Source: Streptomyces endophytica
GTDB lineage: Bacteria > Actinomycetota > Actinomycetes > Streptomycetales > Streptomycetaceae
NCBI RefSeq assembly: GCF_026153355.1
Contig: NZ_CP110636.1
Coordinates: 682,001 to 746,000 of the forward strand
Length of the DNA stretch: 64,000 nucleotides
Direction: 5' to 3'
Shown: positions 1 to 64,000 of the stretch, piece by piece
How positions within the stretch are numbered: the first letter of the stretch is position 1
How the letters are laid out: every line of letters begins with the position of its first letter
Position numbers and translations under genes: made by a program
The notes under the pieces: generated by a model
Database searches by the model: none
What the model saw: only the letters and a program-made list of their open reading frames with translations
What the model was told of the DNA's origin: nothing

Positions 1-90
1 CACATCAAGGCACTCCGCCGCAAGATCGGCGCCGAGCGGATCCGTACGGTCCACGGCGTCGGCTACGCCCTGGAGACCCCGCCGGCATGA
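1..90 (+). CDS. Response regulator, C-terminal end (partial)
   Basis: Only the last 29 residues are in the window. They read HIKALRRKIG, then RIRTVHGVGYAL, which is the recognition helix end and C-terminal beta hairpin of an OmpR/PhoB winged-helix domain. The stop codon overlaps the start of the next gene as ATGA, so it is co-translated with the histidine kinase and is its likely partner. The receiver domain lies outside the window, so the signal cannot be judged. Confidence 0.9.
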   Translation, partial: HIKALRRKIGAERIRTVHGVGYALETPPA

Positions 91-1247
91 GCCCCTGGCG
101 CCTGCGTTCCTGGCCGCTGCCGAAACGCCGGTGGTGGCGGACCCCCGTCCGTGAGCTGGGAAAACGGGTCTGGGAGGCGCTGCGCCCGCTGGACCCGTAC
201 CGCTCCGTCAAGGCCGCGCTCGGCGCACTGGTCAGCGTCTCGGTGATCATCACCACCCTGCTCGTGTTCGTCGCGATGCACTCGGCGACCGAGCTGCGGG
301 TGATCACGATCTTCTCGATCATCGCCTCGCTGCTGATCACCCAGTTCGTGGCGAACAGCCTGACCGCCCCGCTCGGCGAGATGACGGACGTCACCCGCGC
401 GATGGCGCACGGTGACTACACCCGCCGGGTGCGCGCGGACCGCCGCGACGAGTTCGGCGACCTGGCCGACGCCTTCAACCGGATGGCGGCCGACCTCGAA
501 GCGGTGGACACCCACCGCAAGGAGCTGGTGGCCAATGTCTCGCACGAGCTGCGCACGCCGATCGCCGCGCTGCGGGCCGTGCTGGAGAACGTCGTCGACG
601 GCGTCTGCGAGCCCGACCCCGAGACGATGCGGACCGCCCTGAAGCAGACCGAGCGGCTGGGCCGCCTGGTCGAGCACCTCCTCGACCTGTCGCGGCTGGA
701 CAACGGCGTGGTGCCGCTGCACACCCGGCGCTTCGAGGTCTGGCCGTATCTGTCCGGGGTGCTCAAGGAGGCCAACATGAGCCGCGGCGCCTCCACCCTC
801 TCCGGGGTGACCGGCTCCGGCACCCACACCCGTACGGACGTCCATCTGCACCTCGACGTCTCGCCGCCGGAGCTGACCGCGTACGCGGACGCGGAGCGGC
901 TGCACCAGGTCGTGGCGAATCTCATCGACAACGCGATCAAGCACAGTCCCCGGCACGGCCGGGTCACCGTGCGTGCCCGGCGCGGCGAGAGCCCGGGGGG
1001 CCTGGAGCTGGAGGTGCAGGACGAGGGCCCCGGCATCCCGGAGTCGGAGCGCTACCGGGTCTTCGAGCGCTTCAACCGCGGCGGTCCCGGCCCCTCGGGC
1101 CCGGGGACGGACGGCGGTACGGGCCTGGGCCTGGCGATCGCCCGCTGGGCGGTGGACCTGCACGGCGGCCGGATCGGCGTGGCCGAATCGGCACGGGGTT
1201 GCCGAATCCGGGTCACTCTTCCGGGGCAGGAGTCATCACGGAGCTGA
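87..1247 (+). CDS. Sensor histidine kinase (HAMP, HisKA, HATPase)
   Basis: This 386-residue membrane kinase is expected to autophosphorylate and pass phosphate to the regulator encoded just upstream. Two hydrophobic segments lie near residues 44-65 and 68-90 with almost nothing between them, so there is little extracellular sensor. A HAMP linker follows ([20 protein letters not shown]). The HisKA motif SHELRTP gives phospho-His 153, and the ATP-binding domain shows [18 protein letters not shown] and GTGLGLAIA. The start overlaps the regulator stop as ATGA. The pair precedes kgd, as in other streptomycetes, but a link to the TCA cycle is not shown. Confidence 0.95.
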
Positions 1248-1497
1248 CGACCGTACGGACGGTCGCTGGCGTAGGGTCGGTGGTAGGAGCACTCACCCCG
1301 TGGGTGCGACGCCGGTGAGTGCTACCCGCACGCGGGCAAACTTCGTGTGTTTCCCGCCAAGTCATGCCCTGAAACCCTTCGGTGAATGTGACGTGCGCGA
1401 CGAGTGGCCCTCCCGGACTGCACCAAAGGTCACAAGAGGCGTAGCCTTTATTCCCGCTGTCCACCACCTTAGGAAGCGGAAGAGGGCGGTTGCCGCC

Positions 1498-4400
1498 GTG
1501 TCGCTACAGTCCCCCAACACTTCGAGCATCTCTAACGAGGCCGATCAAGCGGGGCAGGGCAAGAGCCCTGCTGCTGCCTTCGGCCCCAATGAGTGGCTCG
1601 TCGATGAGATCTACCAGCAGTACCTCCAGGACCCGAACTCGGTAGACCGAGCCTGGTGGGACTTCTTCGCCGACTACAAGCCGGGCGGCGCCACCGCGCC
1701 GAGCACGCCGGCGGAGGCCCCCGCCCCCGCCGGGGCCGCCCCGGCCCAGTCGTCCCCCGCGGCCCCGGCCGCGGACGGGCCGAAGCCCGCCGCCGCGCCG
1801 GCCACCCCGGCCGCGAGCGCCCCGGCCCCCGCCAAGCCCGCGCCGGCCAAGGCCGCCGAGGCCAAGGCCGCCGCCGCGAAGCCCGCGCCGAAGCCGTCCG
1901 GTGCAAGCACCGGCTCCACCGGAGCGGCTGGCGCCGCGCGCACTGTGGCGGCCGACGGCGAGGCCCCGGCCGCCGGTCCCGAGTTCGTCACCCTGCGCGG
2001 CCCGTCGGCCGCCGTTGCGAAGAACATGAACGCCTCCCTGGAGCTGCCGACGGCCACGTCCGTCCGCGCGGTCCCGGTGAAGCTGCTCTTCGACAACCGC
2101 ATCGTCATCAACAACCACCTCAAGCGCGCCCGGGGCGGGAAGGTCTCCTTCACCCACCTCATCGGGTACGCGATGGTGCAGGCCCTCAAGGCCATGCCGT
2201 CGATGAACTACTCCTTCGCGCAGAAGGACGGCAAGCCGACCCTGGTCAAGCCCGAGCACGTCAACCTCGGCCTGGCCATCGACCTGGTGAAGCCGAACGG
2301 CGAGCGCCAGCTGGTCGTCGCCGCCATCAAGAAGGCCGAGACGCTCTCGTTCTTCGAGTTCTGGCAGGCCTACGAGGACATCGTCCGCCGGGCCCGGGAC
2401 AACAAGCTGACGATGGACGACTTCACCGGAGTCACCGCGTCGCTGACCAACCCCGGCGGCATCGGTACGGTCCACTCCGTGCCGCGCCTGATGCCCGGCC
2501 AGTCGATGATCATGGGCGTCGGCGCGATGGACTACCCCGCCGAGTTCCAGGGCACCTCGCAGGACGCCCTGAACAAGATGGGCATCTCCAAGGTCATGAC
2601 GCTGACCAGCACCTATGACCACCGCGTGATCCAGGGCGCCGCCTCCGGCGAGTTCCTGCGCATCATGAGCCAGCTGCTGCTCGGCGAGAACGACTTCTAC
2701 GACGAGATCTTCAAGTCGCTGCGGATCCCGTACGAGCCGATCCGCTGGATGCGCGACATCGACGCGTCGCACGACGACGACGTCACCAAGGCCGCACGGG
2801 TCTTCGAGCTGATCCACTCCTACCGGGTCCGCGGCCACGTCATGGCCGACACCGACCCGCTGGAGTACCACCAGCGCAAGCACCCCGACCTGGACATCAC
2901 CGAGCACGGCCTCACCCTGTGGGACCTGGAGCGGGAGTTCGCGGTCGGCGGCTTCTCCGGCAAGTCCATGATGAAGCTGCGCGACATCCTGGGCGTGCTG
3001 CGCGACTCGTACTGCCGCACCACCGGCATCGAGTTCATGCACATCCAGGACCCCAAGCAGCGCAAGTGGATCCAGGACCGGGTCGAGCGTCAGCACAAGT
3101 CGCCCGAGCGCGAGGAGCAGCTGCGCATCCTGCGCCGGCTGAACTCCGCCGAGGCGTTCGAGACGTTCCTGCAGACCAAGTACGTCGGCCAGAAGCGCTT
3201 CTCGCTGGAGGGCGGCGAGTCCGTCATCCCGCTGCTGGACGCGGTCATCGACTCCGCGGCCGAGTCGCGGCTGGACGAGGTCGTCATCGGCATGGCCCAC
3301 CGCGGCCGCCTCAACGTCCTCGCCAACATCGTCGGCAAGTCCTACGCGCAGATCTTCCGCGAGTTCGAGGGCAACCTCGACCCGAAGTCGATGCACGGCT
3401 CCGGCGACGTGAAGTACCACCTGGGCGCCGAGGGCACCTTCACCGGCCTGGACGGCGAGCAGATCAAGGTCTCGCTGACCGCCAACCCCTCCCACCTGGA
3501 GGCCGTGGACCCGGTCGTCGAGGGTGTCGCGCGCGCCAAGCAGGACATCATCAACAAGGGCGGCACGGACTTCACCGTCCTGCCGATCCAGCTGCACGGT
3601 GACGCGGCGTTCGCCGGCCAGGGCGTGGTCGCCGAGACGCTGAACATGTCGCAGCTGCGCGGCTACCGCACCGGCGGCACGGTGCACGTCGTCATCAACA
3701 ACCAGGTCGGCTTCACCGCCGCCCCGGAGTCGTCGCGCTCCTCCATGTACGCCACCGACGTGGCCCGCATGATCGAGGCGCCGATCTTCCACGTGAACGG
3801 TGACGACCCCGAGGCCGTCGTCCGCGTCGCCCGTCTGGCCTTCGAGTTCCGCCAGGCGTTCAACAAGGACGTGGTCATCGACCTCATCTGCTACCGCCGC
3901 CGCGGCCACAACGAGTCGGACAACCCGGCCTTCACCCAGCCGCTGATGTACGACCTGATCGACAAGAAGCGCTCGGTGCGCAAGCTCTACACCGAGTCGC
4001 TGATCGGCCGTGGCGACATCACCCTCGAAGAGGCGGAGCAGGCGCTCCAGGACTTCCAGGGACAGCTGGAGAAGGTCTTCACCGAGGTCCGCGACGCCAC
4101 GACGGCTCCGGCCGCCCCCGAGGTGCCGCAGCCCAAGGCGGAGTTCCCGGTCTTCGTCGACACCGCGATCTCCCAGGAGGTCGTCAAGCGGATCGCCGAG
4201 TCGCAGGTCAACATCCCCGAGCACATCACCGTGCACCCGCGTCTGCTGCCCCAGCTGCAGCGCCGCGCGGCCCAGGTCGAGGACAACGCGATCGACTGGG
4301 GCATGGGCGAGACCCTCGCCGTCGGTTCGCTGCTGATGGAGGGCACCCCGGTCCGGCTCGCCGGCCAGGACTCCCGCCGCGGCACGTTCGGCCAGCGGCA

Positions 4401-5340
4401 CGCGGTGCTCATCGACCGCGAGACCGGCGAGGACTACACCCCGCTGCTCTACCTCTCCGAGGACCAGGCCCGCTTCAACGTCTACGACTCGCTGCTGAGC
4501 GAGTACGCGGCGATGGGCTTCGAGTACGGCTACTCGCTGGCCCGCCCCGAGGCGCTGGTCATGTGGGAGGCCCAGTTCGGTGACTTCGTCAACGGCGCGC
4601 AGACCGTCGTCGACGAGTTCATCTCCTCGGCCGAGCAGAAGTGGGGCCAGACCTCCGGCGTCACCCTCCTCCTGCCGCACGGCTACGAGGGCCAGGGCCC
4701 GGACCACTCCTCGGCCCGGATCGAGCGGTTCCTGCAGCTCTGCGCGCAGAACAACATGACCGTGGCGATGCCGACGCTGCCCTCCAACTACTTCCACCTG
4801 CTGCGCTGGCAGGTGCACAACCCGCACCACAAGCCGCTCATCGTCTTCACCCCGAAGTCGATGCTGCGTCTGAAGGCCGCGGCGTCGAAGACGGAGGAGT
4901 TCACCTCGGGCGGCTTCCGTCCGGTGATCGGCGACTCCACGGTCAAGCCCGAGAACGTCCGCAAGGTCGTCTTCTGCTCCGGCAAGGTCTACTACGACCT
5001 GGACGCCGAGCGGCAGAAGCGGGGCGCGGACGACACCGCGATCGTCCGCATCGAGCGGCTCTACCCGCTGCCCGGCAAGGAGCTCCAGGCGGAGATCGCC
5101 AAGTTCCCGAACGCCGAGAAGTACCTGTGGGCGCAGGAAGAGCCGGCGAACCAGGGTGCCTGGCCGTTCCTCGGCCTCAACCTGATCGACCACCTCGACC
5201 TGGCGGTCGGTGCCGACGTCCCGCACGGCGAGCGGCTGCGGCGCATCTCGCGCCCGCACTCCTCGTCCCCGGCCGTCGGCTCCGCCAAGCGCCACCAGGC
5301 CGAGCAGGCCCAGCTGGTCGCGGAGGTCTTCGACGCGTAG
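1498..5340 (+). CDS. kgd: Multifunctional 2-oxoglutarate dehydrogenase / 2-oxoglutarate decarboxylase (Kgd, E1o fused to E2-type domain)
   Basis: The 1,280-residue product catalyses 2-oxoglutarate decarboxylation and succinyl transfer in the TCA cycle. The N-terminus has the E1o leader ([19 protein letters not shown]), then an Ala/Pro/Lys-rich linker at about residues 62-150. An acyltransferase-like domain follows with the catalytic motif [13 protein letters not shown] near residue 375. The rest is the thiamine-diphosphate E1 part ([33 protein letters not shown]). This fused layout is typical of actinobacteria. I chose the GTG at 1498 because the family leader starts there; longer in-frame starts upstream add unrelated sequence. 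It stands alone and ends in a strong terminator. Confidence 0.96.
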
Positions 5341-5364
5341 GCGTCACCGGACCGACAGGCAGCA

Positions 5365-5402
5365 GCGGAAGGGCCCGTCCCCTCGGGGGCGGGCCCTTCC
5401 GC
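5365..5402 (+). terminator. Hairpin terminator of kgd
   Basis: A perfect 13-bp stem (GCGGAAGGGCCCG with its complement at 5390-5402) encloses a 12-base loop, 24 bases after the kgd stop. It lies between convergent genes and probably serves both strands. No T-run follows, as is usual in Streptomyces. Confidence 0.85.
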
Positions 5403-5411
5403 CTGCTCCGG

Positions 5412-8400
5412 TCAGACGGGCTGGGGCTCGAAGTCCCAGTACGGCCGGCGCCGGCGCCGGGCCGAGACGGTGTGGGGGTGTTCGGCGCCCAGGGTCTCGA
5501 TGAGCTGCTGGACGGCCTCCTGCTCCAGTTTCGCGGCGTCCCTGGCGCGGCGCAGGGCCCGCAGGTCGTCGGCGAGCGCGGTCTTGGCGGACAGGGTCAG
5601 CGGATGGGTGTCGCCGAGCACTTCCGTGGCCCGCCGCACGATGTCCTGGCCGAGCTCGACGGCGCCTTCCTCGTCGTCGGCGCGGTTGCGGGCCGCGGCC
5701 GCGTTCAGGGCGCATCCCAGGGTCCAGGGGTGGTCCGGGCCCACCGCCGCGGTCATCCCGGCGAGCGCTTCCGCCGCGAGGGCCAGGGCCTGGGCGTGCT
5801 CGCCGAATTCCGACCGGACGAGCCCGACGTTGCCCAGCGTGCCCAGGGCGTACGGGTGCTGGCCCCGACCAGGGCGCGGTAGCGTTCGGCCACCTCCTCG
5901 GCCAGGTCCCGGGCCCGTCCGAGGTCGCCGTGTTCGCGCAGGAACGTGGCGTGATCGGCCATCATCATGAGGGTGTCCGGGTGCCGTGCGCCCAGGACCC
6001 GCTTGCTGCGTTCGACCACGTCCGGCAGCAGTGCCTCGGCCTGCGCGGTCTCGCCCATACGGCGCATGCACAGGGCGAGGTTGTGCTCGGCCCGGAGGCT
6101 CTGCGGGGTGTGGCGTCCCATGACCTGGCGGTGCAGCCGGGCGTTCAGCTCCTGGCGGGAGAGGGCGTCGCGGTACCGTCCGGTCAGCCGCAGCATCCGG
6201 GCGTAGAGGGTGCCGGTGCCGAGCGTGAGGTGGTGGCGGGCGCGCAGCTCGCGCTCGCGGATCGTGACCACCTCGCGGAGCAGGACCAGCGCCTTCTCGT
6301 AGCGCCCGAGCAGGCCCAGGGCGATGGCGAGGTTGTTGCGGGAGGCGACCGCGCGCGGTGCTTCCGGGCCGAGCAACTCGGTGTACCGGCCGGCGACCTC
6401 CTCGAAGAGGGCGCAGGCCCGTTCGTAGGCGCCGAGGGTCATCAGCGTGCCGGCCAGGCCGTCCTTGGCCCGCAGCAGATCGGCATCGGCCTCGCCGCGT
6501 TCGGTCTCCAGCTCGTCCACGATCGCGCTGCCGACCGCCTCCGCCTCGCGGTACCGGCCCAGCCGGCGCAGCATGTTGGCGTGCTGGTGGGTCAGCACGA
6601 GCATGGTGCGGTGGGTGGGCGCGAGCCGGTTCTTCCAGCGGAACATGAACTGTTCGCACAGCCGCAGGCCCATGCGGTACTCGCCGCGCACCCGGAGGTA
6701 TTCGACGCAGTTGATGACCAGGCCCTGGACCGCGGGTTCGGCGCTGTCCAGCGCGCCGGCCGGCTCCAGGTGCGGGATGAGCTCGGCGTAGCGGTCCCAC
6801 TCGCGGGTGTCGAACGGGTTCTGGGGATCGGCCGAGACCAGCACCCGGCAGGCCGTCGCGGACAGCTTGTCGCGTTCGTCCTCGGACATGTCGCTGCGCA
6901 GGAAGCGGTGGTAGAGCCGGTGCATCTGCGCGGTTTCGACGGCCGGGTCGGAGTCCTGGGAGTTCTGGTAGTCGAGGCGTACCGCGGTGGACTCGGTCAG
7001 CCGGCGGAGCGCGGTGTTCCAGCTGATCGGTTCGGCGGCGAGATCGGCCAGGTGCTCGGGCAGGTCGCCGCGGCGGGCCTTGGCCAGTTTGGGCACCGGG
7101 ATGGCGTCCGGCGCGAAGAAGGCGAACAGTTTGAGGAGTTCGACCGCGGCCGGGCTGCGTTCCCGGAGGGTGTTGAGGGTTATGGCCCAACTGGTCTGGA
7201 AGGCCATCGGGTAGTCGGTGGAGATGCGGATCCCGACGAGACTGGGCTCGCCCCGCCGGATCAGTTCGATGTACTCCCTGGGCGGCATCGGGTTGGCGTC
7301 CAGCCAGGCCGCGGTCTGCGCCAGCAGCAGGGGCAGGTCCTGCACCGCGTCCGCCAGGTCGTCGGCGTCCCTGGGCGTCAGCCGCGGGGCGCGGCGCCGG
7401 GCGTAGGCGACGCTCTCGACCCGGGTGAAGGGCAGCACCTCGATCTCCTGGGCGCTGCCGGAGCCGGACCAGTCACGGGTGAGCGTGGTGATCAGGACAT
7501 GGCCCCGGCCGTCCGGGACGAGGTCCTCGATCTGCTCCATGTCGTCGGCGCTGTCGAAGATCAGCAGCCAGCGGCGGTAGGGGCGTCCGGTGCGCAGTGC
7601 CTCGTGCACCGCCCTGATCCGGTCGCCGATCTCCTGGCCGACCGGCAGGCCGAGCCGGGAGGCCAGCTCGGCGAGCTGCTCGCGCGCCGCGCCGCGGTGG
7701 GTGGCGCTGATCCACCACACCACGTCGTAGTCGTTGCCGAACCGGTGCGCGTACTCGGCCGCGATCTGGCTCTTGCCGACGCCGGAGATGCCGTACAGCG
7801 CGATCCGGGTCTCCTGCGGCGGGTCGGAACCGGCGGCTCCGGAGCCGGCCAGCCTGTTGTGGAGTTCTTCGAGGACGTTGTCCCGGCCGGTGAAGCGGTT
7901 GTTGCGGCGGGGAATGTTCCAGACCTCGGGCGGGTCGTTCGGGAAGCGCGGTGCTCCGGGGCCCGGCTCGTGCCCCGGCGGGAGCGTGGCGGTGACGCCG
8001 AGCCGGTTCAGTACCCGGCGGTTGGCCTCGCGGGCGTCGAGGTCCCGGAGGTCGGCGGGCCGCAGCAGGGAGGCCGTGGCGGGCAGGCTCTGGGTCGCGA
8101 CGCTCACCGCCGCGAACCGGTCGGCGTGCGGCTGCACCACCTCGCGCAGTGCGGTGGTCCATTCGTCCTGGGTCTTGGGGCCCAGCCGGAAGTACCAGTC
8201 GTCCAGCACCATCAGGAGCCGGCCCTCGGCCTGCAGCAGGCCGGACAGTTCCTCGGCCAGCGCGGTGTCCGCCCGGGGGTCCCAGCGCAGCAGGGTCGTG
8301 CGGTAGTTCAGCTGCTCCAGCTGGTGCGAGAGCCAGGCGGCCCAGGGCCTGGCGAAGCCCGCATAACTGATCGTGACGTGGTCTGCGGAGCCGGCGGAAC

Positions 8401-8416
8401 CGGTCTGATCAGCCAT
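5412..8416 (-). CDS. TIR / NB-ARC / tetratricopeptide protein, FxsT-like (frame broken near 5864)
   Basis: Reconstructed length is about 1,001 residues. The N-terminus is TIR-like (VTISYAGFARPWAAWLSHQL). After it come an NB-ARC/STAND NTPase with P-loop GISGVGKSQ and WLLIFDSADD as Walker B, a winged-helix region, and a long TPR tail (repeated LG..HP.TL patterns). The order and the entry to the NTPase (VWNIPRRNNRFTGRD) match the TPR protein found with FxSxx-COOH peptide systems. It follows the radical SAM gene by 91 bases and has a good Shine-Dalgarno (AGGGAG). The reading frame breaks where GGGG on the minus strand should probably be GGGGG; sense resumes at HPYALGTLGN. Likely a signal-gated switch or abortive-response protein (inference). 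Confidence 0.85.
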
Positions 8417-8507
8417 GCGACCGTCTCCCTGCGATAAGCGGTGCGTCGAGCATGCGCGAGCTGGCTGGCACGATAACCCAAGTGTGCACCGATTCGCCGA
8501 CTGTGCG

Positions 8508-9683
8508 TCAGGTCATGTCGGCACGCCGCCAGTTGGGTGTCAGCGCGGCGTTCATCCGGCTTGCGACGTGGCGGATCAGCCGCTCCAGGTCGGCGCAGTA
8601 GACGGACGGGTTGCGGAAGCCGCTGTCGGCGTCGCGGTAGCGGTGGGCGTAGTTGCCGCCCCCGCAGACCGTCACCAGCGGGCAGGCCCGGCACTGCTCG
8701 CCGAGGCCGGCCAGGCCCTGTTGCCGGGCCGCCAGACCGGGGTGGGCGAGGGCCTGGTCGAAGCTGTGCCGGAAGACGTCCAGACCGGTGGCGGCGGCGC
8801 CGTCGTACGCGGACTTGAGCGAGTCCACCTGCTCGATGGCGCCGTCGGTGTCCACCACCAGGGCGACCACGGGCGACAGTCCGACCGCCTCGGTGGAGCT
8901 GGGCCGCCCCAGGAGCAGCCCGATGATCTCGGTGAAGAGCCGTATCCGGGGCCCGGGCGCCGGCTCGTCCCACCACAGGTCGAAGACCGTGCAGAGCCAG
9001 TCACCGTACGGTGTGGGGCCCGCGGGGCGGGGCGGCGGGGCCGGCGGGCTGGACCAGTTGGCGTGCGGCAGCAGGAAGTCGAGCATCGGCGGGGACAGGG
9101 CGCGAAGGCTCCGGTGGACCTGCCCGGGGTCGGTGGCGGGGTCGATGGTGCAGAGGATGCCGGCGAACGCGTCGGGCCGGGCGGCCAGCAGCCGGGCCGC
9201 ACGGGCGGCTGCGGGCCAGGAGGGCCGGCCCGCGTGGTCGACCCGGCGGTGGTTCAGCCCGGCGGTGCCGCCGTCCAGGCTGAGCCCGACCAGGAATCCC
9301 GCGTCGGCCAGGGTGTTCAGGCCGGCGGCGGTGAGGAGGGTGCCGTTGGTCTGGACACCGAAGCTCACCGCGCAGTACGCGGGCACCGCCGCGCGGATGG
9401 CCTGCGCCTGTTCCAGGAGCGGGCCCGGCCCGGTGAGCAGCGGCTCCCCACCGTGCAGATCGATGCGGATGTCGGGGAGGTGGTGGGCGCTGACGTGTTC
9501 GGCGATCCGGTGGGCGGTCTGGCGCACGGTGTCCGGCCGGACGGTCAGCGGCCGGCTCTGCCAGCTGCGGTCCGGACCGGTGTAGAGGTAGCAGTACGTG
9601 CAGGCCAGATTGCACCGGCTGTGCAGCTTGAGCACGAATTGCCGGAAGGGGGCCGCGGTGCCCCGGTCGGTTCTGCGCACCAC
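8508..9683 (-). CDS. FxsB-family radical SAM/SPASM peptide maturase, short form
   Basis: A 391-residue radical SAM enzyme with CNLACTYC giving the 4Fe-4S ligands Cys24, Cys28 and Cys31. The entry FRQFVLKLHSRC is typical of FxsB-type cyclophane-forming maturases. A C-terminal SPASM cluster region is seen as CRACPLVTVCGGGNY followed by a later Cys. Classical FxsB proteins carry a long extra C-terminal domain; this one stops after SPASM. Start: GTG at 9683 behind AGGGGG, just before the conserved region; GTG at 9680 is equally possible. It lies between the small peptide gene and the TIR-NB-ARC gene. Expected role (inference): to crosslink an aromatic side chain of the neighbouring peptide. Confidence 0.88.
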   Translation of the reverse strand: MVRRTDRGTAAPFRQFVLKLHSRCNLACTYCYLYTGPDRSWQSRPLTVRPDTVRQTAHRIAEHVSAHHLPDIRIDLHGGEPLLTGPGPLLEQAQAIRAAVPAYCAVSFGVQTNGTLLTAAGLNTLADAGFLVGLSLDGGTAGLNHRRVDHAGRPSWPAAARAARLLAARPDAFAGILCTIDPATDPGQVHRSLRALSPPMLDFLLPHANWSSPPAPPPRPAGPTPYGDWLCTVFDLWWDEPAPGPRIRLFTEIIGLLLGRPSSTEAVGLSPVVALVVDTDGAIEQVDSLKSAYDGAAATGLDVFRHSFDQALAHPGLAARQQGLAGLGEQCRACPLVTVCGGGNYAHRYRDADSGFRNPSVYCADLERLIRHVASRMNAALTPNWRRADMT

Positions 9684-9760
9684 GACGCCGCCCCCCTGCC
9701 TGGGTCGCGGTTCCCTGGACACCCGTCGACGCCCGCTGCTCCATGTCTGGCTCAGCCCGG

Positions 9761-9823
9761 AAAAAGCAATCAATTCCGATCGATAACTGGCTGAATTCTT
9801 TAACCTATTGCCCAGAATCAATC
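9761..9823. other. AT-rich island between peptide and maturase genes
   Basis: Only 23 of 63 bases are G or C, while the flanks exceed 70 percent. It covers the peptide stop and the gap before the maturase. It could hold a promoter for the maturase or a processing site, but no clear -35/-10 pair or hairpin was found. Confidence 0.5.
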
Positions 9824-10057
9824 GTTGCGGGGAGAGCGCCGCAGGCCCACATGGGAAGGGCCGTCGTCGTAATAGGCCACCGCCTCGTCCTCCGGCAGCC
9901 AATTGCGGAGCAGCAGGCCCGCCACTTCCCGGAGCACCGGATGGGACGTCAGCTCGGACAACGCACCCACATCGACCGCCGCGAAATCCGGCAGCGGCTC
10001 GGCCGACGGCCCGGGCGGGGCGGCCGCAGCCGGTTCGGTGCGGGGGGTGTTCGCCAC
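9818..10057 (-). CDS. FxsA-like radical SAM substrate peptide (candidate RiPP precursor)
   Basis: A 79-residue protein starting at GTG 10057 behind a strong Shine-Dalgarno (GAGGAG, 6 bases away). It has a Pro/Ala-rich N-terminus (1-23), then a helical leader-like block (FAAVDVGALSELTSHPVLREVAGLLL, here split: residues 25-50), then EDEAVAYYDD at 56-65. Family members end in the core as ...AVAAFNSxx, an F-x-S motif close to the C-terminus. Here the same place has Y62-Y63-D64-D65, followed by a 14-residue tail GPSHVGLRRSPRND. The aromatic-x-Asp pattern fits known three-residue cyclophane sites. It sits directly upstream of the radical SAM gene. Substrate status is inferred from position and pattern only. 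Confidence 0.75.
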   Translation of the reverse strand: MANTPRTEPAAAAPPGPSAEPLPDFAAVDVGALSELTSHPVLREVAGLLLRNWLPEDEAVAYYDDGPSHVGLRRSPRND

Positions 10058-10161
10058 GCTGCTCTCCTCTGGCCGGCTGGACGGGGGTGTTCCCGGACTC
10101 CTGTCCACGGAAACACGTGCGGGCGGCGGCGGCCGGGCGGCCGGCCGGGGGTGCCGGGGGC

Positions 10162-13100
10162 TCAGGCGGGGGATTCGAGGGCGCGCATGCGGGCGCGGGT
10201 GCGCTGCGCCTCGGGGCCGGGGTCGGCGGCGGTGCGCTGCCAGTGTTCCCAGCTCTCGCGGTAGGCCTGGAGCGCGGAGCGGGGGCCGGCGGTGACTTCG
10301 AGGACCTCGCCCCGGCGGTGGTGGGCGCGGGCGGCCAGCAGGGCGCTGCCGGCCCGGCCGGCGGCCTCGGCGGCGCGGCGGTAGCAGGCCGCGGCGCGGT
10401 CGTGGCGCTCGCGGGAGCCGAACCGGCGGTCCAGCAGCAGCTGCACGTCCCCGACCTCGATCCACGCCTCGGCACACACTACGTCCGGCACCCCGGCGCC
10501 CCGGGCGGCCAGTTCCAGGATCCAGTCGGCCTCGTGCAGATCGGCGACCGAGGGCCGGCGCTCGTGGCGCAGCCGCAGCGCCCGCCCGAACAGCAGCCGG
10601 TGACTGCCGAGATCGGGGTCCTGCGGCGCGACCCTGGCCAGCGCCTCGCGCAGGACGTGCACCGCCTCGTCGGCCAGCCGCCGGCCGGGCTCCTCGGCCG
10701 GCTCCTGGCGGGCCCGCAGCAGCAGCGCGGCACCCCGTTCGGCGAGCAGCGAGCTGTGCGCGGGGGTGTCCGGGGCGGTCAGCCGGAGCGCGGCGGCGAG
10801 CGCGTCGATCGCCGCGTCCAGGGCCGCGAGCGCGCCGGTACGGGTATGAACGGCGCGCTGGGCCGCGGCGATCCGGCGCAGGCTGTCGGCCTCCAGCGCC
10901 GCGTCGCCGAGGGACCGCGCGAGCGCCCGGGCCCGCTCCAGGGTGGGGAGCACCGACGGCAGCCCCGCGCCGCCGCCCAGCCGGCGGGCCGCCGCCAGGT
11001 CGAGCAGTGTCTCGCACACCAGGCGGTCGGCGTCGCCGCCGCGGCGGCGCAGCAGGACGGTGGCGGTGTCGAGGTCGTCGGCGGCGCGCACCGCGAGCAC
11101 CTCGGCGGGACGGGCCGCGCCGGGCGCTTCGGGCCGGCCGGCGGCGGCCCGGCGGGCCTGGTCGAGCAGCACCCCGCCGCGGGCGGCGTAGACCTCGCCG
11201 GGGACCTGCTCCCCGCTGGGCCAGTGGTCGAGGAGTGTGGTGAGGGAGCGCTCCGCCTCGTCGAGCGGGTCCGGGGGGAGCGGCTGTGCCGGGGGACCGT
11301 CCGGACCGGTGCTGCCGGCCGACGACGGGGTCGCGGCGGGCTCCGGGACGGCCGTCTCCGGCAGGGCGGCCAGCCGGCGCAGGACCTCGGTGCGCAGCAC
11401 CATGCTCTCCAGGACCCGGGGGTCGAGCAGGCTCATCAGCCCGCAGGCGGCGTCCAGTCGGCGGGCGGCCTCGGCGAGCGCGGTGCGCTCCCCGGCCGGG
11501 TCACCGGCGGCACGGCGCTCCCGGGCGCGGGCGTGGGCGACCCGGCCGAGCACGATCAGCACCCGGGTCCGCTCGGCCGCAGCGGCGTCGTCGCCCCCGG
11601 TGCCGTCCCGAGAGCCGTCGCCTTCCGCGGTGTCCGCGGGGGCCGCCGCCCCCAGGGCGCGTTCCGCCGCGCGCACCGCCCGTTCCGCCTCCTCCAGGGC
11701 GTCCGGCTGGCGCCATTCCGCCCAGGCGTGCAGCAGCGCCCGGGCGAGGTCCGTGCCGGCCGGCGGGAGGCGTTCCGCGGCGGCCCGCAGCAGCCGGACC
11801 GCCGCGATCAGGTCGCGGACGGCGCGGTCCTGTTCGTAGCGCTCCAGGAGGGCGGCGCCGTCCGCCGCCGGTCCGTCGGAGGCGTACGGCCGCCGGTCGG
11901 GCGGGCGCAGCGCCGGTTCGAAGCGGCGCAGGACGCGTTCGGAGACCCGGGCGAACGGTTCGGGCACCGCCCGCTGTCCGGTCTCCGGCTCCCGGCCGCT
12001 GCCGGAGAGCATGGCCACCGCGACCGCCGGAAAATTGCGCGCGCTGCGGCCGAAGGTGCGCTCGATGTAGAGCGAGCAGTGCTTGAGCACCAGCGCAGCC
12101 TCACCCGCGCTCAGCCGGGCGAGCAGTGCGTCCCGTACACCGGGCACGAAGTCGTACCAGGGGCCGGTCGCCGCGAGCCGCTCCTCCGGGAGGCCGGCGC
12201 CCGGGCTGCGCTCCCCCGGCGGGAAGTCCTCCGGCGGCACCTGCACGACCAGTCCGCTCAGCAGCACCTCGGCCAGCTCGGCCGGCCCGGTCTGGGGCAG
12301 CATCGCGCGCTGGACGAGCTGGATGACGGGCAGCGCGAGCGGCACGGCGGAGAGGTGCACCGCGAGCAGCCGGGCGGCCGGCGACGCCTGCTGGTCGAAC
12401 TCCCGGACCATCCGGGAGGGTTCGCCGCTCCCGGGCGCGGGCGGCGGCCCGGAGCGCGGTTCGGCGCCGTGGTCGGCGCGGACGACGGAGGCCGCGCCGC
12501 GCAGCGAGAGACCGGGCTCCGCGGCGGCCAGCCGGGCCCAGGAGCCCAGCGCGGACGGGGTGGCGGCGAGCACCGGGACGGCCCGCTCGCGCGGCGGCTC
12601 GGTCTCCGTGCCCGGTGGCGGAGCGGGCCGGCGACGGCGCCGGGCGGGCCGGAAGTCGAGGGCTTGGTACGGGCCCTGGCGCCGGACCAGGGTGCCGGCG
12701 ACGGCGGGCAGCAGCGTCCGCCCCCACATCCGCTGCGGCAGCGGCTGGACCACGGCGAGCGGGGCGTCGGCCGCCCAGCGGTAGAGCAGCCGCTGCATCC
12801 GGCCGTCGCGCCAGAGGGGGCCGGCGCAGTCGCTGACGACGAGGGTGAGGTGGTGGCCCGTCGGGTCGTGCAGCTGGTCGGCGGGGCGCAGCGGACGGCC
12901 GGGGCCGGGGTCGCGGCGACGCCGACGTCCGCGCCGTGCGGATGGAGGTAGTGGACCGTGACGTCCCGGAAGGCGCCCACCCGCTCGCAGACCTGGCGCA
13001 GGTCGTGCAGCATCTGCTCCCATACGGCCATCGAGGACGAGCCGTCCATCAGCAGCCGGAGCCCGGCCGTGCGGCGGTGCACCCCGCGCAGTACCGGGAT

Positions 13101-13706
13101 GACCATCTCGGCGTGCGCGGAGAGTTCGGCGGTGGCCCGCTCGTCCAGCTTGCGGCGGACCGGCGCGGCCGGCGGGCGGTACCGCTGGACCGGCCGCAGG
13201 GCGCGCTGCAGCGGCAGGAGTCCGGGGAACGCGGAGGCGATCGGGACCGCGACCTCGCCGAGGCGGTGGTGGTCCGGGTCGGTGCCGTGCTCGTGCCGGG
13301 CGGGCAGCAGCTCCGCGACGCGGCGCCGGGCCGCCTCCCGGAGGGCGGCGGCGGACGCGGCCCCGTCGGCTGCCGGGTCCGGGGAGCCGTCGCCCTCGGA
13401 CGATGCTCCCTTCGCGCCCGTCAGACCCGGTGACGCGGGAGGACCCACCCGGAAAGTGGCCGGATCCGCACGGTCGGGACGGCCGTCGGCACGGGCCTCT
13501 CCGGCCCCGTCGGCGCCGTCGGCCCCTCCCGTCCCGCCGTCCCCGTCCGTCCCGTCGGCACGGGACGGATCCGGGGTGATCCACTGGGCGAGCCAGAGGG
13601 CGTCGGCCATGCCGCGGGCATCGGGCGGCAGTCCCGCCGCGGTCAGCCGGGCGACGAGCTCGTCGAGGGGACCTGGACCGGGCTCCCCGAGGGGCACCGC
13701 ACTCAC
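10162..13706 (-). CDS. SAV_2336-type von Willebrand A domain protein (frame broken near 12908)
   Basis: Reconstructed length is about 1,181 residues. The N-terminal block LVARLTAAGLPPDARGMADALWLAQW is the SAV_2336 N-terminal domain (shown in part: LVARLTAAGLPPDARGM). A low-complexity linker follows, then a vWA domain with a MIDAS-type DGSSS after LLM. A large helical C-terminal half with TPR-like Ala/Leu/Arg repeats completes it. It starts with GTGA overlap on the MoxR stop, the usual coupling of vWA and MoxR partners. Sense passes from HGADVGVAATP to GPGRPLRPADQ if one C is restored in the CCCC run (minus strand). In known conflict systems this protein links the MoxR ATPase to an effector. 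Confidence 0.85.
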
Positions 13707-14765
13707 CTCGTCCGATCGAGCGGCCGCATCAGCTCCGCCGTCAGTCGCCGCCGGGTCTCCTCCTCGTCCTGGTCCGTCCAGCCGGCCTTCTGGGTGAGGT
13801 GGATGGCGTTGAAGAGCTGGTCGACGGCGCGCACGTCACCGGGCTCGCGGTCCAGGAAGCGGTCGATCACGGATGCGTAGCGCTCGGCCGCGCCCTCGCC
13901 GAAGTGGGCCCGCACCATGGCGGCCAGCCGCTCCTTGTCGGGCGCCGGGATGTGGAGGTGGATGCAGCGGCGCAGCAGGGGCGCCGGGAAGTCGCGCTCC
14001 CCGTTGCTGGTGAGGACGATGAAGGGAAGGCGTGGCAGCGCACCCGGCCGCCGCGGACCGTCACCCGTGCACCGTCGTCGGTGAGCACCTCCACCTCGGG
14101 CGCGGATCCGGCCAGCCGCTCCAGCTCCGGAATCCGGAACTCCCCTTCCTCCAGGACGTTGAGGAGGTCGTTGGGCAGGTCGATGTCGCTCTTGTCGAGC
14201 TCGTCGACGAGCAGCACCCGGGGCCGGGCGGCCGGCAACAGGGCCGTGCCCAGCGGGCCGAGGCGGATGTAGCGGCCGATCCCGCCGCCCGGTTCGCCGG
14301 TGCCGTCCTCGTCGCCGGCCCTCCGGCGGCGCCGTCCGCGGCGGGCGACGGGGCGGCGCGGGCGATCTGGAGGTCCTGGAGCCGGCCGATGGCGTCGTAG
14401 TCGTACAGGCCGTCGCGGAGCGTGCTGCGGCTGACCACCGGCCAGCTGAGCACCCGGCCGAGGCCGAGTTCGTACGCGACCGAATGCGCGAGGGTGCTCT
14501 TGCCGCTGCCCGGGGCGCCGGTCACCAGCAGCGGCCGGCGCAGGTAGAGCGCGGCGTTGACCAGCTCGCGCTCGGTCTCGCCGGGGCGGTGGTGGCTGGC
14601 CTCGCGGTACTGCACGCCGAGCCTGCGCTCGGAGGCGGGGTCGAGTGCGGCCGGCGGCGCCACGAGGGGGCCGCCGTCGAAATCACGCCAAGGGGGTGGC
14701 GGCGGAAGGTGCTCAATGCCGTCGTGCGGTGCTCCCGCGCCACGGTAGATGAGCCAGTCGCTCAC
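13703..14765 (-). CDS. MoxR-type AAA+ ATPase (frame broken near 14024 and 14318)
   Basis: About 354 residues once two single-base losses are repaired. Walker A is GAPGSGKST, Walker B is [11 protein letters not shown], and the sensor region is [17 protein letters not shown]. This is a chaperone-like ATPase of the MoxR group and typically works with a vWA protein, here encoded next with a GTGA overlap. Break one is in the acidic/Gly linker after the pore-loop region; break two is in TTCCCTTC, where TTCCCCTTC restores [11 protein letters not shown]. Both are consistent with homopolymer undercalls. The start follows a 324-base gap, so it may have its own promoter. Confidence 0.85.
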
Positions 14766-15089
14766 GTCGGAACTCCTCGTCGCCGGACCGGGTCGGTACC
14801 TTCGGTCACGTCATCGCGCCCACCGCGCGGCGCGCCTCACGTCGTCCCGCTCACATCGTCACGCGCACGCACCCCGGCCACGCCGAACTGCCGTCCGCTG
14901 TCGGGTCGTTGCGCCACATCGTCCACGAACAAGTCTTCCACGAAGCTATGACAGTACCCATCCCTACGGAAGCGCACGGGGCGGTTTCCGGTCTCGCGGG
15001 TCGCGGGCGGGGCGCTGCGCGCCGGGCGGGGGCACGGAACCGGGGCACGGCATCAGCCGCCCGGCGCACGCGGTCGTGCGCTCCCCCGC
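14766..15089. other. Gap between trypsin-VMAP and MoxR genes
   Basis: This stretch holds no convincing gene on either strand; the open frames here are high-GC by-products. It is the only sizeable gap in the upstream part of the minus-strand island, so it may carry a promoter for the MoxR-vWA pair. No motif was recognised. Confidence 0.4.
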
Positions 15090-17270
15090 TCACCCCGGGG
15101 ACACCTGGGGCCGGTCCGGGAAGAGCGGGGGCAGCGGGTCCTCCGGGTCGTCGTAGAGGAGGATCAGGTCCCGGGCCCAGTGACTGCCCTCCTCCGCCGC
15201 CTCGGCGGCCTTGGCGCGCAGCTGCCGGACGAGTTCGGGGAGCCGGACCAGACCACCCGAGCCCTGGAGCAACTCCCGTACGCCGCGGTGGAATTCCTCG
15301 CAGCCGGCGTCGCACTCCCGGTCCTCGCCGTGGCCGCGGGCCGGCCACAGCCCGGCCGGGAAGCCGGTGTCCAGGGCCACCCCGACCGCGTCCCGGCCGA
15401 ACCCGTCGGCGACCGTCCGGCACAGTGCGGGCAGCGCCCCGTCCTCCGCCGTCTCCAACAGCCGCCAGATCGTTTCGGCGGAGCCACCGGGGCGCACGCC
15501 GGCGCCCGTGGGCGGGATCCGCAACGCCGTCAGCGCGGGGGCGGCGGTCATGCCCTGCCAGCGGCGCAGCCAGGCCGGATCGACCTCCTCGCGCCGGCCC
15601 TGGTCCCGCAGGACCACGGCACGGCCGGGACCCACCGGCCGCCGCCGGGCGGTGCGCCGGGTCGACGCGGCGACCTCCCACCGGCCGGCGGCGGTGTGCC
15701 AGCGCCCTTCGGGGACGGCGACCTCCAGGCGCACCCGGGCGCCCGGCCCGGCGTCCCCGTCGGCCCGCAGCAGCCGGCCGCCGAGCCCGCGCAGCACCTG
15801 CTCGCGCGCCTCCTCGAACGGCACCCCGCCGGCCGACTCCTGGACGTCCACCCGCAGCCACTGCCCCCGGCCGTAGCCCTCGCTGACCGACCAGTTGTAG
15901 AGCTCATGGCCGTTCTCGTCGTAGAAGAGCGGCTCGAACTCGACGAGGACGGAGCGCGGGCGGCGGCGCACCGGGCCGATCCGGCGGCGGTCCTGCGGCT
16001 GCAGGACGACCGCCTTGGCCTGGACGAACTCCGCGAGCCTGGCGGTCCCTTCGCGGACCGCGGCGGCCTCCTCGCCCGGTACGTCCCGCACCTCGTCGGC
16101 GGTCCGCTGGGCCACGATCCGCAGGTAGTGCACGAAGGCGCGCAGCTCCGTGTACGGGTCGCTGCCCTGATAGAGCGCGCCGTGCCCGTCCCGCCAGGTG
16201 CGCAGCGACCAGGCGCCGGGCCGTGCACCGCGCTCCAGCGCCTCGTCGACCGCCGCCTCGACGAGCAGCGGGTCGCGCGGTGCCGGCAGCCGGGCGAGCA
16301 GGTCCAGGGCCTGCAGCCGTTCCTGGACGCCCCAGAGGCGGCCGCGGCCCGCCATGACGGCGTGCTGGGCGTCGAACCAGGTGGGCCCGCCGGCCCGGGC
16401 GAGGTCCTGTCCGGTCCAGTGCCAGCGGTCGTGCAGCCCCATCAGCGCGTGGTACGGCTCGGGCCCGAGCCCTTCGGCGCCGGCCACCAGATGCTCCGGG
16501 CCCAGCCCGCGCAGCGCGGTGACCGGCACCGCGAGGCCGACGTGGTCCTGCTGGTGGCGGCCCTTGACGATGCCGACGACCTCGCCGCGGTCACAGTCGA
16601 TCAGCGGCCCGCCGGACGCCCCGGGGCTGACCCGGACATCGCTGCCGAACTGGAGCCCCCGGGCGTCCCGGGCACCGAAGCGGACGGCGATGAACGGGTC
16701 CACGGCGGCCGACGGGCCCGGCGCCCCGGCCGGCCCGCGCACCGCCGACTCACGTAGTACGCGTTTCCCGGCGGCGGGCCGCTCGGGTCCGTCCGGCCGG
16801 TCGCGGCCCCCCGGCACGTCCGGACCGTCCGCCCCGCCCGACCGGTCGTGCCCGCGGAAGATGTAGGCGTCCTCCAGGAGCGTCGCCGGCTGGTCGCTCA
16901 GCCAGGCGCACGGATGGTCGGCCTCCGGGTCGAGCAGCCGCACCAGGGCGAGATCGGCGCGGGCCGCGCCGGGGCCTGCCTCCGGGGCGGGCCGGCTCAG
17001 GTCGTACACCAGGCGCGCGGGCTCCACCCGGCCGCCGAACGCCACCCCGAAGACCCCCTCCGGACCGGTTTCGCGGCGCCGCCCGTCGCTCGCCGCGAGG
17101 ACGTGTGCGCAGGTCAGCACCCATCCAGGGGCGATCAGCACCCCGCTGCCCCACAGCCGGGCGTCGGCCGCGCCCGGCGCCGCGCGCAGGGCGACGGTGG
17201 TGCGGCCGGCGTGCTCCAGGAGCTGGGCGTACCGGGCGCGGTCACCGGTGCGTTGCTCGGCGGCCGCCAT
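15090..17270 (-). CDS. Trypsin-like serine protease fused to VMAP-type C-terminal domain
   Basis: A 726-residue protein. The N-terminal 270 residues are a chymotrypsin-fold protease with the triad His in LTCAHV, Asp in ADLALVRL and Ser in SPGASGGPL. There is no signal peptide, so it should act inside the cell. The middle and C-terminal parts resemble VMAP (vWA-MoxR-associated protein): they end with a long helix and LILLYDDPEDPLPPL, close to the LTLLWDDP ending of relatives. It overlaps the TCOD1 stop as ATGA. In the published MoxR-vWA-VMAP model such proteases are the activated effector or cascade step. Confidence 0.85.
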   Translation of the reverse strand: MAAAEQRTGDRARYAQLLEHAGRTTVALRAAPGAADARLWGSGVLIAPGWVLTCAHVLAASDGRRRETGPEGVFGVAFGGRVEPARLVYDLSRPAPEAGPGAARADLALVRLLDPEADHPCAWLSDQPATLLEDAYIFRGHDRSGGADGPDVPGGRDRPDGPERPAAGKRVLRESAVRGPAGAPGPSAAVDPFIAVRFGARDARGLQFGSDVRVSPGASGGPLIDCDRGEVVGIVKGRHQQDHVGLAVPVTALRGLGPEHLVAGAEGLGPEPYHALMGLHDRWHWTGQDLARAGGPTWFDAQHAVMAGRGRLWGVQERLQALDLLARLPAPRDPLLVEAAVDEALERGARPGAWSLRTWRDGHGALYQGSDPYTELRAFVHYLRIVAQRTADEVRDVPGEEAAAVREGTARLAEFVQAKAVVLQPQDRRRIGPVRRRPRSVLVEFEPLFYDENGHELYNWSVSEGYGRGQWLRVDVQESAGGVPFEEAREQVLRGLGGRLLRADGDAGPGARVRLEVAVPEGRWHTAAGRWEVAASTRRTARRRPVGPGRAVVLRDQGRREEVDPAWLRRWQGMTAAPALTALRIPPTGAGVRPGGSAETIWRLLETAEDGALPALCRTVADGFGRDAVGVALDTGFPAGLWPARGHGEDRECDAGCEEFHRGVRELLQGSGGLVRLPELVRQLRAKAAEAAEEGSHWARDLILLYDDPEDPLPPLFPDRPQVSPG

Positions 17271-17731
17271 CAGCGGCCCGCGTCATCGGGCTCCCGGCGG
17301 CCGGCCGGAGGTTCCGCCTGCGGTGCGCCCGCCGGCGCGCCCCCGTCGTGGTCCTGCCGGTCCCGGCCGTCCTGCCGGTCCTGCCGCCAGGTGAGGGTGA
17401 CGGAGAGGTTGGCCTTGGCCTCCCCGTCGGCGAGCAGGGCGATCGCCTTGCCCGGTTTCGCGGACAGTTCCACGCCGAAGGTCACGCTGGTCTCGTGCGG
17501 CGCGACCCGTGCGGTGGCCTGGCGGACGCTGGCGGCGACCCCGCCGATGACCTCGCGGAGCCCCTCGACCCGGGCGCCCAGCGCGTCCCAGGCGCCGACG
17601 TCCTCGAAGTCCCCGTCCTCGTCCCCGTGCAGGGGGTCCGTCCCGTCGAGCCCGGGGGCGTCCAGCCGGGAGACCCGGGCCCAGACCTCCGTCCCGTCGG
17701 GCAGTTCGATGCGCTGTGCGCGATCTTGCAT
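17270..17731 (-). CDS. TCOD1 / CU044_2847-family trypsin-co-occurring protein
   Basis: A 153-residue protein recognised by the opening IELPDGTEVWARVS and by the beta-strand pair VSFGVE-like (TSVTFGVELSAKPGKAIAL) followed by KANLSVTLTW. The family is found next to trypsin-like conflict-system proteases. Its stop overlaps the protease start (ATGA), so the two are translated together and probably interact. ATG 17731 sits 6 bases after GGAGG; a GTG at 17734 is adjacent. It is the first gene of the minus-strand island. Confidence 0.8.
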   Translation of the reverse strand: MQDRAQRIELPDGTEVWARVSRLDAPGLDGTDPLHGDEDGDFEDVGAWDALGARVEGLREVIGGVAASVRQATARVAPHETSVTFGVELSAKPGKAIALLADGEAKANLSVTLTWRQDRQDGRDRQDHDGGAPAGAPQAEPPAGRREPDDAGR

Positions 17732-17883
17732 CACGGCCTCCGCTCCCCCTGGACGGCAATTCCCCGATTGCCGCAGGACCGCTGACAGGTGATCAGGCTA
17801 GCCCCCGGGCGGCTGGGGCGCGAGAGGTCCGTGGGCCTGCCTATCCTGGCCGGGAATGACCCATGACCCCTGGTGGAGAGCGC

Positions 17884-18063
17884 GTGTATTTCACTGACCG
17901 TGGCATCGAGGAGCTGGAGAACCGGCGCGGCGAGGAGGAGGTCACCCTCGCGTGGGTGGCCGATCAGCTGCGCACGTTCGTCGACCTGAACCCGGACTTC
18001 GAGGTTCCGGTGGAGCGGCTGGCCACCTGGCTGGCGCGGCTGGACGACGAGGACGACGAGTAG
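17884..18063 (+). CDS. DUF6104 family small protein
   Basis: A 59-residue acidic protein beginning VYFTDRGIEELENRRGEEE and ending in a run of Asp/Glu. It matches a small protein widely conserved in streptomycetes with no known function. I start at GTG 17884 because the family begins at the YFTDRG block and GGTGGAG lies just upstream; an ATG at 17863 adds seven unrelated residues. It is divergent from the conflict island. Confidence 0.85.
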   Translation: MYFTDRGIEELENRRGEEEVTLAWVADQLRTFVDLNPDFEVPVERLATWLARLDDEDDE

Positions 18064-18243
18064 CGGACGAGCAGGAGGAGCGGCGAGGAGCAGCGGGGCG
18101 GGGGCGCCGTACGGCACGGGCACGACCGCCATGACCGTACGGCGCGAGGACGCCGAAGGGACGAAGAACCGGGTCGATGACCAGGGTCGAAGACCAGGGA
18201 TGACGTAGGGGGCGAGTAGGGGACGGGTCAGGGTCGGGGCCGC

Positions 18244-18291
18244 TTGACTTCCCGAAGCCGCGATATATCGTGTCTGTTGAGGACGCGATAT
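18244..18291 (+). promoter_or_regulatory. Promoter with palindromic operator before the DUF4097-PadR operon
   Basis: A -35-like TTGACT (18244-18249) is followed 16 bases later by TATCGT (18266-18271). The perfect palindrome CGATATATCG (18261-18270) overlaps the -10, and CGCGATAT recurs at 18259-18266 and 18284-18291. The operon's own PadR protein is the likely ligand; this is inference. Confidence 0.6.
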
Positions 18292-18325
18292 GTTGCGTTG
18301 CACGGCTATCCAGGGGAGGCCAGGA

Positions 18326-19200
18326 ATGTCAGCCCGGACCGCGTGGTCGCAGAACCCGATCGAGGTGACCGCCCCACGCACGCTGGAGATCCCGGACTCC
18401 GTCCGCGGGCTCAACGTCCGCCTGGTGGGCGGCACGGTCAACGTCGTCGGCACCTCCGACGGCAGCCCCCCGCGCCTGGAGGTCAGCGAGCTGAACGGCC
18501 CGCCCCTGTCCGTCTCCTTCGACGACGGCACCCTCTCCGTCGCGTACGAGGACCTGCCCTGGAAGGGGTTCATGAAGTTCCTCGACCGCAAGGGGTGGCA
18601 GCGCAGCGCGGTGGTCTCGGTGGCGGTGCCGGCCGGCACCCGGGTCGAGGTCGGGGTGATCGGCGCCAGCGCGGTGGTCTCCGGGATCTCGGGGCGCACG
18701 GACGTCCGCGGAATCTCCGGCGACATCACGCTGGTCGGCCTGACCGGCGGGTGCGGGCCGACACGGTCTCCGGCGACGTCGAGGTGCAGTCGCTCCAGGG
18801 GGACCTGCGGTTCAACTCCGTCTCGGGCGATCTGACGGTGATCGACGGCGCGGGCGAGGCGGTGCGCGCGGACTCCGTCAGCGGCGACATGGTCCTGGAC
18901 CTCGACCCCGGCAAGGGCGCCGACATCACCCTCACCACGGTCTCCGGCGAGGTCGCCATCCGGCTGCCCGACCCGGCCGACGCCAGGGTCGATGCCAACA
19001 CCACGACCGGCACGGTCTCCAACGCCTTCGACGACCTCCGGGTCAGCGGCCAGTGGGGCGCCAAGAGGATCACCGGCTCGCTGGGCGCGGGCACCGGCCG
19101 CCTCAAGGTCACCACGATCTCCGGCGGACTGGCCCTGCTGCGCCGCCCCGCCTACGAGGACTCCCCCGCCGACCCGCCCGCCGAGAAGAAGGTGCTCTGA
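18326..19200 (+). CDS. DUF4097 beta-strand-repeat protein (frame broken near 18750)
   Basis: About 291 residues after repair. The body is a series of short repeats of the form VSGD(I/V).(V/L) such as ISGRTDVRGISGDI and VRADSVSGDMVL, the hallmark of DUF4097/DUF4098 right-handed beta-helix-like proteins. No signal peptide is seen. The break is in GGCGGGTGCG; adding one G gives LTGGVRADTVSGD and joins both halves. Start ATG 18326 lies behind GGGAGG. It ends 2 bases before a PadR regulator, a common pairing in streptomycetes. Function is unknown; a cell-envelope or scaffold role is often guessed. Confidence 0.82.
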
Positions 19201-19202
19201 GC

Positions 19203-20357
19203 ATGCCCCCCGTCTTCGCCCATGGCCGCCTGCGCCTGTATCTCCTCAAGCTGCTGGACGAGGCCCCGCGGCACGGCTACGAGATCATCCGCCTCCTGGA
19301 GGAGCGCTTCCAGGGCCTCTACGCCCCCTCCGCCGGCACGGTCTACCCGCGGCTGGCCAAGCTGGAGGCCGAGGGCCTGGTGACGCACGCGACCGAGGGC
19401 GGCCGCAAGGTCTATTCGATCACCGACGCCGGACGGGCCGAGCTCGCCGACCGCGGCGGCGAACTGGCCGATCTGGAAATGGAGATAAGGGAGTCGGTCG
19501 CCGCGCTGGCCTCCGACATCCGCGAGGACGTGAACGGCTCGGCGCGCGACCTGCGCCGCGAGATGCGCGAGGCCGCCCAGCAGGCCCGCGCGGGCGCGTC
19601 CGCGGGGGGCGGGCGTGGCGGCGCGAAGAACGGCACCCCGGGGGGCGCCGGACGCGGCGGCGCCGGACGGCCGTTCCCGGAGGCCTCGGACTATTTCGAC
19701 GCCGCGTTCGGCGACAAGGAGGCCTGGCGGCAGGCGAAGGAGGAGTTCCGGCGCGCCAAGGAGGAGTGGAAGGAACAGGCCCGGCGGGCCAAGGAGGAGA
19801 GCAAGCGGGCCCGGCAGGACGCCCAGCGCGCCCGTAAGCAGGCCCGGGAGGCACAGGTCTTCGCGCGCGAGGAGATCCAGCGGGTCATCAAGCACGTCCA
19901 GGACCAGGCCCAGGGCGCGGTGCGGACGGGCGACTGGTCGGGCGCGATCCGGGAGGCGCTCTCCGAGATGTCCCGCGAGGTCGGCCGGTTCACCGGCGAA
20001 CGGCCCGCCGGGGACCGCCCCGCCGGACCGGCCGCCCCCGGCGACGGCGCCGAGGTGACGGTCGAACGGATCGACCTCGCCAAGGAGGACACCGAGCACC
20101 CCCAGGAGCCCACCGCGTCCGCGGCGCCCCCCGCCCCCGCGTGGGCGAAGGAGCCGGTCAGCGGTGACCCGGCCCGCGACTTCGACCGGCTGCTGGACCG
20201 CTTCCGCGACGACCTGCGGGACGCCGCCCGCGACCACGGCGTCACGCCGGAGCAGTTCAGCGAGTCGCGCCGCCGCCTGTCGGCCGCCGCCGCCCACATC
20301 GGCGCCCTGCTCCGGCACCCGGACCAGCACCCGCCCACCACGGCCCCGGAGCGGTAG
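19203..20357 (+). CDS. PadR-family transcriptional regulator with long charged tail
   Basis: A 384-residue protein. Residues 1-90 are a PadR winged helix (LYLLKLLDEAPRHGYEIIR, GTVYPRLAKLEAEGLV). The rest is unusual: a long Lys/Arg/Glu/Ala coiled-coil segment (KEEFRRAKEEWKEQARRAKE) around residues 175-235 and a C-terminal helical region near 315-384. Ordinary PadR proteins have 100-200 residues. It follows the DUF4097 gene by 2 bases and probably represses the operon from the palindrome at 18261-18270. The tail may bind the DUF4097 protein or drive oligomerisation (inference). Confidence 0.88.
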   Translation: MPPVFAHGRLRLYLLKLLDEAPRHGYEIIRLLEERFQGLYAPSAGTVYPRLAKLEAEGLVTHATEGGRKVYSITDAGRAELADRGGELADLEMEIRESVAALASDIREDVNGSARDLRREMREAAQQARAGASAGGGRGGAKNGTPGGAGRGGAGRPFPEASDYFDAAFGDKEAWRQAKEEFRRAKEEWKEQARRAKEESKRARQDAQRARKQAREAQVFAREEIQRVIKHVQDQAQGAVRTGDWSGAIREALSEMSREVGRFTGERPAGDRPAGPAAPGDGAEVTVERIDLAKEDTEHPQEPTASAAPPAPAWAKEPVSGDPARDFDRLLDRFRDDLRDAARDHGVTPEQFSESRRRLSAAAAHIGALLRHPDQHPPTTAPER

Positions 20358-20383
20358 CCCGCCGACGCCCACCCGAGTCCCAC

Positions 20384-20438
20384 GGCGGCGGCGCGCCCAG
20401 GCTTGCCGGAACACCGGCCCCGGGAGCCCGCCGCCGCC
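20384..20438 (+). terminator. Possible terminator after padR gene
   Basis: Ten-base arms GGCGGCGGCG and CGCCGCCGCC enclose a smaller CCGG-AACA-CCGG hairpin, 27 bases after the stop. GC-rich repeats like this arise by chance in such DNA, so the call is tentative. Confidence 0.45.
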
Positions 20439-20728
20439 CACTTACCACCCACGGCCGAAAGCGACCCCCGCCGCACACCGCCACCCACCGGGCCCACCAG
20501 GCCCGCAGTACGTCCTCAACTCACCGACAACTACAGAGAGTTGCCTTCTGCGCGCTGGATTCACGCGCCGTAATCGGGGAAGTCACTATTTCGCACGGCT
20601 TTTCGTCCGGCACGGGGTTCCGACGGACCCCTCCCCACGCCGCCGGCCGGCGGCCGCGCCCCGGCCCCTCCGGACCGGCCCCGGTCAACTCCCTGTCTGC
20701 GCGCACCCGTAGCCCATGAGGTAACGCG
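20439..20728. other. Intergenic region upstream of the SCO6745-like gene
   Basis: No gene seen. An imperfect dyad CAACTC (20518-20523) / GAGTTG (20538-20543) could be an operator. The stretch 20560-20600 is relatively AT-rich and may hold the promoter, without a clear consensus. Confidence 0.3.
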
Positions 20729-21565
20729 ATGTCGGAATACCTTTCGGTCGCCCGCCGGATGTGGCATCTGCTGGAGCCACTGCACGCCATGCTGTACGTC
20801 GCGCCCGAGGCCCGTCAGGTCGCGGCGGACCTCGGATACGACGTCGCCTCCCGCTGGCCCAGCTACTTCGCCTGGCGGACGGCTCCCCTCGGCGCCGCCG
20901 GACCCGAGCTGGTGACCGCCACGTACTACACCTTCAGCCCGCGCCTGGTCGCCCGGCACGTCCCGCAGATCTGGACGGTCGCCGAACCGGCCAAGGTGCT
21001 GGATGCCCGGCTGCTGGCCATGGACCGCGCACTGACCGCCCTCATCCACGGCCGGCTGGACACCGCGCAGCTCACGGAGGCGGCCCGGCTCGCCCGCCAG
21101 GCCGCCGAGAACGCCGGTCCGGCCGGCCGCCCGCTGGCCGCCGCCAACCGCGACCTGCCCTGGCCGGAGGCCCCCCACCTGGTCCTCTGGCAGGCGGCCA
21201 CCGTCATCCGGGAGCACCGTGGCGACGGCCATGTGGCGGCGCTGCTGACGTGCGGGCTGGACCCGTGCGAAGCCCTGGTGTCGGTCACGGCGATCGGGGC
21301 CGCGACCGACACCGAGTTCGCCGGGCGCGGCTGGAGCGCACGGGAATGGAGCGACGCCCGCCATCGCCTCGCCGCGCGCGGCTGGATCGCCCCGGACGGC
21401 ACCGCGACGGAACGCGGCCGCGAGGAGCACGGGGCGATCGAGCGCCTGACGGACCGCCTTGCGGCCGGCCCCTGGCGCGCCCTGGGCCACTCCCGCGCCG
21501 ACCGCTTGGCCCACCTTCTGCGCCTTGCTCTTCCACCGCCCACGTACTCGGCTGCAGCGCCGTGA
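20729..21565 (+). CDS. SCO6745-family (SalK-like) protein
   Basis: A 278-residue soluble helical protein with RRMWHLLEPLHAMLYVAPEA at the start and GWSAREWSDARHRLAARGW with a wHTH-like character near 205-225. These are signatures of the SCO6745/SalK family, which has a helix-turn-helix-like fold and no established biochemical role. It stands alone. Its last codons (PPPTYSAAAP) resemble the adjacent repeat unit, so the C-terminus may have been remodelled by repeat sequence. Confidence 0.8.
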   Translation: MSEYLSVARRMWHLLEPLHAMLYVAPEARQVAADLGYDVASRWPSYFAWRTAPLGAAGPELVTATYYTFSPRLVARHVPQIWTVAEPAKVLDARLLAMDRALTALIHGRLDTAQLTEAARLARQAAENAGPAGRPLAAANRDLPWPEAPHLVLWQAATVIREHRGDGHVAALLTCGLDPCEALVSVTAIGAATDTEFAGRGWSAREWSDARHRLAARGWIAPDGTATERGREEHGAIERLTDRLAAGPWRALGHSRADRLAHLLRLALPPPTYSAAAP

Positions 21566-22072
21566 CGGTTGCGCTTTGCGGCGCCCCGCACGTAGCCGTC
21601 TCTCCCGCCGCGGGTCGTCTCGCCGTTGTGCGCTTTGCGGCGCCTCCCACGTACCCGTCTGTTCCGCCGCGGTTGTTGTTCGCCGTTGCGCCTGCGGCGG
21701 GCTGGGTGTTGTTGGGTGCGGTGACGGACCTCCGGGACCGGTCGTGTGGACTGCTGACGCTTTACGTCCACACAACCGGCCCCTCCGGCCCGTCCCCTCC
21801 CGGAGGGGGAAAGTTGGGGCCGGTGGGGGTGCACGTGACGTCCACGTGCGCGCAGGCAACAGACCAGGTCAGCCCCACGAGAAACTCCCTACCACGGGAG
21901 GGGCTGGACCGGAGGACGAAGTCTGGAGGGCCGGCACCGCACCCGAAAACACCACGCCCGCCGCCAGGCGCAACGGCGAGCAAGCCCCGCGGCGGGAGAG
22001 ACGGGTACGTGCGGGGCGCCGCAAAGCGCAACGGCGAGCGAGCCCCGCGGCGCCGCAGACGGGTACGTGGGC
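21564..22072. repeat. Large imperfect inverted repeat built of about 58-bp units (repeat family A)
   Basis: Two tandem units in the left arm (about 21564-21681) contain TTTGCGGCGCC, CACGTA.CCGTCT and CCGCCGCGG. Two reversed units form the right arm (about 21962-22072). The middle carries the hairpin GTGTGGAC/GTCCACAC (21745-21752, 21767-21774). A related element lies at 52081-52315. No gene is encoded. Confidence 0.8.
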
Positions 22073-22078
22073 GAAAAT

Positions 22079-23040
22079 TCACACCGTGAGGACGATCTTG
22101 CCGAACAAGTCGCCCTCCGCCATCTTCGTGAAGCCCTCGCGGGCGCGGTCGAGCGGCAGGGTCGAGTCGATCACCGGGCGGATCCCCTTCGCGGCGCAGA
22201 AGCTGAGCAGGCCGGCCAGTTCCTCCTTGCTGCCCATCGTCGAGCCGACGACCTTCAGCTCCAGGAAGAAGATCCGGTTGAGCTCCCCGCTCTTGGGGGT
22301 GAAACCGCTGGTCGCGCCGGAGATGACGAGCGTCCCGCCGGGGCGCAGCGACTTGACGGAGTGGGACCAGGTGGCGGCGCCGACGGTCTCGATCACCGCG
22401 TCCACCCGCTGCGGCAGCCGTTCCCCGCTGGCGAACACCGCCTCGGCGCCGAGTTCCAGGGCGCGCTTGCGCTTGGCCTCGTCCCGGCTGGTGGCGAAGA
22501 CCCGCAGTCCGGCCGCGGCGCCCAGCACGATCGCGGCGGTCGCCACGCCGCCGCCCGCGCCCTGCACCAGCACGCTGTCCCCGGGCCGTACGCCCCCGTT
22601 GGTGAAGAGCATCCGGTACGCGGTCAGCCAGGCGGTCGGCAGACAGGCGGCCTCCTCGAAGGAGAGCTCCTTCGGCTTGGGCAGCACGTTCCAGGTGGGG
22701 ACGGTGACCTGCTCGGCGAAGGTGCCCTGGTACCGCTCGGTGAGGATGGAGGGCTTCTCCTTGGGGCCGACGCCGTGACCGGTCTGGCCGATGACGGAGT
22801 GCAGGACGACCTCGTTGCCGTCCGCGTCGATCCCGGCGGCGTCGCAGCCGAGGGTCATCGGCAGCGTGTCCTCGGTGATGCCCACCCCGCGCAGCGTCCA
22901 CAGGTCGTGGTGGTTGAGCGAGGCGGCCTTGACGTTGACGGTCGTCCAGCCGGGGCGTACGTCGGGGCCGGGCGGTCCCCCAACTCGAGGCCGTTCAGCG
23001 GCTGGTCACGGTCGATGCGGGCGGCATAGGCAGCAAACAT
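22079..23040 (-). CDS. Zinc-binding/quinone-type alcohol dehydrogenase (MDR; frame broken near 22965)
   Basis: About 320 residues after repair. The N-terminus MFAAYAARIDRDQPLNGLELG and the GroES-like domain lead to a Rossmann fold with VLVQGAGGGVATAAIVLG. The typical zinc-ligand cluster of medium-chain alcohol dehydrogenases is not evident, so it may be a zinc-free MDR reductase despite the usual family name. The break is at CCCCG on the minus strand (one C lost between APAP and DVRPGWTTVN). It is downstream of and parallel to the malic enzyme gene, separated by a strong hairpin. Substrate unknown. Confidence 0.85.
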
Positions 23041-23155
23041 GATCCCAACGTAGGCCGCGGGCGGGCCCCGCGGTACCGCGCACGGGTGTGACACGCACCG
23101 CGCCACCCGGCCGCAAACCGGCACAACGGCCGCGCACCTCATCAGGACGCACACC

Positions 23156-23205
23156 GCGACGGGCCGGGCCCGCACCCTGAGGGAGGTGCGGGCCCGGCCC
23201 GTCGC
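23156..23205 (-). terminator. Strong hairpin between malic enzyme and dehydrogenase genes
   Basis: A perfect 21-bp stem (23156-23176 with 23185-23205) and an 8-base loop (CTGAGGGA). It lies 28 bases beyond the malic enzyme stop. It is the longest perfect stem in the window. Confidence 0.9.
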
Positions 23206-23232
23206 AGGGGGGCGGGAAGGCCCGCCCGGGGT

Positions 23233-24461
<1,229 letters not shown>

Positions 24462-25000
24462 TTGTCTTACCCCTTTTATTCGTAAATCTGCTGAGGGTGA
24501 CCACTCCCTGGTTAAGGGGTGGGCGGGCACCGCGTCCGCGCCCTGCGTGACGGTTGGCCGCCGCGCGGGGGGAGGTACGGACGCCGGGCGCGCCGCACAC
24601 GCGCCCTGAGCCCCGGATGAGGGGTGTAACGCACCTTTCTACCCGACGGGCGCGGGCCCCGACGAGTCAGATTCATTACCCTCGGGTTCAGAGGCCCGAC
24701 AATAACGGCGAAATGGACGAAAAAGGCAGAAGAGCCGCGAGCCTGCTGTCCGGATTCCGAGACGCCTGGAGCGAACTTAACGCCCCTCGCTTCCACTGGG
24801 CGCTGGTTTCACATCTGCCACAGGGCCGTCACCTCCACTTCCCCGTCCGTTATCCGATTTTGACCTGTACGACAGTCCGAATACCGGAGTCCGGATGGCA
24901 AGATTCCGTCACCAACCGAGGTCGCGACGCTCGAAGGGTGTGCACGGCCCCTTCGTCACGTCTTTGTCACGTCGGCTTCTCCACCCGCAGGAGGATCAGC
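24462..25000. other. Divergent promoter region, malic enzyme / amino-acid ABC transporter
   Basis: No gene recognised in 539 bases. TTGACC near 24861 with TACCGG-type sequence downstream may be part of the transporter promoter. GTCACGTC occurs twice at about 24955-24975. Nothing else stood out. Confidence 0.35.
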
Positions 25001-25975
25001 ATGACCGCAAGCACCACGCGCCGCCCGGCCGCCGGCAGGCACCGTAAAGCCGTGGCCGCCGCGGCCGCGGTCGTCGCCTCGCTGATGGTGCTCAGCGCCT
25101 GCGGCGACCAGACCGACGCCGCGGTCGCCCGGCGCGAGGCGCAGAAGAGCCGGAACGTTCATGCGCCGCTGTTCAAGCTGCTGCCCAAGGACGTGCAGGA
25201 AAAGGGCTTCCTCCAGGTCGGGTCGGACATCACCTACAAGCCGGTGGAATTCCGCTCGAACGGCCTGGTCAAGGGCATCGACCCGGACCTCGCGGCGGCG
25301 ATGAGCAAGGAGCTGGGCATCAAGCTCAACTTCAACAACGCCACCTTCGACACCCTCATGGGCGGCCTGAAGTCCAAGCGCTACGACATCGCGATGTCGG
25401 CGATGACGGACACCAAGGAGCGCCAGGAGGGCATCGACAGCAACACCGGCAAGAAGATCGGCCAGGGCGTCGACTTCATCGACTACCTCAACGTCGGCGT
25501 CTCGCTGTACACCCAGAAGGGCAAGACCAACGGCGTCGACGGCTGGGAAACGCTGTGCGGCAAGAAGATCGCGGTACAGCGCGGCACGGTCTCGCACGAC
25601 CTGGCCAAGGACAAGTCGAAGGCCTGCCAGAAGAACGGCGAGGAGCCGATCTCCATCGAGGCGTTCGACAACGACTCCGAGGCGCAGACCCGGCTGCGTA
25701 CCGCCGGTGTGGACGCCGTCTCCAGCGACTACCCGGTCGCGGCGTACGCGGTGAAGGTCTCCGGGCACGGCAAGGACTTCCAGATGGTCGGCGGTGCGCC
25801 CCTCAAGGCGGCTCCGTACGGCATCGCGGTCCCCAAGGGCCAGGAGAAGCTCCGCGACGCCCTCAAGGCGGCCGTGGAACTCGCGATCAAGAATCGCTCG
25901 TACGCCAAGGTCCTGGACAAGTGGGACGTCAAGGACGCGGCGGTCAAGGAAGTGAAGCTCAACGGCGGCAGCTGA
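25001..25975 (+). CDS. Polar amino-acid ABC transporter, substrate-binding lipoprotein
   Basis: A 324-residue solute-binding protein of family 3 (glutamate/glutamine/histidine type). A lipoprotein signal ends in LSAC with Cys34. The binding domain shows FLQVGSDITYKPVEF, GIDPDLAAAMSKELG and later AVQRGTVSHDLAK. The start ATG 25001 follows an excellent GGAGG. It heads an operon with one permease and one ATPase. From family knowledge the ligand is a polar or acidic amino acid; the exact one cannot be read from sequence. Confidence 0.92.
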   Translation: MTASTTRRPAAGRHRKAVAAAAAVVASLMVLSACGDQTDAAVARREAQKSRNVHAPLFKLLPKDVQEKGFLQVGSDITYKPVEFRSNGLVKGIDPDLAAAMSKELGIKLNFNNATFDTLMGGLKSKRYDIAMSAMTDTKERQEGIDSNTGKKIGQGVDFIDYLNVGVSLYTQKGKTNGVDGWETLCGKKIAVQRGTVSHDLAKDKSKACQKNGEEPISIEAFDNDSEAQTRLRTAGVDAVSSDYPVAAYAVKVSGHGKDFQMVGGAPLKAAPYGIAVPKGQEKLRDALKAAVELAIKNRSYAKVLDKWDVKDAAVKEVKLNGGS

Positions 25976-26035
25976 GCCGCCGGCAGCCGTCCCGTCCCCT
26001 CCGGCCCTCCCGCCGAATGCTGAAAGGCAACCTCC

Positions 26036-26977
26036 GTGTCAGTTGACGTCGACAAGCCGGCCCAGCCGCCGGCGGACGCTCCGCCCCCGCCCGAGTCCAT
26101 CAAGGCCATCCCGGTCCGCCACTACGGGCGCTGGGTCGCGGCGCTCGTCGTCATCGGGCTGGTCGCGCTGCTGTTCCGGGCCTTCGCCTCCGGGAACGTC
26201 AACTGGGGCGCCATCCCCCAGTACATGTTCAACGGGGACATCCTCAAGGGCCTGCGCAACACCCTGCTGATCACCGTCCTGTCGATGATCATCGGCATCG
26301 TGCTCGGCGTGATCCTGGCCGTGATGCGCCAGTCCAAGAACCCGGTGACGTCGACCGTCGCGTGGTTCTACGTCTGGTTCTTCCGCGGCACGCCGGTGTA
26401 CGTCCAGCTGTTCCTCTGGTTCAACCTGGGCCTGGTCTTCCAGTACATCGACATCATGCCGATCTACAAGGACGAGTGGTCGGACTTCATGACCCCGTTC
26501 CTGTGCGCCCTGCTCGGCCTCGGCCTCAACGAGGCCGCGTACATGGCCGAGATCTGCCGGGCCGGTCTGAACGCCGTCGACGAGGGCCAGACCGAGGCGG
26601 CGCACGCGCTGGGCATGAGCCACGGCCGGACGCTGCGCCGGATCATCGTGCCGCAGGCGATGCGGGTGATCGTGCCGCCGACCGGCAACGAGGTCATCAA
26701 CATGCTGAAGACCTCCTCGCTGGTCATCGCCGTGCAGTACTACGACCTCCTGCAGGCCGCGCAGAACGTCGGCCGGGACTCCGGTGTCGTGGTCGAGATG
26801 CTGATCCTCGCCGCGACCTGGTACCTGATCGCCACCACGGTGCTGAGCATCGGCCAGTACTACCTGGAGCGCTACTACGCACGGGGCTCCAGCCGCCAGC
26901 TCCCGCCCACTCCGCTCCAGCGCGCCAAGGCGCGGCTGTCCGGCGGCTTCAACCGCTCCGCCGGAGGTGTCGGATGA
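26036..26977 (+). CDS. Polar amino-acid ABC transporter permease
   Basis: A 313-residue inner membrane protein of the His/Glu/Gln permease family. After a proline-rich cytoplasmic N-terminus and one hydrophobic segment (residues 34-50), the transport domain follows with GLRNTLLITVLSMIIGIVLG and the EAA loop EAAHALGMSHGRTLRRIIVPQ. A single permease gene suggests a homodimer. Start GTG 26036 is behind GAAAGG. Its stop overlaps the ATPase start (ATGA). Confidence 0.93.
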   Translation: MSVDVDKPAQPPADAPPPPESIKAIPVRHYGRWVAALVVIGLVALLFRAFASGNVNWGAIPQYMFNGDILKGLRNTLLITVLSMIIGIVLGVILAVMRQSKNPVTSTVAWFYVWFFRGTPVYVQLFLWFNLGLVFQYIDIMPIYKDEWSDFMTPFLCALLGLGLNEAAYMAEICRAGLNAVDEGQTEAAHALGMSHGRTLRRIIVPQAMRVIVPPTGNEVINMLKTSSLVIAVQYYDLLQAAQNVGRDSGVVVEMLILAATWYLIATTVLSIGQYYLERYYARGSSRQLPPTPLQRAKARLSGGFNRSAGGVG

Positions 26978-27771
26978 CCAGCAAGCTGACGACGAAGGCC
27001 GCCGGCAGCAGCGGCGGCCCGATGGTCAAGGCCGAGGGCGTCCACAAGTCCTTCGGCGCGGCGCACATCCTCAAGGGCATCGACCTGGAGGTCGCGCCCC
27101 AGGAGGTCTTCTGCCTGATCGGTCCGTCCGGTTCCGGCAAGTCGACGTTCCTGCGGTGCATCAACCACCTGGAGAAGATCAACGCCGGCCGGCTGTCCGT
27201 CGACGGCGAACTGGTCGGCTACCGCGAGCACAACGGCAAGCTCTACGAGCTGCGCGACCGCGAGGTCGCCGCCCGCCGTCGCGACATCGGCATGGTCTTC
27301 CAGCGCTTCAACCTCTTCCCGCACATGACCGCGATCGAGAACGTCATGGAGGCGCCGGTCCAGGTCAAGGGCGAGTCCAAGGCCGCGGCCCGGGAGCGCG
27401 CGGGCAAGCTCCTGGACCGGGTCGGGCTGGCCGACAAGGCCGGGAACTACCCCTCCCAGCTCTCCGGCGGCCAGCAGCAGCGGGTGGCGATCGCCCGGGC
27501 GCTGGCCATGGAGCCGAAGCTGATGCTCTTCGACGAGCCGACCTCGGCACTCGACCGGAGCTGGTGGGTGACGTCCTGGACGTCATGAAGGACCTGGCGG
27601 CGACGGCATGACGATGATCGTCGTCACCCACGAGATGGGCTTCGCCCGCGAGGTCGGCGACTCGCTGTCTTCATGGACAACGGCGTGGTCGTCGAGTCCG
27701 GCCACCCGCGCGAGGTCCTGGGCAACCCGCAGCACGAGCGGACGAAGTCGTTCCTGTCGAAGGTGCTGTAG
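26974..27771 (+). CDS. Polar amino-acid ABC transporter ATPase (three frame breaks 27553-27670)
   Basis: About 266 residues after repair. Walker A is GPSGSGKST, the signature is [16 protein letters not shown], and Walker B is [12 protein letters not shown]. It energises the two preceding gene products. Three bases are missing within about 120: GACCGGAG should read GACCCGGAG (27555), GACGGCATG should read GACGGGCATG (27609), and CTGTCTTC should read CTGGTCTTC (27669). Restored, the end reads as a normal family C-terminus ([34 protein letters not shown]). Three independent inactivating losses in one essential domain are unlikely, so sequencing error is favoured. Confidence 0.9.
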
Positions 27772-27799
27772 GGCGTTCCGGCCGGAGGTCCGGTACGAC

Positions 27800-27834
27800 G
27801 TGGTGGGCCGCTCCCCGAGGGGGCGGCCCACCAC
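27800..27834 (+). terminator. Bidirectional terminator, ABC operon / methyltransferase
   Basis: Stem GTGGTGGGCCG (27800-27810) pairs with CGGCCCACCAC (27824-27834), 28 bases after the ATPase stop and 19 before the end of the convergent methyltransferase gene. Confidence 0.85.
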
Positions 27835-27852
27835 CGCTGTGTACGGGCGGCG

Positions 27853-28613
27853 CTACTTGAGCCCCAGCACCAGCGCGTCGGTCGGCGAGGACCACACCGC
27901 CCGGGCCTCCGCGAAGCCCGAGTCCCGCAGGGCCGCCGCGTGCCAGGACGCCGAGGGGTGTCGCCGTCGGCGTGCTCGCCGTAGATCTCGAAGCGCTCGG
28001 CGGTCGGTCCGGCCAGCCGCGGGTCGGCGGCGGCCAGCTGCCACCACTCGGCCCAGTCGACCGCGCCGGCGGCCTTGGCCTCGTCCATCCGGCCGTGCCG
28101 GAAGGCCCGCTCGGCGGCGTTGATCCGCGGGGTGGAGCCCTCCGGCATGCGGTCGGCGTTGAGGAACACCCCGCCGTCCCGCACCAGCGCGCCGAGCTGG
28201 CCGTAGAGGGCCCGCAGGTCCTCGGTGTGCAGCCAGTGCAGCGCGGTGGCGGTGAGGACCGCGTCGTAGGAGTCGTGCGGCAGTTTCGCCGTCCAGTCGG
28301 GGTCCTTCAGATCGGCCCGTACGAACCTGACCCGGCGCTCGTTCTCGAAGTACCCTTCCGCGATGGCCAGCAGCGCGGGATCCAGGTCGACGCCCACACT
28401 CTCGGCGTCCGGGAAACGCTTCAGCAGCCGGTCGGTGATACTGCCCGTACCGCACGCGAGGTCGAGCACCCGGGGCGCGGGACCCACCAGCGCCTCGACC
28501 ATGTCGAGCATCACCCGGAACCGCTCCTCACGGTCCGGGAGGTACCACTCCTGCTGCCGGTCCCAACTCTCCTGCCACGCCTGCCAATCGGCACCGACGA
28601 CGGTCTCGGTCAT
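27853..28613 (-). CDS. Class I SAM-dependent methyltransferase (frame broken near 27956)
   Basis: About 253 residues after repair. SAM-binding motif I is VLDLACGTGSITDRLL, the acidic residue after strand 2 is in VGVDLDP, and motif post-II is YDAVLTATALHWLH. It resembles UbiE/trans-aconitate-type enzymes acting on small molecules, target unknown. The break falls in ACCCCTCGG (one C short) after YGEHADGDTP; the last 35 residues continue in the other frame to DALVLGLK. ATG 28613 follows GGAGGGG. Monocistronic. Confidence 0.87.
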
Positions 28614-28707
28614 TGCTTCCCCTCCAGGCCGTAATACCCTAGTAGTGGGTCTGCCCATTACCGCGCCCACACCACCGGACCCTATCCGCCGCCCGTAAGG
28701 ACTACAA

Positions 28708-29337
28708 GTGGAACTGGCCTATTACTCGGACTATGCCGTGCGACTGGTCAACACCGAGCAGCCCGAGCGCGGCAGCGACAGCCTGACCTCGGTCGAGGCC
28801 GTGCGCGAGCTCTTCGGCCCCGCCCAGCAGGCGGCCCGGCGGGCGACCGACAGCGACGTCACCCGGCTGCGGACGGTGCGCGCCCGGCTGCGCGCGGTCT
28901 TCGAGGCGGCCGCCGCCGGCGACGAGGTCCTGGCGGTGGACCTGCTCAACGCGCTGATGATGGAGTTCCCGGTCAGCCCGCAGATTTCCGGCCACGAGTA
29001 CCGGGACGAGGACGGGCGGCCCAACTGGCACATGCACATCGCCGACCAGGCCGCCAACGCGACGGCCGGCTTCACCGCGACCGCCTGCATGGGCCTGGCC
29101 TTCCACCTCACCGAACTGGGCGTGGACCGGCTGGGCATCTGCGAGGCGGCCCCCTGCCGCCACGTCTACCTGGACACCTCGACCAACCGCTCCCGGCGCT
29201 ACTGCTCCGACCGCTGCGCCACCCGCGCCAACGTCGCCGCCTACCGCGCCCGCAAGCGCCTGGAGAGCGAGCGCTCGGCACGCACCGGGCGGACCGCGGA
29301 GGCCGCCCAGGAGAGCAGTGCGGGCAGCGACCGCTGA
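28708..29337 (+). CDS. CGNR zinc-finger regulatory protein
   Basis: A 209-residue protein with an ABATE-like N-terminal domain and a C-terminal treble-clef zinc finger, CEAAPCRHVYLDTSTNRSRRYC then C, which is the CGNR-type pattern with its CxxxxC and CxxxC cysteines. These proteins are thought to bind DNA, often in stress settings. Start GTG 28708 has only a weak Shine-Dalgarno (AAGGAC). The last 97 bases overlap the 3' end of sodX on the other strand. Confidence 0.87.
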   Translation: MELAYYSDYAVRLVNTEQPERGSDSLTSVEAVRELFGPAQQAARRATDSDVTRLRTVRARLRAVFEAAAAGDEVLAVDLLNALMMEFPVSPQISGHEYRDEDGRPNWHMHIADQAANATAGFTATACMGLAFHLTELGVDRLGICEAAPCRHVYLDTSTNRSRRYCSDRCATRANVAAYRARKRLESERSARTGRTAEAAQESSAGSDR

Positions 29338-29711
29338 ACCCCGCGCGGCGACCGCAGCCGCAGCCAGGCGCGGGCGATGACCAGTTCGTCCGGAACGACA
29401 CCGAATTCCCGGCTGTCGTTCTCGACGAACGGATTGTCCCCCTGGACCCACCAGCCGCCGTCCTGCCGCCGCACCGCCCGCTTGACGATCAGCAGGTCCT
29501 GCCGGAACGGATGCCGCAGCACGACCACGTCACCGGGCCGCACCACCGCGCCGTACTGCACCACCAGCTGGTCACCGGGGTGCAGCGTGGGCACCATTGA
29601 CGGGTTGTAGACCTCGGCCAGCCCGAACGCACGGAGCAGCCCGACCCGCTCCTGCCCCGGCTCCGCGCCCTCGCCCTGCTCCGGCCCACGCTCGTCCACC
29701 CGCTCCGGCAT
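29241..29711 (-). CDS. sodX: Nickel-type superoxide dismutase maturation protease (S26)
   Basis: A 156-residue S26 signal-peptidase-like protease that removes the leader of the Ni-SOD precursor so that His1 and the nickel hook form. The catalytic Ser is in NPSMVPTLHPGD and the general-base Lys is in LIVKRAVRR; QGDNPFVENDSREFG is the conserved box. Unlike most family members this copy has no obvious N-terminal transmembrane anchor. It is divergent from sodN, which fits its role. Its 3' end overlaps the CGNR gene. Confidence 0.93.
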   Translation of the reverse strand: MPERVDERGPEQGEGAEPGQERVGLLRAFGLAEVYNPSMVPTLHPGDQLVVQYGAVVRPGDVVVLRHPFRQDLLIVKRAVRRQDGGWWVQGDNPFVENDSREFGVVPDELVIARAWLRLRSPRGVQRSLPALLSWAASAVRPVRAERSLSRRLRAR

Positions 29712-29914
29712 CCCTTACCTCCCGGTCCAGCCCCGGTCCGTCCCTCCCCCGGACTCGTCCGGGGCACCCCCATCTCGCTTCGCTCGGGTCCATCCTCCAA
29801 CAGTCCCGGCCCGACACCGGACTTTTGCCCTAAGACCCCCGGGCCACCCGAGAAAAGCCTTCCCGCACCGAGTAATCTCGCACCTGAGAAGACGATCACG
29901 AGGAAGGACTGCAC

Positions 29915-30310
29915 ATGCTCTCCCGCCTGTTCGCGCCCAAGGTCAAGGTCAGCGCCCACTGCGACCTGCCCTGCGGCGTCTACGACCCGGCCCAGGCCCG
30001 CATCGAGGCCGAGTCGGTCAAGGCCGTCCAGGAGAAGTACCAGGCCAACGAGGACCCGGACTTCCGCACCCGCGCCATCCTGATCAAGGAGCAGCGCGCG
30101 GAGCTGGCCAAGCACCACATCTCGGTGCTGTGGAGCGACTACTTCAAGCCCCCGCACTTCGAGAAGCACCCCGAGCTGCACCAGCTCGTGAACGACACCC
30201 TCAAGGCCCTCAGCGCGGCCAAGGGTTCCAACGACCCGGCGACCGGCCAGAAGGCCCTCGACCTCATCGAGCAGGTCGCCAACATCTTCTGGGAGACCAA
30301 GAAGGCCTGA
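29915..30310 (+). CDS. sodN: Nickel superoxide dismutase
   Basis: A 131-residue precursor. The 14-residue leader MLSRLFAPKVKVSA is cleaved before His15, leaving the nickel hook HCDLPCGVYDP and a 117-residue mature enzyme, the expected size. It dismutates superoxide in the cytoplasm as a hexamer. ATG 29915 follows AGGAAGG. Nickel-responsive regulation is known in S. coelicolor through Nur acting on sodF; no clear site was found here. Confidence 0.98.
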   Translation: MLSRLFAPKVKVSAHCDLPCGVYDPAQARIEAESVKAVQEKYQANEDPDFRTRAILIKEQRAELAKHHISVLWSDYFKPPHFEKHPELHQLVNDTLKALSAAKGSNDPATGQKALDLIEQVANIFWETKKA

Positions 30311-30364
30311 CTCACGGCCCGGCCGGCTCCCCCCCCGCGCGGCGGAACCCGGCCCGCGTCGCAC

Positions 30365-30427
30365 GACCGCACCCGTCCCGCCACCACCCGCCCCGCGCGG
30401 GCCGGCGGCGGCGGGTGCGGTCTTCTT
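30365..30427 (+). terminator. sodN terminator
   Basis: Stem GACCGCACCCG (30365-30375) pairs with CGGGTGCGGTC (30412-30422), followed by TTCTTT. A GC-rich inner region can also pair. It starts 54 bases after the sodN stop. Confidence 0.8.
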
Positions 30428-30565
30428 TGCCCCACATGCGCATTCCGGGTGGTGTCGGCCACCGATGGGGCCGTTCGCCGGGTTGGTAAGGGGTGCGATC
30501 CGGCCACCGGAAAGCGGCCGGGCGGGCGCCGCAGGGGCGACGCGACACGGACACGGGAGGCCGCC

Positions 30566-30934
30566 ATGCGCTTCATGATGCCGCTCAGGACCGACGAGAA
30601 CGCGATGCCCGCCGACGGGCCCGGCGCGGAGCTGATGGAGCGGATGGGCGCGCTCCTCGACGAGATGACCGCGGCCGGCGTGCTGCTGGACACCGCGGGG
30701 CTGGCGACGAGCGCACAGGGCACCCGGCTGCAGCTGTCGGGTGGGCGGATCACCATGGCCGACGGGCCGTTCCACGAGGCCGGGGCGGCGATCGGCGGAT
30801 ACGTGCTGATCCGGGCCGGCTCGCAGCAGGAGGCGGCCGGGTGGGCCGAGCGCTTCCTGGGGGTGCGCGGGGACGCGTGGACGCTGACCGCGGAGATCCG
30901 GCGGGTGGACGAACCGGCGGGCGCCGGGGTGTGA
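30566..30934 (+). CDS. YCII-related (DGPF) domain protein
   Basis: A 122-residue protein with the YCII/DGPF pattern: MRFMMPLRTDE at the start, then ADGPFHEAGAAIGGYVLIRAGS (the DGPF motif plus GGY) and a C-terminal strand region. Such proteins form dimeric alpha-beta barrels and often lie near ECF sigma factors, but none is here. Start ATG 30566 lies behind GGGAGG. It converges on the LysR gene with only 16 bases between them. Function unknown. Confidence 0.88.
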   Translation: MRFMMPLRTDENAMPADGPGAELMERMGALLDEMTAAGVLLDTAGLATSAQGTRLQLSGGRITMADGPFHEAGAAIGGYVLIRAGSQQEAAGWAERFLGVRGDAWTLTAEIRRVDEPAGAGV

Positions 30935-30950
30935 CGCCCGGGGAGGCCCG

Positions 30951-31910
30951 CTATGTGGCCACCGGCAGCGGCGGGTCGTGCCGGGCGAGCCAGGCGCGGT
31001 AGGCGTCGCTCGCCCAGGCGATCTCCATGTACGCGGCGGTCAGGTCGGCGAACAGCTCGTCCGGGGTGCCGGCCGGGGTGCCGTCCTGGCGGCAGGCCAT
31101 GAAGAGCCGGACCGCCAGCGGGTCGCCGTACAGGGGGCGGATGGCCATGCCGTGCCGGGAGCGGGCGGTCGGCTGGCAGGGGGTGACCACCTCGCCGGCC
31201 GTGACCAGGTCCACGGCGGTGAGGTAATCGCCGTGCACGACCCGGGGGTTGATTCCGGCCGCCGCCCATATACGGCGCAAACCGGCCCATTCGCCGTCCA
31301 CCGTCGGGTCGACCATCCACTGGTCCTCGGCGAGGTCGGCGACCCGAACGACGTCCTGCGCGGCCGCCGGATGACTGTCGGCCAGGGCGATGAACTGCGG
31401 CTCGCGGGCGATGAGTTCGTGCGCGACCAGACCGTCCGGGACACGCAGCGGGGCACCCTCGACCTCGTGCACGAACGCGGCGTCGAGCTGGCCCGTGACG
31501 ACCATGTGCAGCAGGGCGTTGGCGGACACATCGGTACGTATGGTCGTGTCCGTTTCGGGCAGCCGGACCCGTAGCCGGCGCAGCCAGCCGGCGACCGCGG
31601 GGCTGTTGGTGCTGCCGATGTGCAGCCGGGCGCCCTGTGCGCGGTGCGAGACCGATGCGACCTCGTCGACAAGCGCCCGCATTTCGGCCACTATCGGCCG
31701 GGCCCGGCACAGCACCGCATGGCCCAGCGGGGTGGGCCGGCTGCCGGTCGGTTCGCGGAAGAAGAGCTGGCCACCGAGGGCCTTCTCGATGCGGTGGAGC
31801 TGTGTCGTCAAGGAGGGCTGGGTCATGCCGAGTTGCCGGGCCGCCTTGCGTACGCTGCCGGAGTCCGCGATGGCGCACAGTGCGCGAAGATGCCGTACCT
31901 CTAGCTCCAC
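30951..31910 (-). CDS. LysR-type regulator of the adjacent snapalysin gene
   Basis: A 319-residue LysR protein: N-terminal HTH with LRALCAIADSGSVRKAARQL and MTQPSLTTQLHRIEKAL, then a substrate-binding-like domain. I start at GTG 31910 because the family begins with ELEVRHLRAL; longer starts add unrelated residues. It is divergent from a snapalysin gene, the arrangement known for the small neutral protease regulators of S. lividans and S. coelicolor, where the LysR protein activates protease expression. The 218-base gap should hold its binding site. Confidence 0.92.
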   Translation of the reverse strand: MELEVRHLRALCAIADSGSVRKAARQLGMTQPSLTTQLHRIEKALGGQLFFREPTGSRPTPLGHAVLCRARPIVAEMRALVDEVASVSHRAQGARLHIGSTNSPAVAGWLRRLRVRLPETDTTIRTDVSANALLHMVVTGQLDAAFVHEVEGAPLRVPDGLVAHELIAREPQFIALADSHPAAAQDVVRVADLAEDQWMVDPTVDGEWAGLRRIWAAAGINPRVVHGDYLTAVDLVTAGEVVTPCQPTARSRHGMAIRPLYGDPLAVRLFMACRQDGTPAGTPDELFADLTAAYMEIAWASDAYRAWLARHDPPLPVAT

Positions 31911-32066
31911 GCCGGGAGCATAACGACGAGAGCATCCGTCACACCAGGCTCTCAAACCCGCCGGAACTCGACTTTTTCGCGAGGGTATTGGGCCAAGCTA
32001 TCCCCACCTAACATCTCCGCCTTGCGGGTGAAGTCCGTCCAGACTCAACGGCACCAAGAAATCCGC

Positions 32067-32107
32067 AGGGCCCCGGTCGCCGCCCCACACGGCGACCGTA
32101 CGGCCCT
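32067..32107 (+). promoter_or_regulatory. Leader hairpin upstream of snapalysin gene
   Basis: Inner stem GGTCGCCG/CGGCGACC (about 32075-32082 and 32090-32097) nested in outer arms AGGGCC and GGCCCT. It ends about 22 bases before the start codon and just before the Shine-Dalgarno. It may stabilise the mRNA or limit ribosome access. Confidence 0.6.
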
Positions 32108-32128
32108 CGGAGATGAAGGAGCCCCCAC

Positions 32129-32797
32129 ATGAGATCTCCCAAGACGGCGCTGTCGGCGGCGCTCGGTCTGGGCCTCGCTGCCGCGCTCGCAGCCGCGGCG
32201 CCGGTTTCGGCAGCTTCCCCCTCCTCCACCCACTCCTCCCACCTCAGCACCCCGGCCTCGATCGCCGCCTACAACGGCTCGGCGGCCGAGAAGGCGGACA
32301 CCAAGGCATTCTTCGAGGCCGTGATGAAGTCGGCACGGGCCAAGCTCAAGGCCCACCCGCACGCGGAATCGGTCACCGTGACCTATGACGCGAGTGCCGC
32401 ACCGACCTTCAAGAGCCAGATAGCCGAGACCGCGTCGATCTGGAACAGCGCCGTCAAGAACGTGCAGCTGCAGGAGGGCAGCGGCGGCGACTTCCAGTAC
32501 CGCGAGGGCAACGACCCGCGGGGGTCGTACGCCAGCACCGACGGCCACGGCAAGGGCTATGTGTTCCTGGACTACCAGCAGAACCAGGAGTACAACTCCA
32601 CCCGCGTGGCCGCCCACGAGACCGGCCATGTGCTGGGCCTGCCGGACCACTACGAGGGTCCGTGCAGCGAGCTGATGTCCGGCGGCGGCCCCGGCACGTC
32701 CTGCCAGAACACCCAGCCGGACGCGAACGAGCGCGCCCAGGTGGAGCAGCTGTGGGCCAACGGCCTGGCGGGCGTCCACTTCGGCAAGGCCTCCTGA
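32129..32797 (+). CDS. snpA: Snapalysin, secreted small neutral metalloprotease (M7)
   Basis: A 222-residue precursor. A signal peptide of about 29 residues (positive MRSPK, hydrophobic core, cut near VSAAS) is followed by a propeptide and a mature protease of about 15 kDa. The zinc site is [12 protein letters not shown], the short HExxHxxGxxD of M7 snapalysins, with two Cys pairs typical of the family near the C-terminus. ATG 32129 follows GAAGGAG. It is divergent from its likely LysR activator and ends before a clear intrinsic terminator. Confidence 0.95.
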
Positions 32798-32949
32798 CGC
32801 CGCCTCGCACCACGAGTTCGGCGGTGGCCGGCGGACCGTACCGTGCTCACGATGGACGGTCCGCGCACCCGGCCTGGGGCTGACGAGTACCGGAACCTGG
32901 CGGCCGGCCCTCGTATCCCCACCAGCCCTCGCAGTTCCTGCGCCGCCCG

Positions 32950-32985
32950 TGCGGTGGGGCTCTTCCTGAGCCCCACCGCATTTTT
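32950..32985 (+). terminator. Intrinsic terminator downstream of snpA
   Basis: A perfect 12-bp stem TGCGGTGGGGCT / AGCCCCACCGCA, 7-base loop, then TTTTT. It is the most classical rho-independent terminator in the window, 153 bases after the stop. The DNA between 32798 and 32949 shows no gene. Confidence 0.9.
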
Positions 32986-33129
32986 CGTGCCCGGGCCCCG
33001 CCGCGGTCACCCGGTCCTTCCTCCGCGCCCACCCCGCCCACCGCCACCCCGCCGGTCACCGGGCACTGCCCCCGCCCCCGCCAGGGCACCGGCCGGCGGG
33101 CTCGCCCCCGTCGATCGCATGGTCCTCAT

Positions 33130-33159
33130 TTGACACCCACAAACATGGGATGTTCCCAT
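33130..33159 (+). promoter_or_regulatory. Candidate promoter and operator of the GntR-MFS operon
   Basis: TTGACA (33130-33135) lies just upstream of the perfect dyad ATGGGA-TGT-TCCCAT (33145-33159). The core TGG-N7-CCA resembles sites of FadR/FCD-type GntR proteins, so autoregulation is plausible. The rest of 32986-33129 holds no gene. Confidence 0.55.
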
Positions 33160-33214
33160 CACCGGTGGAATGGGGCCGGACCGCGCTCCGGTCGTGAGGG
33201 GAAGGACGCCGTCG

Positions 33215-33943
33215 ATGCCGCTGCGCAGCACCGCCCGGACGAACCTGGTGGACCTGGTCATCGAGCAGATGGAGGGCCTGATCGCCGGCGGCGAGTGGCC
33301 GGTCGGGACGAAGATCCCCGCCGAGCCCGTGCTCGTCGAGCAGCTCGACGTGGGACGCAACACCGTCCGCGAGGCGGTGCGCGCCCTGGTCCACACCGGG
33401 ATGCTGGAGCCGCGCCAGGGCGACGGGACCTACGTCCGCGCCAGCAGCGGCTTCGGCGCCGCCGTACAGCGCCGGCTGCGGCGGGCCGGCGACCTGGAGA
33501 CGTTCGAGGTGCGCGCCTCGCTGGAGCGGGACGCCGCGCGGTACGCCGCACTGCGCCGCACCGACGAGGACCTCGCCGCGCTGCGCGCCGCCCTCGCCGA
33601 GCGCGACCGGGCCTGGCGCGGCGGCGACCTGCCCGCCTTCATCGACGCGGACCTGGACTTCCACCGCACCATCGCCGCCGCGGCCCACAACAGCGTCCTC
33701 GCCGACCTCTACGACCACCTCAGCGACGCCCTGCGGGCCACGCTCCAGTCGGTCGTCGGCGCCCCGGTCCCCGATTCCGTCCGCAACCAGTACGACGCGC
33801 ACGAGGCCATCGTCGACGCCATCGAAGCGGGCGACGCGGAGGCCGCCGAGCGGGCGGCGCTGGCGCATCTGAGCGAGGGCATGGCGGCCCTGCGCGACGG
33901 CACCGGCGCGGGCCCGGACCGCACGGAGGACGCCCCGCAGTGA
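33215..33943 (+). CDS. GntR-family regulator (FadR/FCD type)
   Basis: A 242-residue regulator. The N-terminal winged helix shows GEWPVGTKIPAEPVLVEQL and GRNTVREAVRALVHTGML; the all-helical FCD ligand domain carries the metal-binding pattern D.DFHRTI and a later His. FCD regulators usually bind small carboxylates or amino acids. ATG 33215 follows GAGGGGAAGG. Its stop overlaps the start of the MFS gene (GTGA), so it probably controls that exporter. Confidence 0.93.
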   Translation: MPLRSTARTNLVDLVIEQMEGLIAGGEWPVGTKIPAEPVLVEQLDVGRNTVREAVRALVHTGMLEPRQGDGTYVRASSGFGAAVQRRLRRAGDLETFEVRASLERDAARYAALRRTDEDLAALRAALAERDRAWRGGDLPAFIDADLDFHRTIAAAAHNSVLADLYDHLSDALRATLQSVVGAPVPDSVRNQYDAHEAIVDAIEAGDAEAAERAALAHLSEGMAALRDGTGAGPDRTEDAPQ

Positions 33944-35189
33944 CCACCGACCGGACCGCCACCCGCACCGCCCCGGCGCCGCCCGCGCCGCCGGCCGCGG
34001 GCCCCGGAGCCACCGGCCGCCGCGCCCTCCACCTCGGTGCCGGCGTCGTCCTGCTGGCGCTGAACCTGCGTCCCGCGCTGGTCGCGGTCTCCCCGCTCGC
34101 CGGCACGATCCGGGACGACAGCGGGATGTCGGCCGCCGCGACGAGCCTGCTCACCGCGCTGCCGCTGCTCTGCTTCGGGCTGCTGGCCCCGGTCGCGCCG
34201 CGGCTGGGGCGCCGGTTCGGCATGGAGCGGTCGCTGCTCGGCACGATGGCGCTGATCTGCCTGGGGACCGCGTTGCGACTGCTGGACTCGGTGGTGGCGC
34301 TGTTCGCCGGGACAGTCGTGATCGGGGCCGGGATCGCGGTGGCCAACGTCCTGCTGCCGGCCTGATCAAGCGGGACTTCCCGGCCCGGGCCGGGCTGATG
34401 ACCGGTCTGTACTCGATGTCGCTCTTCGGCGGCGCGGCGCTCGCGGCCGGTGTCACGGTCCCGGTCCAGCACGCCGCCGGCCTGAACTGGCAGGCGACGC
34501 TGGGGTGTTGGGGCGCGCTCGCGCTGGTCGCCCTGGTCTGCTGGCTGCCGCAGGTGCGCAGCCGTACCCGGGTGACGGCGGCCGCGGCCCGGGAGGCCGC
34601 CCGGCCGGTGCGCGGACTGTGGCGCTCCGCGCTGGCCTGGCAGGTCACCGCGTACATGGGCCTGCAGTCGCTGAGTTACTACGCGGCCGCCGCCTGGCTG
34701 CCGACGATCCTCACCGACGCCGGGACGAGCGCGGGCGACGCCGGCTGGATGCTGTCGTTCTCCTCGCTGCTGGGCATCGCGGGGTCGTTCCTCGCGCCGG
34801 TGATCGTCGGCCGCCGGCTGTCGGCCGGCACGCTGGCCACCCTGGGCGCGCTGCTGTGCGCGGCGGCGTTCACCGGCGTGCTGACCGCGCCGGTCGGCGG
34901 GGCGTACGTCTGGATGGTGCTGCTGGGGCTCGGCCAGGGCGCGGCGATCAGCCTGGCGCTGCTGTTCATCGTCCAGCGGGCCCCGGACGCCCGGCACACC
35001 GCCCAGCTCTCCAGCATGGCGCAGTGCTTCGGCTACGTGCTCGCCGCCACCGGCCCGGCCGTCCTGGGCGCCGTACACGACGCCTCCGGCAGCTGGACGG
35101 TCCCGCTGACGGTCCTGCTGGCCCTGCTGCTCCCGCAGATCGCGGCCGCCTGGGGCGCGGCCCGGCACCGGTACGTGGCGGGGCACTGA
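33940..35189 (+). CDS. MFS transporter, CynX/NimT type (frame broken near 34360)
   Basis: About 416 residues after repair, with about 12 hydrophobic segments. The first segment LALNLRPALVAVSPLAGTIRDD is typical of the CynX/NimT (cyanate/nitroimidazole) branch of the major facilitator superfamily. The frame closes at VLLPA; one G restored in CCGGCC gives LPGLIKRDFPARAGLMTGLYSMS and joins the second half. GTGA overlap with the GntR gene suggests translational coupling and ligand-responsive control. Substrate unknown. Confidence 0.88.
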
Positions 35190-35218
35190 ACGGGGCCCGC
35201 GGAACTCGCCGCCGAATC

Positions 35219-35290
35219 CCGTAGGGGATGCGAGCGCCCCCTACGGGGCCACAACGGGGCGGGGCGGGAGGGTATTCCCGTGGCCGACGG
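35219..35290. repeat. Interspersed intergenic repeat, family B, copy 1
   Basis: Contains GCGCCCCCTACGGGGCC, then CAACGGGG, then GGGAGGGTATTCCCGTGGCC. The same string occurs in reverse at 51906-51966. A local hairpin CCCGTAGGGG / CCCCTACGGG is present. Lies between convergent MFS and CorA genes, so it may also act in termination. Confidence 0.8.
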
Positions 35291-35387
35291 GCGGGGCGGC
35301 GCGGCAAGGTTTTCCCGTGGCCGGGGATGACCAGCGGGGCGCGGTCCGGGGGCGCGCTGCCGGGGATGCCTGCCCCGGGCGCCCCGG

Positions 35388-36479
35388 TTAGAGCCACCCG
35401 TTTCGTTTGAACCCGCGGTGGATCCCCCAGCAGATGACCACGGTCAGGGCCATCACCAGCGGATAGCCGAACGTCCAGTGCTTTTCCGGCATGTACTCGA
35501 AGTTCATGCCGTAGATGCCGCAGACCATGGTCGGTACGGCGAGGATGGCGACCCAGGCGCTGATCTTGCGCATGTCCTCGTTCTGCGCGACGGTGACCTG
35601 GGCGAGATGGGCCTGGAGTATGGAGTTGAGCAGTTCGTCGAAGGCCGTGATCTGCTCGGTGACCCGGGCGAGGTGGTCGGCGACGTCCCGGAAGTACGTC
35701 TTGATCTGCGGGTCGACCTCCCGCATCGGGCGGGACGCCAGCTCCCGCATCGGCCGGTCCAACGGGGCCACCGCGCGCTTGAGTTCCAGCAGCTCGCGCT
35801 TGAGCTGGTAGATCCGGCCGGCGCCGCCGCTGCCGCGTTCCGAGAAGACCTCGCTCTCGACGTCGTCGATGTCGTCCTGGACGGCGGCCGTGACGTCGAG
35901 GTAGTCGTCCACGACGAGGTCGGCGACGGCGTGCAGGACGACGGACGGGCCGAGCGCCAACTGCTCGGGCACCCGCTCCAGTTGCTCGCGCAGCGGCCCG
36001 AGCGAGCCGTGCCCGCCGTGCCGGACGGTGATCACGAAGTCGATGCCGGTGAAGACCATGATCTCGCCGGTCTCCACCACCTCGCTGCTGTCGGTGAGCC
36101 GGTCGTGCTCGACGTAGCGGACCGTCTTCAGCACGGTGAACAGCGAGTCGTCGTAGTGCTCCAGCTTGGGGCGCTGGTGGGCGTACACGGCGTCCTCGAC
36201 GGCGAGCGGATGCAGCCCGAACAGGTCGACAATTCCGGCGAATTCCTTCTCGGAGGGCTCATGCAGCCCGATCCAGACGAATCCCCTGCCGGACTCCCGT
36301 ACCCGGCGTATCGCCACATCGGCCGGCTGGTTGCCGTCCTGCCGCACGCCGTCGACGTACACCGCGCAGTTGACCACCGCGGTGCCCAACGGCGAGCGCG
36401 CGGGGTGGCTGAGGTCCACCCCGCGCGTACGCGGCTGCGGCAGCCGGACGGCCTTGCGGAGGTTGCTGATCATCGACAC
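35388..36479 (-). CDS. corA: CorA-family magnesium/cobalt transporter
   Basis: A 363-residue channel protein. A large cytoplasmic N-terminal domain is followed by two C-terminal transmembrane helices; the ion-selectivity motif is in VCGIYGMNFEYMPE (YGMNF). The end GFKRNGWL is basic as expected. Pentameric import of Mg2+ is the family function. The start is uncertain: GTG 36479 (VSMISNLRK) and ATG 36473 are both weakly supported. Convergent with the CynX-type MFS gene. Confidence 0.93.
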   Translation of the reverse strand: MSMISNLRKAVRLPQPRTRGVDLSHPARSPLGTAVVNCAVYVDGVRQDGNQPADVAIRRVRESGRGFVWIGLHEPSEKEFAGIVDLFGLHPLAVEDAVYAHQRPKLEHYDDSLFTVLKTVRYVEHDRLTDSSEVVETGEIMVFTGIDFVITVRHGGHGSLGPLREQLERVPEQLALGPSVVLHAVADLVVDDYLDVTAAVQDDIDDVESEVFSERGSGGAGRIYQLKRELLELKRAVAPLDRPMRELASRPMREVDPQIKTYFRDVADHLARVTEQITAFDELLNSILQAHLAQVTVAQNEDMRKISAWVAILAVPTMVCGIYGMNFEYMPEKHWTFGYPLVMALTVVICWGIHRGFKRNGWL

Positions 36480-36569
36480 CCGGCCAGTATGGCCTGCGGG
36501 CGCCGGCGAACGGTATGCCAAAGCGGGTGTTTTTGCTCCCCGCGGACGCCGCCCCCGGGCCGTGCGTCG

Positions 36570-38091
36570 TCAGGAGACCGGGACCGGCTGCGGGCGCTCC
36601 TCCGCCGCGGGCTCCGGTGCGTCCTGCGGCTCCGCCTGCGGGGTGCGGGCCCGGCGCGGGAGCAGGAACAGCAGGGCCAGGACGAGGACCAGGCCGGCCG
36701 CGACCCACCACAGGGCGTGGGTGGTGGCCGCGATGAACGCGGGGTGCGCGGCACCGGGCGCGGCCGCACCGCCGGACTCCCCGTCCCGCCGACGACCCCG
36801 AAGAACGCCACCGACGAGAGCCCCAGGCCGAGCGCCATGCCCAGTTGGCCCGTGGTGTTGAAGATGCCGGACGCCGAACCGGAGTGCGCGGCCGGCACCT
36901 CGGAGATCGCCACGTCGGTGACCGGCGCGACGATCAGGCCCATGCCGGCGCCCATCAGCAGCATCGCCGGCGCCATCTGCCAGGACGTGAGGGCGGTGCC
37001 GTAGTGGTCGGCCTCCCAGATGTAGAGCAGGGCGCCGGACAGCATGATCAGCGCGCCGGCCTGCAGGACCGCGCGGCCGAAGCGCGGCACCAGCTTCTGC
37101 ACCGACATCCCGGCCGCGACCGAGCAGGCGAGCGAGAACGGCACCCCGGTCAGCCCGGCGTGCAGCGGGCCCCAGCCCAGCCCCAGTTGCATGAAGAGCG
37201 TCCAGATCAGGAAGAACAGGCCGCTGACCGCGCCGAAGGTGAGCTGGACGGCGGCGCCCGCCGCGAAGGACCGCACCCGGAAGAGGGAGAGTTCGACGAG
37301 CGGTGAGCCGTCCTTGCGGGCCTTGGCGCGCTCGTAGCGGACGAAGGCGGCCAGGACGAGCGGGGCGGCGCCCATCGAGACGAAGCCCCACAGCGGCCAG
37401 CCGGACTCCCGGCCTGGGTGAGCGGGTAGAGCAGCATCAGCAGGCCGACGGTGGCGAGGGCGGTGCCGACCAGGTCGAGGCGGAGCGCGCCCGGGGAGCG
37501 GGACTCGGTGATGAAGCGGCGGCCGAGCAGGATGCCGGCGACGCCGACCGGGAGGTTGATCAGGAAGATCGGGCGCCATTCCAGGCCGAAGAGGTCGCCC
37601 TGGGTGAGCAGCGCGCCGATCAGCGGCCCGCAGACCGCGCCCAGGCCGATCACCGCGCCGAACATCCCGAAGACCTTGCCGCGTTCGTGCGCGGGGAAGG
37701 TGACGTGGATGATCGCGAGCACCTGCGGCACCATCAGCGCGGCCATCGCGCCCTGGAGCACCCGTGCGCCGATCAGCATGCCCGGGCCGGCGGCGCAGCC
37801 GCACAGCGCGGACGCGAGCGTGAAGCCGGCCATGCCGAGCAGGAACAGCCGCTTGCGGCCGTGGATGTCGCCGAGCCGGCCGCCGGTGATCAGACCGAGC
37901 GCGAACGCCAGGGCGTAGCCGGCGGTCACCCACTGCAGGGCGCTGAAGGTGGCGCCGGTGTCCTGCTGGATGCTCGGCAGCGCGATGTTGACGATGGTCG
38001 CGTCGACCAGGTCCATGAAGGCGGCCGTGAGGACGATGGCGAGCGCGGTCCAGCGTCTGCGGTCGGGCGCGGCGGGGACGGGCGTGGGCAT
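36570..38091 (-). CDS. MFS drug/metabolite exporter, DHA2 (14-helix) family (frame broken near 36780 and 37409)
   Basis: About 507 residues after repair. Family signs are FMDLVDATIVNIALPSI in helix 1, GGRLGDIHGRKRLFLLG as motif A, and VCGPLIGALL as the antiporter motif C. Both breaks fall in the same local context, a run of Gs before AGTCCGG, each one G short. Repaired, they give QAGESGWPLWG and GGTGESGGAAAPGAA. The start ATG 38091 faces a WYL regulator across an operator-like dyad, so drug- or metabolite-induced control is likely. Confidence 0.88.
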
Positions 38092-38173
38092 GGCGTACTC
38101 CGGGTCCGTGGTCGGTGGTGCGGGCGTCCGCGAGCGGTGGTGCGTGGACGTCTTCGACGACACTAGGGCCGAT

Positions 38174-38194
38174 GTAGGACAGAGCCCGTCCTAC
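38174..38194. promoter_or_regulatory. Operator dyad between MFS exporter and WYL regulator
   Basis: A perfect inverted repeat GTAGGAC-N7-GTCCTAC centred in the 124-base divergent gap. The regulator encoded at 38216 is the natural candidate to bind it and control both genes. Confidence 0.7.
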
Positions 38195-38215
38195 TACCTC
38201 CGGCATCATCGGGGC

Positions 38216-39247
38216 ATGAGTGAGACATCGGCACGTCTGCTGAATCTGCTGTCCCTGCTGCAGACCCCACGCGAATGGCCCGGGCCGGAGCTGGCGGAGC
38301 GGCTGGGGGTGACCTCCCGTACGATCCGGCGGGACGTCGAGCGGCTGCGGGACCTGGGGTATCCGGTGCACGCCACGATGGGTGCGGTGGGCGGGTACCG
38401 GCTGGCGGCGGGGACCGCGATGCCGCCGCTGCTGCTGGACGACGAGGAGGCGGTGGCCATCGCGGTGGGCCTGCGGTCGGCGGCCGGCCACACCATCGCG
38501 GGCATCGAGGAGGCGTCCGTACGGGCGCTGGCCAAGCTGGAGCAGGTGCTGCCGGCCCGGCTGCGGCGCCGGGTGGGCACGCTGGGCACGGCCACCGTCC
38601 CGATGCCGGCCGGGGACGGTCCGACTGTCGATCCGGAGCATCTGACGGTGCTCGCCGCGGCGATCGCCAACCACGAGCGGCTGCGCTTCGCCTACCGGGC
38701 GGGCGCCGGGGAGCGGAGCAAGCGCCTGGTGGAGCCGCACCGGCTGGTGGCGGCGGGCCGGCGCTGGTACCTGGTCGCGTACGACAACGACCGGGAGGAC
38801 TGGCGGATCTTCCGGGTGGACCGGCTGAGCGAGCCGTTCGCCACCGGCGTGCGGACCCCGCCGCGCGAGCTGCCGGCCGCCGACGCGGGGGCGTACGTGC
38901 GGGAGCGGATGCAGGGGATGGCCCCGGCGCACCGGGCGGTGGCCACGGTGTACGCACCGGCCGGGGAGGTGACCGCGCGGCTGGGCGGGCCGGCGGCGGG
39001 CGAGGTCGTGCCGCTGGACGAGGGGTCGTGCCGCTGGCACAGCGCGCCCGATTCGCTGGAGTGGCTGGCGATGCGGCTGGCGCTGCTGGGGTGCCCGTTC
39101 ACGGTGCACGAACCGGCGGAGCTGTCCGCGTTCCTGCGGGCGATGGGCGAGCGGGTGAGCCGGTCGGTGGACGGGGACGGGCCGGACGGCGCCCCGGGGG
39201 ACGGGAGCGCCGCGGGCGGGAACCCGGCGGACGGGGGCGCGGCGTGA
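38216..39247 (+). CDS. YafY-type HTH and WYL-domain regulator
   Basis: A 343-residue regulator. The N-terminal HTH_11 domain contains WPGPELAERLGVTSRTIRRD. A WYL domain follows (ERLRFAYRAGAGE, RRWYLVAYDNDREDWRIFRV, where WYL is literally present) and a WCX-type C-terminal extension. WYL domains sense ligands such as nucleic-acid pieces or nucleotides. A Gly/Ala/Asp-rich tail of about 25 residues is added. Divergent from the DHA2 exporter. Confidence 0.92.
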   Translation: MSETSARLLNLLSLLQTPREWPGPELAERLGVTSRTIRRDVERLRDLGYPVHATMGAVGGYRLAAGTAMPPLLLDDEEAVAIAVGLRSAAGHTIAGIEEASVRALAKLEQVLPARLRRRVGTLGTATVPMPAGDGPTVDPEHLTVLAAAIANHERLRFAYRAGAGERSKRLVEPHRLVAAGRRWYLVAYDNDREDWRIFRVDRLSEPFATGVRTPPRELPAADAGAYVRERMQGMAPAHRAVATVYAPAGEVTARLGGPAAGEVVPLDEGSCRWHSAPDSLEWLAMRLALLGCPFTVHEPAELSAFLRAMGERVSRSVDGDGPDGAPGDGSAAGGNPADGGAA

Positions 39248-39266
39248 GGGGATACGCTGGGGCGGA

Positions 39267-39283
39267 ATACCCTAGGGGGGTAT
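39267..39283 (+). promoter_or_regulatory. CsoR-type copper operator upstream of copA
   Basis: ATACCCTAGGGGGGTAT is a near-perfect dyad of the ATACCC...GGGTAT class bound by actinobacterial CsoR. It lies 61 bases before the copA start and implies copper-induced expression. csoR itself is not in the window. Confidence 0.85.
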
Positions 39284-39344
39284 AACGTTCGGTACGGGGA
39301 ACGCGCAGGCGTGGTACGCAGTCGCAGCACACCGAGGAGCAGCT

Positions 39345-41642
39345 ATGACCACCGCGATCGGAGAGCACGGCGTCGAGCTGGAGATCGGCGGGATGACCTG
39401 CGCGTCCTGCGCCGCCCGCATCGAGAAGAAGCTCAACCGCATGGAGGGGGTCACCGCCACCGTCAACTACGCCACCGAGAAGGCGCGGGTCGCGGTCGCG
39501 GAGGGCAGCGCCGTCACCGCCGCGGACCTGATCGCCACCGTGGAGCGGACCGGCTACACCGCCACGGTCCCCGAGCCCCCGGCGGCCGCCGAGCCGCCGG
39601 CCGAGGGCCCGGACGGGCGGCCGGCGGGGGCGGACGGGGAGCCCGACGACGCCCTCGCCCTGCTCCGCCACCGCCTGCTGGTCTCGCTCGCGCTGTCCGT
39701 CCCGGTGGTCCTGATGGCGATGGTGCCGCCGCTGCAGTTCACCAACTGGCAGTGGCTCTCGCTCACCCTGGCCGCCCCGGTGGTGGCCTACGGCGCCTGG
39801 CCGTTCCACCGGGCGGCCTGGACGAACCTGCGGCACGGCGCCGCCACGATGGACACCCTGATCTCGATGGGCACCCTGGCGGCGCTCGGCTGGTCGGTGT
39901 GGGCGCTGTTCTTCGGTGACGCCGGGATGCCCGGGATGACCCACCCCTTCACGCTCACCGTCACCCGCACCGGCGGCAGCAGCGCCATCTATCTGGAGGC
40001 CGCGGCCGGCGTCACCACGTTCCTCCTGGCCGGGCGCTATTTCGAGGCGCGGTCCAAGCGGAAGGCCGGGGCGGCGCTGCGCGCCCTGATGGAGCTCGGC
40101 GCCAAGGACGTCGCGGTCCTGCGGGACGGCCGGGAGGTGCGCGTCGCGGTGGCGGAGCTGAGCGTCGGCGACCGGTTCGTCGTACGGCCCGGCGAGAAGA
40201 TCGCCACCGACGGGAAGGTGGTGGAGGGTGCCTCCGCCGTGGACGCGTCGATGCTCACCGGCGAGTCCGTCCCGGTCGAGGTCTCCCCCGGCGACACCGT
40301 CACGGGCGCGACGGTCAACGCGGGCGGCCGGCTGGTCGTCGAGGCCACCCGGGTCGGTGCCGACACCCAGCTGGCCCGGATGGCGCGGCTGGTGGAGGAG
40401 GCGCAGAACGGGAAGGCCGCGGCGCAGCGGCTGGCCGACCGGATCTCCGCCGTGTTCGTCCCGGTCGTGATCGCGCTCGCCGCCGGCACGCTCGGCTACT
40501 GGCTCGCCACCGGCGCGGGCGCGGTGGCCGCCTTCACCGCGGCGGTCGCCGTCCTGATCATCGCCTGCCCGTGCGCCCTGGGACTCGCCACCCCGACCGC
40601 GCTGATGGTCGGCACGGGGCGCGGCGCCCAGCTGGGCATCCTGCTGAAGGGGCCCGAGGTGCTGGAGTCGACCCGCGCGGTGGACACCATCGTGCTGGAC
40701 AAGACCGGCACGGTCACCACGGGCGTGATGACGCTCGGCGAGGTGCACCTCGCCGAGGGCGTGACGGAGACCGAGGCGCTGCGGCTGGCCGGTGCGCTGG
40801 AGCACGCCTCCGAGCACCCGATCGCCCGGGCCGTCGCCGCCGGCGCCGCGGCCCGCGTCGGGGCCCTGCCCACCCCGGAGGAGTTCACCGGCGTCCCCGG
40901 CCTCGGCGTGCGCGGGGTCGTGGAGGGGCACACCGTCCTGGTGGGCCGCACCCAGCTGCTGGCCGAATGGTCCCCGGGGCTGCCGGACGGGCTGGCCGCC
41001 GCGAAGGCCGCGGCCGAGGCGCGGGGCCGTACCGCCGTCACCGTCGGCTGGGACGGCGCGGCGCGGGCGGTGCTGGTGGTCGCCGACGCGGTCCGGCCCA
41101 CCAGCGCGGAGGCGGTCCGCCGGCTGCGGGCGCTGGGCCTGACGCCGGTGCTGCTGACCGGCGACCACCGGGCGGTCGCGGAGTCGGTCGCCGCCGAGGT
41201 CGGCATCGACGAGGTGATCGCGGAGGTGCTGCCCGAGGACAAGGTGGCGGTGGTCGCACGGCTGCAGGCCGAGGGCCGTTCGGTCGCCATGGTCGGTGAC
41301 GGCGTCAACGACGCGGCCGCCCTGGCCCGCGCCGACCTGGGCCTGGCCATGGGCACCGGCACGGACGCCGCCATCGAGGCCGGCGACCTCACCCTCGTCC
41401 GCGGCGATCTGCGCACCGCCGCCGACGCGATCCGGCTGGCCCGGGCCACCCTGGGCACCATCCGCACCAACCTGTTCTGGGCGTTCGGCTACAACGTCGC
41501 CGCGCTGCCGCTGGCCGCGGCCGGGCTGCTCAACCCGATGATCGCCGGTGCCGCGATGGCCTTCTCTTCGGTCTTCGTGGTCGGCAACAGCCTCCGGCTG
41601 CGCCGCTTCCGGGCCCTGGACGGCGCGGCCGCCCGCGGCTGA
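39345..41642 (+). CDS. copA: Copper-exporting P1B-type ATPase
   Basis: A 765-residue pump for Cu(I) efflux. One N-terminal heavy-metal domain has GGMTCASC (Cys19, Cys22). Then come transmembrane helices, the actuator motif TGES, the intramembrane CPC in [13 protein letters not shown], the phosphorylation site DKTGTVT, HP in [13 protein letters not shown], and [13 protein letters not shown] 39345 follows GAGGAG. A CsoR-type box precedes it. The small chaperone gene copZ usually next to it is missing here. Confidence 0.97.
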
Positions 41643-41711
41643 CCGGCGGACCCGCGGCGTCGTCCCGGGACCGCCCCGGCCTCCCGGACCTGCCCAGACG
41701 TCCCGGTTCTG

Positions 41712-41790
41712 GCACCAGTCTCCAGTTCTGGCGCCGGAACATTGGCGGATCGCTCACCCGCCGGCCGGCGCCGGCGGGTGAGACTGGTGC
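41712..41790. promoter_or_regulatory. Nested inverted repeats between copA and the KAS III gene
   Basis: Outer arms GCACCAGTCT (41712-41721) and AGACTGGTGC (41781-41790) enclose a 13-bp hairpin CTCACCCGCCGGC/GCCGGCGGGTGAG (41753-41782). Between them lies the near-palindrome GTTCTGGCGCCGGAAC (41725-41740). This could be a terminator for copA plus an operator for the next gene. Confidence 0.6.
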
Positions 41791-41909
41791 GGAAACGAAC
41801 CTCCACGTACCGACAGTCCGCGCACCGGCCGTCCACACCGGCCGCCCGCGCCCCGACCGTCGGCGTGCCCACGATCCGCGTATCAACGCTCCACGTACAG
41901 GGAGACCTC

Positions 41910-42848
41910 ATGACCGGGTCACGCGTCCTGGCTCTCGGCCATTACCAGCCCTCCCGCGTGCTCACCAACGACGACCTCGCCGCGATGGTCGAGACCGACG
42001 ACGCCTGGATCCGCAGCCGGGTCGGCATCCGCACCCGGCACGTCGCGGCCCCGGACGAGACCGTGGACGCGATGGCGGCCGCCGCGGCGGCGAAGGCCCT
42101 GGCCGCCGGCGGGGTCGCCCCCGCCGACGTCGACCTGGTGCTGGTCGCCACCTGCACGGCCGTCGACCGCAGCCCGAACGCCGCGGCCCGGGTCGCCGCC
42201 CGGCTCGGCCTCGGCTCGCCCGCCACGATGGACGTCAACGTCGTCTGCTCCGGCTTCACGCACGCGCTGGCGCTGGCCGACCAGGCCATCCGGGCCGGCT
42301 CCGCGACCACGGCCCTGGTCATCGGCGCGGAGAAGTTCACCAATGTGATCGACTGGACGGACCGGACGACCTGCGTGCTGGCCGGCGACGGGGCGGGCGC
42401 CGCGGTCGTCACCGCGGCGGACGAGCCGGAGATCGGGCCGGTGCTGTGGGGCTCGGTGCCCGAAATGGGCGGTGCGGTCCGCATCGAGGGCGAGCCCGGC
42501 CGGTTCTCCCAGGAGGGCCAGACCGTCTACCGCTGGGCGACGACCCAGCTGCCGGCCATCGCCCGCCAGGTCTGCGAACGGTCCGGGATCGCGCCCGCCG
42601 ACCTCGCCGGGGTGGTGCTCCACCAGGCGAACCTGCGGATCATCGAGCCGGTCGCGGAGCGGCTCGGCGCGGTCAACGCGGTGGTCGCCAAGGACGTCGT
42701 CGACTCCGGCAACACCTCCGCCGCGTCCGTCCCGCTGGCCCTGTCCAAGCTGGTCGAACGCCGCGAGATCCCCGCCGGCGCCCCGGTGCTGCTGTTCGCC
42801 TTCGGCGGCAACCTCTCGTACGCGGGGCAGATCATCCGCTGCCCCTGA
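41910..42848 (+). CDS. 3-oxoacyl-ACP synthase III family protein (FabH-like)
   Basis: A 312-residue ketosynthase III. The catalytic triad is present: Cys113 in NVVCSGFTHA, His in VVLHQANLRI and Asn in SGNTSAAS. It could start fatty-acid chains or make a ketoacyl product. It is not beside fabD/acpP/fabF, so it is not the housekeeping FabH of the fatty-acid operon. ATG 41910 follows AGGGAGA; an in-frame upstream extension lacks family similarity. Single gene, no biosynthetic cluster nearby. Confidence 0.92.
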   Translation: MTGSRVLALGHYQPSRVLTNDDLAAMVETDDAWIRSRVGIRTRHVAAPDETVDAMAAAAAAKALAAGGVAPADVDLVLVATCTAVDRSPNAAARVAARLGLGSPATMDVNVVCSGFTHALALADQAIRAGSATTALVIGAEKFTNVIDWTDRTTCVLAGDGAGAAVVTAADEPEIGPVLWGSVPEMGGAVRIEGEPGRFSQEGQTVYRWATTQLPAIARQVCERSGIAPADLAGVVLHQANLRIIEPVAERLGAVNAVVAKDVVDSGNTSAASVPLALSKLVERREIPAGAPVLLFAFGGNLSYAGQIIRCP

Positions 42849-42946
42849 GGGGTGGCGGCCGGCCGGGAGGCTTCGGCCGTAGGGCTCGCCGGCCGGCGTC
42901 CGATTCGTTCAAGACCCCGGCCCGGCGGCCTCCCTACGCTCGCCGC

Positions 42947-43392
42947 ATGACGACTGTTCCTCCCCCTTCCCCGGCTCCCCGCGCTGCGCCGCCTTCGGCA
43001 TGGTGGTCGCCGACATGGCCGCCGCCCTCGCCTTCTACCGACGGCTGGGCCTGGTGATCCCGCCCGGATCGGACACCGCCCCGCACGCCGAGGCCGAGCT
43101 GCCCGGCGGCCTGCGGCTGATGTGGGACTCGTACGCGACCGCCCGCGCCGTCGACCCGGACTGGACGCCACCGCCGGCCGGCACCCCGAGGGGGCTGGCC
43201 TTCGAGTGCGACGGACCGGCCGGCGTCGACGCGCTCTACGCCGACCTCACCGCCGCCGGCTACCGGGGCGAGAAGCCGCCGTGGGACGCCTTCTGGGGCC
43301 AGCGCTACGCCGTCGTCCAGGACCCGGACGGCCACGGGGTGGACCTGTTCGCACCGCTGCCGCAGCAGCCGGGCGACGGGCCGGAGGTGTAG
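42947..43392 (+). CDS. Glyoxalase/VOC-family protein (frame broken between 42950 and 42990)
   Basis: About 148 residues. The conserved body begins FGMVVADMAAALAFYRRLGL and ends YAVVQDPDGHGVDLFAPL, a single vicinal-oxygen-chelate module. Metal ligands are not all evident, so enzymatic or binding function is open. The conserved body has no start of its own at a sensible place; ATG 42947 lies in the frame reached if one base is restored in the C-rich start (TCCCCCTTCCCC). GATG in the body at 43000 is an alternative shorter start. Confidence 0.78.
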
Positions 43393-43408
43393 GGGCCCCA
43401 GCCGCCCG

Positions 43409-43636
43409 CTAGTGCCCGGGCTGCTCCCGCAGGTACTGCGCGCCGCACAGGAAGCAGAACGGCTCGGCCTTCGGTGTGCCCCAGGATTCGGCCGACTGGG
43501 TGGCGGCGGCCGGAGCCAGGTCCCGTCCGCACATCGCGGTGGTGGTGCCGATGCGCGTCATGTGCCAGAGCTTGACCGGCGTGTCCTCGTGCGGCAGCAG
43601 ACCTTCCTCGTACTCGGCGCGGATCTCGTGCTCCAT
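43409..43636 (-). CDS. Conserved small protein with two Cys motifs
   Basis: A 75-residue protein, MEHEIRAEYEEGLLPHEDTP at the start, with TAMCGRD and PFCFLCGAQYL near the end. The three cysteines and nearby His could bind zinc or iron. It resembles a conserved streptomycete protein of unknown function. ATG 43636 follows a perfect GGAGGTGG. Convergent with the VOC gene, 16 bases apart. Confidence 0.8.
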   Translation of the reverse strand: MEHEIRAEYEEGLLPHEDTPVKLWHMTRIGTTTAMCGRDLAPAAATQSAESWGTPKAEPFCFLCGAQYLREQPGH

Positions 43637-43747
43637 GGCGGTCCACCTCCTACCCTTACGATGCGCCAGCGGGTCGGGGCCACAACGGCAGCCGGCCCGG
43701 CCGGCCGGTGCCCGGAGCCGGGCCGGGGCCCGCGATCCGCCCGCTGG

Positions 43748-44752
43748 TCAGAACACCGACCAGCCGGTCAGCGTGGTGAAGTGGTCCAGCGCCGCGGCGC
43801 CCGCGACGGAGTTGCCGCGGGCGTCCAGGGCCGGGCTCCAGACGCAGAGCGTGCAGCGGCCCGGGATCACGGCGATGATGCCGCCGCCGACGCCGCTCTT
43901 GGCGGGCAGCCCGACCCGGTAGGCGAACTCCCCGGCCGCGTCGTACGTGCCGCAGGTCAGCATCACCGCGTTGATCCGCTTGGCCTCCCGGGCGTCCAGC
44001 AGCCGGCTGCCGTCGGCGCGCAGTCCGTGGCGGGCCAGGAAGCCGCCGGCCACGGCCAGGTCGCGGCAGCTCATCTCGATGGAGCACTGCCAGAAGTAGT
44101 GCTGGATGACGCTGGGGACCGGGTTCTCCAGGTTGCCGAAGGACGCCATGAAGTGCGCGAGGGCGGCGTTGCGGTCGCCGTGCTCGGCCTCGGAGTCGGC
44201 CACCGCCTGGTCGAAGGCCAGATCGGGGTTGCCGCTCTCCTCCCGCAGGAAGTGCAGCATCGAGGTGCTGGCGTCGCCGGTGAGGGTCTGCAGCCGGTCG
44301 GTGACGACCAGCGCGCCCGCGTTGATGAACGGATTGCGCGGAATGCCGTTCTCCGCCTCCAGCTGGACCAGCGAATTGAACGGCGTGCCCGACGGCTCGC
44401 GGCCGACCCGCTTCCAGATGTCGTCCGCGCCCGGACCGCCGGGAGCGCCGTTGCCGCCCGGAGCGCCGTGGTTGCCGGGAGCACCGTGGTTGCCGTCGCC
44501 GCCCTGGCTGCCGTGGCTCTGGGCCATCACCAGCGCCAGCGAGAACGCCTTGGAGATGGACTGCACGGAGAACGGGACCTCCCAGTCGCCGACCCCGTAC
44601 ACCGCGCCGTGTATGTCGGCGACCGCGATCCCGAACCGGTCCGCGGACACCCGCTCCAGCGCCGGTATGTAGTCGGCGACCTGTCCCTGTCCCACGTACG
44701 GCCTGGCGTGGGCCGCTACCTCCTCGAGAACGGCCTGGTAGTCCATGCGCAC
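43748..44752 (-). CDS. glsA: Glutaminase with a collagen-like insertion
   Basis: A 334-residue serine-dependent glutaminase (beta-lactamase-like fold) converting glutamine to glutamate and ammonia. Catalytic Ser and Lys are in PFSVQSISKAFS; GREPSGTPFNSLVQLE and NPFINAGALVV are family blocks. Between SLALVMAQ and DDIWKRVGREPSG sits a Gly-rich stretch of about eight G-x-y triplets (GNHGAPGNHGAPGGN and on), where relatives have a short loop. Start is GTG 44752 or ATG 44746; no strong Shine-Dalgarno. The AraC gene upstream on the same strand ends 3 bases before it. Confidence 0.92.
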   Translation of the reverse strand: MRMDYQAVLEEVAAHARPYVGQGQVADYIPALERVSADRFGIAVADIHGAVYGVGDWEVPFSVQSISKAFSLALVMAQSHGSQGGDGNHGAPGNHGAPGGNGAPGGPGADDIWKRVGREPSGTPFNSLVQLEAENGIPRNPFINAGALVVTDRLQTLTGDASTSMLHFLREESGNPDLAFDQAVADSEAEHGDRNAALAHFMASFGNLENPVPSVIQHYFWQCSIEMSCRDLAVAGGFLARHGLRADGSRLLDAREAKRINAVMLTCGTYDAAGEFAYRVGLPAKSGVGGGIIAVIPGRCTLCVWSPALDARGNSVAGAAALDHFTTLTGWSVF

Positions 44753-44755
44753 ACG

Positions 44756-45542
44756 CTAACCCGAGCCGAGCAGCACCCCCATCGGGGCCCCCGCCAGCGA
44801 CTTCACCTCGCGGGCGAGGTGGGCCTGGTCCGCGTATCCCGCGCGCACCGCGACCTGTGCGTACGGCATCCCGGTGCGCGCCAGGTCCAGGGCGCGCACG
44901 AAGCGGAGCACCCGGGCGAGCGTCTTGGGACCGTAGCCGAACGCGTCCAGGCTCAGCCGGTGCAGCTGGCGTTCGCCGAGCGCGACCGCCCGGGCGACCT
45001 CGGCCACCGGCCGGCCGCGGGCCAGCGCCGCGGCGACGGCGGCGGTCCGGGCGTCACCCCCGGGCGCCGCCGCGGCCTGCCGCAGCCGCCCCCCGGCGGC
45101 CTCCTCCAGCACCCGGCCCCCCCGTCGCCACCGGAGCCGCCGCCTGCTCCGCCGCCCGCTCGGTCAGCTCCCGTACCTGCGCCGCGGGCCACAGGTCCGC
45201 CAACGGGACGCGCCGGTCGCGCAGTTCGTGCGCCGGGACGCCGAAGACGGCGGGGCCCTGGCCCGGCGCGAACCGCAGCCCGGTCCAGCCGGTACCGGGT
45301 GGCACACCACCGGGGTGGTACGGCCCGGTGTCCGGACCCGCCACCAGCAGCCGGCCCGCACTCCAGATCAGGTCCGTGCAGCCGTCGGGGAGTACGGGGC
45401 GCCGACGGCCCGGTGGTGGTGGTCCACAGCACCGCACCGGCCACCCGCGACGCCCGCTCCCGGTACCCCGGGGTGCCCCGGGCACGTCGAGGACGCCGGC
45501 CACTACGCCGGCTGGCTCATCCGTGTCGCGCCGTTCGCCCAC
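44756..45542 (-). CDS. AraC-family regulator (frame broken near 45120, 45400 and 45465)
   Basis: Three frames must be joined to read a full AraC protein. The N-terminal part has [18 protein letters not shown] and, after two shifts, [20 protein letters not shown], the DUF6597-like cupin region of this AraC group. The C-terminal HTH has [24 protein letters not shown]. The shift at 45120 is in a run of seven Cs that appears one base too long (or two short); the others are G/C runs near 45400 and 45465. Either poor sequence quality or a real pseudogene. It ends just before glsA on the same strand. Confidence 0.72.
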
Positions 45543-45620
45543 GCCCCCAGCCTGGCACGGGAACCCCACGGCCGTCCGCGCCGTTGATCCCTTACGACAC
45601 GGACCGCACGGAGGTGGCAG

Positions 45621-45854
45621 ATGTCAGGGTTTCTGGACCGCGCCAAGGAGCAGGCGCAGAGCGCGCTCAACCAGGGCAAGCAGAAGGTCGAAGAGGTGCA
45701 GCAGCACCGGGCCGGCGGCGACCTGCTGAAGAAGCTGGGCGCCGCGTACTACGCCGAGAAGCGGGGCAGCGGTACGCCCGAGGCGACCCAGTCGGCCCTC
45801 ACCGCCCTCGAAGCACACATCAGCGCACACGGCGACGCGTTCCTGCACGGGTAA
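45621..45854 (+). CDS. Conserved small hypothetical protein
   Basis: A 77-residue, mostly helical, charged protein: [20 protein letters not shown], then [20 protein letters not shown]. The opening resembles small cytosolic proteins seen throughout streptomycetes with no known function. ATG 45621 follows GGAGGTGG. Apparently monocistronic. Confidence 0.8.
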
Positions 45855-46093
45855 CGGACGGCGGCCGGGGGTCGGCGGACGGCGGACGGCGCGGAGCCGA
45901 ACGCGAGCGGCGGGGCACGGGAGGCGGTGCCCGCCCGGTGCGGCGCGCCGCCCCGGCCGAAACCGCTCGTACAACCACCGAACGACCGATCCGTTTTTTT
46001 GCGTTCCCCTCCACCTGCGTGCCGCCATCCCGTACAAGCGAAACAGCAGGCGGTGCGCGGACGGCGGCCGCCGTGTTCCGTATCGGAGTGGCC

Positions 46094-46683
46094 ATGTCCG
46101 AACCGCTGTCCGCCGCCCGCTTCCTCGCGGCGCTCAAGGCCGAGGGCGTGCGGGTCGTCGAGGTCGACGGCTGGGAGACGCACAACCGCAACAGCAAGGG
46201 GCCGTGGGGTCCGGTGCACGGCGTGATGGTGCACCACACCGCGACGTCCGGGGCCGAGCGCACCGTCAAGCTCTGCTACGACGGCCGGCCCGACCTGCCG
46301 GGGCCGCTCTGCCACGGCGTGATCACCAAGGACGGCACGGTGCACCTGGTGGGCCACGGCCGCGCCAATCACGCGGGCCTGGGCGACGATGACGTCCTGC
46401 GCGCGGTGATCGCGGAGAAGCGGCTGCCCCCGGACAACGAGAGCAACACCGACGGCAACCGCGTCTTCTACGGCTTCGAGTGCGAGAACCTCGGCGACGG
46501 CGACGACCCCTGGCCCGAGGCCCAGATGGCGGCCCTGGAAAAGGCCGCTGCGGCCGTCTGCCGGGCCCACGGCTGGACCGAGCGCTCCGTGATCGGCCAC
46601 CTGGAATGGCAACCGGGCAAGATCGACCCCACGGCTTCACCATGGCCTCCCTACGCGACCGCATCGCCGCCCGCCTGAAGTGA
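46094..46683 (+). CDS. N-acetylmuramoyl-L-alanine amidase, PGRP/amidase_2 type (frame broken near 46630)
   Basis: About 196 residues after repair. The peptidoglycan-recognition amidase fold shows VMVHHTATSG with the first zinc His, GFECENLGDGDDPW, and VIGHLEWQPGKIDP with the second His and the Lys of the active site. No signal peptide is visible, so export route or target (cell wall versus prophage-like endolysin) is unclear. One G restored in CCCACGGCTTC gives DPTGFTMASLRDRIAARLK, the family's normal end. Confidence 0.88.
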
Positions 46684-46770
46684 CCGGCCGGCGGGGCCCG
46701 GCCGGCACGAGCGGCGTGCCCGGCCGGTACGAGCAGGGGGGCCGGGCCGGTGTCGCACCCCCAAGCGACA

Positions 46771-47701
46771 ATGGGCCCTGTGACCGGCCCCGCCCCCGAC
46801 CCGCTGCCCGGCCTCCGGGCCCTCCACCCCCGCCTGCCCTCCCCCCTCCAGGAGGTCGAGGACGGGGCGTTCGCCCGGCGCGGGGCGGTTGGTGCTCAAG
46901 CGGGACGATCTGATCCACCCGGATCTGCCGGGAAACAAGTGGCGCAAGCTGGAGCCGAATCTGCGGGCGGCCGCCGCGGCGGGCGCGCGGACGTTGCTGA
47001 CGTTCGGCGGGGCCTACTCCAACCATCTGCGGGCGACCGCGGCGGCCGGCCGGCTGCTGGGGTTCGGCACCATCGGTGTGGTCCGCGGTGACGAGCTGGC
47101 CGGTGCCCCGCTCAATCCGTCGCTGGCCCGCTGCGCCGCCGACGGGATGCGGCTGCACTTCCTCGACCGGGACAGCTACCGCCGCACGTCCGACCCCGCG
47201 GTGCTGGCCGCCCTGCACGACCGGTTCGGCGCGTTCCACGTCCTCCCGGAGGGCGGCAGCAACGCCCTTGCCGCACAAGGCTGTACGGAGCTGGGCCGGG
47301 AGCTGCGCGGTGTGGCGGACACGGTCGGGGTGGCCTGCGGCACGGGCGGCACCCTGGCCGGTCTCGCCGCGGGACTGGGCCCGGACCGGCGGGCTCTCGG
47401 CGTCGCCGTGCTGAAGGGCGGCCGCCCGCACTTCCTCCAGGGGACGGTCGAGGAGCTGCAGCGGGCCGCGTTCGGCGGGCCGCGCGGCGACTGGCGGCTG
47501 GCGGACCGCTTCCACTGCGGCGGTTACGCCCGCCGCACGCCCGAACTGGACGCGTTCGCGGACGCCTTCGAGCGGCGGCACGACCTGCCGCTGGAGCGGA
47601 TCTACGTCGCGAAGCTGCTGTACGGACTGACCACGCTGGCCGAGGAGGGCGCGTTCCCGGCCGGCAGCACGGTCGCCGCGGTGATCACCGGCGCGCCGTG
47701 A
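46771..47701 (+). CDS. PLP-dependent ACC deaminase/D-cysteine desulfhydrase family protein (frame broken near 46885)
   Basis: About 310 residues. The PLP Lys lies in LPGNKWRKLEPNL, preceded by LVLKRDDLIHPD; GGAYSNHLRA and ACGTGGTLAGL bind the cofactor. Family enzymes cleave ACC or D-cysteine; which one cannot be told. The N-terminal 38 residues (DPLPGLRALHPRLPSPLQEV) are in another frame; deleting one G (or adding two bases) in CGGGGCGG joins them. Start ATG 46771 or GTG 46780. 69 bases separate it from the convergent Na+/H+ exchanger. Confidence 0.87.
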
Positions 47702-47720
47702 GGCCGCGTGCCGGCCGGCG

Positions 47721-49322
47721 TCAGGAGGTGCCCTCCCGGTACGCCGTGGCCTCCTCCAGGTCGAGCCGGCGCAGCAGCGTGCGCAGCATCTCGTCGTCGA
47801 TCCGCCGGGCGTCCCGCAGCCGGACGAAGACCCGCCGCTCGGTGTCGATCATTTCCCGGGCCAGCCGCCGGTAGGTCTCGTCGGCGGACTCCCCGGTCAC
47901 CTCGTTGACCGCGCCGAGCCGCTCCCACACGGAGTCGCGGCGCCGTTCCATGACGGTGCGCAGCCGGTCCGAGAGGGGGCCGGGCAGCGCGTTGCGCTCG
48001 TCCCTGAGCAGTTCCGTGAGGCGTTCCTCGGCGGCCCGGGACGCCTCGTTCTGGGCCTGCGCCTCGGCCAGCGTCTCGGCCTGCGTGTCCCGGCCGGGCA
48101 GCCGCAGGGCGCGGATCAGTACGGGCAGTGTCAGGCCCTGGATCACGAGGGTGCCGATGACGGTGGTGAAGGTCAGGAAGAGCACCAGGTCACGCCCCGG
48201 GAAGGGCCCGCCGTCCTGCACGGTGGCCGGCACCGAGAACGCGATGGCCAGCGACACCACCCCGCGCATCCCGGCCCAGCCGACGATCACCGGCGCGGTC
48301 CAGTTCACCCCGGGCTCGCGGGCGCGGATCCGGGCGGACAGCAGCCGCGGCAGGAAGGTCGCGGGGAAGACCCAGACGAAGCGGGCCCCGACCACGACGA
48401 CGAAGACCACCGCCGCGTACGCCAGCGCCGGGCCCGCACCGTACGCCCCCAGGCCGCGCGCCACGACCGGCAGCTGGAGCCCGATCAGCGCGAAGACCGC
48501 GGACTCCAACAGGAAGGAGATCACCTTCCAGACGGCGTCCTCCTGGAGCCGGGTCTCGAAGTCGACCTGCCAGGACCGGTGCCCCAGGTAGAGGCCCACC
48601 ACGACGACGGCGAGCACCCCGGAGGCGCCGACCTGCTCGGCCGCCGCGTAGGCGACGAACGGGATGAGCAGCGAGAGGGTGTTCTCCAGCAGCGCGGACT
48701 CCCGCAGCCGCACACGCAGCCAGTGCAGCGGCACCATCAGGACGACCCCGATGCCGATGCCGCCCAGGGACGCCAGGGCGAACTCCTTGATCCCGTCGCT
48801 CCAGGTGGCGCCGGCGCCGACGGCCGCGGCCACCGCGACCTTGTAGGCGGTGATCGCGGTGGCGTCGTTGACCAGCGATTCGCCCTGCAGGATCGTGGTG
48901 ATCCGGTGCGGCAGCCCGAGCCGGCGGGCGATGGCGGTGGCCGCGACGGCGTCCGGCGGGGCGACGACCGCCCCCAGGACCAGCGCCGAGGTCAGCGGCA
49001 GGTCCGGGACGAGGAGGTAGACCGCGTACCCGACCACCAGCGTCGCGAACAGCACGTAGCCCACCGACAGCAGCGCCACCGGCCGCAGATTGGCCCGCAG
49101 GTCCAGATAGGAGCTGTCCAGCGCCGCGGTGTGCAGCAGCGGGGGCAGCACCAGCGGCAGCACGATGTGCGGATCGAGGGTGTAGTTCGGCAGGCCGGGG
49201 ATGTACGACGCGGCGAGCCCGGCGGCCACGAGCAGCAGGGGTGCCGGCACCGGCGTCCGGCGCGCCAGCCCGGCGACCGCCGCGCTCCCCGCGACCAGCA
49301 AGAACAGCGACATCACAGCCAT
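47721..49322 (-). CDS. Na+/H+ antiporter, CPA1 (NhaP/NhaO-like) family
   Basis: A 533-residue membrane protein with about 12 transmembrane helices. The transport core shows VLGAVVAPPDAVAATAIARRLGLP and ILQGESLVNDATAITAYKV, where the acidic residues carry cation exchange, and GWAGMRGVVSLAIAFS. A cytoplasmic helical C-terminal tail of about 120 residues (LRDERNALPGPLSDRLRTVM) probably regulates it. ATG 49322 opposes the small Zn-finger gene. Exports Na+ (or K+) for protons in pH/salt homeostasis. Confidence 0.93.
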   Translation of the reverse strand: MAVMSLFLLVAGSAAVAGLARRTPVPAPLLLVAAGLAASYIPGLPNYTLDPHIVLPLVLPPLLHTAALDSSYLDLRANLRPVALLSVGYVLFATLVVGYAVYLLVPDLPLTSALVLGAVVAPPDAVAATAIARRLGLPHRITTILQGESLVNDATAITAYKVAVAAAVGAGATWSDGIKEFALASLGGIGIGVVLMVPLHWLRVRLRESALLENTLSLLIPFVAYAAAEQVGASGVLAVVVVGLYLGHRSWQVDFETRLQEDAVWKVISFLLESAVFALIGLQLPVVARGLGAYGAGPALAYAAVVFVVVVGARFVWVFPATFLPRLLSARIRAREPGVNWTAPVIVGWAGMRGVVSLAIAFSVPATVQDGGPFPGRDLVLFLTFTTVIGTLVIQGLTLPVLIRALRLPGRDTQAETLAEAQAQNEASRAAEERLTELLRDERNALPGPLSDRLRTVMERRRDSVWERLGAVNEVTGESADETYRRLAREMIDTERRVFVRLRDARRIDDEMLRTLLRRLDLEEATAYREGTS

Positions 49323-49381
49323 CTGCCCGTTCCGTCCCCTCGCCCCGACGCCGACCGTCCCGGCGATCTAACCTGGCCATC

Positions 49382-49642
49382 ATGAGCGAGTGCACGCACG
49401 TGGCCGGACTTCCGCGCGCCGAACCGACGCCGCTGAGCGCCACCTGCCGGGAGTGCGAGGCGGTCGGCAGCCATCCCGTACAGCTGCGGCTGTGCCTGGT
49501 CTGCGGGCACGTCGGCTGCTGCGATTCCTCGCCGTACCGGCATGCGACGGGGCATTTCCAGGAGACCGGGCACCCGGTGATGCGGACCTTCGAGCCGGGC
49601 GACTCCTGGCGCTGGTGTTTCGTCGACCAGGTACTGGTCTGA
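49382..49642 (+). CDS. UBP-type zinc-finger protein
   Basis: An 86-residue protein with the ZnF-UBP pattern: CTHV at the start, CRECEAVGSHPVQLRLCLVCGHVGCCDSS, then HATGHFQETGHPV. In eukaryotes this finger reads ubiquitin C-termini; in actinobacteria stand-alone copies are common next to CPA1 antiporters and their role is not known. Divergent from the antiporter with a 59-base gap, so they probably share control. Confidence 0.92.
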   Translation: MSECTHVAGLPRAEPTPLSATCRECEAVGSHPVQLRLCLVCGHVGCCDSSPYRHATGHFQETGHPVMRTFEPGDSWRWCFVDQVLV

Positions 49643-49706
49643 GGTGAGAGCGGGGTGTGGGAAAAACGGCGTGAGGTGTTCCCCGGCGTCCGTTTAGCCT
49701 TCAAGA

Positions 49707-50195
49707 ATGATCCGCGAAGCGACCCCCGACGACGTCCCCGTCCTCCTCGCCATGATCGGCGAGCTGGCCGCCTACGAACGTGTCCCCGAAGCCGCCCGGG
49801 CCACCGAGCCGCAGCTGAAGGAGGCGCTCTTCGGGTCGCAGCCGGCGGCCTTCGCGCTGATCGCCGAGGCCGATGGCGCTCCGGTGGGCTTTGCCCTGTG
49901 GTTCCGGAACTTCTCGACCTGGACGGGCACGCACGGTGTCTATCTGGAGGACCTCTACGTGCGTCCCGAGGCGCGCGGCGGTGGCCACGGCAAGGCGCTG
50001 CTGGCCGCCCTCGCGGAGATCTGCGTGGCCCGCGGGTATGAGCGTTTCGAGTGGTCAGTCCTGGATTGGAATGAACCATCCATCGGTTTTTACCGGTCGA
50101 TCGGTGCCCGACCCATGGACGAATGGACGGTCTTCCGGCTCACTGGAGAGGCACTGCACAACCTCGCGGGCGCGTCACGCGTCAACGGAGGGTAA
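49707..50195 (+). CDS. GNAT-family N-acetyltransferase
   Basis: A 162-residue acetyltransferase. Motif A is LYVRPEARGGGHGKALLAALAEI, the acetyl-CoA loop; WSVLDWNEPSIGFYRSIGARPM is the motif B region of the diamine/spermidine-like (SAT/PaiA-type) group. Small amines are likely substrates, by family only. ATG 49707 has a modest Shine-Dalgarno. Independent gene upstream of the sigma factor operon. Confidence 0.93.
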   Translation: MIREATPDDVPVLLAMIGELAAYERVPEAARATEPQLKEALFGSQPAAFALIAEADGAPVGFALWFRNFSTWTGTHGVYLEDLYVRPEARGGGHGKALLAALAEICVARGYERFEWSVLDWNEPSIGFYRSIGARPMDEWTVFRLTGEALHNLAGASRVNGG

Positions 50196-50486
50196 TCGCC
50201 CACGATTTGGCGGTGCACACCCCTAGCCACTGTCCGTACCCGTGGATTTACAATCAGTGACAGCGGGGAGGTCCGGTGATGCGGGCCGTTCGCCGCCCGG
50301 AGAGCGGTCGTGCCTCTTCCGGGCGACATCGGCCCGCAGATCGCGATAGCGTCACAGCCGAACCATGTGCCGCGCCGGATCGTTCTCCTTTCGTCGGAGG
50401 GGAGAAAGGACCGGCGCGAAATATCCCCAACCACGCGAATATCGCGTATTCCAGCTCAACCAGCTTGTGCCACCTTGGAGGTGAGG

Positions 50487-50900
50487 GTGTCCCAGATCGC
50501 AGGCGAGCCCGGGACTCAGGACTTCGTGGAAGTCCGTCTGCCCGCTGCGGGTGCCTACCTGTCCGTGCTGCGTACGGCCACGGCCGGGCTCGCAGCCCGC
50601 TTGGACTTCACCCTCGACGAGATCGAGGATCTGCGCATCGCGGTCGACGAGGCCTGCGCGATCCTGCTGCAACAGGCCGTCTCCGGCAGTGTGCTGAGCT
50701 GCGTCTTCCGCCTGATCGACGACGCACTGCAGGTGACCGTGTCCGCCCCGACGACCGACGGCCGCGCCCCGGAGCGCGACACCTTCGCCTGGACGGTGCT
50801 CTCCGCACTGGCCGGCAAGGTCGATTCCACCGTCGCCGAGGACCGTACGGTCACCATCAGTCTGTACAAGGAGCGCGGCGCCGGTCCCGGACCGTCATGA
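50487..50900 (+). CDS. prsH: Anti-sigma factor (RsbW-like), partner of the next sigma factor
   Basis: A 137-residue GHKL-fold serine kinase/anti-sigma protein: LRTATAGLAARLDFTLDEIEDLRIAVDEACA carries the N-box, and the C-terminal VDSTVAEDRTVTISLYKER is typical (shown in part). It precedes a SigB/F-type sigma gene by 16 bases, as prsH/ushX precedes sigH in S. coelicolor; the symbol rests on this synteny. GTG 50487 is 4-9 bases after GGAGG; GTG 50481 is in frame too. The 291 bases upstream hold no gene and probably the stress promoters. Confidence 0.88.
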   Translation: MSQIAGEPGTQDFVEVRLPAAGAYLSVLRTATAGLAARLDFTLDEIEDLRIAVDEACAILLQQAVSGSVLSCVFRLIDDALQVTVSAPTTDGRAPERDTFAWTVLSALAGKVDSTVAEDRTVTISLYKERGAGPGPS

Positions 50901-50916
50901 CCGAACAGGGGGCCCC

Positions 50917-51903
50917 GTGAAAGATCTCGAACGCGGCGGGCGGATGGCGTCCAGTGCGACCATCCCCGGTCAGCAGGCCCGGCCGCATCCGGTGGGCGTA
51001 GACGACCACGGCGGCCGGTTGGACGCGGCGGAGCAGGCAGAGCGGGCGGACCACATGGACCAGAGCGAGCAGCAGGGGCAGCAGGCGCATCGGCATGATG
51101 CGCCGGCTCCCGACGACACGCTGCAGGAACCACAGCATTCCCAGGAGCCACAGGACCGCAACGGCGCCCGGGCGATGTTCTACGAGCTGCGCAAGCTGCC
51201 CGACGGCTCACCGGAGCGCGCGGAGCTGCGCAACACCCTCGTCCGCATGCACCTCCCGCTCGTCGAGCACCTGGCCCGACGGTTCCGCAACCGCGGCGAG
51301 CCCCTCGACGACCTGACCCAGGTCGCCACCATCGGCCTGATCAAGTCGGTGGACCGGTTCGACCCGGAGCGCGGCGTGGAGTTCTCCACGTACGCCACGC
51401 CCACGGTCGTCGGCGAGATCAAGCGGCACTTCCGCGACAAGGGCTGGGCGGTCCGCGTCCCGCGTCGCCTCCAGGAGCTGCGGCTGTCCCTGACGACGGC
51501 GACCGCCGAGCTCTCCCAGCGGCACGGCCGGGCGCCCACGGTGCACGAGCTGGCCGAGCACCTGTCGATCTCCGAGGAAGAGGTCCTGGAGGGCCTGGAG
51601 TCGGCCAACGCCTACAGCACGCTCTCCCTGGACGTCCCGGACACCGACGACGAGTCGCCGGCCGTCGCCGACACCCTCGGCGCGGAGGACGAGGCGCTGG
51701 AGGGGGTCGAGTACCGCGAGTCCCTCAAGCCGCTGCTGGAGGACCTCCCGCCGCGCGAGAAGAAGATCCTCCTCCTCCGCTTCTTCGGCAACATGACCCA
51801 GTCCCAGATCGCCCAGGAGGTCGGCATCTCCCAGATGCACGTCTCCCGCCTGCTGGCCCGCACCCTGGCCCAACTCCGCGACAAGCTCCTCGTGGAGGAG
51901 TGA
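50917..51903 (+). CDS. sigH: RNA polymerase sigma factor, SigB/SigF group (SigH-like)
   Basis: A 328-residue group 3 sigma factor. Region 2 is LVRMHLPLVEHLARRFRNRGEP, DLTQVATIGLIKSVDRFDPERGVEFSTYATP (in part), region 3 RRLQELRLSLTTATAEL, and region 4 MTQSQIAQEVGISQMHVSRLL. The N-terminus is extended by about 80 Gln/His/Asp-rich residues, as in S. coelicolor SigH, where several processed forms occur. GTG 50917 follows CAGGGGG; a later ATG at 50944 would trim nine residues. Expected role: osmotic/heat stress and development. Confidence 0.93.
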   Translation: MKDLERGGRMASSATIPGQQARPHPVGVDDHGGRLDAAEQAERADHMDQSEQQGQQAHRHDAPAPDDTLQEPQHSQEPQDRNGARAMFYELRKLPDGSPERAELRNTLVRMHLPLVEHLARRFRNRGEPLDDLTQVATIGLIKSVDRFDPERGVEFSTYATPTVVGEIKRHFRDKGWAVRVPRRLQELRLSLTTATAELSQRHGRAPTVHELAEHLSISEEEVLEGLESANAYSTLSLDVPDTDDESPAVADTLGAEDEALEGVEYRESLKPLLEDLPPREKKILLLRFFGNMTQSQIAQEVGISQMHVSRLLARTLAQLRDKLLVEE

Positions 51904-51905
51904 CC

Positions 51906-51966
51906 CACGGTAGCCACGGGAATACCCTCCCACCCCACCCCGTTGAGGCCCCGTAGGGGGCGCTCG
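51906..51966. repeat. Interspersed intergenic repeat, family B, copy 2 (reverse)
   Basis: GCCACGGGAATACCCTCCC, then CCCCGTTG, then GGCCCCGTAGGGGGCGC is the reverse complement of the element at 35226-35285 with only a few differences. It begins 3 bases after the sigma factor stop codon. Confidence 0.85.
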
Positions 51967-52008
51967 GACCCCCTAGGGAATCCGTTCGCCTCTCCCCTAC
52001 GGGGCCTC
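51945..52008 (+). terminator. Long-range hairpin after the sigma factor gene
   Basis: GAGGCCCCGTAGGGG (51945-51959) pairs perfectly with CCCCTACGGGGCCTC (51994-52008) around a 34-base loop. It overlaps repeat B copy 2. Likely termination or mRNA 3' end protection. Confidence 0.7.
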
Positions 52009-52080
52009 TTCACACCCTGTGGCCCGCCCGCGATCACCCCCGTTACGTCCACCCCCACCCGGCCTCCCCCACATCCCCTA

Positions 52081-52315
52081 CGGGAGGGGGCGGGCCGGAG
52101 GGGCCTTGTACGTGGACGTAAAGCGAAGCAGTCCACGTACAAGGCCCCGGAGGCCCGTCACCGCACCCCACAACACCCGGCCCGCCGCTGGGGCACCTCC
52201 CAGCGTTAGCTGGGGGAGCAACCGCGAGAACAACCGCGGCGGGAAAGACAGATACGCACGGGGCGCCGCAAGCACACAACGGCGAGAAACTACCGCGGCG
52301 GGACGGCCAAGTACG
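52081..52315. repeat. Repeat family A, copy 2, with 18-bp perfect hairpin
   Basis: The hairpin arm GGGGCCTTGTACGTGGAC (52100-52117) pairs perfectly with 52131-52148; its 13-base loop resembles the loop at 21753-21766. To the right, reversed unit sequences follow (CCGCGGCGGGA, GGGGCGCCGCAAGC, CAACGGCGAGAA, GTACGTGGG) as at 21962-22072. The whole gap 51904-52326 carries repeats and no gene. Confidence 0.8.
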
Positions 52316-52326
52316 TGGGGAAGCCC

Positions 52327-52782
52327 CTACTCCCGCGGACCGATCCCCAACGCCTCCGTAGCCGTCGGATTGACCAGCAGGACGAGGACGACCAGCGCGA
52401 CCAGCGCCAGCGCGACGCCGCCCGCGACCAGCGTGCCGCCGCCGTGCACCAGCGTCCACGCCACCGGCAGGGCGACGATCTGGGTGATCAGGGAGGGGCC
52501 CCGGCTCCAGCGGCGGCGCAGCCACAGTCCGCGCGCGGCGACCAGCGGCAGCACCGCCAGCGCGAGCACGGTCACCCCGCCCATCTCCGCCTGCTGCGGG
52601 CTGTCCGGCGAGCCCGTGAGCCCCATGAACAGCATGTAGGCGCCGAGGGCGGCCAGGGCCAGGCCCTCGATCCCGGTGAGGGCCGCGGCGGCGCTCAGCC
52701 GGGCGGGCCGCGGGCCGGCCGGTGCGGTCGCGGCGGGGGCGCCGGCGGCGCGCTTCACGGACTGCTTCTGCTGACTGCTCAC
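52327..52782 (-). CDS. Small integral membrane protein
   Basis: A 151-residue protein with four predicted hydrophobic segments (ALTGIEGLALAALGAYMLFM, VTVLALAVLPLVAARGLWL, LITQIVALPVAWTLV, GVALALVALVVLVLLV) after a 30-residue basic N-terminus. It matches conserved actinobacterial membrane proteins without known function. Start GTG 52782. It diverges from the lipid kinase gene by 96 bases and runs toward repeat A copy 2. Confidence 0.85.
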   Translation of the reverse strand: MSSQQKQSVKRAAGAPAATAPAGPRPARLSAAAALTGIEGLALAALGAYMLFMGLTGSPDSPQQAEMGGVTVLALAVLPLVAARGLWLRRRWSRGPSLITQIVALPVAWTLVHGGGTLVAGGVALALVALVVLVLLVNPTATEALGIGPRE

Positions 52783-52878
52783 CCCAGCAGGGTAGCGCCG
52801 GCGGCCCCCGCGCCCCGGAACGCCCTGGACGCGGACGGGGCGTGAGCCCGGTACCAGCAGGTAGGTACGCTGCTGCAC

Positions 52879-53870
52879 ATGCGCGCTCTCCTCGTGGTCA
52901 ATCCCGCTGCTACCACCACCAGTGCGCGCACCCGCGAGGTCCTCACCCATGCCCTCGCCAGCGACCTGAAGCTGGAGGTCGCCGAGACCCGGTACCGCGG
53001 GCACGCCCGGGATCTGGCCCGGCAGGCCACCGAGGGCGGGGAGACCGAGCTGGTCGTGGCGCTGGGCGGGGACGGCACGGTCAACGAGGTCGTCAACGGT
53101 CTGCTGGCGAACGGCCCCGATCCCGAGTCGCACCCCGGCTGGCCGTGGTCCCCGGCGGCTCCACCAATGTCTTCGCCCGCGCCCTCGGGCTGCCCAACGA
53201 CGTCGTGGAGGCCACCGGCGCCCTCCTGGACGCGCTGCGCGACGGCAGCGAGCGCACCATCGGCCTGGGTCTCGCCGCGGGCACCCCGGGTACGGAGGAC
53301 GAGGGCGTACCGGAGCGCTGGTTCACCTTCTGCGCGGGCTTCGGTTTCGACGCCGGGGTCGTCGGCCGGGTCGAGCAGCAGCGGGAACGCGGCAAGCGTT
53401 CGACGCATGCCCTGTACATGCGACAGGTCGTACGGCAGTTCCTGGGAGAGGCGAACCGCCGGCAGGGGGTCATCACCCTCGAACGCCCGGGCGGCGAGGA
53501 CGGCGCGGAGGGTACGGCGGAGATCGTCGAGAACCTCGCGCTGGCCATAATCTGCAACACCGCTCCGTGGTCCTACCTGGGCAACCGTCCGATCTATCCG
53601 TCCCCGGACGCTTCGTTCGACACGGCCCTCGATCTGTTCGCACTGAGCAAGCTGTCGCCCTCGGCGGTGGCCCGTTATGCCACGCAGCTGCTCACGTCAA
53701 CCCCGGAGCGCGGCCCCCATGGCAAGCACGCGCTCTCACTTCACGACCTCACGAACTTCACCTTGCATTCGCAGGTGCCGCTGCCCTTCCAGATGGACGG
53801 TGACCACCTGGGCCTGCGCACGAGTGTGACGTTCACAGGCGTTCGCCGTGCACTGCGTGTGATTGTGTGA
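52879..53870 (+). CDS. Diacylglycerol/lipid kinase family protein (frame broken near 53145)
   Basis: About 330 residues after repair. The kinase catalytic domain shows LLVVNPAATT, LVVALGGDGTVNEVVNGLL (the GGDGT nucleotide loop) and LAVVPGGSTNVFARALGLP. Such enzymes phosphorylate diacylglycerol or other membrane lipids at the inner leaflet. The break is in CACCCCGGC, where one C is missing; restored, it reads ESHPPRLAVVPGG. ATG 52879 is the annotated-like start although no strong Shine-Dalgarno precedes it. Synteny with the region upstream of wblE in S. coelicolor supports it. Confidence 0.88.
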
Positions 53871-54189
53871 GCAGTAGGGCCCAAAGTCCTTTCACTCGAA
53901 CGTTTAGGCTGGTTCCCACCCCCTGGAATGACGGCTGTGACCGAGGCGACACCAAGGAATCAAAAAAAAGTTTCCGGAAGGGGTTGTATCCGCAGCCGAG
54001 GTTTGCGAGTCTCTTCATGGCGATCGGGACGGCCGCTTTACCGGCCCCCTTGAGAGCCCGAATCCTCCTCCTCATTCCCAGGACCGCACCAGTTCACAAC
54101 TGGAGTTCGGCCCTTCCCTTGCGGGGGGATTCGTGAAAGCGTTCACATTCACAAGCAACGATCCCGTCACACGAGGAGATGGAGCAGCC
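53871..54189. other. Regulatory region upstream of wblE
   Basis: No gene seen in 319 bases. Two features stand out: a run of eight A residues at 53962-53969, rare in this genome, and the palindrome GTGAA-AGCG-TTCAC at 54133-54146, 44 bases before the wblE start. Either could be part of its promoter or operator. Confidence 0.45.
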
Positions 54190-54447
54190 ATGGACTGGCG
54201 TCACCGCGCCGTTTGCCGCGAGGAAGACCCCGAGCTCTTCTTCCCTATCGGCAACACCGGTCCTGCGCTGCTGCAGATCGAGGAAGCCAAGGCCGTCTGC
54301 CGCCGCTGCCCCGTCATGGAGCAGTGCCTGCAGTGGGCGCTTGAGTCCGGCCAGGACTCCGGCGTCTGGGGTGGTCTGAGCGAGGACGAGCGCCGCGCGA
54401 TGAAGCGCCGTGCAGCTCGCAACCGGGCGCGCAACGCCAGCGCCTGA
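54190..54447 (+). CDS. wblE: WhiB-like iron-sulfur protein WblE
   Basis: An 85-residue WhiB-family protein. The four cluster-binding cysteines are in AVCREED, then CRRCPVMEQC (CxxCxxxxxC), and the turn is GVWGGLSEDERR, followed by an Arg/Lys-rich tail RRAARNRARN. It binds a 4Fe-4S cluster and typically interacts with a sigma factor; WblE is the growth/oxidative-stress member related to mycobacterial WhiB1. The start ATG 54190 precedes MDWRHRA, the family start; an upstream in-frame GTG is not conserved. Confidence 0.96.
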   Translation: MDWRHRAVCREEDPELFFPIGNTGPALLQIEEAKAVCRRCPVMEQCLQWALESGQDSGVWGGLSEDERRAMKRRAARNRARNASA

Positions 54448-54544
54448 GCCAGCCGCCCCGTGGCCCCCGAGCCGCAGCGCGCAGTACCCCCGATGCACTC
54501 ACGGCGCTGAGAAGCCCGGTCGTTATCGCATCGCAATAGCTTTG

Positions 54545-54575
54545 AGCCCCGGACCGATTGGTCCGGGGCTTGTTG
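54545..54575 (+). terminator. wblE terminator
   Basis: An 11-bp perfect stem AGCCCCGGACC / GGTCCGGGGCT with a 4-base loop (GATT), followed by TGTTG, 97 bases after the stop. Confidence 0.85.
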
Positions 54576-54623
54576 CTGTTTCCGGCCTTGTTGCTGTTTC
54601 CGGCACTTGTTGCCGTTTCCGGG
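54569..54623. repeat. Three tandem 18-bp repeats
   Basis: Two identical units CTTGTTGCTGTTTCCGGC (54569-54586 and 54587-54604), one spacer base, and a third unit with two changes (54606-54623). The array begins inside the wblE terminator. Confidence 0.9.
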
Positions 54624-54720
54624 ACCGGCGGCGGGCCCGGGCCGGCCCACCGCGCCACGGCCGGCGGGGCTTCCCCCTCGGGGCTTTCCCCTCGGGGGCC
54701 TCCCCCGGTCCCGCCTAGTG

Positions 54721-56187
54721 CTACTTCTCCGGCCGTACCGGGATGTCGAGGAGGACCCGGGTGCCGCGCTCGGGAGCCCGCACCATGTCGAAGGTGCCGC
54801 CCAACTCCCCCTCCACCAGGGTCCGTACGATCTGCAGCCCCAGGTTTCCGGCGCGCTGCGGGTCGAAGTCCTCGGGCAGGCCGCGGCCGTTGTCCTGGAC
54901 GGTGACGATCAGCCGGGGGTCGGTACGGCTGCCGCCGCGCACCGCGCCCACCTCGACGATGCCGTGCTCGGCCTGGTCGAAGGCGTGCTCCAGGGCGTTC
55001 TGCAGGATTTCGGTGAGGACCATCGACAGCGGGGTGGCCACCTCGGCGTCGAGGATGCCGAAGCGCCCGGTGCGGCGGGTGGTCACCTTGCCCGGGGAGA
55101 TCTCCGCGACCATGGCCAGCACCCGGTCGGCGATCTCGTCGAACTCGACCCGTTCGTCCAGGTTCTGGGACAGCGTCTCGTGCACGATCGCGATCGAACC
55201 GACCCTGCGCACGGCCTCGTTGAGCGCCTCGCGGCCCTGCTCGGAATCCATCCGGCGGGACTGCAGGCGTAGCAGCGCGGCCACTGTCTGCAAATTGTTC
55301 TTCACCCGGTGGTGGATTTCCCGGATGGTGGCGTCCTTGGTGATCAGTTCCCGTTCGCGGCGGCGCAGTTCGGTGACGTCCCGCAGTAGCACCAGGGATC
55401 CGATATGCGTGCCCTTCGGTTTGAGCGGAATGGCGCGCAATTGAATCACGCCGTCATTGCCCTCGACCTCGAATTCCCGGGGCGCCCAGCCGCTGGCGAG
55501 CTTGACCAGTGCCTCGTCCACCGGGCCGCGGGCCGGGGCCAGTTCGGCGGTGGCCTGGCCGAGGTGGTGGCCCACGAGGTCCGCGGCGAGACCGAGCCGG
55601 TGGTAGGCGGAGAGCGCGTTGGGGCTGGCGTACTGGACGACGCCGTCCGCGTCGAGCCGGATCAGCCCGTCGCCGGCGCGCGGGGAGGCGTCCATGTCGA
55701 CCTGCTGGCCGGGGAAGGGAAACGTTCCGGCAGCGATCATCTGGGCGAGGTCGGAGGCGCTCTGGAGGTAGGTGAGCTCCAGCCGGCTGGGGGTGCGTAC
55801 GGTCAGCAGGTTGGTGTTCCGGGCGATCACGCCGAGCACCCGGCCCTCGCGCCGTACCGGGATGGACTCGACCCGGACCGGAACTTCCTCTCGCCACTCC
55901 GGGTCGCCCTCGCGTACGATGCGGCCCTCGTCCAAAGCGGAATCCAGCATCGGCCGGCGTCCCCGGGGCACCAGGTGGCCGACCATGTCGTCCTGGTAGG
56001 AGGTGGGTCCGGTGTTGGGACGCATCTGGGCGACCGAGACGTAACGGGTACCGTCGAGCGTCGGGACCCAGAGGACGAGATCGGCGAAGGACAGGTCGGA
56101 GAGCAGCTGCCACTCCGAGACCAGCATGTGGAGCCACTCGAGGTCGGAGTCGCTCAGAGCGGTGTGCTGTCGTACGAGATCGTTCAT
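54721..56187 (-). CDS. Sensor histidine kinase, PdtaS-like (HisKA_2 type)
   Basis: A 488-residue soluble kinase. An N-terminal GAF-like domain (residues about 1-145), a PAS domain (RLDADGVVQYASPNALSAYHRLG, in part) and the HisKA_2 region with EIHHRVKNNLQTVAALLRLQ, phospho-His in HHRVKNN, then an HATPase (LTEILQNALEHAF, DNGRGLPEDFD, GLQIVRTLV). This group usually signals to an ANTAR-domain RNA-binding regulator, not encoded here. ATG 56187 chosen at MNDLVRQHTALSD. It lies downstream of wblE in opposite orientation, as in S. coelicolor. Confidence 0.93.
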   Translation of the reverse strand: MNDLVRQHTALSDSDLEWLHMLVSEWQLLSDLSFADLVLWVPTLDGTRYVSVAQMRPNTGPTSYQDDMVGHLVPRGRRPMLDSALDEGRIVREGDPEWREEVPVRVESIPVRREGRVLGVIARNTNLLTVRTPSRLELTYLQSASDLAQMIAAGTFPFPGQQVDMDASPRAGDGLIRLDADGVVQYASPNALSAYHRLGLAADLVGHHLGQATAELAPARGPVDEALVKLASGWAPREFEVEGNDGVIQLRAIPLKPKGTHIGSLVLLRDVTELRRRERELITKDATIREIHHRVKNNLQTVAALLRLQSRRMDSEQGREALNEAVRRVGSIAIVHETLSQNLDERVEFDEIADRVLAMVAEISPGKVTTRRTGRFGILDAEVATPLSMVLTEILQNALEHAFDQAEHGIVEVGAVRGGSRTDPRLIVTVQDNGRGLPEDFDPQRAGNLGLQIVRTLVEGELGGTFDMVRAPERGTRVLLDIPVRPEK

Positions 56188-56257
56188 GGAGGGCACGTCT
56201 TGGAGCCTACCGGCGTACGGTATGACTGTTCTCCCCGCAAGGGCATGGACAAGTGAG

Positions 56258-56273
56258 AATGGTCTAGTCCAGA
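56258..56273. promoter_or_regulatory. Possible DasR (dre) site upstream of the histidine kinase
   Basis: The core TGGTCTAGTCCA differs by one base from the DasR half-site palindrome TGGTCTAGACCA. It is 71 bases upstream of the kinase start on the minus strand. Confidence 0.45.
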
Positions 56274-56490
56274 ATTCAGCAAAGACCTCCGCTCTCCCCG
56301 CACAGGAGGGCGGAACGAGGCCAGAAGCGCTCTCTGCCCTGACTGCGCGGAGGCCTCCGATCGACCGACCCCAGGACGGGACGGCGACCCCACCGCACAC
56401 AGGGGAGCCCACCGTCCGCACAGCGGGGCCGGCCGATGTCAGCTCCGGGCTGCGGTGCCGATGACAGGTTGAGGGTCCTGTCCCGGCGCC

Positions 56491-56557
56491 GCGGCCCGCG
56501 GGTGTTTCCGGGGCCGGTGGCGGCCCGCGGGTGTTTCCGGGGCCGGTGGCGGCCCGG
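56491..56557. repeat. 29-bp tandem duplication plus partial third unit
   Basis: Copies at 56491-56519 and 56520-56548 are identical, followed by GCGGCCCGG. The segment GTTTCCGGGGCCGG is related to 54615-54628 on the other side of the histidine kinase gene. Confidence 0.9.
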
Positions 56558-56703
56558 CTCGAAGATCCACGTTTCCGTACGGCACAACCCGGGATGCATG
56601 CTACCTTCGTTCTGGACCGAGCGATACAAAATGTCGCCCGGCGGACGGAGGGGCGCGCCCGCGCGGCGGGGGCGCCGGACACGGATGGGGAGGGGCACGT
56701 TCC

Positions 56704-57477
56704 ATGGGTGCACTCAGCGGCAGGACGGCACTGGTCACCGGCGGCGGCAGGGGGATCGGCCGGGCGATCTCGGAACGGCTGGGGCGGGACGGCGCCCGGG
56801 TGGCCGTCCACTACGGCCACGACGAGGCGGCGGCGAAGGAGACGGTCGCGGCGATCGAGGCCGCGGGCGGCACGGCCTTCACCGTCCGGGCCGAACTGGG
56901 CGTGCCGGGCGACGCGGAGGCGCTGTGGGCCGCGTTCGACGAGCAGGCCGCCGGGCTGGACGTCCTGGTCAACAACGCCGGGATCAACAAGGCGGTGGAC
57001 GGGACGCTCAAGGGGATCGGCGAGCTCGCCGAGGAGGACTTCGACCGGCTCTTCGCGGTCAACACCAAGGCGCCGTTCTTCCTGGTGCAGCGGGGGCTGT
57101 CCCGGCTGCGTGACGGCGGGCGGATCGTGAATGTCTCCACCGGTCTGACCCGCGGCGCCGCGAAGCCGGAGCTGATCGCGTACGCCATGTCCAAGGGGGC
57201 GGTCGACGTCTTCACCTCGACCCTCGCCAAGGACCTGGGGCCGCGGGGCATCACGGTCAATGCGGTGGCGCCCGGGGCGGTGGACACCGACATGAACGCC
57301 GGCTGGCTGCGGGGTGAGAGCAACGCCGCGGCCCGGGAGCGGCTGCGCGGGCTGTCGCCGCTGGGCCGGGTCGCGGGCGGCGCGGAGATCGCTGACATCG
57401 TGGCCTTCCTGGCCTCGGACGACAGCCGGTGGGTGACCGGGCAGTGGATCGACGCGACGGGCGGCGGGCTGCTCTGA
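56704..57477 (+). CDS. Short-chain dehydrogenase/reductase
   Basis: A 257-residue classical SDR. The cofactor loop is TGGGRGIGRA, the structural NNAG is in VLVNNAGINKA, the catalytic Ser is in VNVSTGL and the Tyr/Lys pair is in YAMSKGAVD. The residue after the second strand, HYGHDE, suggests NADP(H) preference is possible. It resembles FabG-like oxidoreductases. ATG 56704 has only GGGGAGGGG at some distance. It precedes nagB but lacks an obvious link to aminosugars. Confidence 0.93.
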   Translation: MGALSGRTALVTGGGRGIGRAISERLGRDGARVAVHYGHDEAAAKETVAAIEAAGGTAFTVRAELGVPGDAEALWAAFDEQAAGLDVLVNNAGINKAVDGTLKGIGELAEEDFDRLFAVNTKAPFFLVQRGLSRLRDGGRIVNVSTGLTRGAAKPELIAYAMSKGAVDVFTSTLAKDLGPRGITVNAVAPGAVDTDMNAGWLRGESNAAARERLRGLSPLGRVAGGAEIADIVAFLASDDSRWVTGQWIDATGGGLL

Positions 57478-57568
57478 CGCCGCCTCACCGGGTCGTCACC
57501 GTACCGACGGAAAGCCGCCGGCCGCCGTTCCGCGCCGCCACCCGGTCCGGGCGGCCGCCCTCTGATAG

Positions 57569-57584
57569 ATTGGTCTATACCACC
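57569..57584 (+). promoter_or_regulatory. DasR-responsive element (dre) upstream of nagB
   Basis: ATTGGTCTATACCACC fits the dre consensus (TGGTCTAGACCA core) with one core mismatch. It lies 37 bases before the nagB start, the classical placement. Confidence 0.85.
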
Positions 57585-57620
57585 TCTCCATAGACCCTTC
57601 TCCAGAACGGCAGGCCAAGC

Positions 57621-58403
57621 GTGGAAGTTGTCATCGTTCCGGACGCCACGGCAGGCGGCGAGCTGATCGCGGAGGCCATCGCCACCCTGGTGCGGCGCAA
57701 GCCCCATGCGCTGCTGGGGGTGGCCACCGGCTCGACCCCGCTGCCCATCTACCAGGCGCTTGCGGCGAAGGTGCGGGCCGGCGAGGTGGACGCCTCGCGG
57801 ACCCGGATCTGCCAGCTCGACGAGTACGTCGGACTGCCGGCCGGGCACCCCGAGTCCTACCGCTCGGTGGTGCTGCGCGAGGTGGTCGAGCCGCTCGGTC
57901 TGGACGAGGGCGCGTTCCTGGGTCCGGACGGCACGGCCGAGGACGTGCCGGCCGCCTGTGAGGCGTACGACCGGGCGCTGGGTGAGGCCGGCGGGGTGGA
58001 CCTCCAGCTGCTGGGCATCGGCACCGACGGGCACATCGGCTTCAACGAGCCCTGCTCCTCGCTGGCGTCGCGGACCCGCATCAAGACGCTGACCCGGCAG
58101 ACCCGGGAGGACAACGCCCGGTTCTTCGACAGCCTCGACGAGGTCCCGCACCACGTCATCACCCAGGGCATCGGCACGATCCTGGAGGCCCGGCACCTGG
58201 TGCTGCTGGCCACCGGCGAGGGCAAGGCGGACGCGGTGGCCCGTGCGGTGGAGGGCCCGGTGGCCGCGCTGGTCCCGGCCTCCGCGCTCCAGTTGCACCC
58301 GCACGCCACGGTCGTCGTCGACGAGGCCGCGGCCGGCAAGCTGAAGCTCGCCGACTACTTCCGCGCCACGTACGCGGCGAAGCCGGAGTGGCAGGGCCTC
58401 TGA
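57621..58403 (+). CDS. nagB: Glucosamine-6-phosphate deaminase
   Basis: A 260-residue enzyme turning glucosamine-6-phosphate into fructose-6-phosphate and ammonia, feeding GlcNAc into glycolysis. Family blocks: LGVATGSTPLPIYQAL (phosphate binding), CQLDEYVGLPAGHPESYR with the catalytic Asp, and GIGTDGHIGFNEPCSS with the catalytic His. GTG 57621 begins MEVVIVPDA, the usual start. A dre site precedes it, so DasR should repress it. The das transport operon is 1.8 kb away. Confidence 0.97.
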   Translation: MEVVIVPDATAGGELIAEAIATLVRRKPHALLGVATGSTPLPIYQALAAKVRAGEVDASRTRICQLDEYVGLPAGHPESYRSVVLREVVEPLGLDEGAFLGPDGTAEDVPAACEAYDRALGEAGGVDLQLLGIGTDGHIGFNEPCSSLASRTRIKTLTRQTREDNARFFDSLDEVPHHVITQGIGTILEARHLVLLATGEGKADAVARAVEGPVAALVPASALQLHPHATVVVDEAAAGKLKLADYFRATYAAKPEWQGL

Positions 58404-58434
58404 TCCTTCCGGCGGGCCGGCGCCCGCCGGTGAT

Positions 58435-58475
58435 CCGGCCGGGGCGTTCCTACGGGAGCGCCCCGGCCGGTTTCG
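58435..58475 (+). terminator. nagB terminator
   Basis: A 12-bp stem CCGGCCGGGGCG / CGCCCCGGCCGG (58435-58446 with 58459-58470), followed by TTTCGTCT, 31 bases after the stop. Confidence 0.85.
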
Positions 58476-58501
58476 TCTCTCGGCGGGTCCCGGGGTCTCG
58501 G

Positions 58502-58613
58502 CCGGTCCGGGTCCCAGCCGGTCCGGGCCCCAGCCGGTCCGGGTCCCAGCCGGTCCGGGTCCCAGCCGGTCCGGGTCCCAGCCGGTCCGGGCCTCAGCCG
58601 GCCCGGGCCTCAG
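58502..58613. repeat. Seven tandem 16-bp repeats ending inside the glucosaminidase gene
   Basis: The unit CCGGTCCGGGTCCCAG is repeated seven times with few changes, period 16. The seventh copy contains the glucosaminidase stop codon (58610-58612 on the plus strand). The last two copies carry CCTCAG in place of TCCCAG. It separates convergent nagB and the family 3 gene. Confidence 0.9.
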
Positions 58614-60177
58614 CGGCGCCCGGTGAGGGCCTCGGCCGCGGCCTGGCCGCAGACCCGGGCGGCGCCGTGGGTGGCGAGGTGCAGGGCGCCTTGGGGCGGG
58701 GCCTGGGGGACGCCCATTTCGACGACGGCGGAGTCGGGGCGGGCGGCCAGGAGGGCGGCCAGCGCGTCGGCCATCCAGGGATGGCGGTGGACGTCGCGGA
58801 CGACGGCCACGATCCGGCGGCCGGCGGCCGCGGTGAGCAGGCCCTCGACCAGGGCCGGGGTGCCGGCCGCGGCGGCGACGTCCGCGGTGTAGGTGCCGGT
58901 GCCGGTGCCCGGCAGCAGGCGGGCCAGTTCGGCGGCCACACCCCACGGCGTCTCGTCGCCGACCGCGATGTTGGCGAGCGGGGTGAAGGCCGCGACGTAC
59001 GCGGCGGCGGTCAGCGGTGCGTAGGGCCGCTCGCCGGTGGTGCGGCGCAGGGCACGCCGGGCGGCGGTGAGGCCGATGCCCGGTGCGGGCGCGGCCCCTC
59101 CCCCGCGGCCCCCTCCCCCGCGGCCCCCTCCCCCGCGTCCGCGGCCTGGGTCCAGCGGGCCAGGGCGCGCACCCGTGCCGCGGCATCGGCCAGCCGCTCC
59201 TCCGGCAGTTCGCCGTCGCGCACGGCCGCCACCAGGGCGTCGCGCAGCCGCAGCACGGTGTCCTCGTCGGCCAGTCCGCCGCCCACGCAGATCGCGTCCG
59301 CGCCGGCCGCGAGGGCGAGCACGCTGCCGCATTCGATGCCGTAGGTGGCGGAGATGGCCTGCATCTCCATGCCGTCGGTGACGATCAGGCCGTCGAAGCC
59401 GAGACCGCCCTCGGTGGCGGGGGCGCGCAGCAGGCCGTGCAGGGCGGCCGGGCTGAGCGTGGCGGGGCGTTCGCCGTCCAGGGCGGGCAGCAGGATGTGC
59501 GCGCTCATCACGGCGCGGGTGCCGGCCGCGATCGCGGCGTGGAACGGGACGAGTTCGCGTTCCCGGAGGGTGGGCAGGTCGGCGGCGATCCGCGGCAGGT
59601 CGAGGTGGGAGTCGACGGCGGTGTCGCCGTGGCCGGGGAAGTGCTTGGTGCAGGCGGCCACGCCGGCGGACTGCAGGCCCTCCACGTAGGCGGCGGTGTG
59701 CCGGGCGACCAGCCGCGGGTCGGCGCCGAAGGAGCGGACGCCGATGACCGGGTTGTCCGGGTTGGAGTTGACGTCGGCGGACGGTGCCCAGTTGAGGGTG
59801 ATGCCGCATTCGGCCAGCCGGCGGCCGAGTTCCCGGGCGACCGCGCGGGTCAGGGCCGGGTCGTCGACGGCGCCGAGCGCGTGGTTGCCGGGGAAGGAGG
59901 AGCCGCCGCGCACTTCGAGGCGGGTGACGTCGCCGCCCTCCTCGTCGACGGCGACCAGGACGTCCTCGCGTTCCCGGCGCAACCGGGCGGTCAGGGCGGC
60001 GAGTTGGCCGGGGTCCTCGACATTGCGGCCGAACAGGCCGACCGAGGTGAGGCCCTCGTCGAGCCGGCGCAGCAGCCAGTCGGGGGCGGTGGTGCCGGTG
60101 AAGCCGGGCTGGAGGACGGCGAGCGCGTCGCGGGTGAGGGTGTCGGTGGGGCGTACCGGGCGGACGAGTGGTGGCAT
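58610..60177 (-). CDS. Family 3 glycoside hydrolase, beta-N-acetylglucosaminidase (NagZ-like; frame broken near 59095)
   Basis: About 522 residues after repair. The active-site region is KHFPGHGDTAVDSHLDLP and the nucleophile Asp is in DGLIVTDGMEMQAIS, both typical of NagZ-type enzymes that release GlcNAc. There is no signal peptide, so it should act on imported chitooligosaccharides or muropeptides. A linker with the repeat GEGAAGEGAAGEG is followed by a C-terminal domain. In the linker DNA two repeat units have GGGGG and the third GGGG; adding one G restores AAPAPGIGLTAARR. It follows dasC by 8 bases, as in S. coelicolor. Confidence 0.9.
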
Positions 60178-60185
60178 GGCGTGCG

Positions 60186-61025
60186 TTATCCCTTCACTGC
60201 GCCGGAGGTGAGACCGCCGACCGCCTTGCGTTGCAGGAACAGGAAGAGGACGAGGATCGGGACGGCGAAGAGGGAGGCGGCGGCCATGGTGGCGCCCCAG
60301 TCGTCGCCGAACTGGCTCTGGAACTGCGAGAGCCACAGCGGCAAGGTGCCCGCGTCCGGCTCCTTGTTGAGGACCAGCACCAGGGGGAACTCGTTCCAGG
60401 CGGTGATGAAGCCGAAGAGCGAGGTGGCCATCAGGCCGGGTGCCAGCAGCGGGAAGACGACCTTGCGGAACGCCTGCCGCCGGGAGCAGCCGTCGACCAT
60501 CGCGGACTCCTCCAGTTCCCTGGGCACCGCGGCGACGTAGCCGCGCAGCGTCAGCAGGGTGAAGGGCAGCACCATCAGCGTGTAGAAGCAGGTGAGCGGT
60601 ACCAGGCTGTTGAGCAGGTCGGCGTCCCGGACGATCAGGTAGATGGAGATCACCATGACCTCCCAGGGCGCCATCTGGGCGACCATGAAGGTCAGCAGGA
60701 TGCCGCGGCGGCCCTTGAAGCGCATCCGGGTGAGGGCGAACGCCCCGCAGAGCGCGATGACCAGGGACAGCCCGACGGCCAGGACGGTCACGACGGCCGA
60801 GTTGCCGGCCAGGGCCCAGAAATGGGGGGCGTTCACGGCCGTCGCGAAGTGCTCGACGGTGCCGTGGAAGGGGAACCACACCGGGTCCTCGGTGATGATG
60901 TCCCGGGTCGGTTTGAAGGCCGTGCTGAACATCCAGTAGACGGGGAAGGCGAAGCCGAGGGCGAGCAGGGCCGCCGTGGCGTTGGGCCAGATGCGGCCGG
61001 CTGTCGAAAGGGCCGTGCGCTTCAC
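60186..61025 (-). CDS. dasC: Chitobiose/GlcNAc ABC transporter permease DasC
   Basis: A 279-residue permease with six hydrophobic segments. The EAA loop is ESAMVDGCSRRQAFRKVVFPLLAPG. It pairs with DasB to form the membrane channel of a carbohydrate-uptake CUT1 transporter. GTG 61025 overlaps the dasB stop (GTGA). The ATPase is not encoded here; in streptomycetes MsiK energises such importers. Confidence 0.95.
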   Translation of the reverse strand: MKRTALSTAGRIWPNATAALLALGFAFPVYWMFSTAFKPTRDIITEDPVWFPFHGTVEHFATAVNAPHFWALAGNSAVVTVLAVGLSLVIALCGAFALTRMRFKGRRGILLTFMVAQMAPWEVMVISIYLIVRDADLLNSLVPLTCFYTLMVLPFTLLTLRGYVAAVPRELEESAMVDGCSRRQAFRKVVFPLLAPGLMATSLFGFITAWNEFPLVLVLNKEPDAGTLPLWLSQFQSQFGDDWGATMAAASLFAVPILVLFLFLQRKAVGGLTSGAVKG

Positions 61026-62083
61026 AGCTCGTTCTCCTCTTGCTGTTCCTGCTTGAGCGTCAGGCGCAGGTAGTACGCGGTCAGCACGAGCAGCACGGCG
61101 ATGGTCAGCAGGGAGATCGCGGCGCCCATGCCGAAGTGGAGGTTGCCGACGCCCTCGGTGAAGGCGTAGATCGGCAGGGTTTCGGTGAGCCGGTCCGGGC
61201 CGCCCTGGTTGATCGCGAAGATCTGCGGGAACGCCTTGAAGACCCAGATGATCTCCAGGAACGTGGTGGCCAGGAAGAACGGCTTGAGGAAGGGGAAGGT
61301 GACGGAGGTGAAGACCTTCCAGGTGCCGGCCCCGTCCATCCGGGCGGCTTCGTAGAGCTCCCGGGGGATGGTCGTGGTGGCGGCGTAGAGGTTGAGGGCC
61401 ACGAACGGCAGGGACTGCCAGACGATCAGCACGGTGATCACGAAGAAGGTCGACAGCTGGGTGCCGACCCAGTCGTAGTGGGCCATGGCGTGCCAGCCGA
61501 GTGTGTCGAGCAGCCAGTTGACGACGCCGTAGCGGGAGTCGAAGAGCCACTGGAAGACGGTGGTGGCGGCGACCACCGGCATCGCCCAGGCCAGGACCAG
61601 CGCGAGCGACAGGGTCAGCCGCATCCTCTTGCCGAGCCGGGCCAGCAGCAGGCCGATCAGTACGCCCAGGACCATGATCAGGACGACGTTGACCGCGGTG
61701 AAGACGACGGTCCGGAGGGTGACCCGCCAGAACTGCTCGCTGCCCAGGACCTCCTGGTAGTTGCCGATCCCGCGCCAGTCGGTGAGGTGCTGGATCAGCT
61801 CCTTCATGTTGAGGTTCTGGAAGGAGATCAGGAGGTTGCGGACCAGCGGCCAGCCGAGGAAGACGGCGGTCGCGAGCAGGGCGGGCAGCAGGAGGAGATA
61901 CGGGGTGTGGCGGGTGGGAGGACGAGGAGTGTGGGGGGTGGGAGGACGAGGAGTGCGGCGGGCGGGAGGACGAGGAGTGCGGCGGGCGGGCCGTGTGCCG
62001 CCGGTGCCGCGGTCGGGCGGGGCTGCCCCCTTGCCGGTGCGCGGCGCGGTCTTCTCCACCGCGGCGTCGTGCTGCGCTGCCAT
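61022..62083 (-). CDS. dasB: Chitobiose/GlcNAc ABC transporter permease DasB with proline-rich N-terminus
   Basis: A 353-residue permease. Six hydrophobic segments begin at LLLLPALLATAVFLGWPLV. The EAA loop is YEAARMDGAGTWKVFTSVTFPFLKP (in part). The first 65 residues are odd: Thr/Arg/Pro-rich repeats such as RRTPRPPARRTPRPP encoded by about four tandem 24-27 bp DNA units. Other DasB proteins have shorter N-termini, so this extension is probably recent. ATG 62083 behind GGAGCAGGGG. Confidence 0.93.
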   Translation of the reverse strand: MAAQHDAAVEKTAPRTGKGAAPPDRGTGGTRPARRTPRPPARRTPRPPTPHTPRPPTRHTPYLLLLPALLATAVFLGWPLVRNLLISFQNLNMKELIQHLTDWRGIGNYQEVLGSEQFWRVTLRTVVFTAVNVVLIMVLGVLIGLLLARLGKRMRLTLSLALVLAWAMPVVAATTVFQWLFDSRYGVVNWLLDTLGWHAMAHYDWVGTQLSTFFVITVLIVWQSLPFVALNLYAATTTIPRELYEAARMDGAGTWKVFTSVTFPFLKPFFLATTFLEIIWVFKAFPQIFAINQGGPDRLTETLPIYAFTEGVGNLHFGMGAAISLLTIAVLLVLTAYYLRLTLKQEQQEENEL

Positions 62084-62147
62084 GGGCCCCTGCTCCCCCT
62101 TTGTTGTCGCCGTGTTGCCGTGAAGGCCGGTGTGCACCCGCTGACGC

Positions 62148-62181
62148 GCGTACGGGGCCGGGGACGGCCGGCCCCGTACGC
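62148..62181 (-). promoter_or_regulatory. Intergenic hairpin between dasA and dasB
   Basis: A perfect 14-bp stem GCGTACGGGGCCGG / CCGGCCCCGTACGC with a 6-base loop, 11 bases after the dasA stop. It probably attenuates or stabilises the message so that the binding protein exceeds the permeases. Confidence 0.75.
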
Positions 62182-62192
62182 AGCCGGTGTGG

Positions 62193-63461
62193 TTACTGCT
62201 TGGCGAGCCGCGCGTTGATCTCGGACTCGATGTCCTTGGCGGCGTCGGCCGGGGACTTACCGTTCAGCACGGCCGTCATGTAGTTCTTGAGGGGATTCGG
62301 GACGTTCTCCACGGCGGCCCACTGCGGAATGAGCGGAGTGGTGCCGCCGGACTTCTGTGCCGCGGGGGCGGCGGCCGCGGCGGCCGGATTCTCCTTGGCG
62401 GCGCCGGCCAGGTCGGGGGACTTCGGGGTCCAGCCGACCTCCTTGACCATCTGCCCGTCGTTCTCCTTGGAGAGGGCGACCTTCAGGAATTCCTTGGCGA
62501 GTTCCTGGTTCTTGCCCATTCCGGCCACCGCGAAGTTGGAGCCGCCGAGGAACACTCCCTCGGGCTTGTCCGCGGTCTCACCGGGAATGGTGAAGAATCC
62601 GATGTCCTGCTTGATGTCCGGGTTGGCCTTGACGGCGGTGGCGGCCTCGTAGCCCATGGCGATGACGGCGCCGGTCTTGCCCTTGGCGAAGACCTCGGCC
62701 TGCTGCGGGGTGGCCTCGTCCTTGTTCTTCGGGGCGGTGCTGAAGGACTGGTACTGCCGGTAGATGTCCATGGCCTTGGAGACCTTGGGGTCGCCGAGGT
62801 TGGAGACCCACTTGCCGCCCTGCTTCTTCACCAGTTCGGCGCCGGTGCCGAGGGTCAGCCCGTCGAAGAAGTACCAGTTCTGGCCGGGCAGGTAGAGCGG
62901 TTCGGCGTCGGTCTTCTGCTTGATGGTGTCGAAGTCCTTGAAGAGCTCGGAGCGGGTCTTCGGGATGCCCTTGATACCGGCCTTCGCCCAGATCTTCTTG
63001 TTGTACATCACCACGCGGTTCCCGGCGTACCAGGGCAGTGCGTACTGCTTTCCGTCCACGATCGACGCCTTGTTGAACGCGTCGTTCCAGTCGGCGCCGA
63101 TCTCCTTCTTGAGGTCACCGAGGTCGGCCAGGGCGCCCGCCTTGGCGTAGGCGGCGGTCTGGGTGTTGCCGATTTCGACGACGTCCGGCGGGGTGTCCTC
63201 GGAAAGGGCGGTGCTCAGCTTCTGCTGAATGCCGTTCCACTGCTGGACCTTGAACTCGACGGTGGCGCCGGTCTTCTTCTTGAATTCCTCGGAGACCTGT
63301 TTGGTCCACTGTTCCGGGTTCGACCCGCTCATCACCCATACGGTCAGCTTCTGGCCCTTGAAGCCGTCCGCCCCCGTCTTCCCGCCGTCGCTGGACCCAC
63401 AGGCAGCGACACTCACCAGCATTCCCGCGACCGCCGTCGCTGCTATGAGCCCACGCTTCAT
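62193..63461 (-). CDS. dasA: Chitobiose-binding lipoprotein DasA
   Basis: A 422-residue solute-binding protein of the CUT1 carbohydrate family. Signal peptide with lipobox SVAACG, Cys21. The mature part shows QKLTVWVMSGSNPEQW and DVVEIGNTQTAAYAKAG, typical of this cluster. It captures chitobiose/GlcNAc oligomers for DasBC. Two dre-like sites lie upstream (63495-63510 and 63519-63534), and dasR is divergent. ATG 63461 lies after the GGGGAGAG Shine-Dalgarno. Confidence 0.95.
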   Translation of the reverse strand: MKRGLIAATAVAGMLVSVAACGSSDGGKTGADGFKGQKLTVWVMSGSNPEQWTKQVSEEFKKKTGATVEFKVQQWNGIQQKLSTALSEDTPPDVVEIGNTQTAAYAKAGALADLGDLKKEIGADWNDAFNKASIVDGKQYALPWYAGNRVVMYNKKIWAKAGIKGIPKTRSELFKDFDTIKQKTDAEPLYLPGQNWYFFDGLTLGTGAELVKKQGGKWVSNLGDPKVSKAMDIYRQYQSFSTAPKNKDEATPQQAEVFAKGKTGAVIAMGYEAATAVKANPDIKQDIGFFTIPGETADKPEGVFLGGSNFAVAGMGKNQELAKEFLKVALSKENDGQMVKEVGWTPKSPDLAGAAKENPAAAAAAPAAQKSGGTTPLIPQWAAVENVPNPLKNYMTAVLNGKSPADAAKDIESEINARLAKQ

Positions 63462-63494
63462 TGCGCTCTCCCCTAAAGGCCGGGTGTGGTCTTT

Positions 63495-63510
63495 AATGGT
63501 TTAGACCAGT
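63495..63510 (-). promoter_or_regulatory. dre site 1 upstream of dasA
   Basis: On the minus strand ACTGGTCTAAACCATT, one change in the core TGGTCTAGACCA. It is 34 bases upstream of the dasA start. Confidence 0.85.
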
Positions 63511-63518
63511 TCCCGCAG

Positions 63519-63534
63519 CTTGGCCTAGACCTTT
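63519..63534 (-). promoter_or_regulatory. dre site 2 upstream of dasA
   Basis: On the minus strand AAAGGTCTAGGCCAAG, a weaker match to the dre core. Centre-to-centre distance to site 1 is 24 bases, so two DasR dimers could bind on similar faces of the helix. Confidence 0.65.
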
Positions 63535-63702
63535 TGGGGTGTCAAGGGTGTATAAGAGTCGCTGTCAGGTCCGTTACCGGACCGACATCTGGCGGGCCGG
63601 GACCTGCGAGAGGGCGCGGGGAACCCTTCCGTGCCACGATGTGAGCCGCTACGTACGGAGGAGCCGGTGACGGCAGCAGGACAGGGGTCGGAGAGGCGGG
63701 TC

Positions 63703-64000
63703 ATGGAGACCGAGGGCGGCAGCGCCGAGAGCGGCGGCGGCACGCGGACCGCGCGGGTGCCCAAGTACTACCGCCTCAAGCGGCACTTGCTGGAGATCAC
63801 CGAAACCCTGCCGCCCGGCACCCCGGTCCCGCCCGAGCGCACCCTCGCCGCGGAGTTCGACACCTCGCGGACCACCGTCCGCCAGGCGCTCCAGGAACTG
63901 GTCGTCGAGGGCCGGCTGGAACGCATCCAGGGCAAGGGCACGTTCGTCGCCAAGCCCAAGGTTTCCCAGGCCCTGCAACTGACCTCCTACACGGAGGACA
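63703..64000 (+). CDS. dasR: GlcNAc-responsive regulator DasR (N-terminal part, truncated by window)
   Basis: The first 99 residues of a GntR/HutC regulator. The winged helix reads [65 protein letters not shown] in pieces, nearly identical to DasR from S. coelicolor. It represses aminosugar genes at dre sites and is released by glucosamine-6-phosphate; it also controls development and antibiotics. ATG 63703 follows GAGAGG; GTG 63667 in frame would add 12 residues. The ligand domain lies beyond the window. Confidence 0.95.

Follow-up and report, generated by a model that had tools for sequence, protein, structure and literature searches.

Gene content of the island beside kgd

The window, a stretch of 64,000 nucleotides of the Streptomyces endophytica genome (contig NZ_CP110636.1), carries seven minus-strand genes at positions 5412-17734, next to the plus-strand gene kgd. 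Profile matches and open reading frame coordinates place these genes in the order that had been read from the sequence in an earlier note. The features are as follows:

17270..17734, minus strand: Trypco1 (trypsin-co-occurring domain 1; CU044_2847 family); PF19493 67.8 bits, NF041216 68.1 bits
15090..17270, minus strand: trypsin-like peptidase fused to VMAP-C; PF13365 60.2 bits, PF20028 128.5 bits
13703..14765, minus strand: MoxR-type AAA ATPase, over three frames in this assembly; frames read, AAA_5 in the HEK616 copy
10162..13706, minus strand: SAV_2336-type vWA protein with a long C-terminal region, over two frames; NF041121 128.9 and 260.3 bits (two pieces)
9818..10057, minus strand: YxD-tail cyclophane RiPP precursor, 79 aa; NF041709 79.2 bits, cut-off 55
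8508..9683, minus strand: FxsB-family radical SAM/SPASM peptide maturase; TIGR04269 431 bits, cut-off 370
5412..8416, minus strand: TIR-like-NB-ARC-TPR protein (FxSxx_TPR family), over two frames; NF040586 725 and 127 bits, TIR_2 60 bits, NB-ARC 29.9 bits
973..5340, plus strand, outside the block: kgd (multifunctional 2-oxoglutarate decarboxylase/dehydrogenase); NF008907 2114.7 bits, cut-off 878

The gaps of 104, 134 and 91 bases between the last genes were reproduced with starts at 10057, 9683 and 8416, and the 4-base overlap of the MoxR and vWA genes was confirmed as GTGA. The overlap of the Trypco1 and protease genes, also given as 4 bases in the earlier note, is in fact 1 base (TGATG). VMAP and MoxR lie at least 279 bases apart in the window. 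Minimal gaps taken from stop-to-stop frames do not fix the start sites. A promoter and terminator scan of positions 5300-18200, of a kind unsuited to Streptomyces, returned 0 and 0 hits (0.1 and 1.3 in shuffled sequences), and an Rfam search of positions 1-24000 returned no matches.

While the gene order stood, single open frames were not found for the MoxR, vWA and TIR-NB-ARC-TPR genes. Frame changes in each of these three, together with about 660 bases containing a second YxD precursor that are present in S. nigrescens HEK616 and missing here, might be taken to mean that the window holds a decaying pseudogene cluster, which we regard as rather improbable. At the HEK616 locus, which is 98% identical to the window at the DNA level, every gene is open: MoxR, the vWA protein and TIR-NB-ARC-TPR each form one open frame of 368, 1229 and 1011 codons, respectively, and the AAA domain, weak in the window pieces, is clear (AAA_5, 29.8 bits, cut-off 22). 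The peptide, radical SAM, protease and Trypco1 genes are open in the window as well. Since another SAV_2336 gene elsewhere in the genome is broken too and genome completeness is 82.6%, sequencing indels are the likelier cause of the breaks. If they are real, the window copy could be inactive.

The two halves form one conserved block

The island was compared with related loci, of which those named are a capped set of 76 distinct ones out of 212 encoded relatives. SAV_2336 was present in 69 of 99 genomes, and at 28 of the 120 SAV_2336 places in these genomes (123 listed rows minus 3 second pieces of the same gene) it was accompanied by the radical SAM gene and a separate TIR-NB-ARC gene; the diverged loci L164, L165 and L171, which have no recognised precursor, count as radical SAM loci in this census and lie outside the 112 distinct loci considered below. 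Of 112 distinct loci that encode this radical SAM protein, 89 show the order MoxR, vWA, precursor, radical SAM, TIR, NB-ARC, TPR. Another order was seen in 4 (tandem or double units), and a part was missing in 19, in some by truncation.

The two arms also diverge together. Distances in the protease arm and the peptide arm were correlated with r = 0.95 over 57 YxD loci that have all parts and kgd, compared to 0.65 and 0.61, respectively, for each arm against kgd. The partial correlation of the arms given kgd, the sole stand-in for the species tree in this and the following test, was 0.92; 0 of 999 permutations were as high. The mean distance was 0.25-1.20 for the block parts and 0.12 for kgd.

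Wherever kgd was seen at distinct radical SAM loci, it was convergent to the block (84/84). It marks the chromosomal slot of the block, which usually lies beside it. When the three enzyme types Y, F and W were placed on trees of Streptomycetaceae loci, the kgd tree (47 loci) required 12 changes, but each of six block-gene trees, those of trypsin, VMAP, MoxR, vWA, TIR-NB-ARC and TPR (46 or 47 loci), required 2, the minimum; shuffles gave 14-25. The seven genes are one block that is passed on and exchanged whole at a constant chromosomal position.

The island is real and not a product of chance proximity, which is rejected by the census, the shared order, the near-constant TIR-NB-ARC partner described below, the co-divergence and the block-gene trees. 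That two independent systems merely stand side by side is hardly credible: the peptide/radical SAM/TIR-NB-ARC part does occur without a vWA match, namely at nine TIR-bearing loci of the 112 (one of them cut off upstream), yet the seven-part order is widely kept, the arms co-diverge, and none of the six trees shows mixing of types within the block. The earlier suggestion that the halves form one conserved unit is borne out by the 28 census places and the co-divergence, which speak against an association that is limited to a few genomes or due to chance.

A YxD-tail precursor without an HExxH enzyme

The precursor had been labelled FxsA-like in the earlier note. Its C-terminal end, YYDDGPSHVGLRRSPRND, is a YxD tail, and its family is NF041709 (YxD-tail cyclophane RiPP), so that this label had to be given up; that of an FxsB-like maturase was upheld by TIGR04269. 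The CxxxCxxC motif of the radical SAM protein is invariant in 21 sequences including that of the window. We found 79 genomes with an NF041709 match and read precursors at 40 loci of these. Tyr-Asp cyclophane chemistry has been described for YxdB (review PMC11002830), and we infer by analogy that the window peptide would carry such a cyclophane.

No profile match to an HExxH gene was obtained in positions 1-30000 of the window, where only 91 bases lie between the radical SAM and TIR genes. Among the 112 distinct loci, sorted by a tail pattern that was set after the tails had been seen, the HExxH gene was found at 31 of 31 whose tail is FxS-like or otherwise not of the YxD kind (L074 and L085 in this class carry Tyr instead of Phe) and at 1 of 76 with YxD-like tails (three placed by eye, and the YFEN/YFDN tails of L190 and L216 scored YxD-like), there as part of an adjoining unit; at five loci no precursor was recognised near the radical SAM gene. 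TIGR04267 was confirmed on one HExxH gene. An Arg was found somewhere between the HPxx motif of the leader and the tail motif in all 66 parsable unique precursors without HExxH (18 of 84 were unparsable). In an unsystematic look at the genes read, no transporter was recognised.

The protease arm and the TIR-like-NB-ARC-TPR protein

Across 46 loci, the His, Asp and Ser of the trypsin-like protease are each kept in 95% or more. Six residues ahead of the catalytic Ser, most loci have R, D or E, with differences from locus to locus; release of the core by the trypsin at a conserved Arg is thus not supported by one common pocket residue. The vWA fold call comes from NF041121 together with a DxSxS motif recognised by eye at LLMDGSSSM, with no Pfam vWA match; Pfam also gave no NB-ARC and no TPR match in this protein.

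TIR-NB-ARC accompanied the radical SAM gene of the peptide in 110 of 112 distinct loci, and both misses are cut-off stretches, compared to a vWA match in 101 of the same 112. The STAND protein is therefore the nearest constant partner of the peptide. The nine TIR-bearing loci without a vWA match additionally indicate that the protease cannot be the sole output.

In NAD-cleaving TIR domains, the catalytic Glu lies four residues after a conserved Trp. At this position of the sequence alignment, all 118 proteins of the island family (4 by eye) carry Leu, Phe or Val in the TIR-like domain and none carries Glu, whereas the other two TIR_2 matches in the S. endophytica genome have Glu there, as judged by eye on the sequences. 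This difference, a sequence argument, favours a scaffold over an NADase and makes killing by NAD cleavage through the TIR-like domain appear unlikely. The PDB match of the domain to SEFIR is weak (E 0.74) and, like its fold match to TIR domains, is evidence of the fold only. When MAFFT was used to align the island TIRs to the other two TIRs of the genome, the helices were plainly misaligned. The class of L044 and L225 has a separate TIR protein within the locus, which bears the Glu in L044; NAD chemistry may therefore come from elsewhere. The missing Glu points away from NAD loss and towards the protease as the place to look for the executioner.

Proposed function and rival explanations

Tentatively, and with a confidence just short of even, we propose that the island is a YxD variant of the predicted VMAP-ternary conflict systems, exchanged as one block beside kgd, in which a peptide with a predicted ring is likely an intracellular ligand of the TIR-like-NB-ARC-TPR protein, which in turn would control a trypsin-like protease gated by MoxR and vWA. 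The block would likely work within the cell as an alarm that responds to invaders, for example viruses. The leader would be read by the radical SAM enzyme, which would close the Tyr-x-Asp ring in the tail, and the ring-bearing peptide would stay inside the cell, where it may arm or hold the STAND protein. A cue that arises from infection or damage might then tip this protein into an oligomer that, via the TIR-like platform and the vWA/MoxR pair, would free the trypsin-VMAP protease to cleave host or effector proteins, so that the hypha stops. That the TPR/NB-ARC protein binds the peptide, and in which order the signal passes, are both inferences. Published precedents exist for a vWA sensor that relays through MoxR to a VMAP effector (PMC10907252) and, in immunity, for the activation of a partner by a trypsin-like protease (PMC12799240). 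If the peptide is a dedicated ligand, its post-translational ring would be the built-in key of a bacterial immune receptor, and the presence of triceptide genes beside STAND proteins would be explained.

A cyclophane peptide that is cleaved off and acts as a released toxin or as a spreading alarm amplifying the core system is favoured by Kaur et al. 2020 (section 24 of PMC7159879: released toxin or signal peptide). We consider this unlikely, though worth weighing: a trypsin-like protease is conserved in the operon and the Arg shared by the parsable precursors is a weak hint of a cleavage site, but the variable pocket residue makes a common Arg specificity doubtful and the genes read, looked at unsystematically, include no recognised transporter. 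Furthermore, the enzyme read by Kaur et al. as the releasing metallopeptidase falls in a family now described as a beta-hydroxylase (PMC12636437; TIGR04267) and is lacking at almost every YxD-like locus. We give a similarly small chance to a role in physiology instead of defence, in which the block would regulate development or the central metabolism of the growing mycelium, perhaps in connection with kgd. At 84 distinct loci the block keeps the same convergent place next to kgd, which would fit such a role, as would the lack of a PADLOC match and of close plasmid copies (at E <= 1e-60, the TIR-NB-ARC piece retrieved 3 plasmid records, all below 60% identity). However, its patchy presence (69/99 genomes for SAV_2336, 28/120 places for the composite), the exchange of types as blocks and the fast divergence have the look of conflict genes and not of housekeeping.

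A bolder reading, for which we see only a slim chance, takes the kgd slot as a haplotype locus. Three peptide chemistries, namely a Tyr-x-Asp ring alone, a Phe-type tail with hydroxylase, and hydroxylase alone, would exclude one another; each would be tied to an NLR-like receptor and a protease of its own and would move between Streptomyces as a complete block. The ring-bearing peptide would then act as a self-ligand and the catalytically dead TIR as a signalling platform, and the block would serve mycelial bacteria for allorecognition or as a guard, comparable to the NLR-based incompatibility of fungi. The swaps that occur naturally at this slot offer ready material for chimeras, with three peptide chemistries and three matching receptors at the same site.

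Comparison with known systems

A PADLOC search matched no system; similarity was found at the domain level only, between the radical SAM protein and pVip (40 bits) and between the ATPase and mad8 and IetA (18-25 bits). Bacterial NLR/STAND antiphage proteins with TIR domains exist. The island family differs from these in its TIR-like domain, which lacks the Glu at the expected catalytic position in all 118 proteins.

The earlier note held that a union of the two halves, if conserved, would define a composite defence system with a RiPP component; such a union is not new, as this kind had already been described by Kaur et al. 2020 (eLife, PMC7159879), who reported MoxR-vWA-VMAP systems linked with an FxSxx peptide, a radical SAM-SPASM protein and a separate TIR-AP-ATPase. 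According to section 24 of that paper, VMAP-ternary systems that come with a peptide system have an AP-ATPase with TPRs, which in the FxSxx case has an N-terminal TIR and is a separate downstream gene. The window block shares with the VMAP-ternary systems described there MoxR, vWA, trypsin-VMAP with Trypco1, a radical SAM-SPASM protein and a small precursor; a separate downstream TIR-AP-ATPase with TPRs is common to the FxSxx subtype and the window and HEK616 copies. In the FxSxx subtype as described there, the vWA protein carries TPRs and no AP-ATPase. The YxD tail of the window peptide falls outside the four types of that paper (FxSxx, RxD, acidic and FtsH-associated), the main text of which gives no match to "YxD". 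Moreover, the HExxH enzyme is counted there among the core components of the peptide system, whereas the window block has none.

Regarding peptide systems, the window precursor passes the cut-off of the YxD-tail cyclophane RiPP family NF041709 and the maturase belongs to the cyclophane-forming FxsB family. YxdB-type triceptide synthases appear in the review PMC11002830 as natural-product chemistry, whereas the window pair, with its predicted ring, sits in a STAND/protease island. Compared to the FxsA/FxsB/FxsT set (TIGR04269, NF040586), the maturase and the TPR protein score above the cut-offs, but the FxSxx tail and the HExxH beta-hydroxylase are absent from the window block. In the open-licence papers searched, no VMAP island with a YxD peptide was found. 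Overall, the island is of a kind already proposed, the VMAP-ternary conflict system; what sets it apart is the absence of HExxH and a new peptide variant, the YxD type.

Gene content and integrity of the island

All seven minus-strand genes that an earlier note had listed are present in the window, with kgd as the island's neighbour:

5412-17734, minus strand: Trypco1, trypsin-VMAP-C, MoxR-type AAA, SAV_2336-type vWA, a 79-aa precursor, FxsB-family rSAM/SPASM and TIR-like-NB-ARC-TPR
973-5340: kgd (NF008907, 2114.7 bits)

The precursor had been taken for an FxsA-like peptide; it matches NF041709, the YxD-tail cyclophane RiPP precursor, which rules out an FxsA identity. MoxR and vWA overlap by four bases as claimed, and the four-base overlap attributed to Trypco1 and the protease is in fact one base.

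In the window, MoxR is split over three frames, vWA over two and the TIR protein over two. In the nearest named relative found, S. nigrescens HEK616 (98% DNA identity to the island), all three are uninterrupted reading frames, 368, 1229 and 1011 codons long, respectively. In a set of 40 loci from other genomes, MoxR was in one ORF, as were the N- and C-terminal parts of vWA, in 35 of the 35 cases in which both parts were found, and TIR and NB-ARC shared one ORF at 40/40. A second SAV_2336 gene of the same genome (G000:C1:486008-487260, L176) is likewise broken in two, with an in-frame stop inside one piece, and the completeness rating of the assembly is 82.6%. This makes sequencing indels a likelier cause than decay.

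In HEK616, another YxD precursor (67.9 bits to NF041709) sits together with a TPR-end remnant between the island and kgd (L178:14316-14956), apparently left over from a tandem unit. The stretch of ~660 bases with this precursor is missing from the window, the junction lying near 5414/5439.

Peptide tail and enzyme set

At the first 40 loci, where 43 precursors were read, an HExxH ORF ahead of the TIR gene was absent for 24/24 Tyr-type and present for 19/19 Phe-type precursors. We extended the comparison to 112 distinct loci with an island-type rSAM by pooling the first loci with those of the census and with 76 named ones, the top-ranking of 212 relatives, and removing duplicates; no precursor was recognised close by at 5 of them. 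With class limits that were set after the tails had been seen, HExxH accompanied FxS-like or other non-YxD tails in 31/31 loci and YxD-like tails in 1/73 by pattern, or 1/76 once L201, L227 and L231, which the pattern placed in the other class without HExxH, were read by eye as x-D tails. At the sole exception, L229, an adjacent second unit owns an HExxH. Tail type thus fixes the enzyme set. At L054 the HExxH gene belongs to TIGR04267, aKG-HExxH-type peptide beta-hydroxylase; Kaur et al. (PMC7159879) regarded enzymes of this kind as metallopeptidases, and more recent work (PMC12636437) gives them a hydroxylating role.

YF(S/A)D-type tails occur on the precursors of L227, L236 and L253. The motif is visibly repeated in L227 and L236, as if two core peptides came from one precursor.

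Unity of the block and its exchange at kgd

Among the 112 loci, TIR-NB-ARC was found in 110, both misses falling on cut-off stretches, and vWA in 101. The order MoxR, vWA, precursor, rSAM, TIR, NB-ARC, TPR was kept at 89, with 4 loci reordered (tandem or double units) and 19 missing a part. For the 57 YxD loci in which kgd and every part were available, protease-arm (trypsin, VMAP, MoxR) and peptide-arm (rSAM, TIR, NB-ARC, TPR) distances correlated at r 0.95, compared to 0.65 and 0.61 with kgd distances, respectively. The partial correlation of the arms given kgd was 0.92, a value reached in 0/999 permutations. Shared order and co-divergence bear out the proposal that the two halves form one unit.

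Where vWA and sufficient downstream room were present, kgd lay within the fetched stretch at 83 distinct rSAM loci and not at 15, and it was convergent to the block in all 84 distinct loci showing it. We compared trees of 47 kgd-side loci (20 rSAM+HExxH, 19 rSAM only, 8 HExxH only). The label for block type requires 12 changes on the tree of kgd, a single gene with some weak forks that stands in for the species tree, and 2 on each of six block-gene trees (shuffled labels, 14-25); blocks therefore supplant one another as wholes at a single site. Starred kgd-tree branches alone force 6 (rSAM+HExxH), 7 (rSAM only) and 5 (HExxH only) changes. Labels are grouped on the kgd tree too (12 changes vs 15-24 shuffled), so inheritance by descent also has a part.

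HExxH-only blocks without rSAM (L076, L080, L081, L091, L094, L100, L103, L108, L109), of which eight adjoin kgd in the tree set, carry a third precursor type with a leader like LPDLTGVDLRTLRxMDDP.

Variant architectures and frequency

Two YxD-rSAM pairs flank one TIR-NB-ARC gene, one on each side, at L041, L043, L045, L199, L209, L226 and L228; five of these (L041, L043, L209, L226 and L228) are tandem units among the loci without the vWA arm. The vWA gene is absent, with YxD peptide and rSAM present, at L044, L047, L224, L225, L242 and L243. The L044/L225 class combines a bpMoxR-type ATPase with a separate TIR protein. As read in L044, L047 and L225, the loci without the vWA gene hold a separate TIR protein, which bears Glu in L044, a MoxR-like ATPase, which is bpMoxR in L225, and a TIR-NB-ARC-TPR protein; they make up another type of ternary system that shares this peptide module. 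L225 also encodes a protein of about 325 aa with no Pfam match.

NF041709 matched in 79/245 genomes at order level (E <= 0.001), 13/245 above cut-off, and in 11/296 of a phylum-wide draw, where the window's own was the 1/296 above cut-off; many weak matches are confined to the profile's leader half. SAV_2336 proteins were present in 69/99 genomes. Their 120 places, a few of which sit at contig ends, comprised 28 with rSAM and a separate TIR-NB-ARC gene (16 with HExxH, 12 without), 10 with HExxH and separate TIR-NB-ARC without rSAM, 25 whose vWA frame includes a fused NB-ARC, 1 with a distant rSAM only, 1 with a separate NB-ARC only and 55 with none of these. Kaur et al. (2020, PMC7159879) gave about 20% of actinobacterial VMAP systems as having the peptide module.

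Proposed mechanism and relation to known systems

For the rSAM enzyme we predict closure of a Tyr-x-Asp ring in the peptide, a chemistry treated for YxdB in a review (PMC11002830). Because the TIR-NB-ARC-TPR protein is the constant partner, we take the peptide as its putative ligand; the order of signalling events is one that we infer. Where VMAP occurs, the leading candidate for the output is the trypsin-like domain, which has its catalytic triad. Six positions ahead of its catalytic Ser, R predominates among close relatives of the window (window protein 15090-17270) and D or E in the remaining YxD loci, which may mean that cleavage specificity varies with haplotype.

In the open-licence literature searched, we found no report of the YxD subtype in such a setting and no prior account of the tail/HExxH partition, the Glu-less TIR of the island or block exchange at kgd. 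The union of both halves, put forward in the earlier note as a new composite, is already in print (Kaur et al. 2020, PMC7159879). There, the peptide is seen as a toxin or signal. A later paper (PMC10907252) proposes a vWA-bearing protein as sensor and a VMAP effector as executioner, which fits the reading given here better than the toxin or signal view does.
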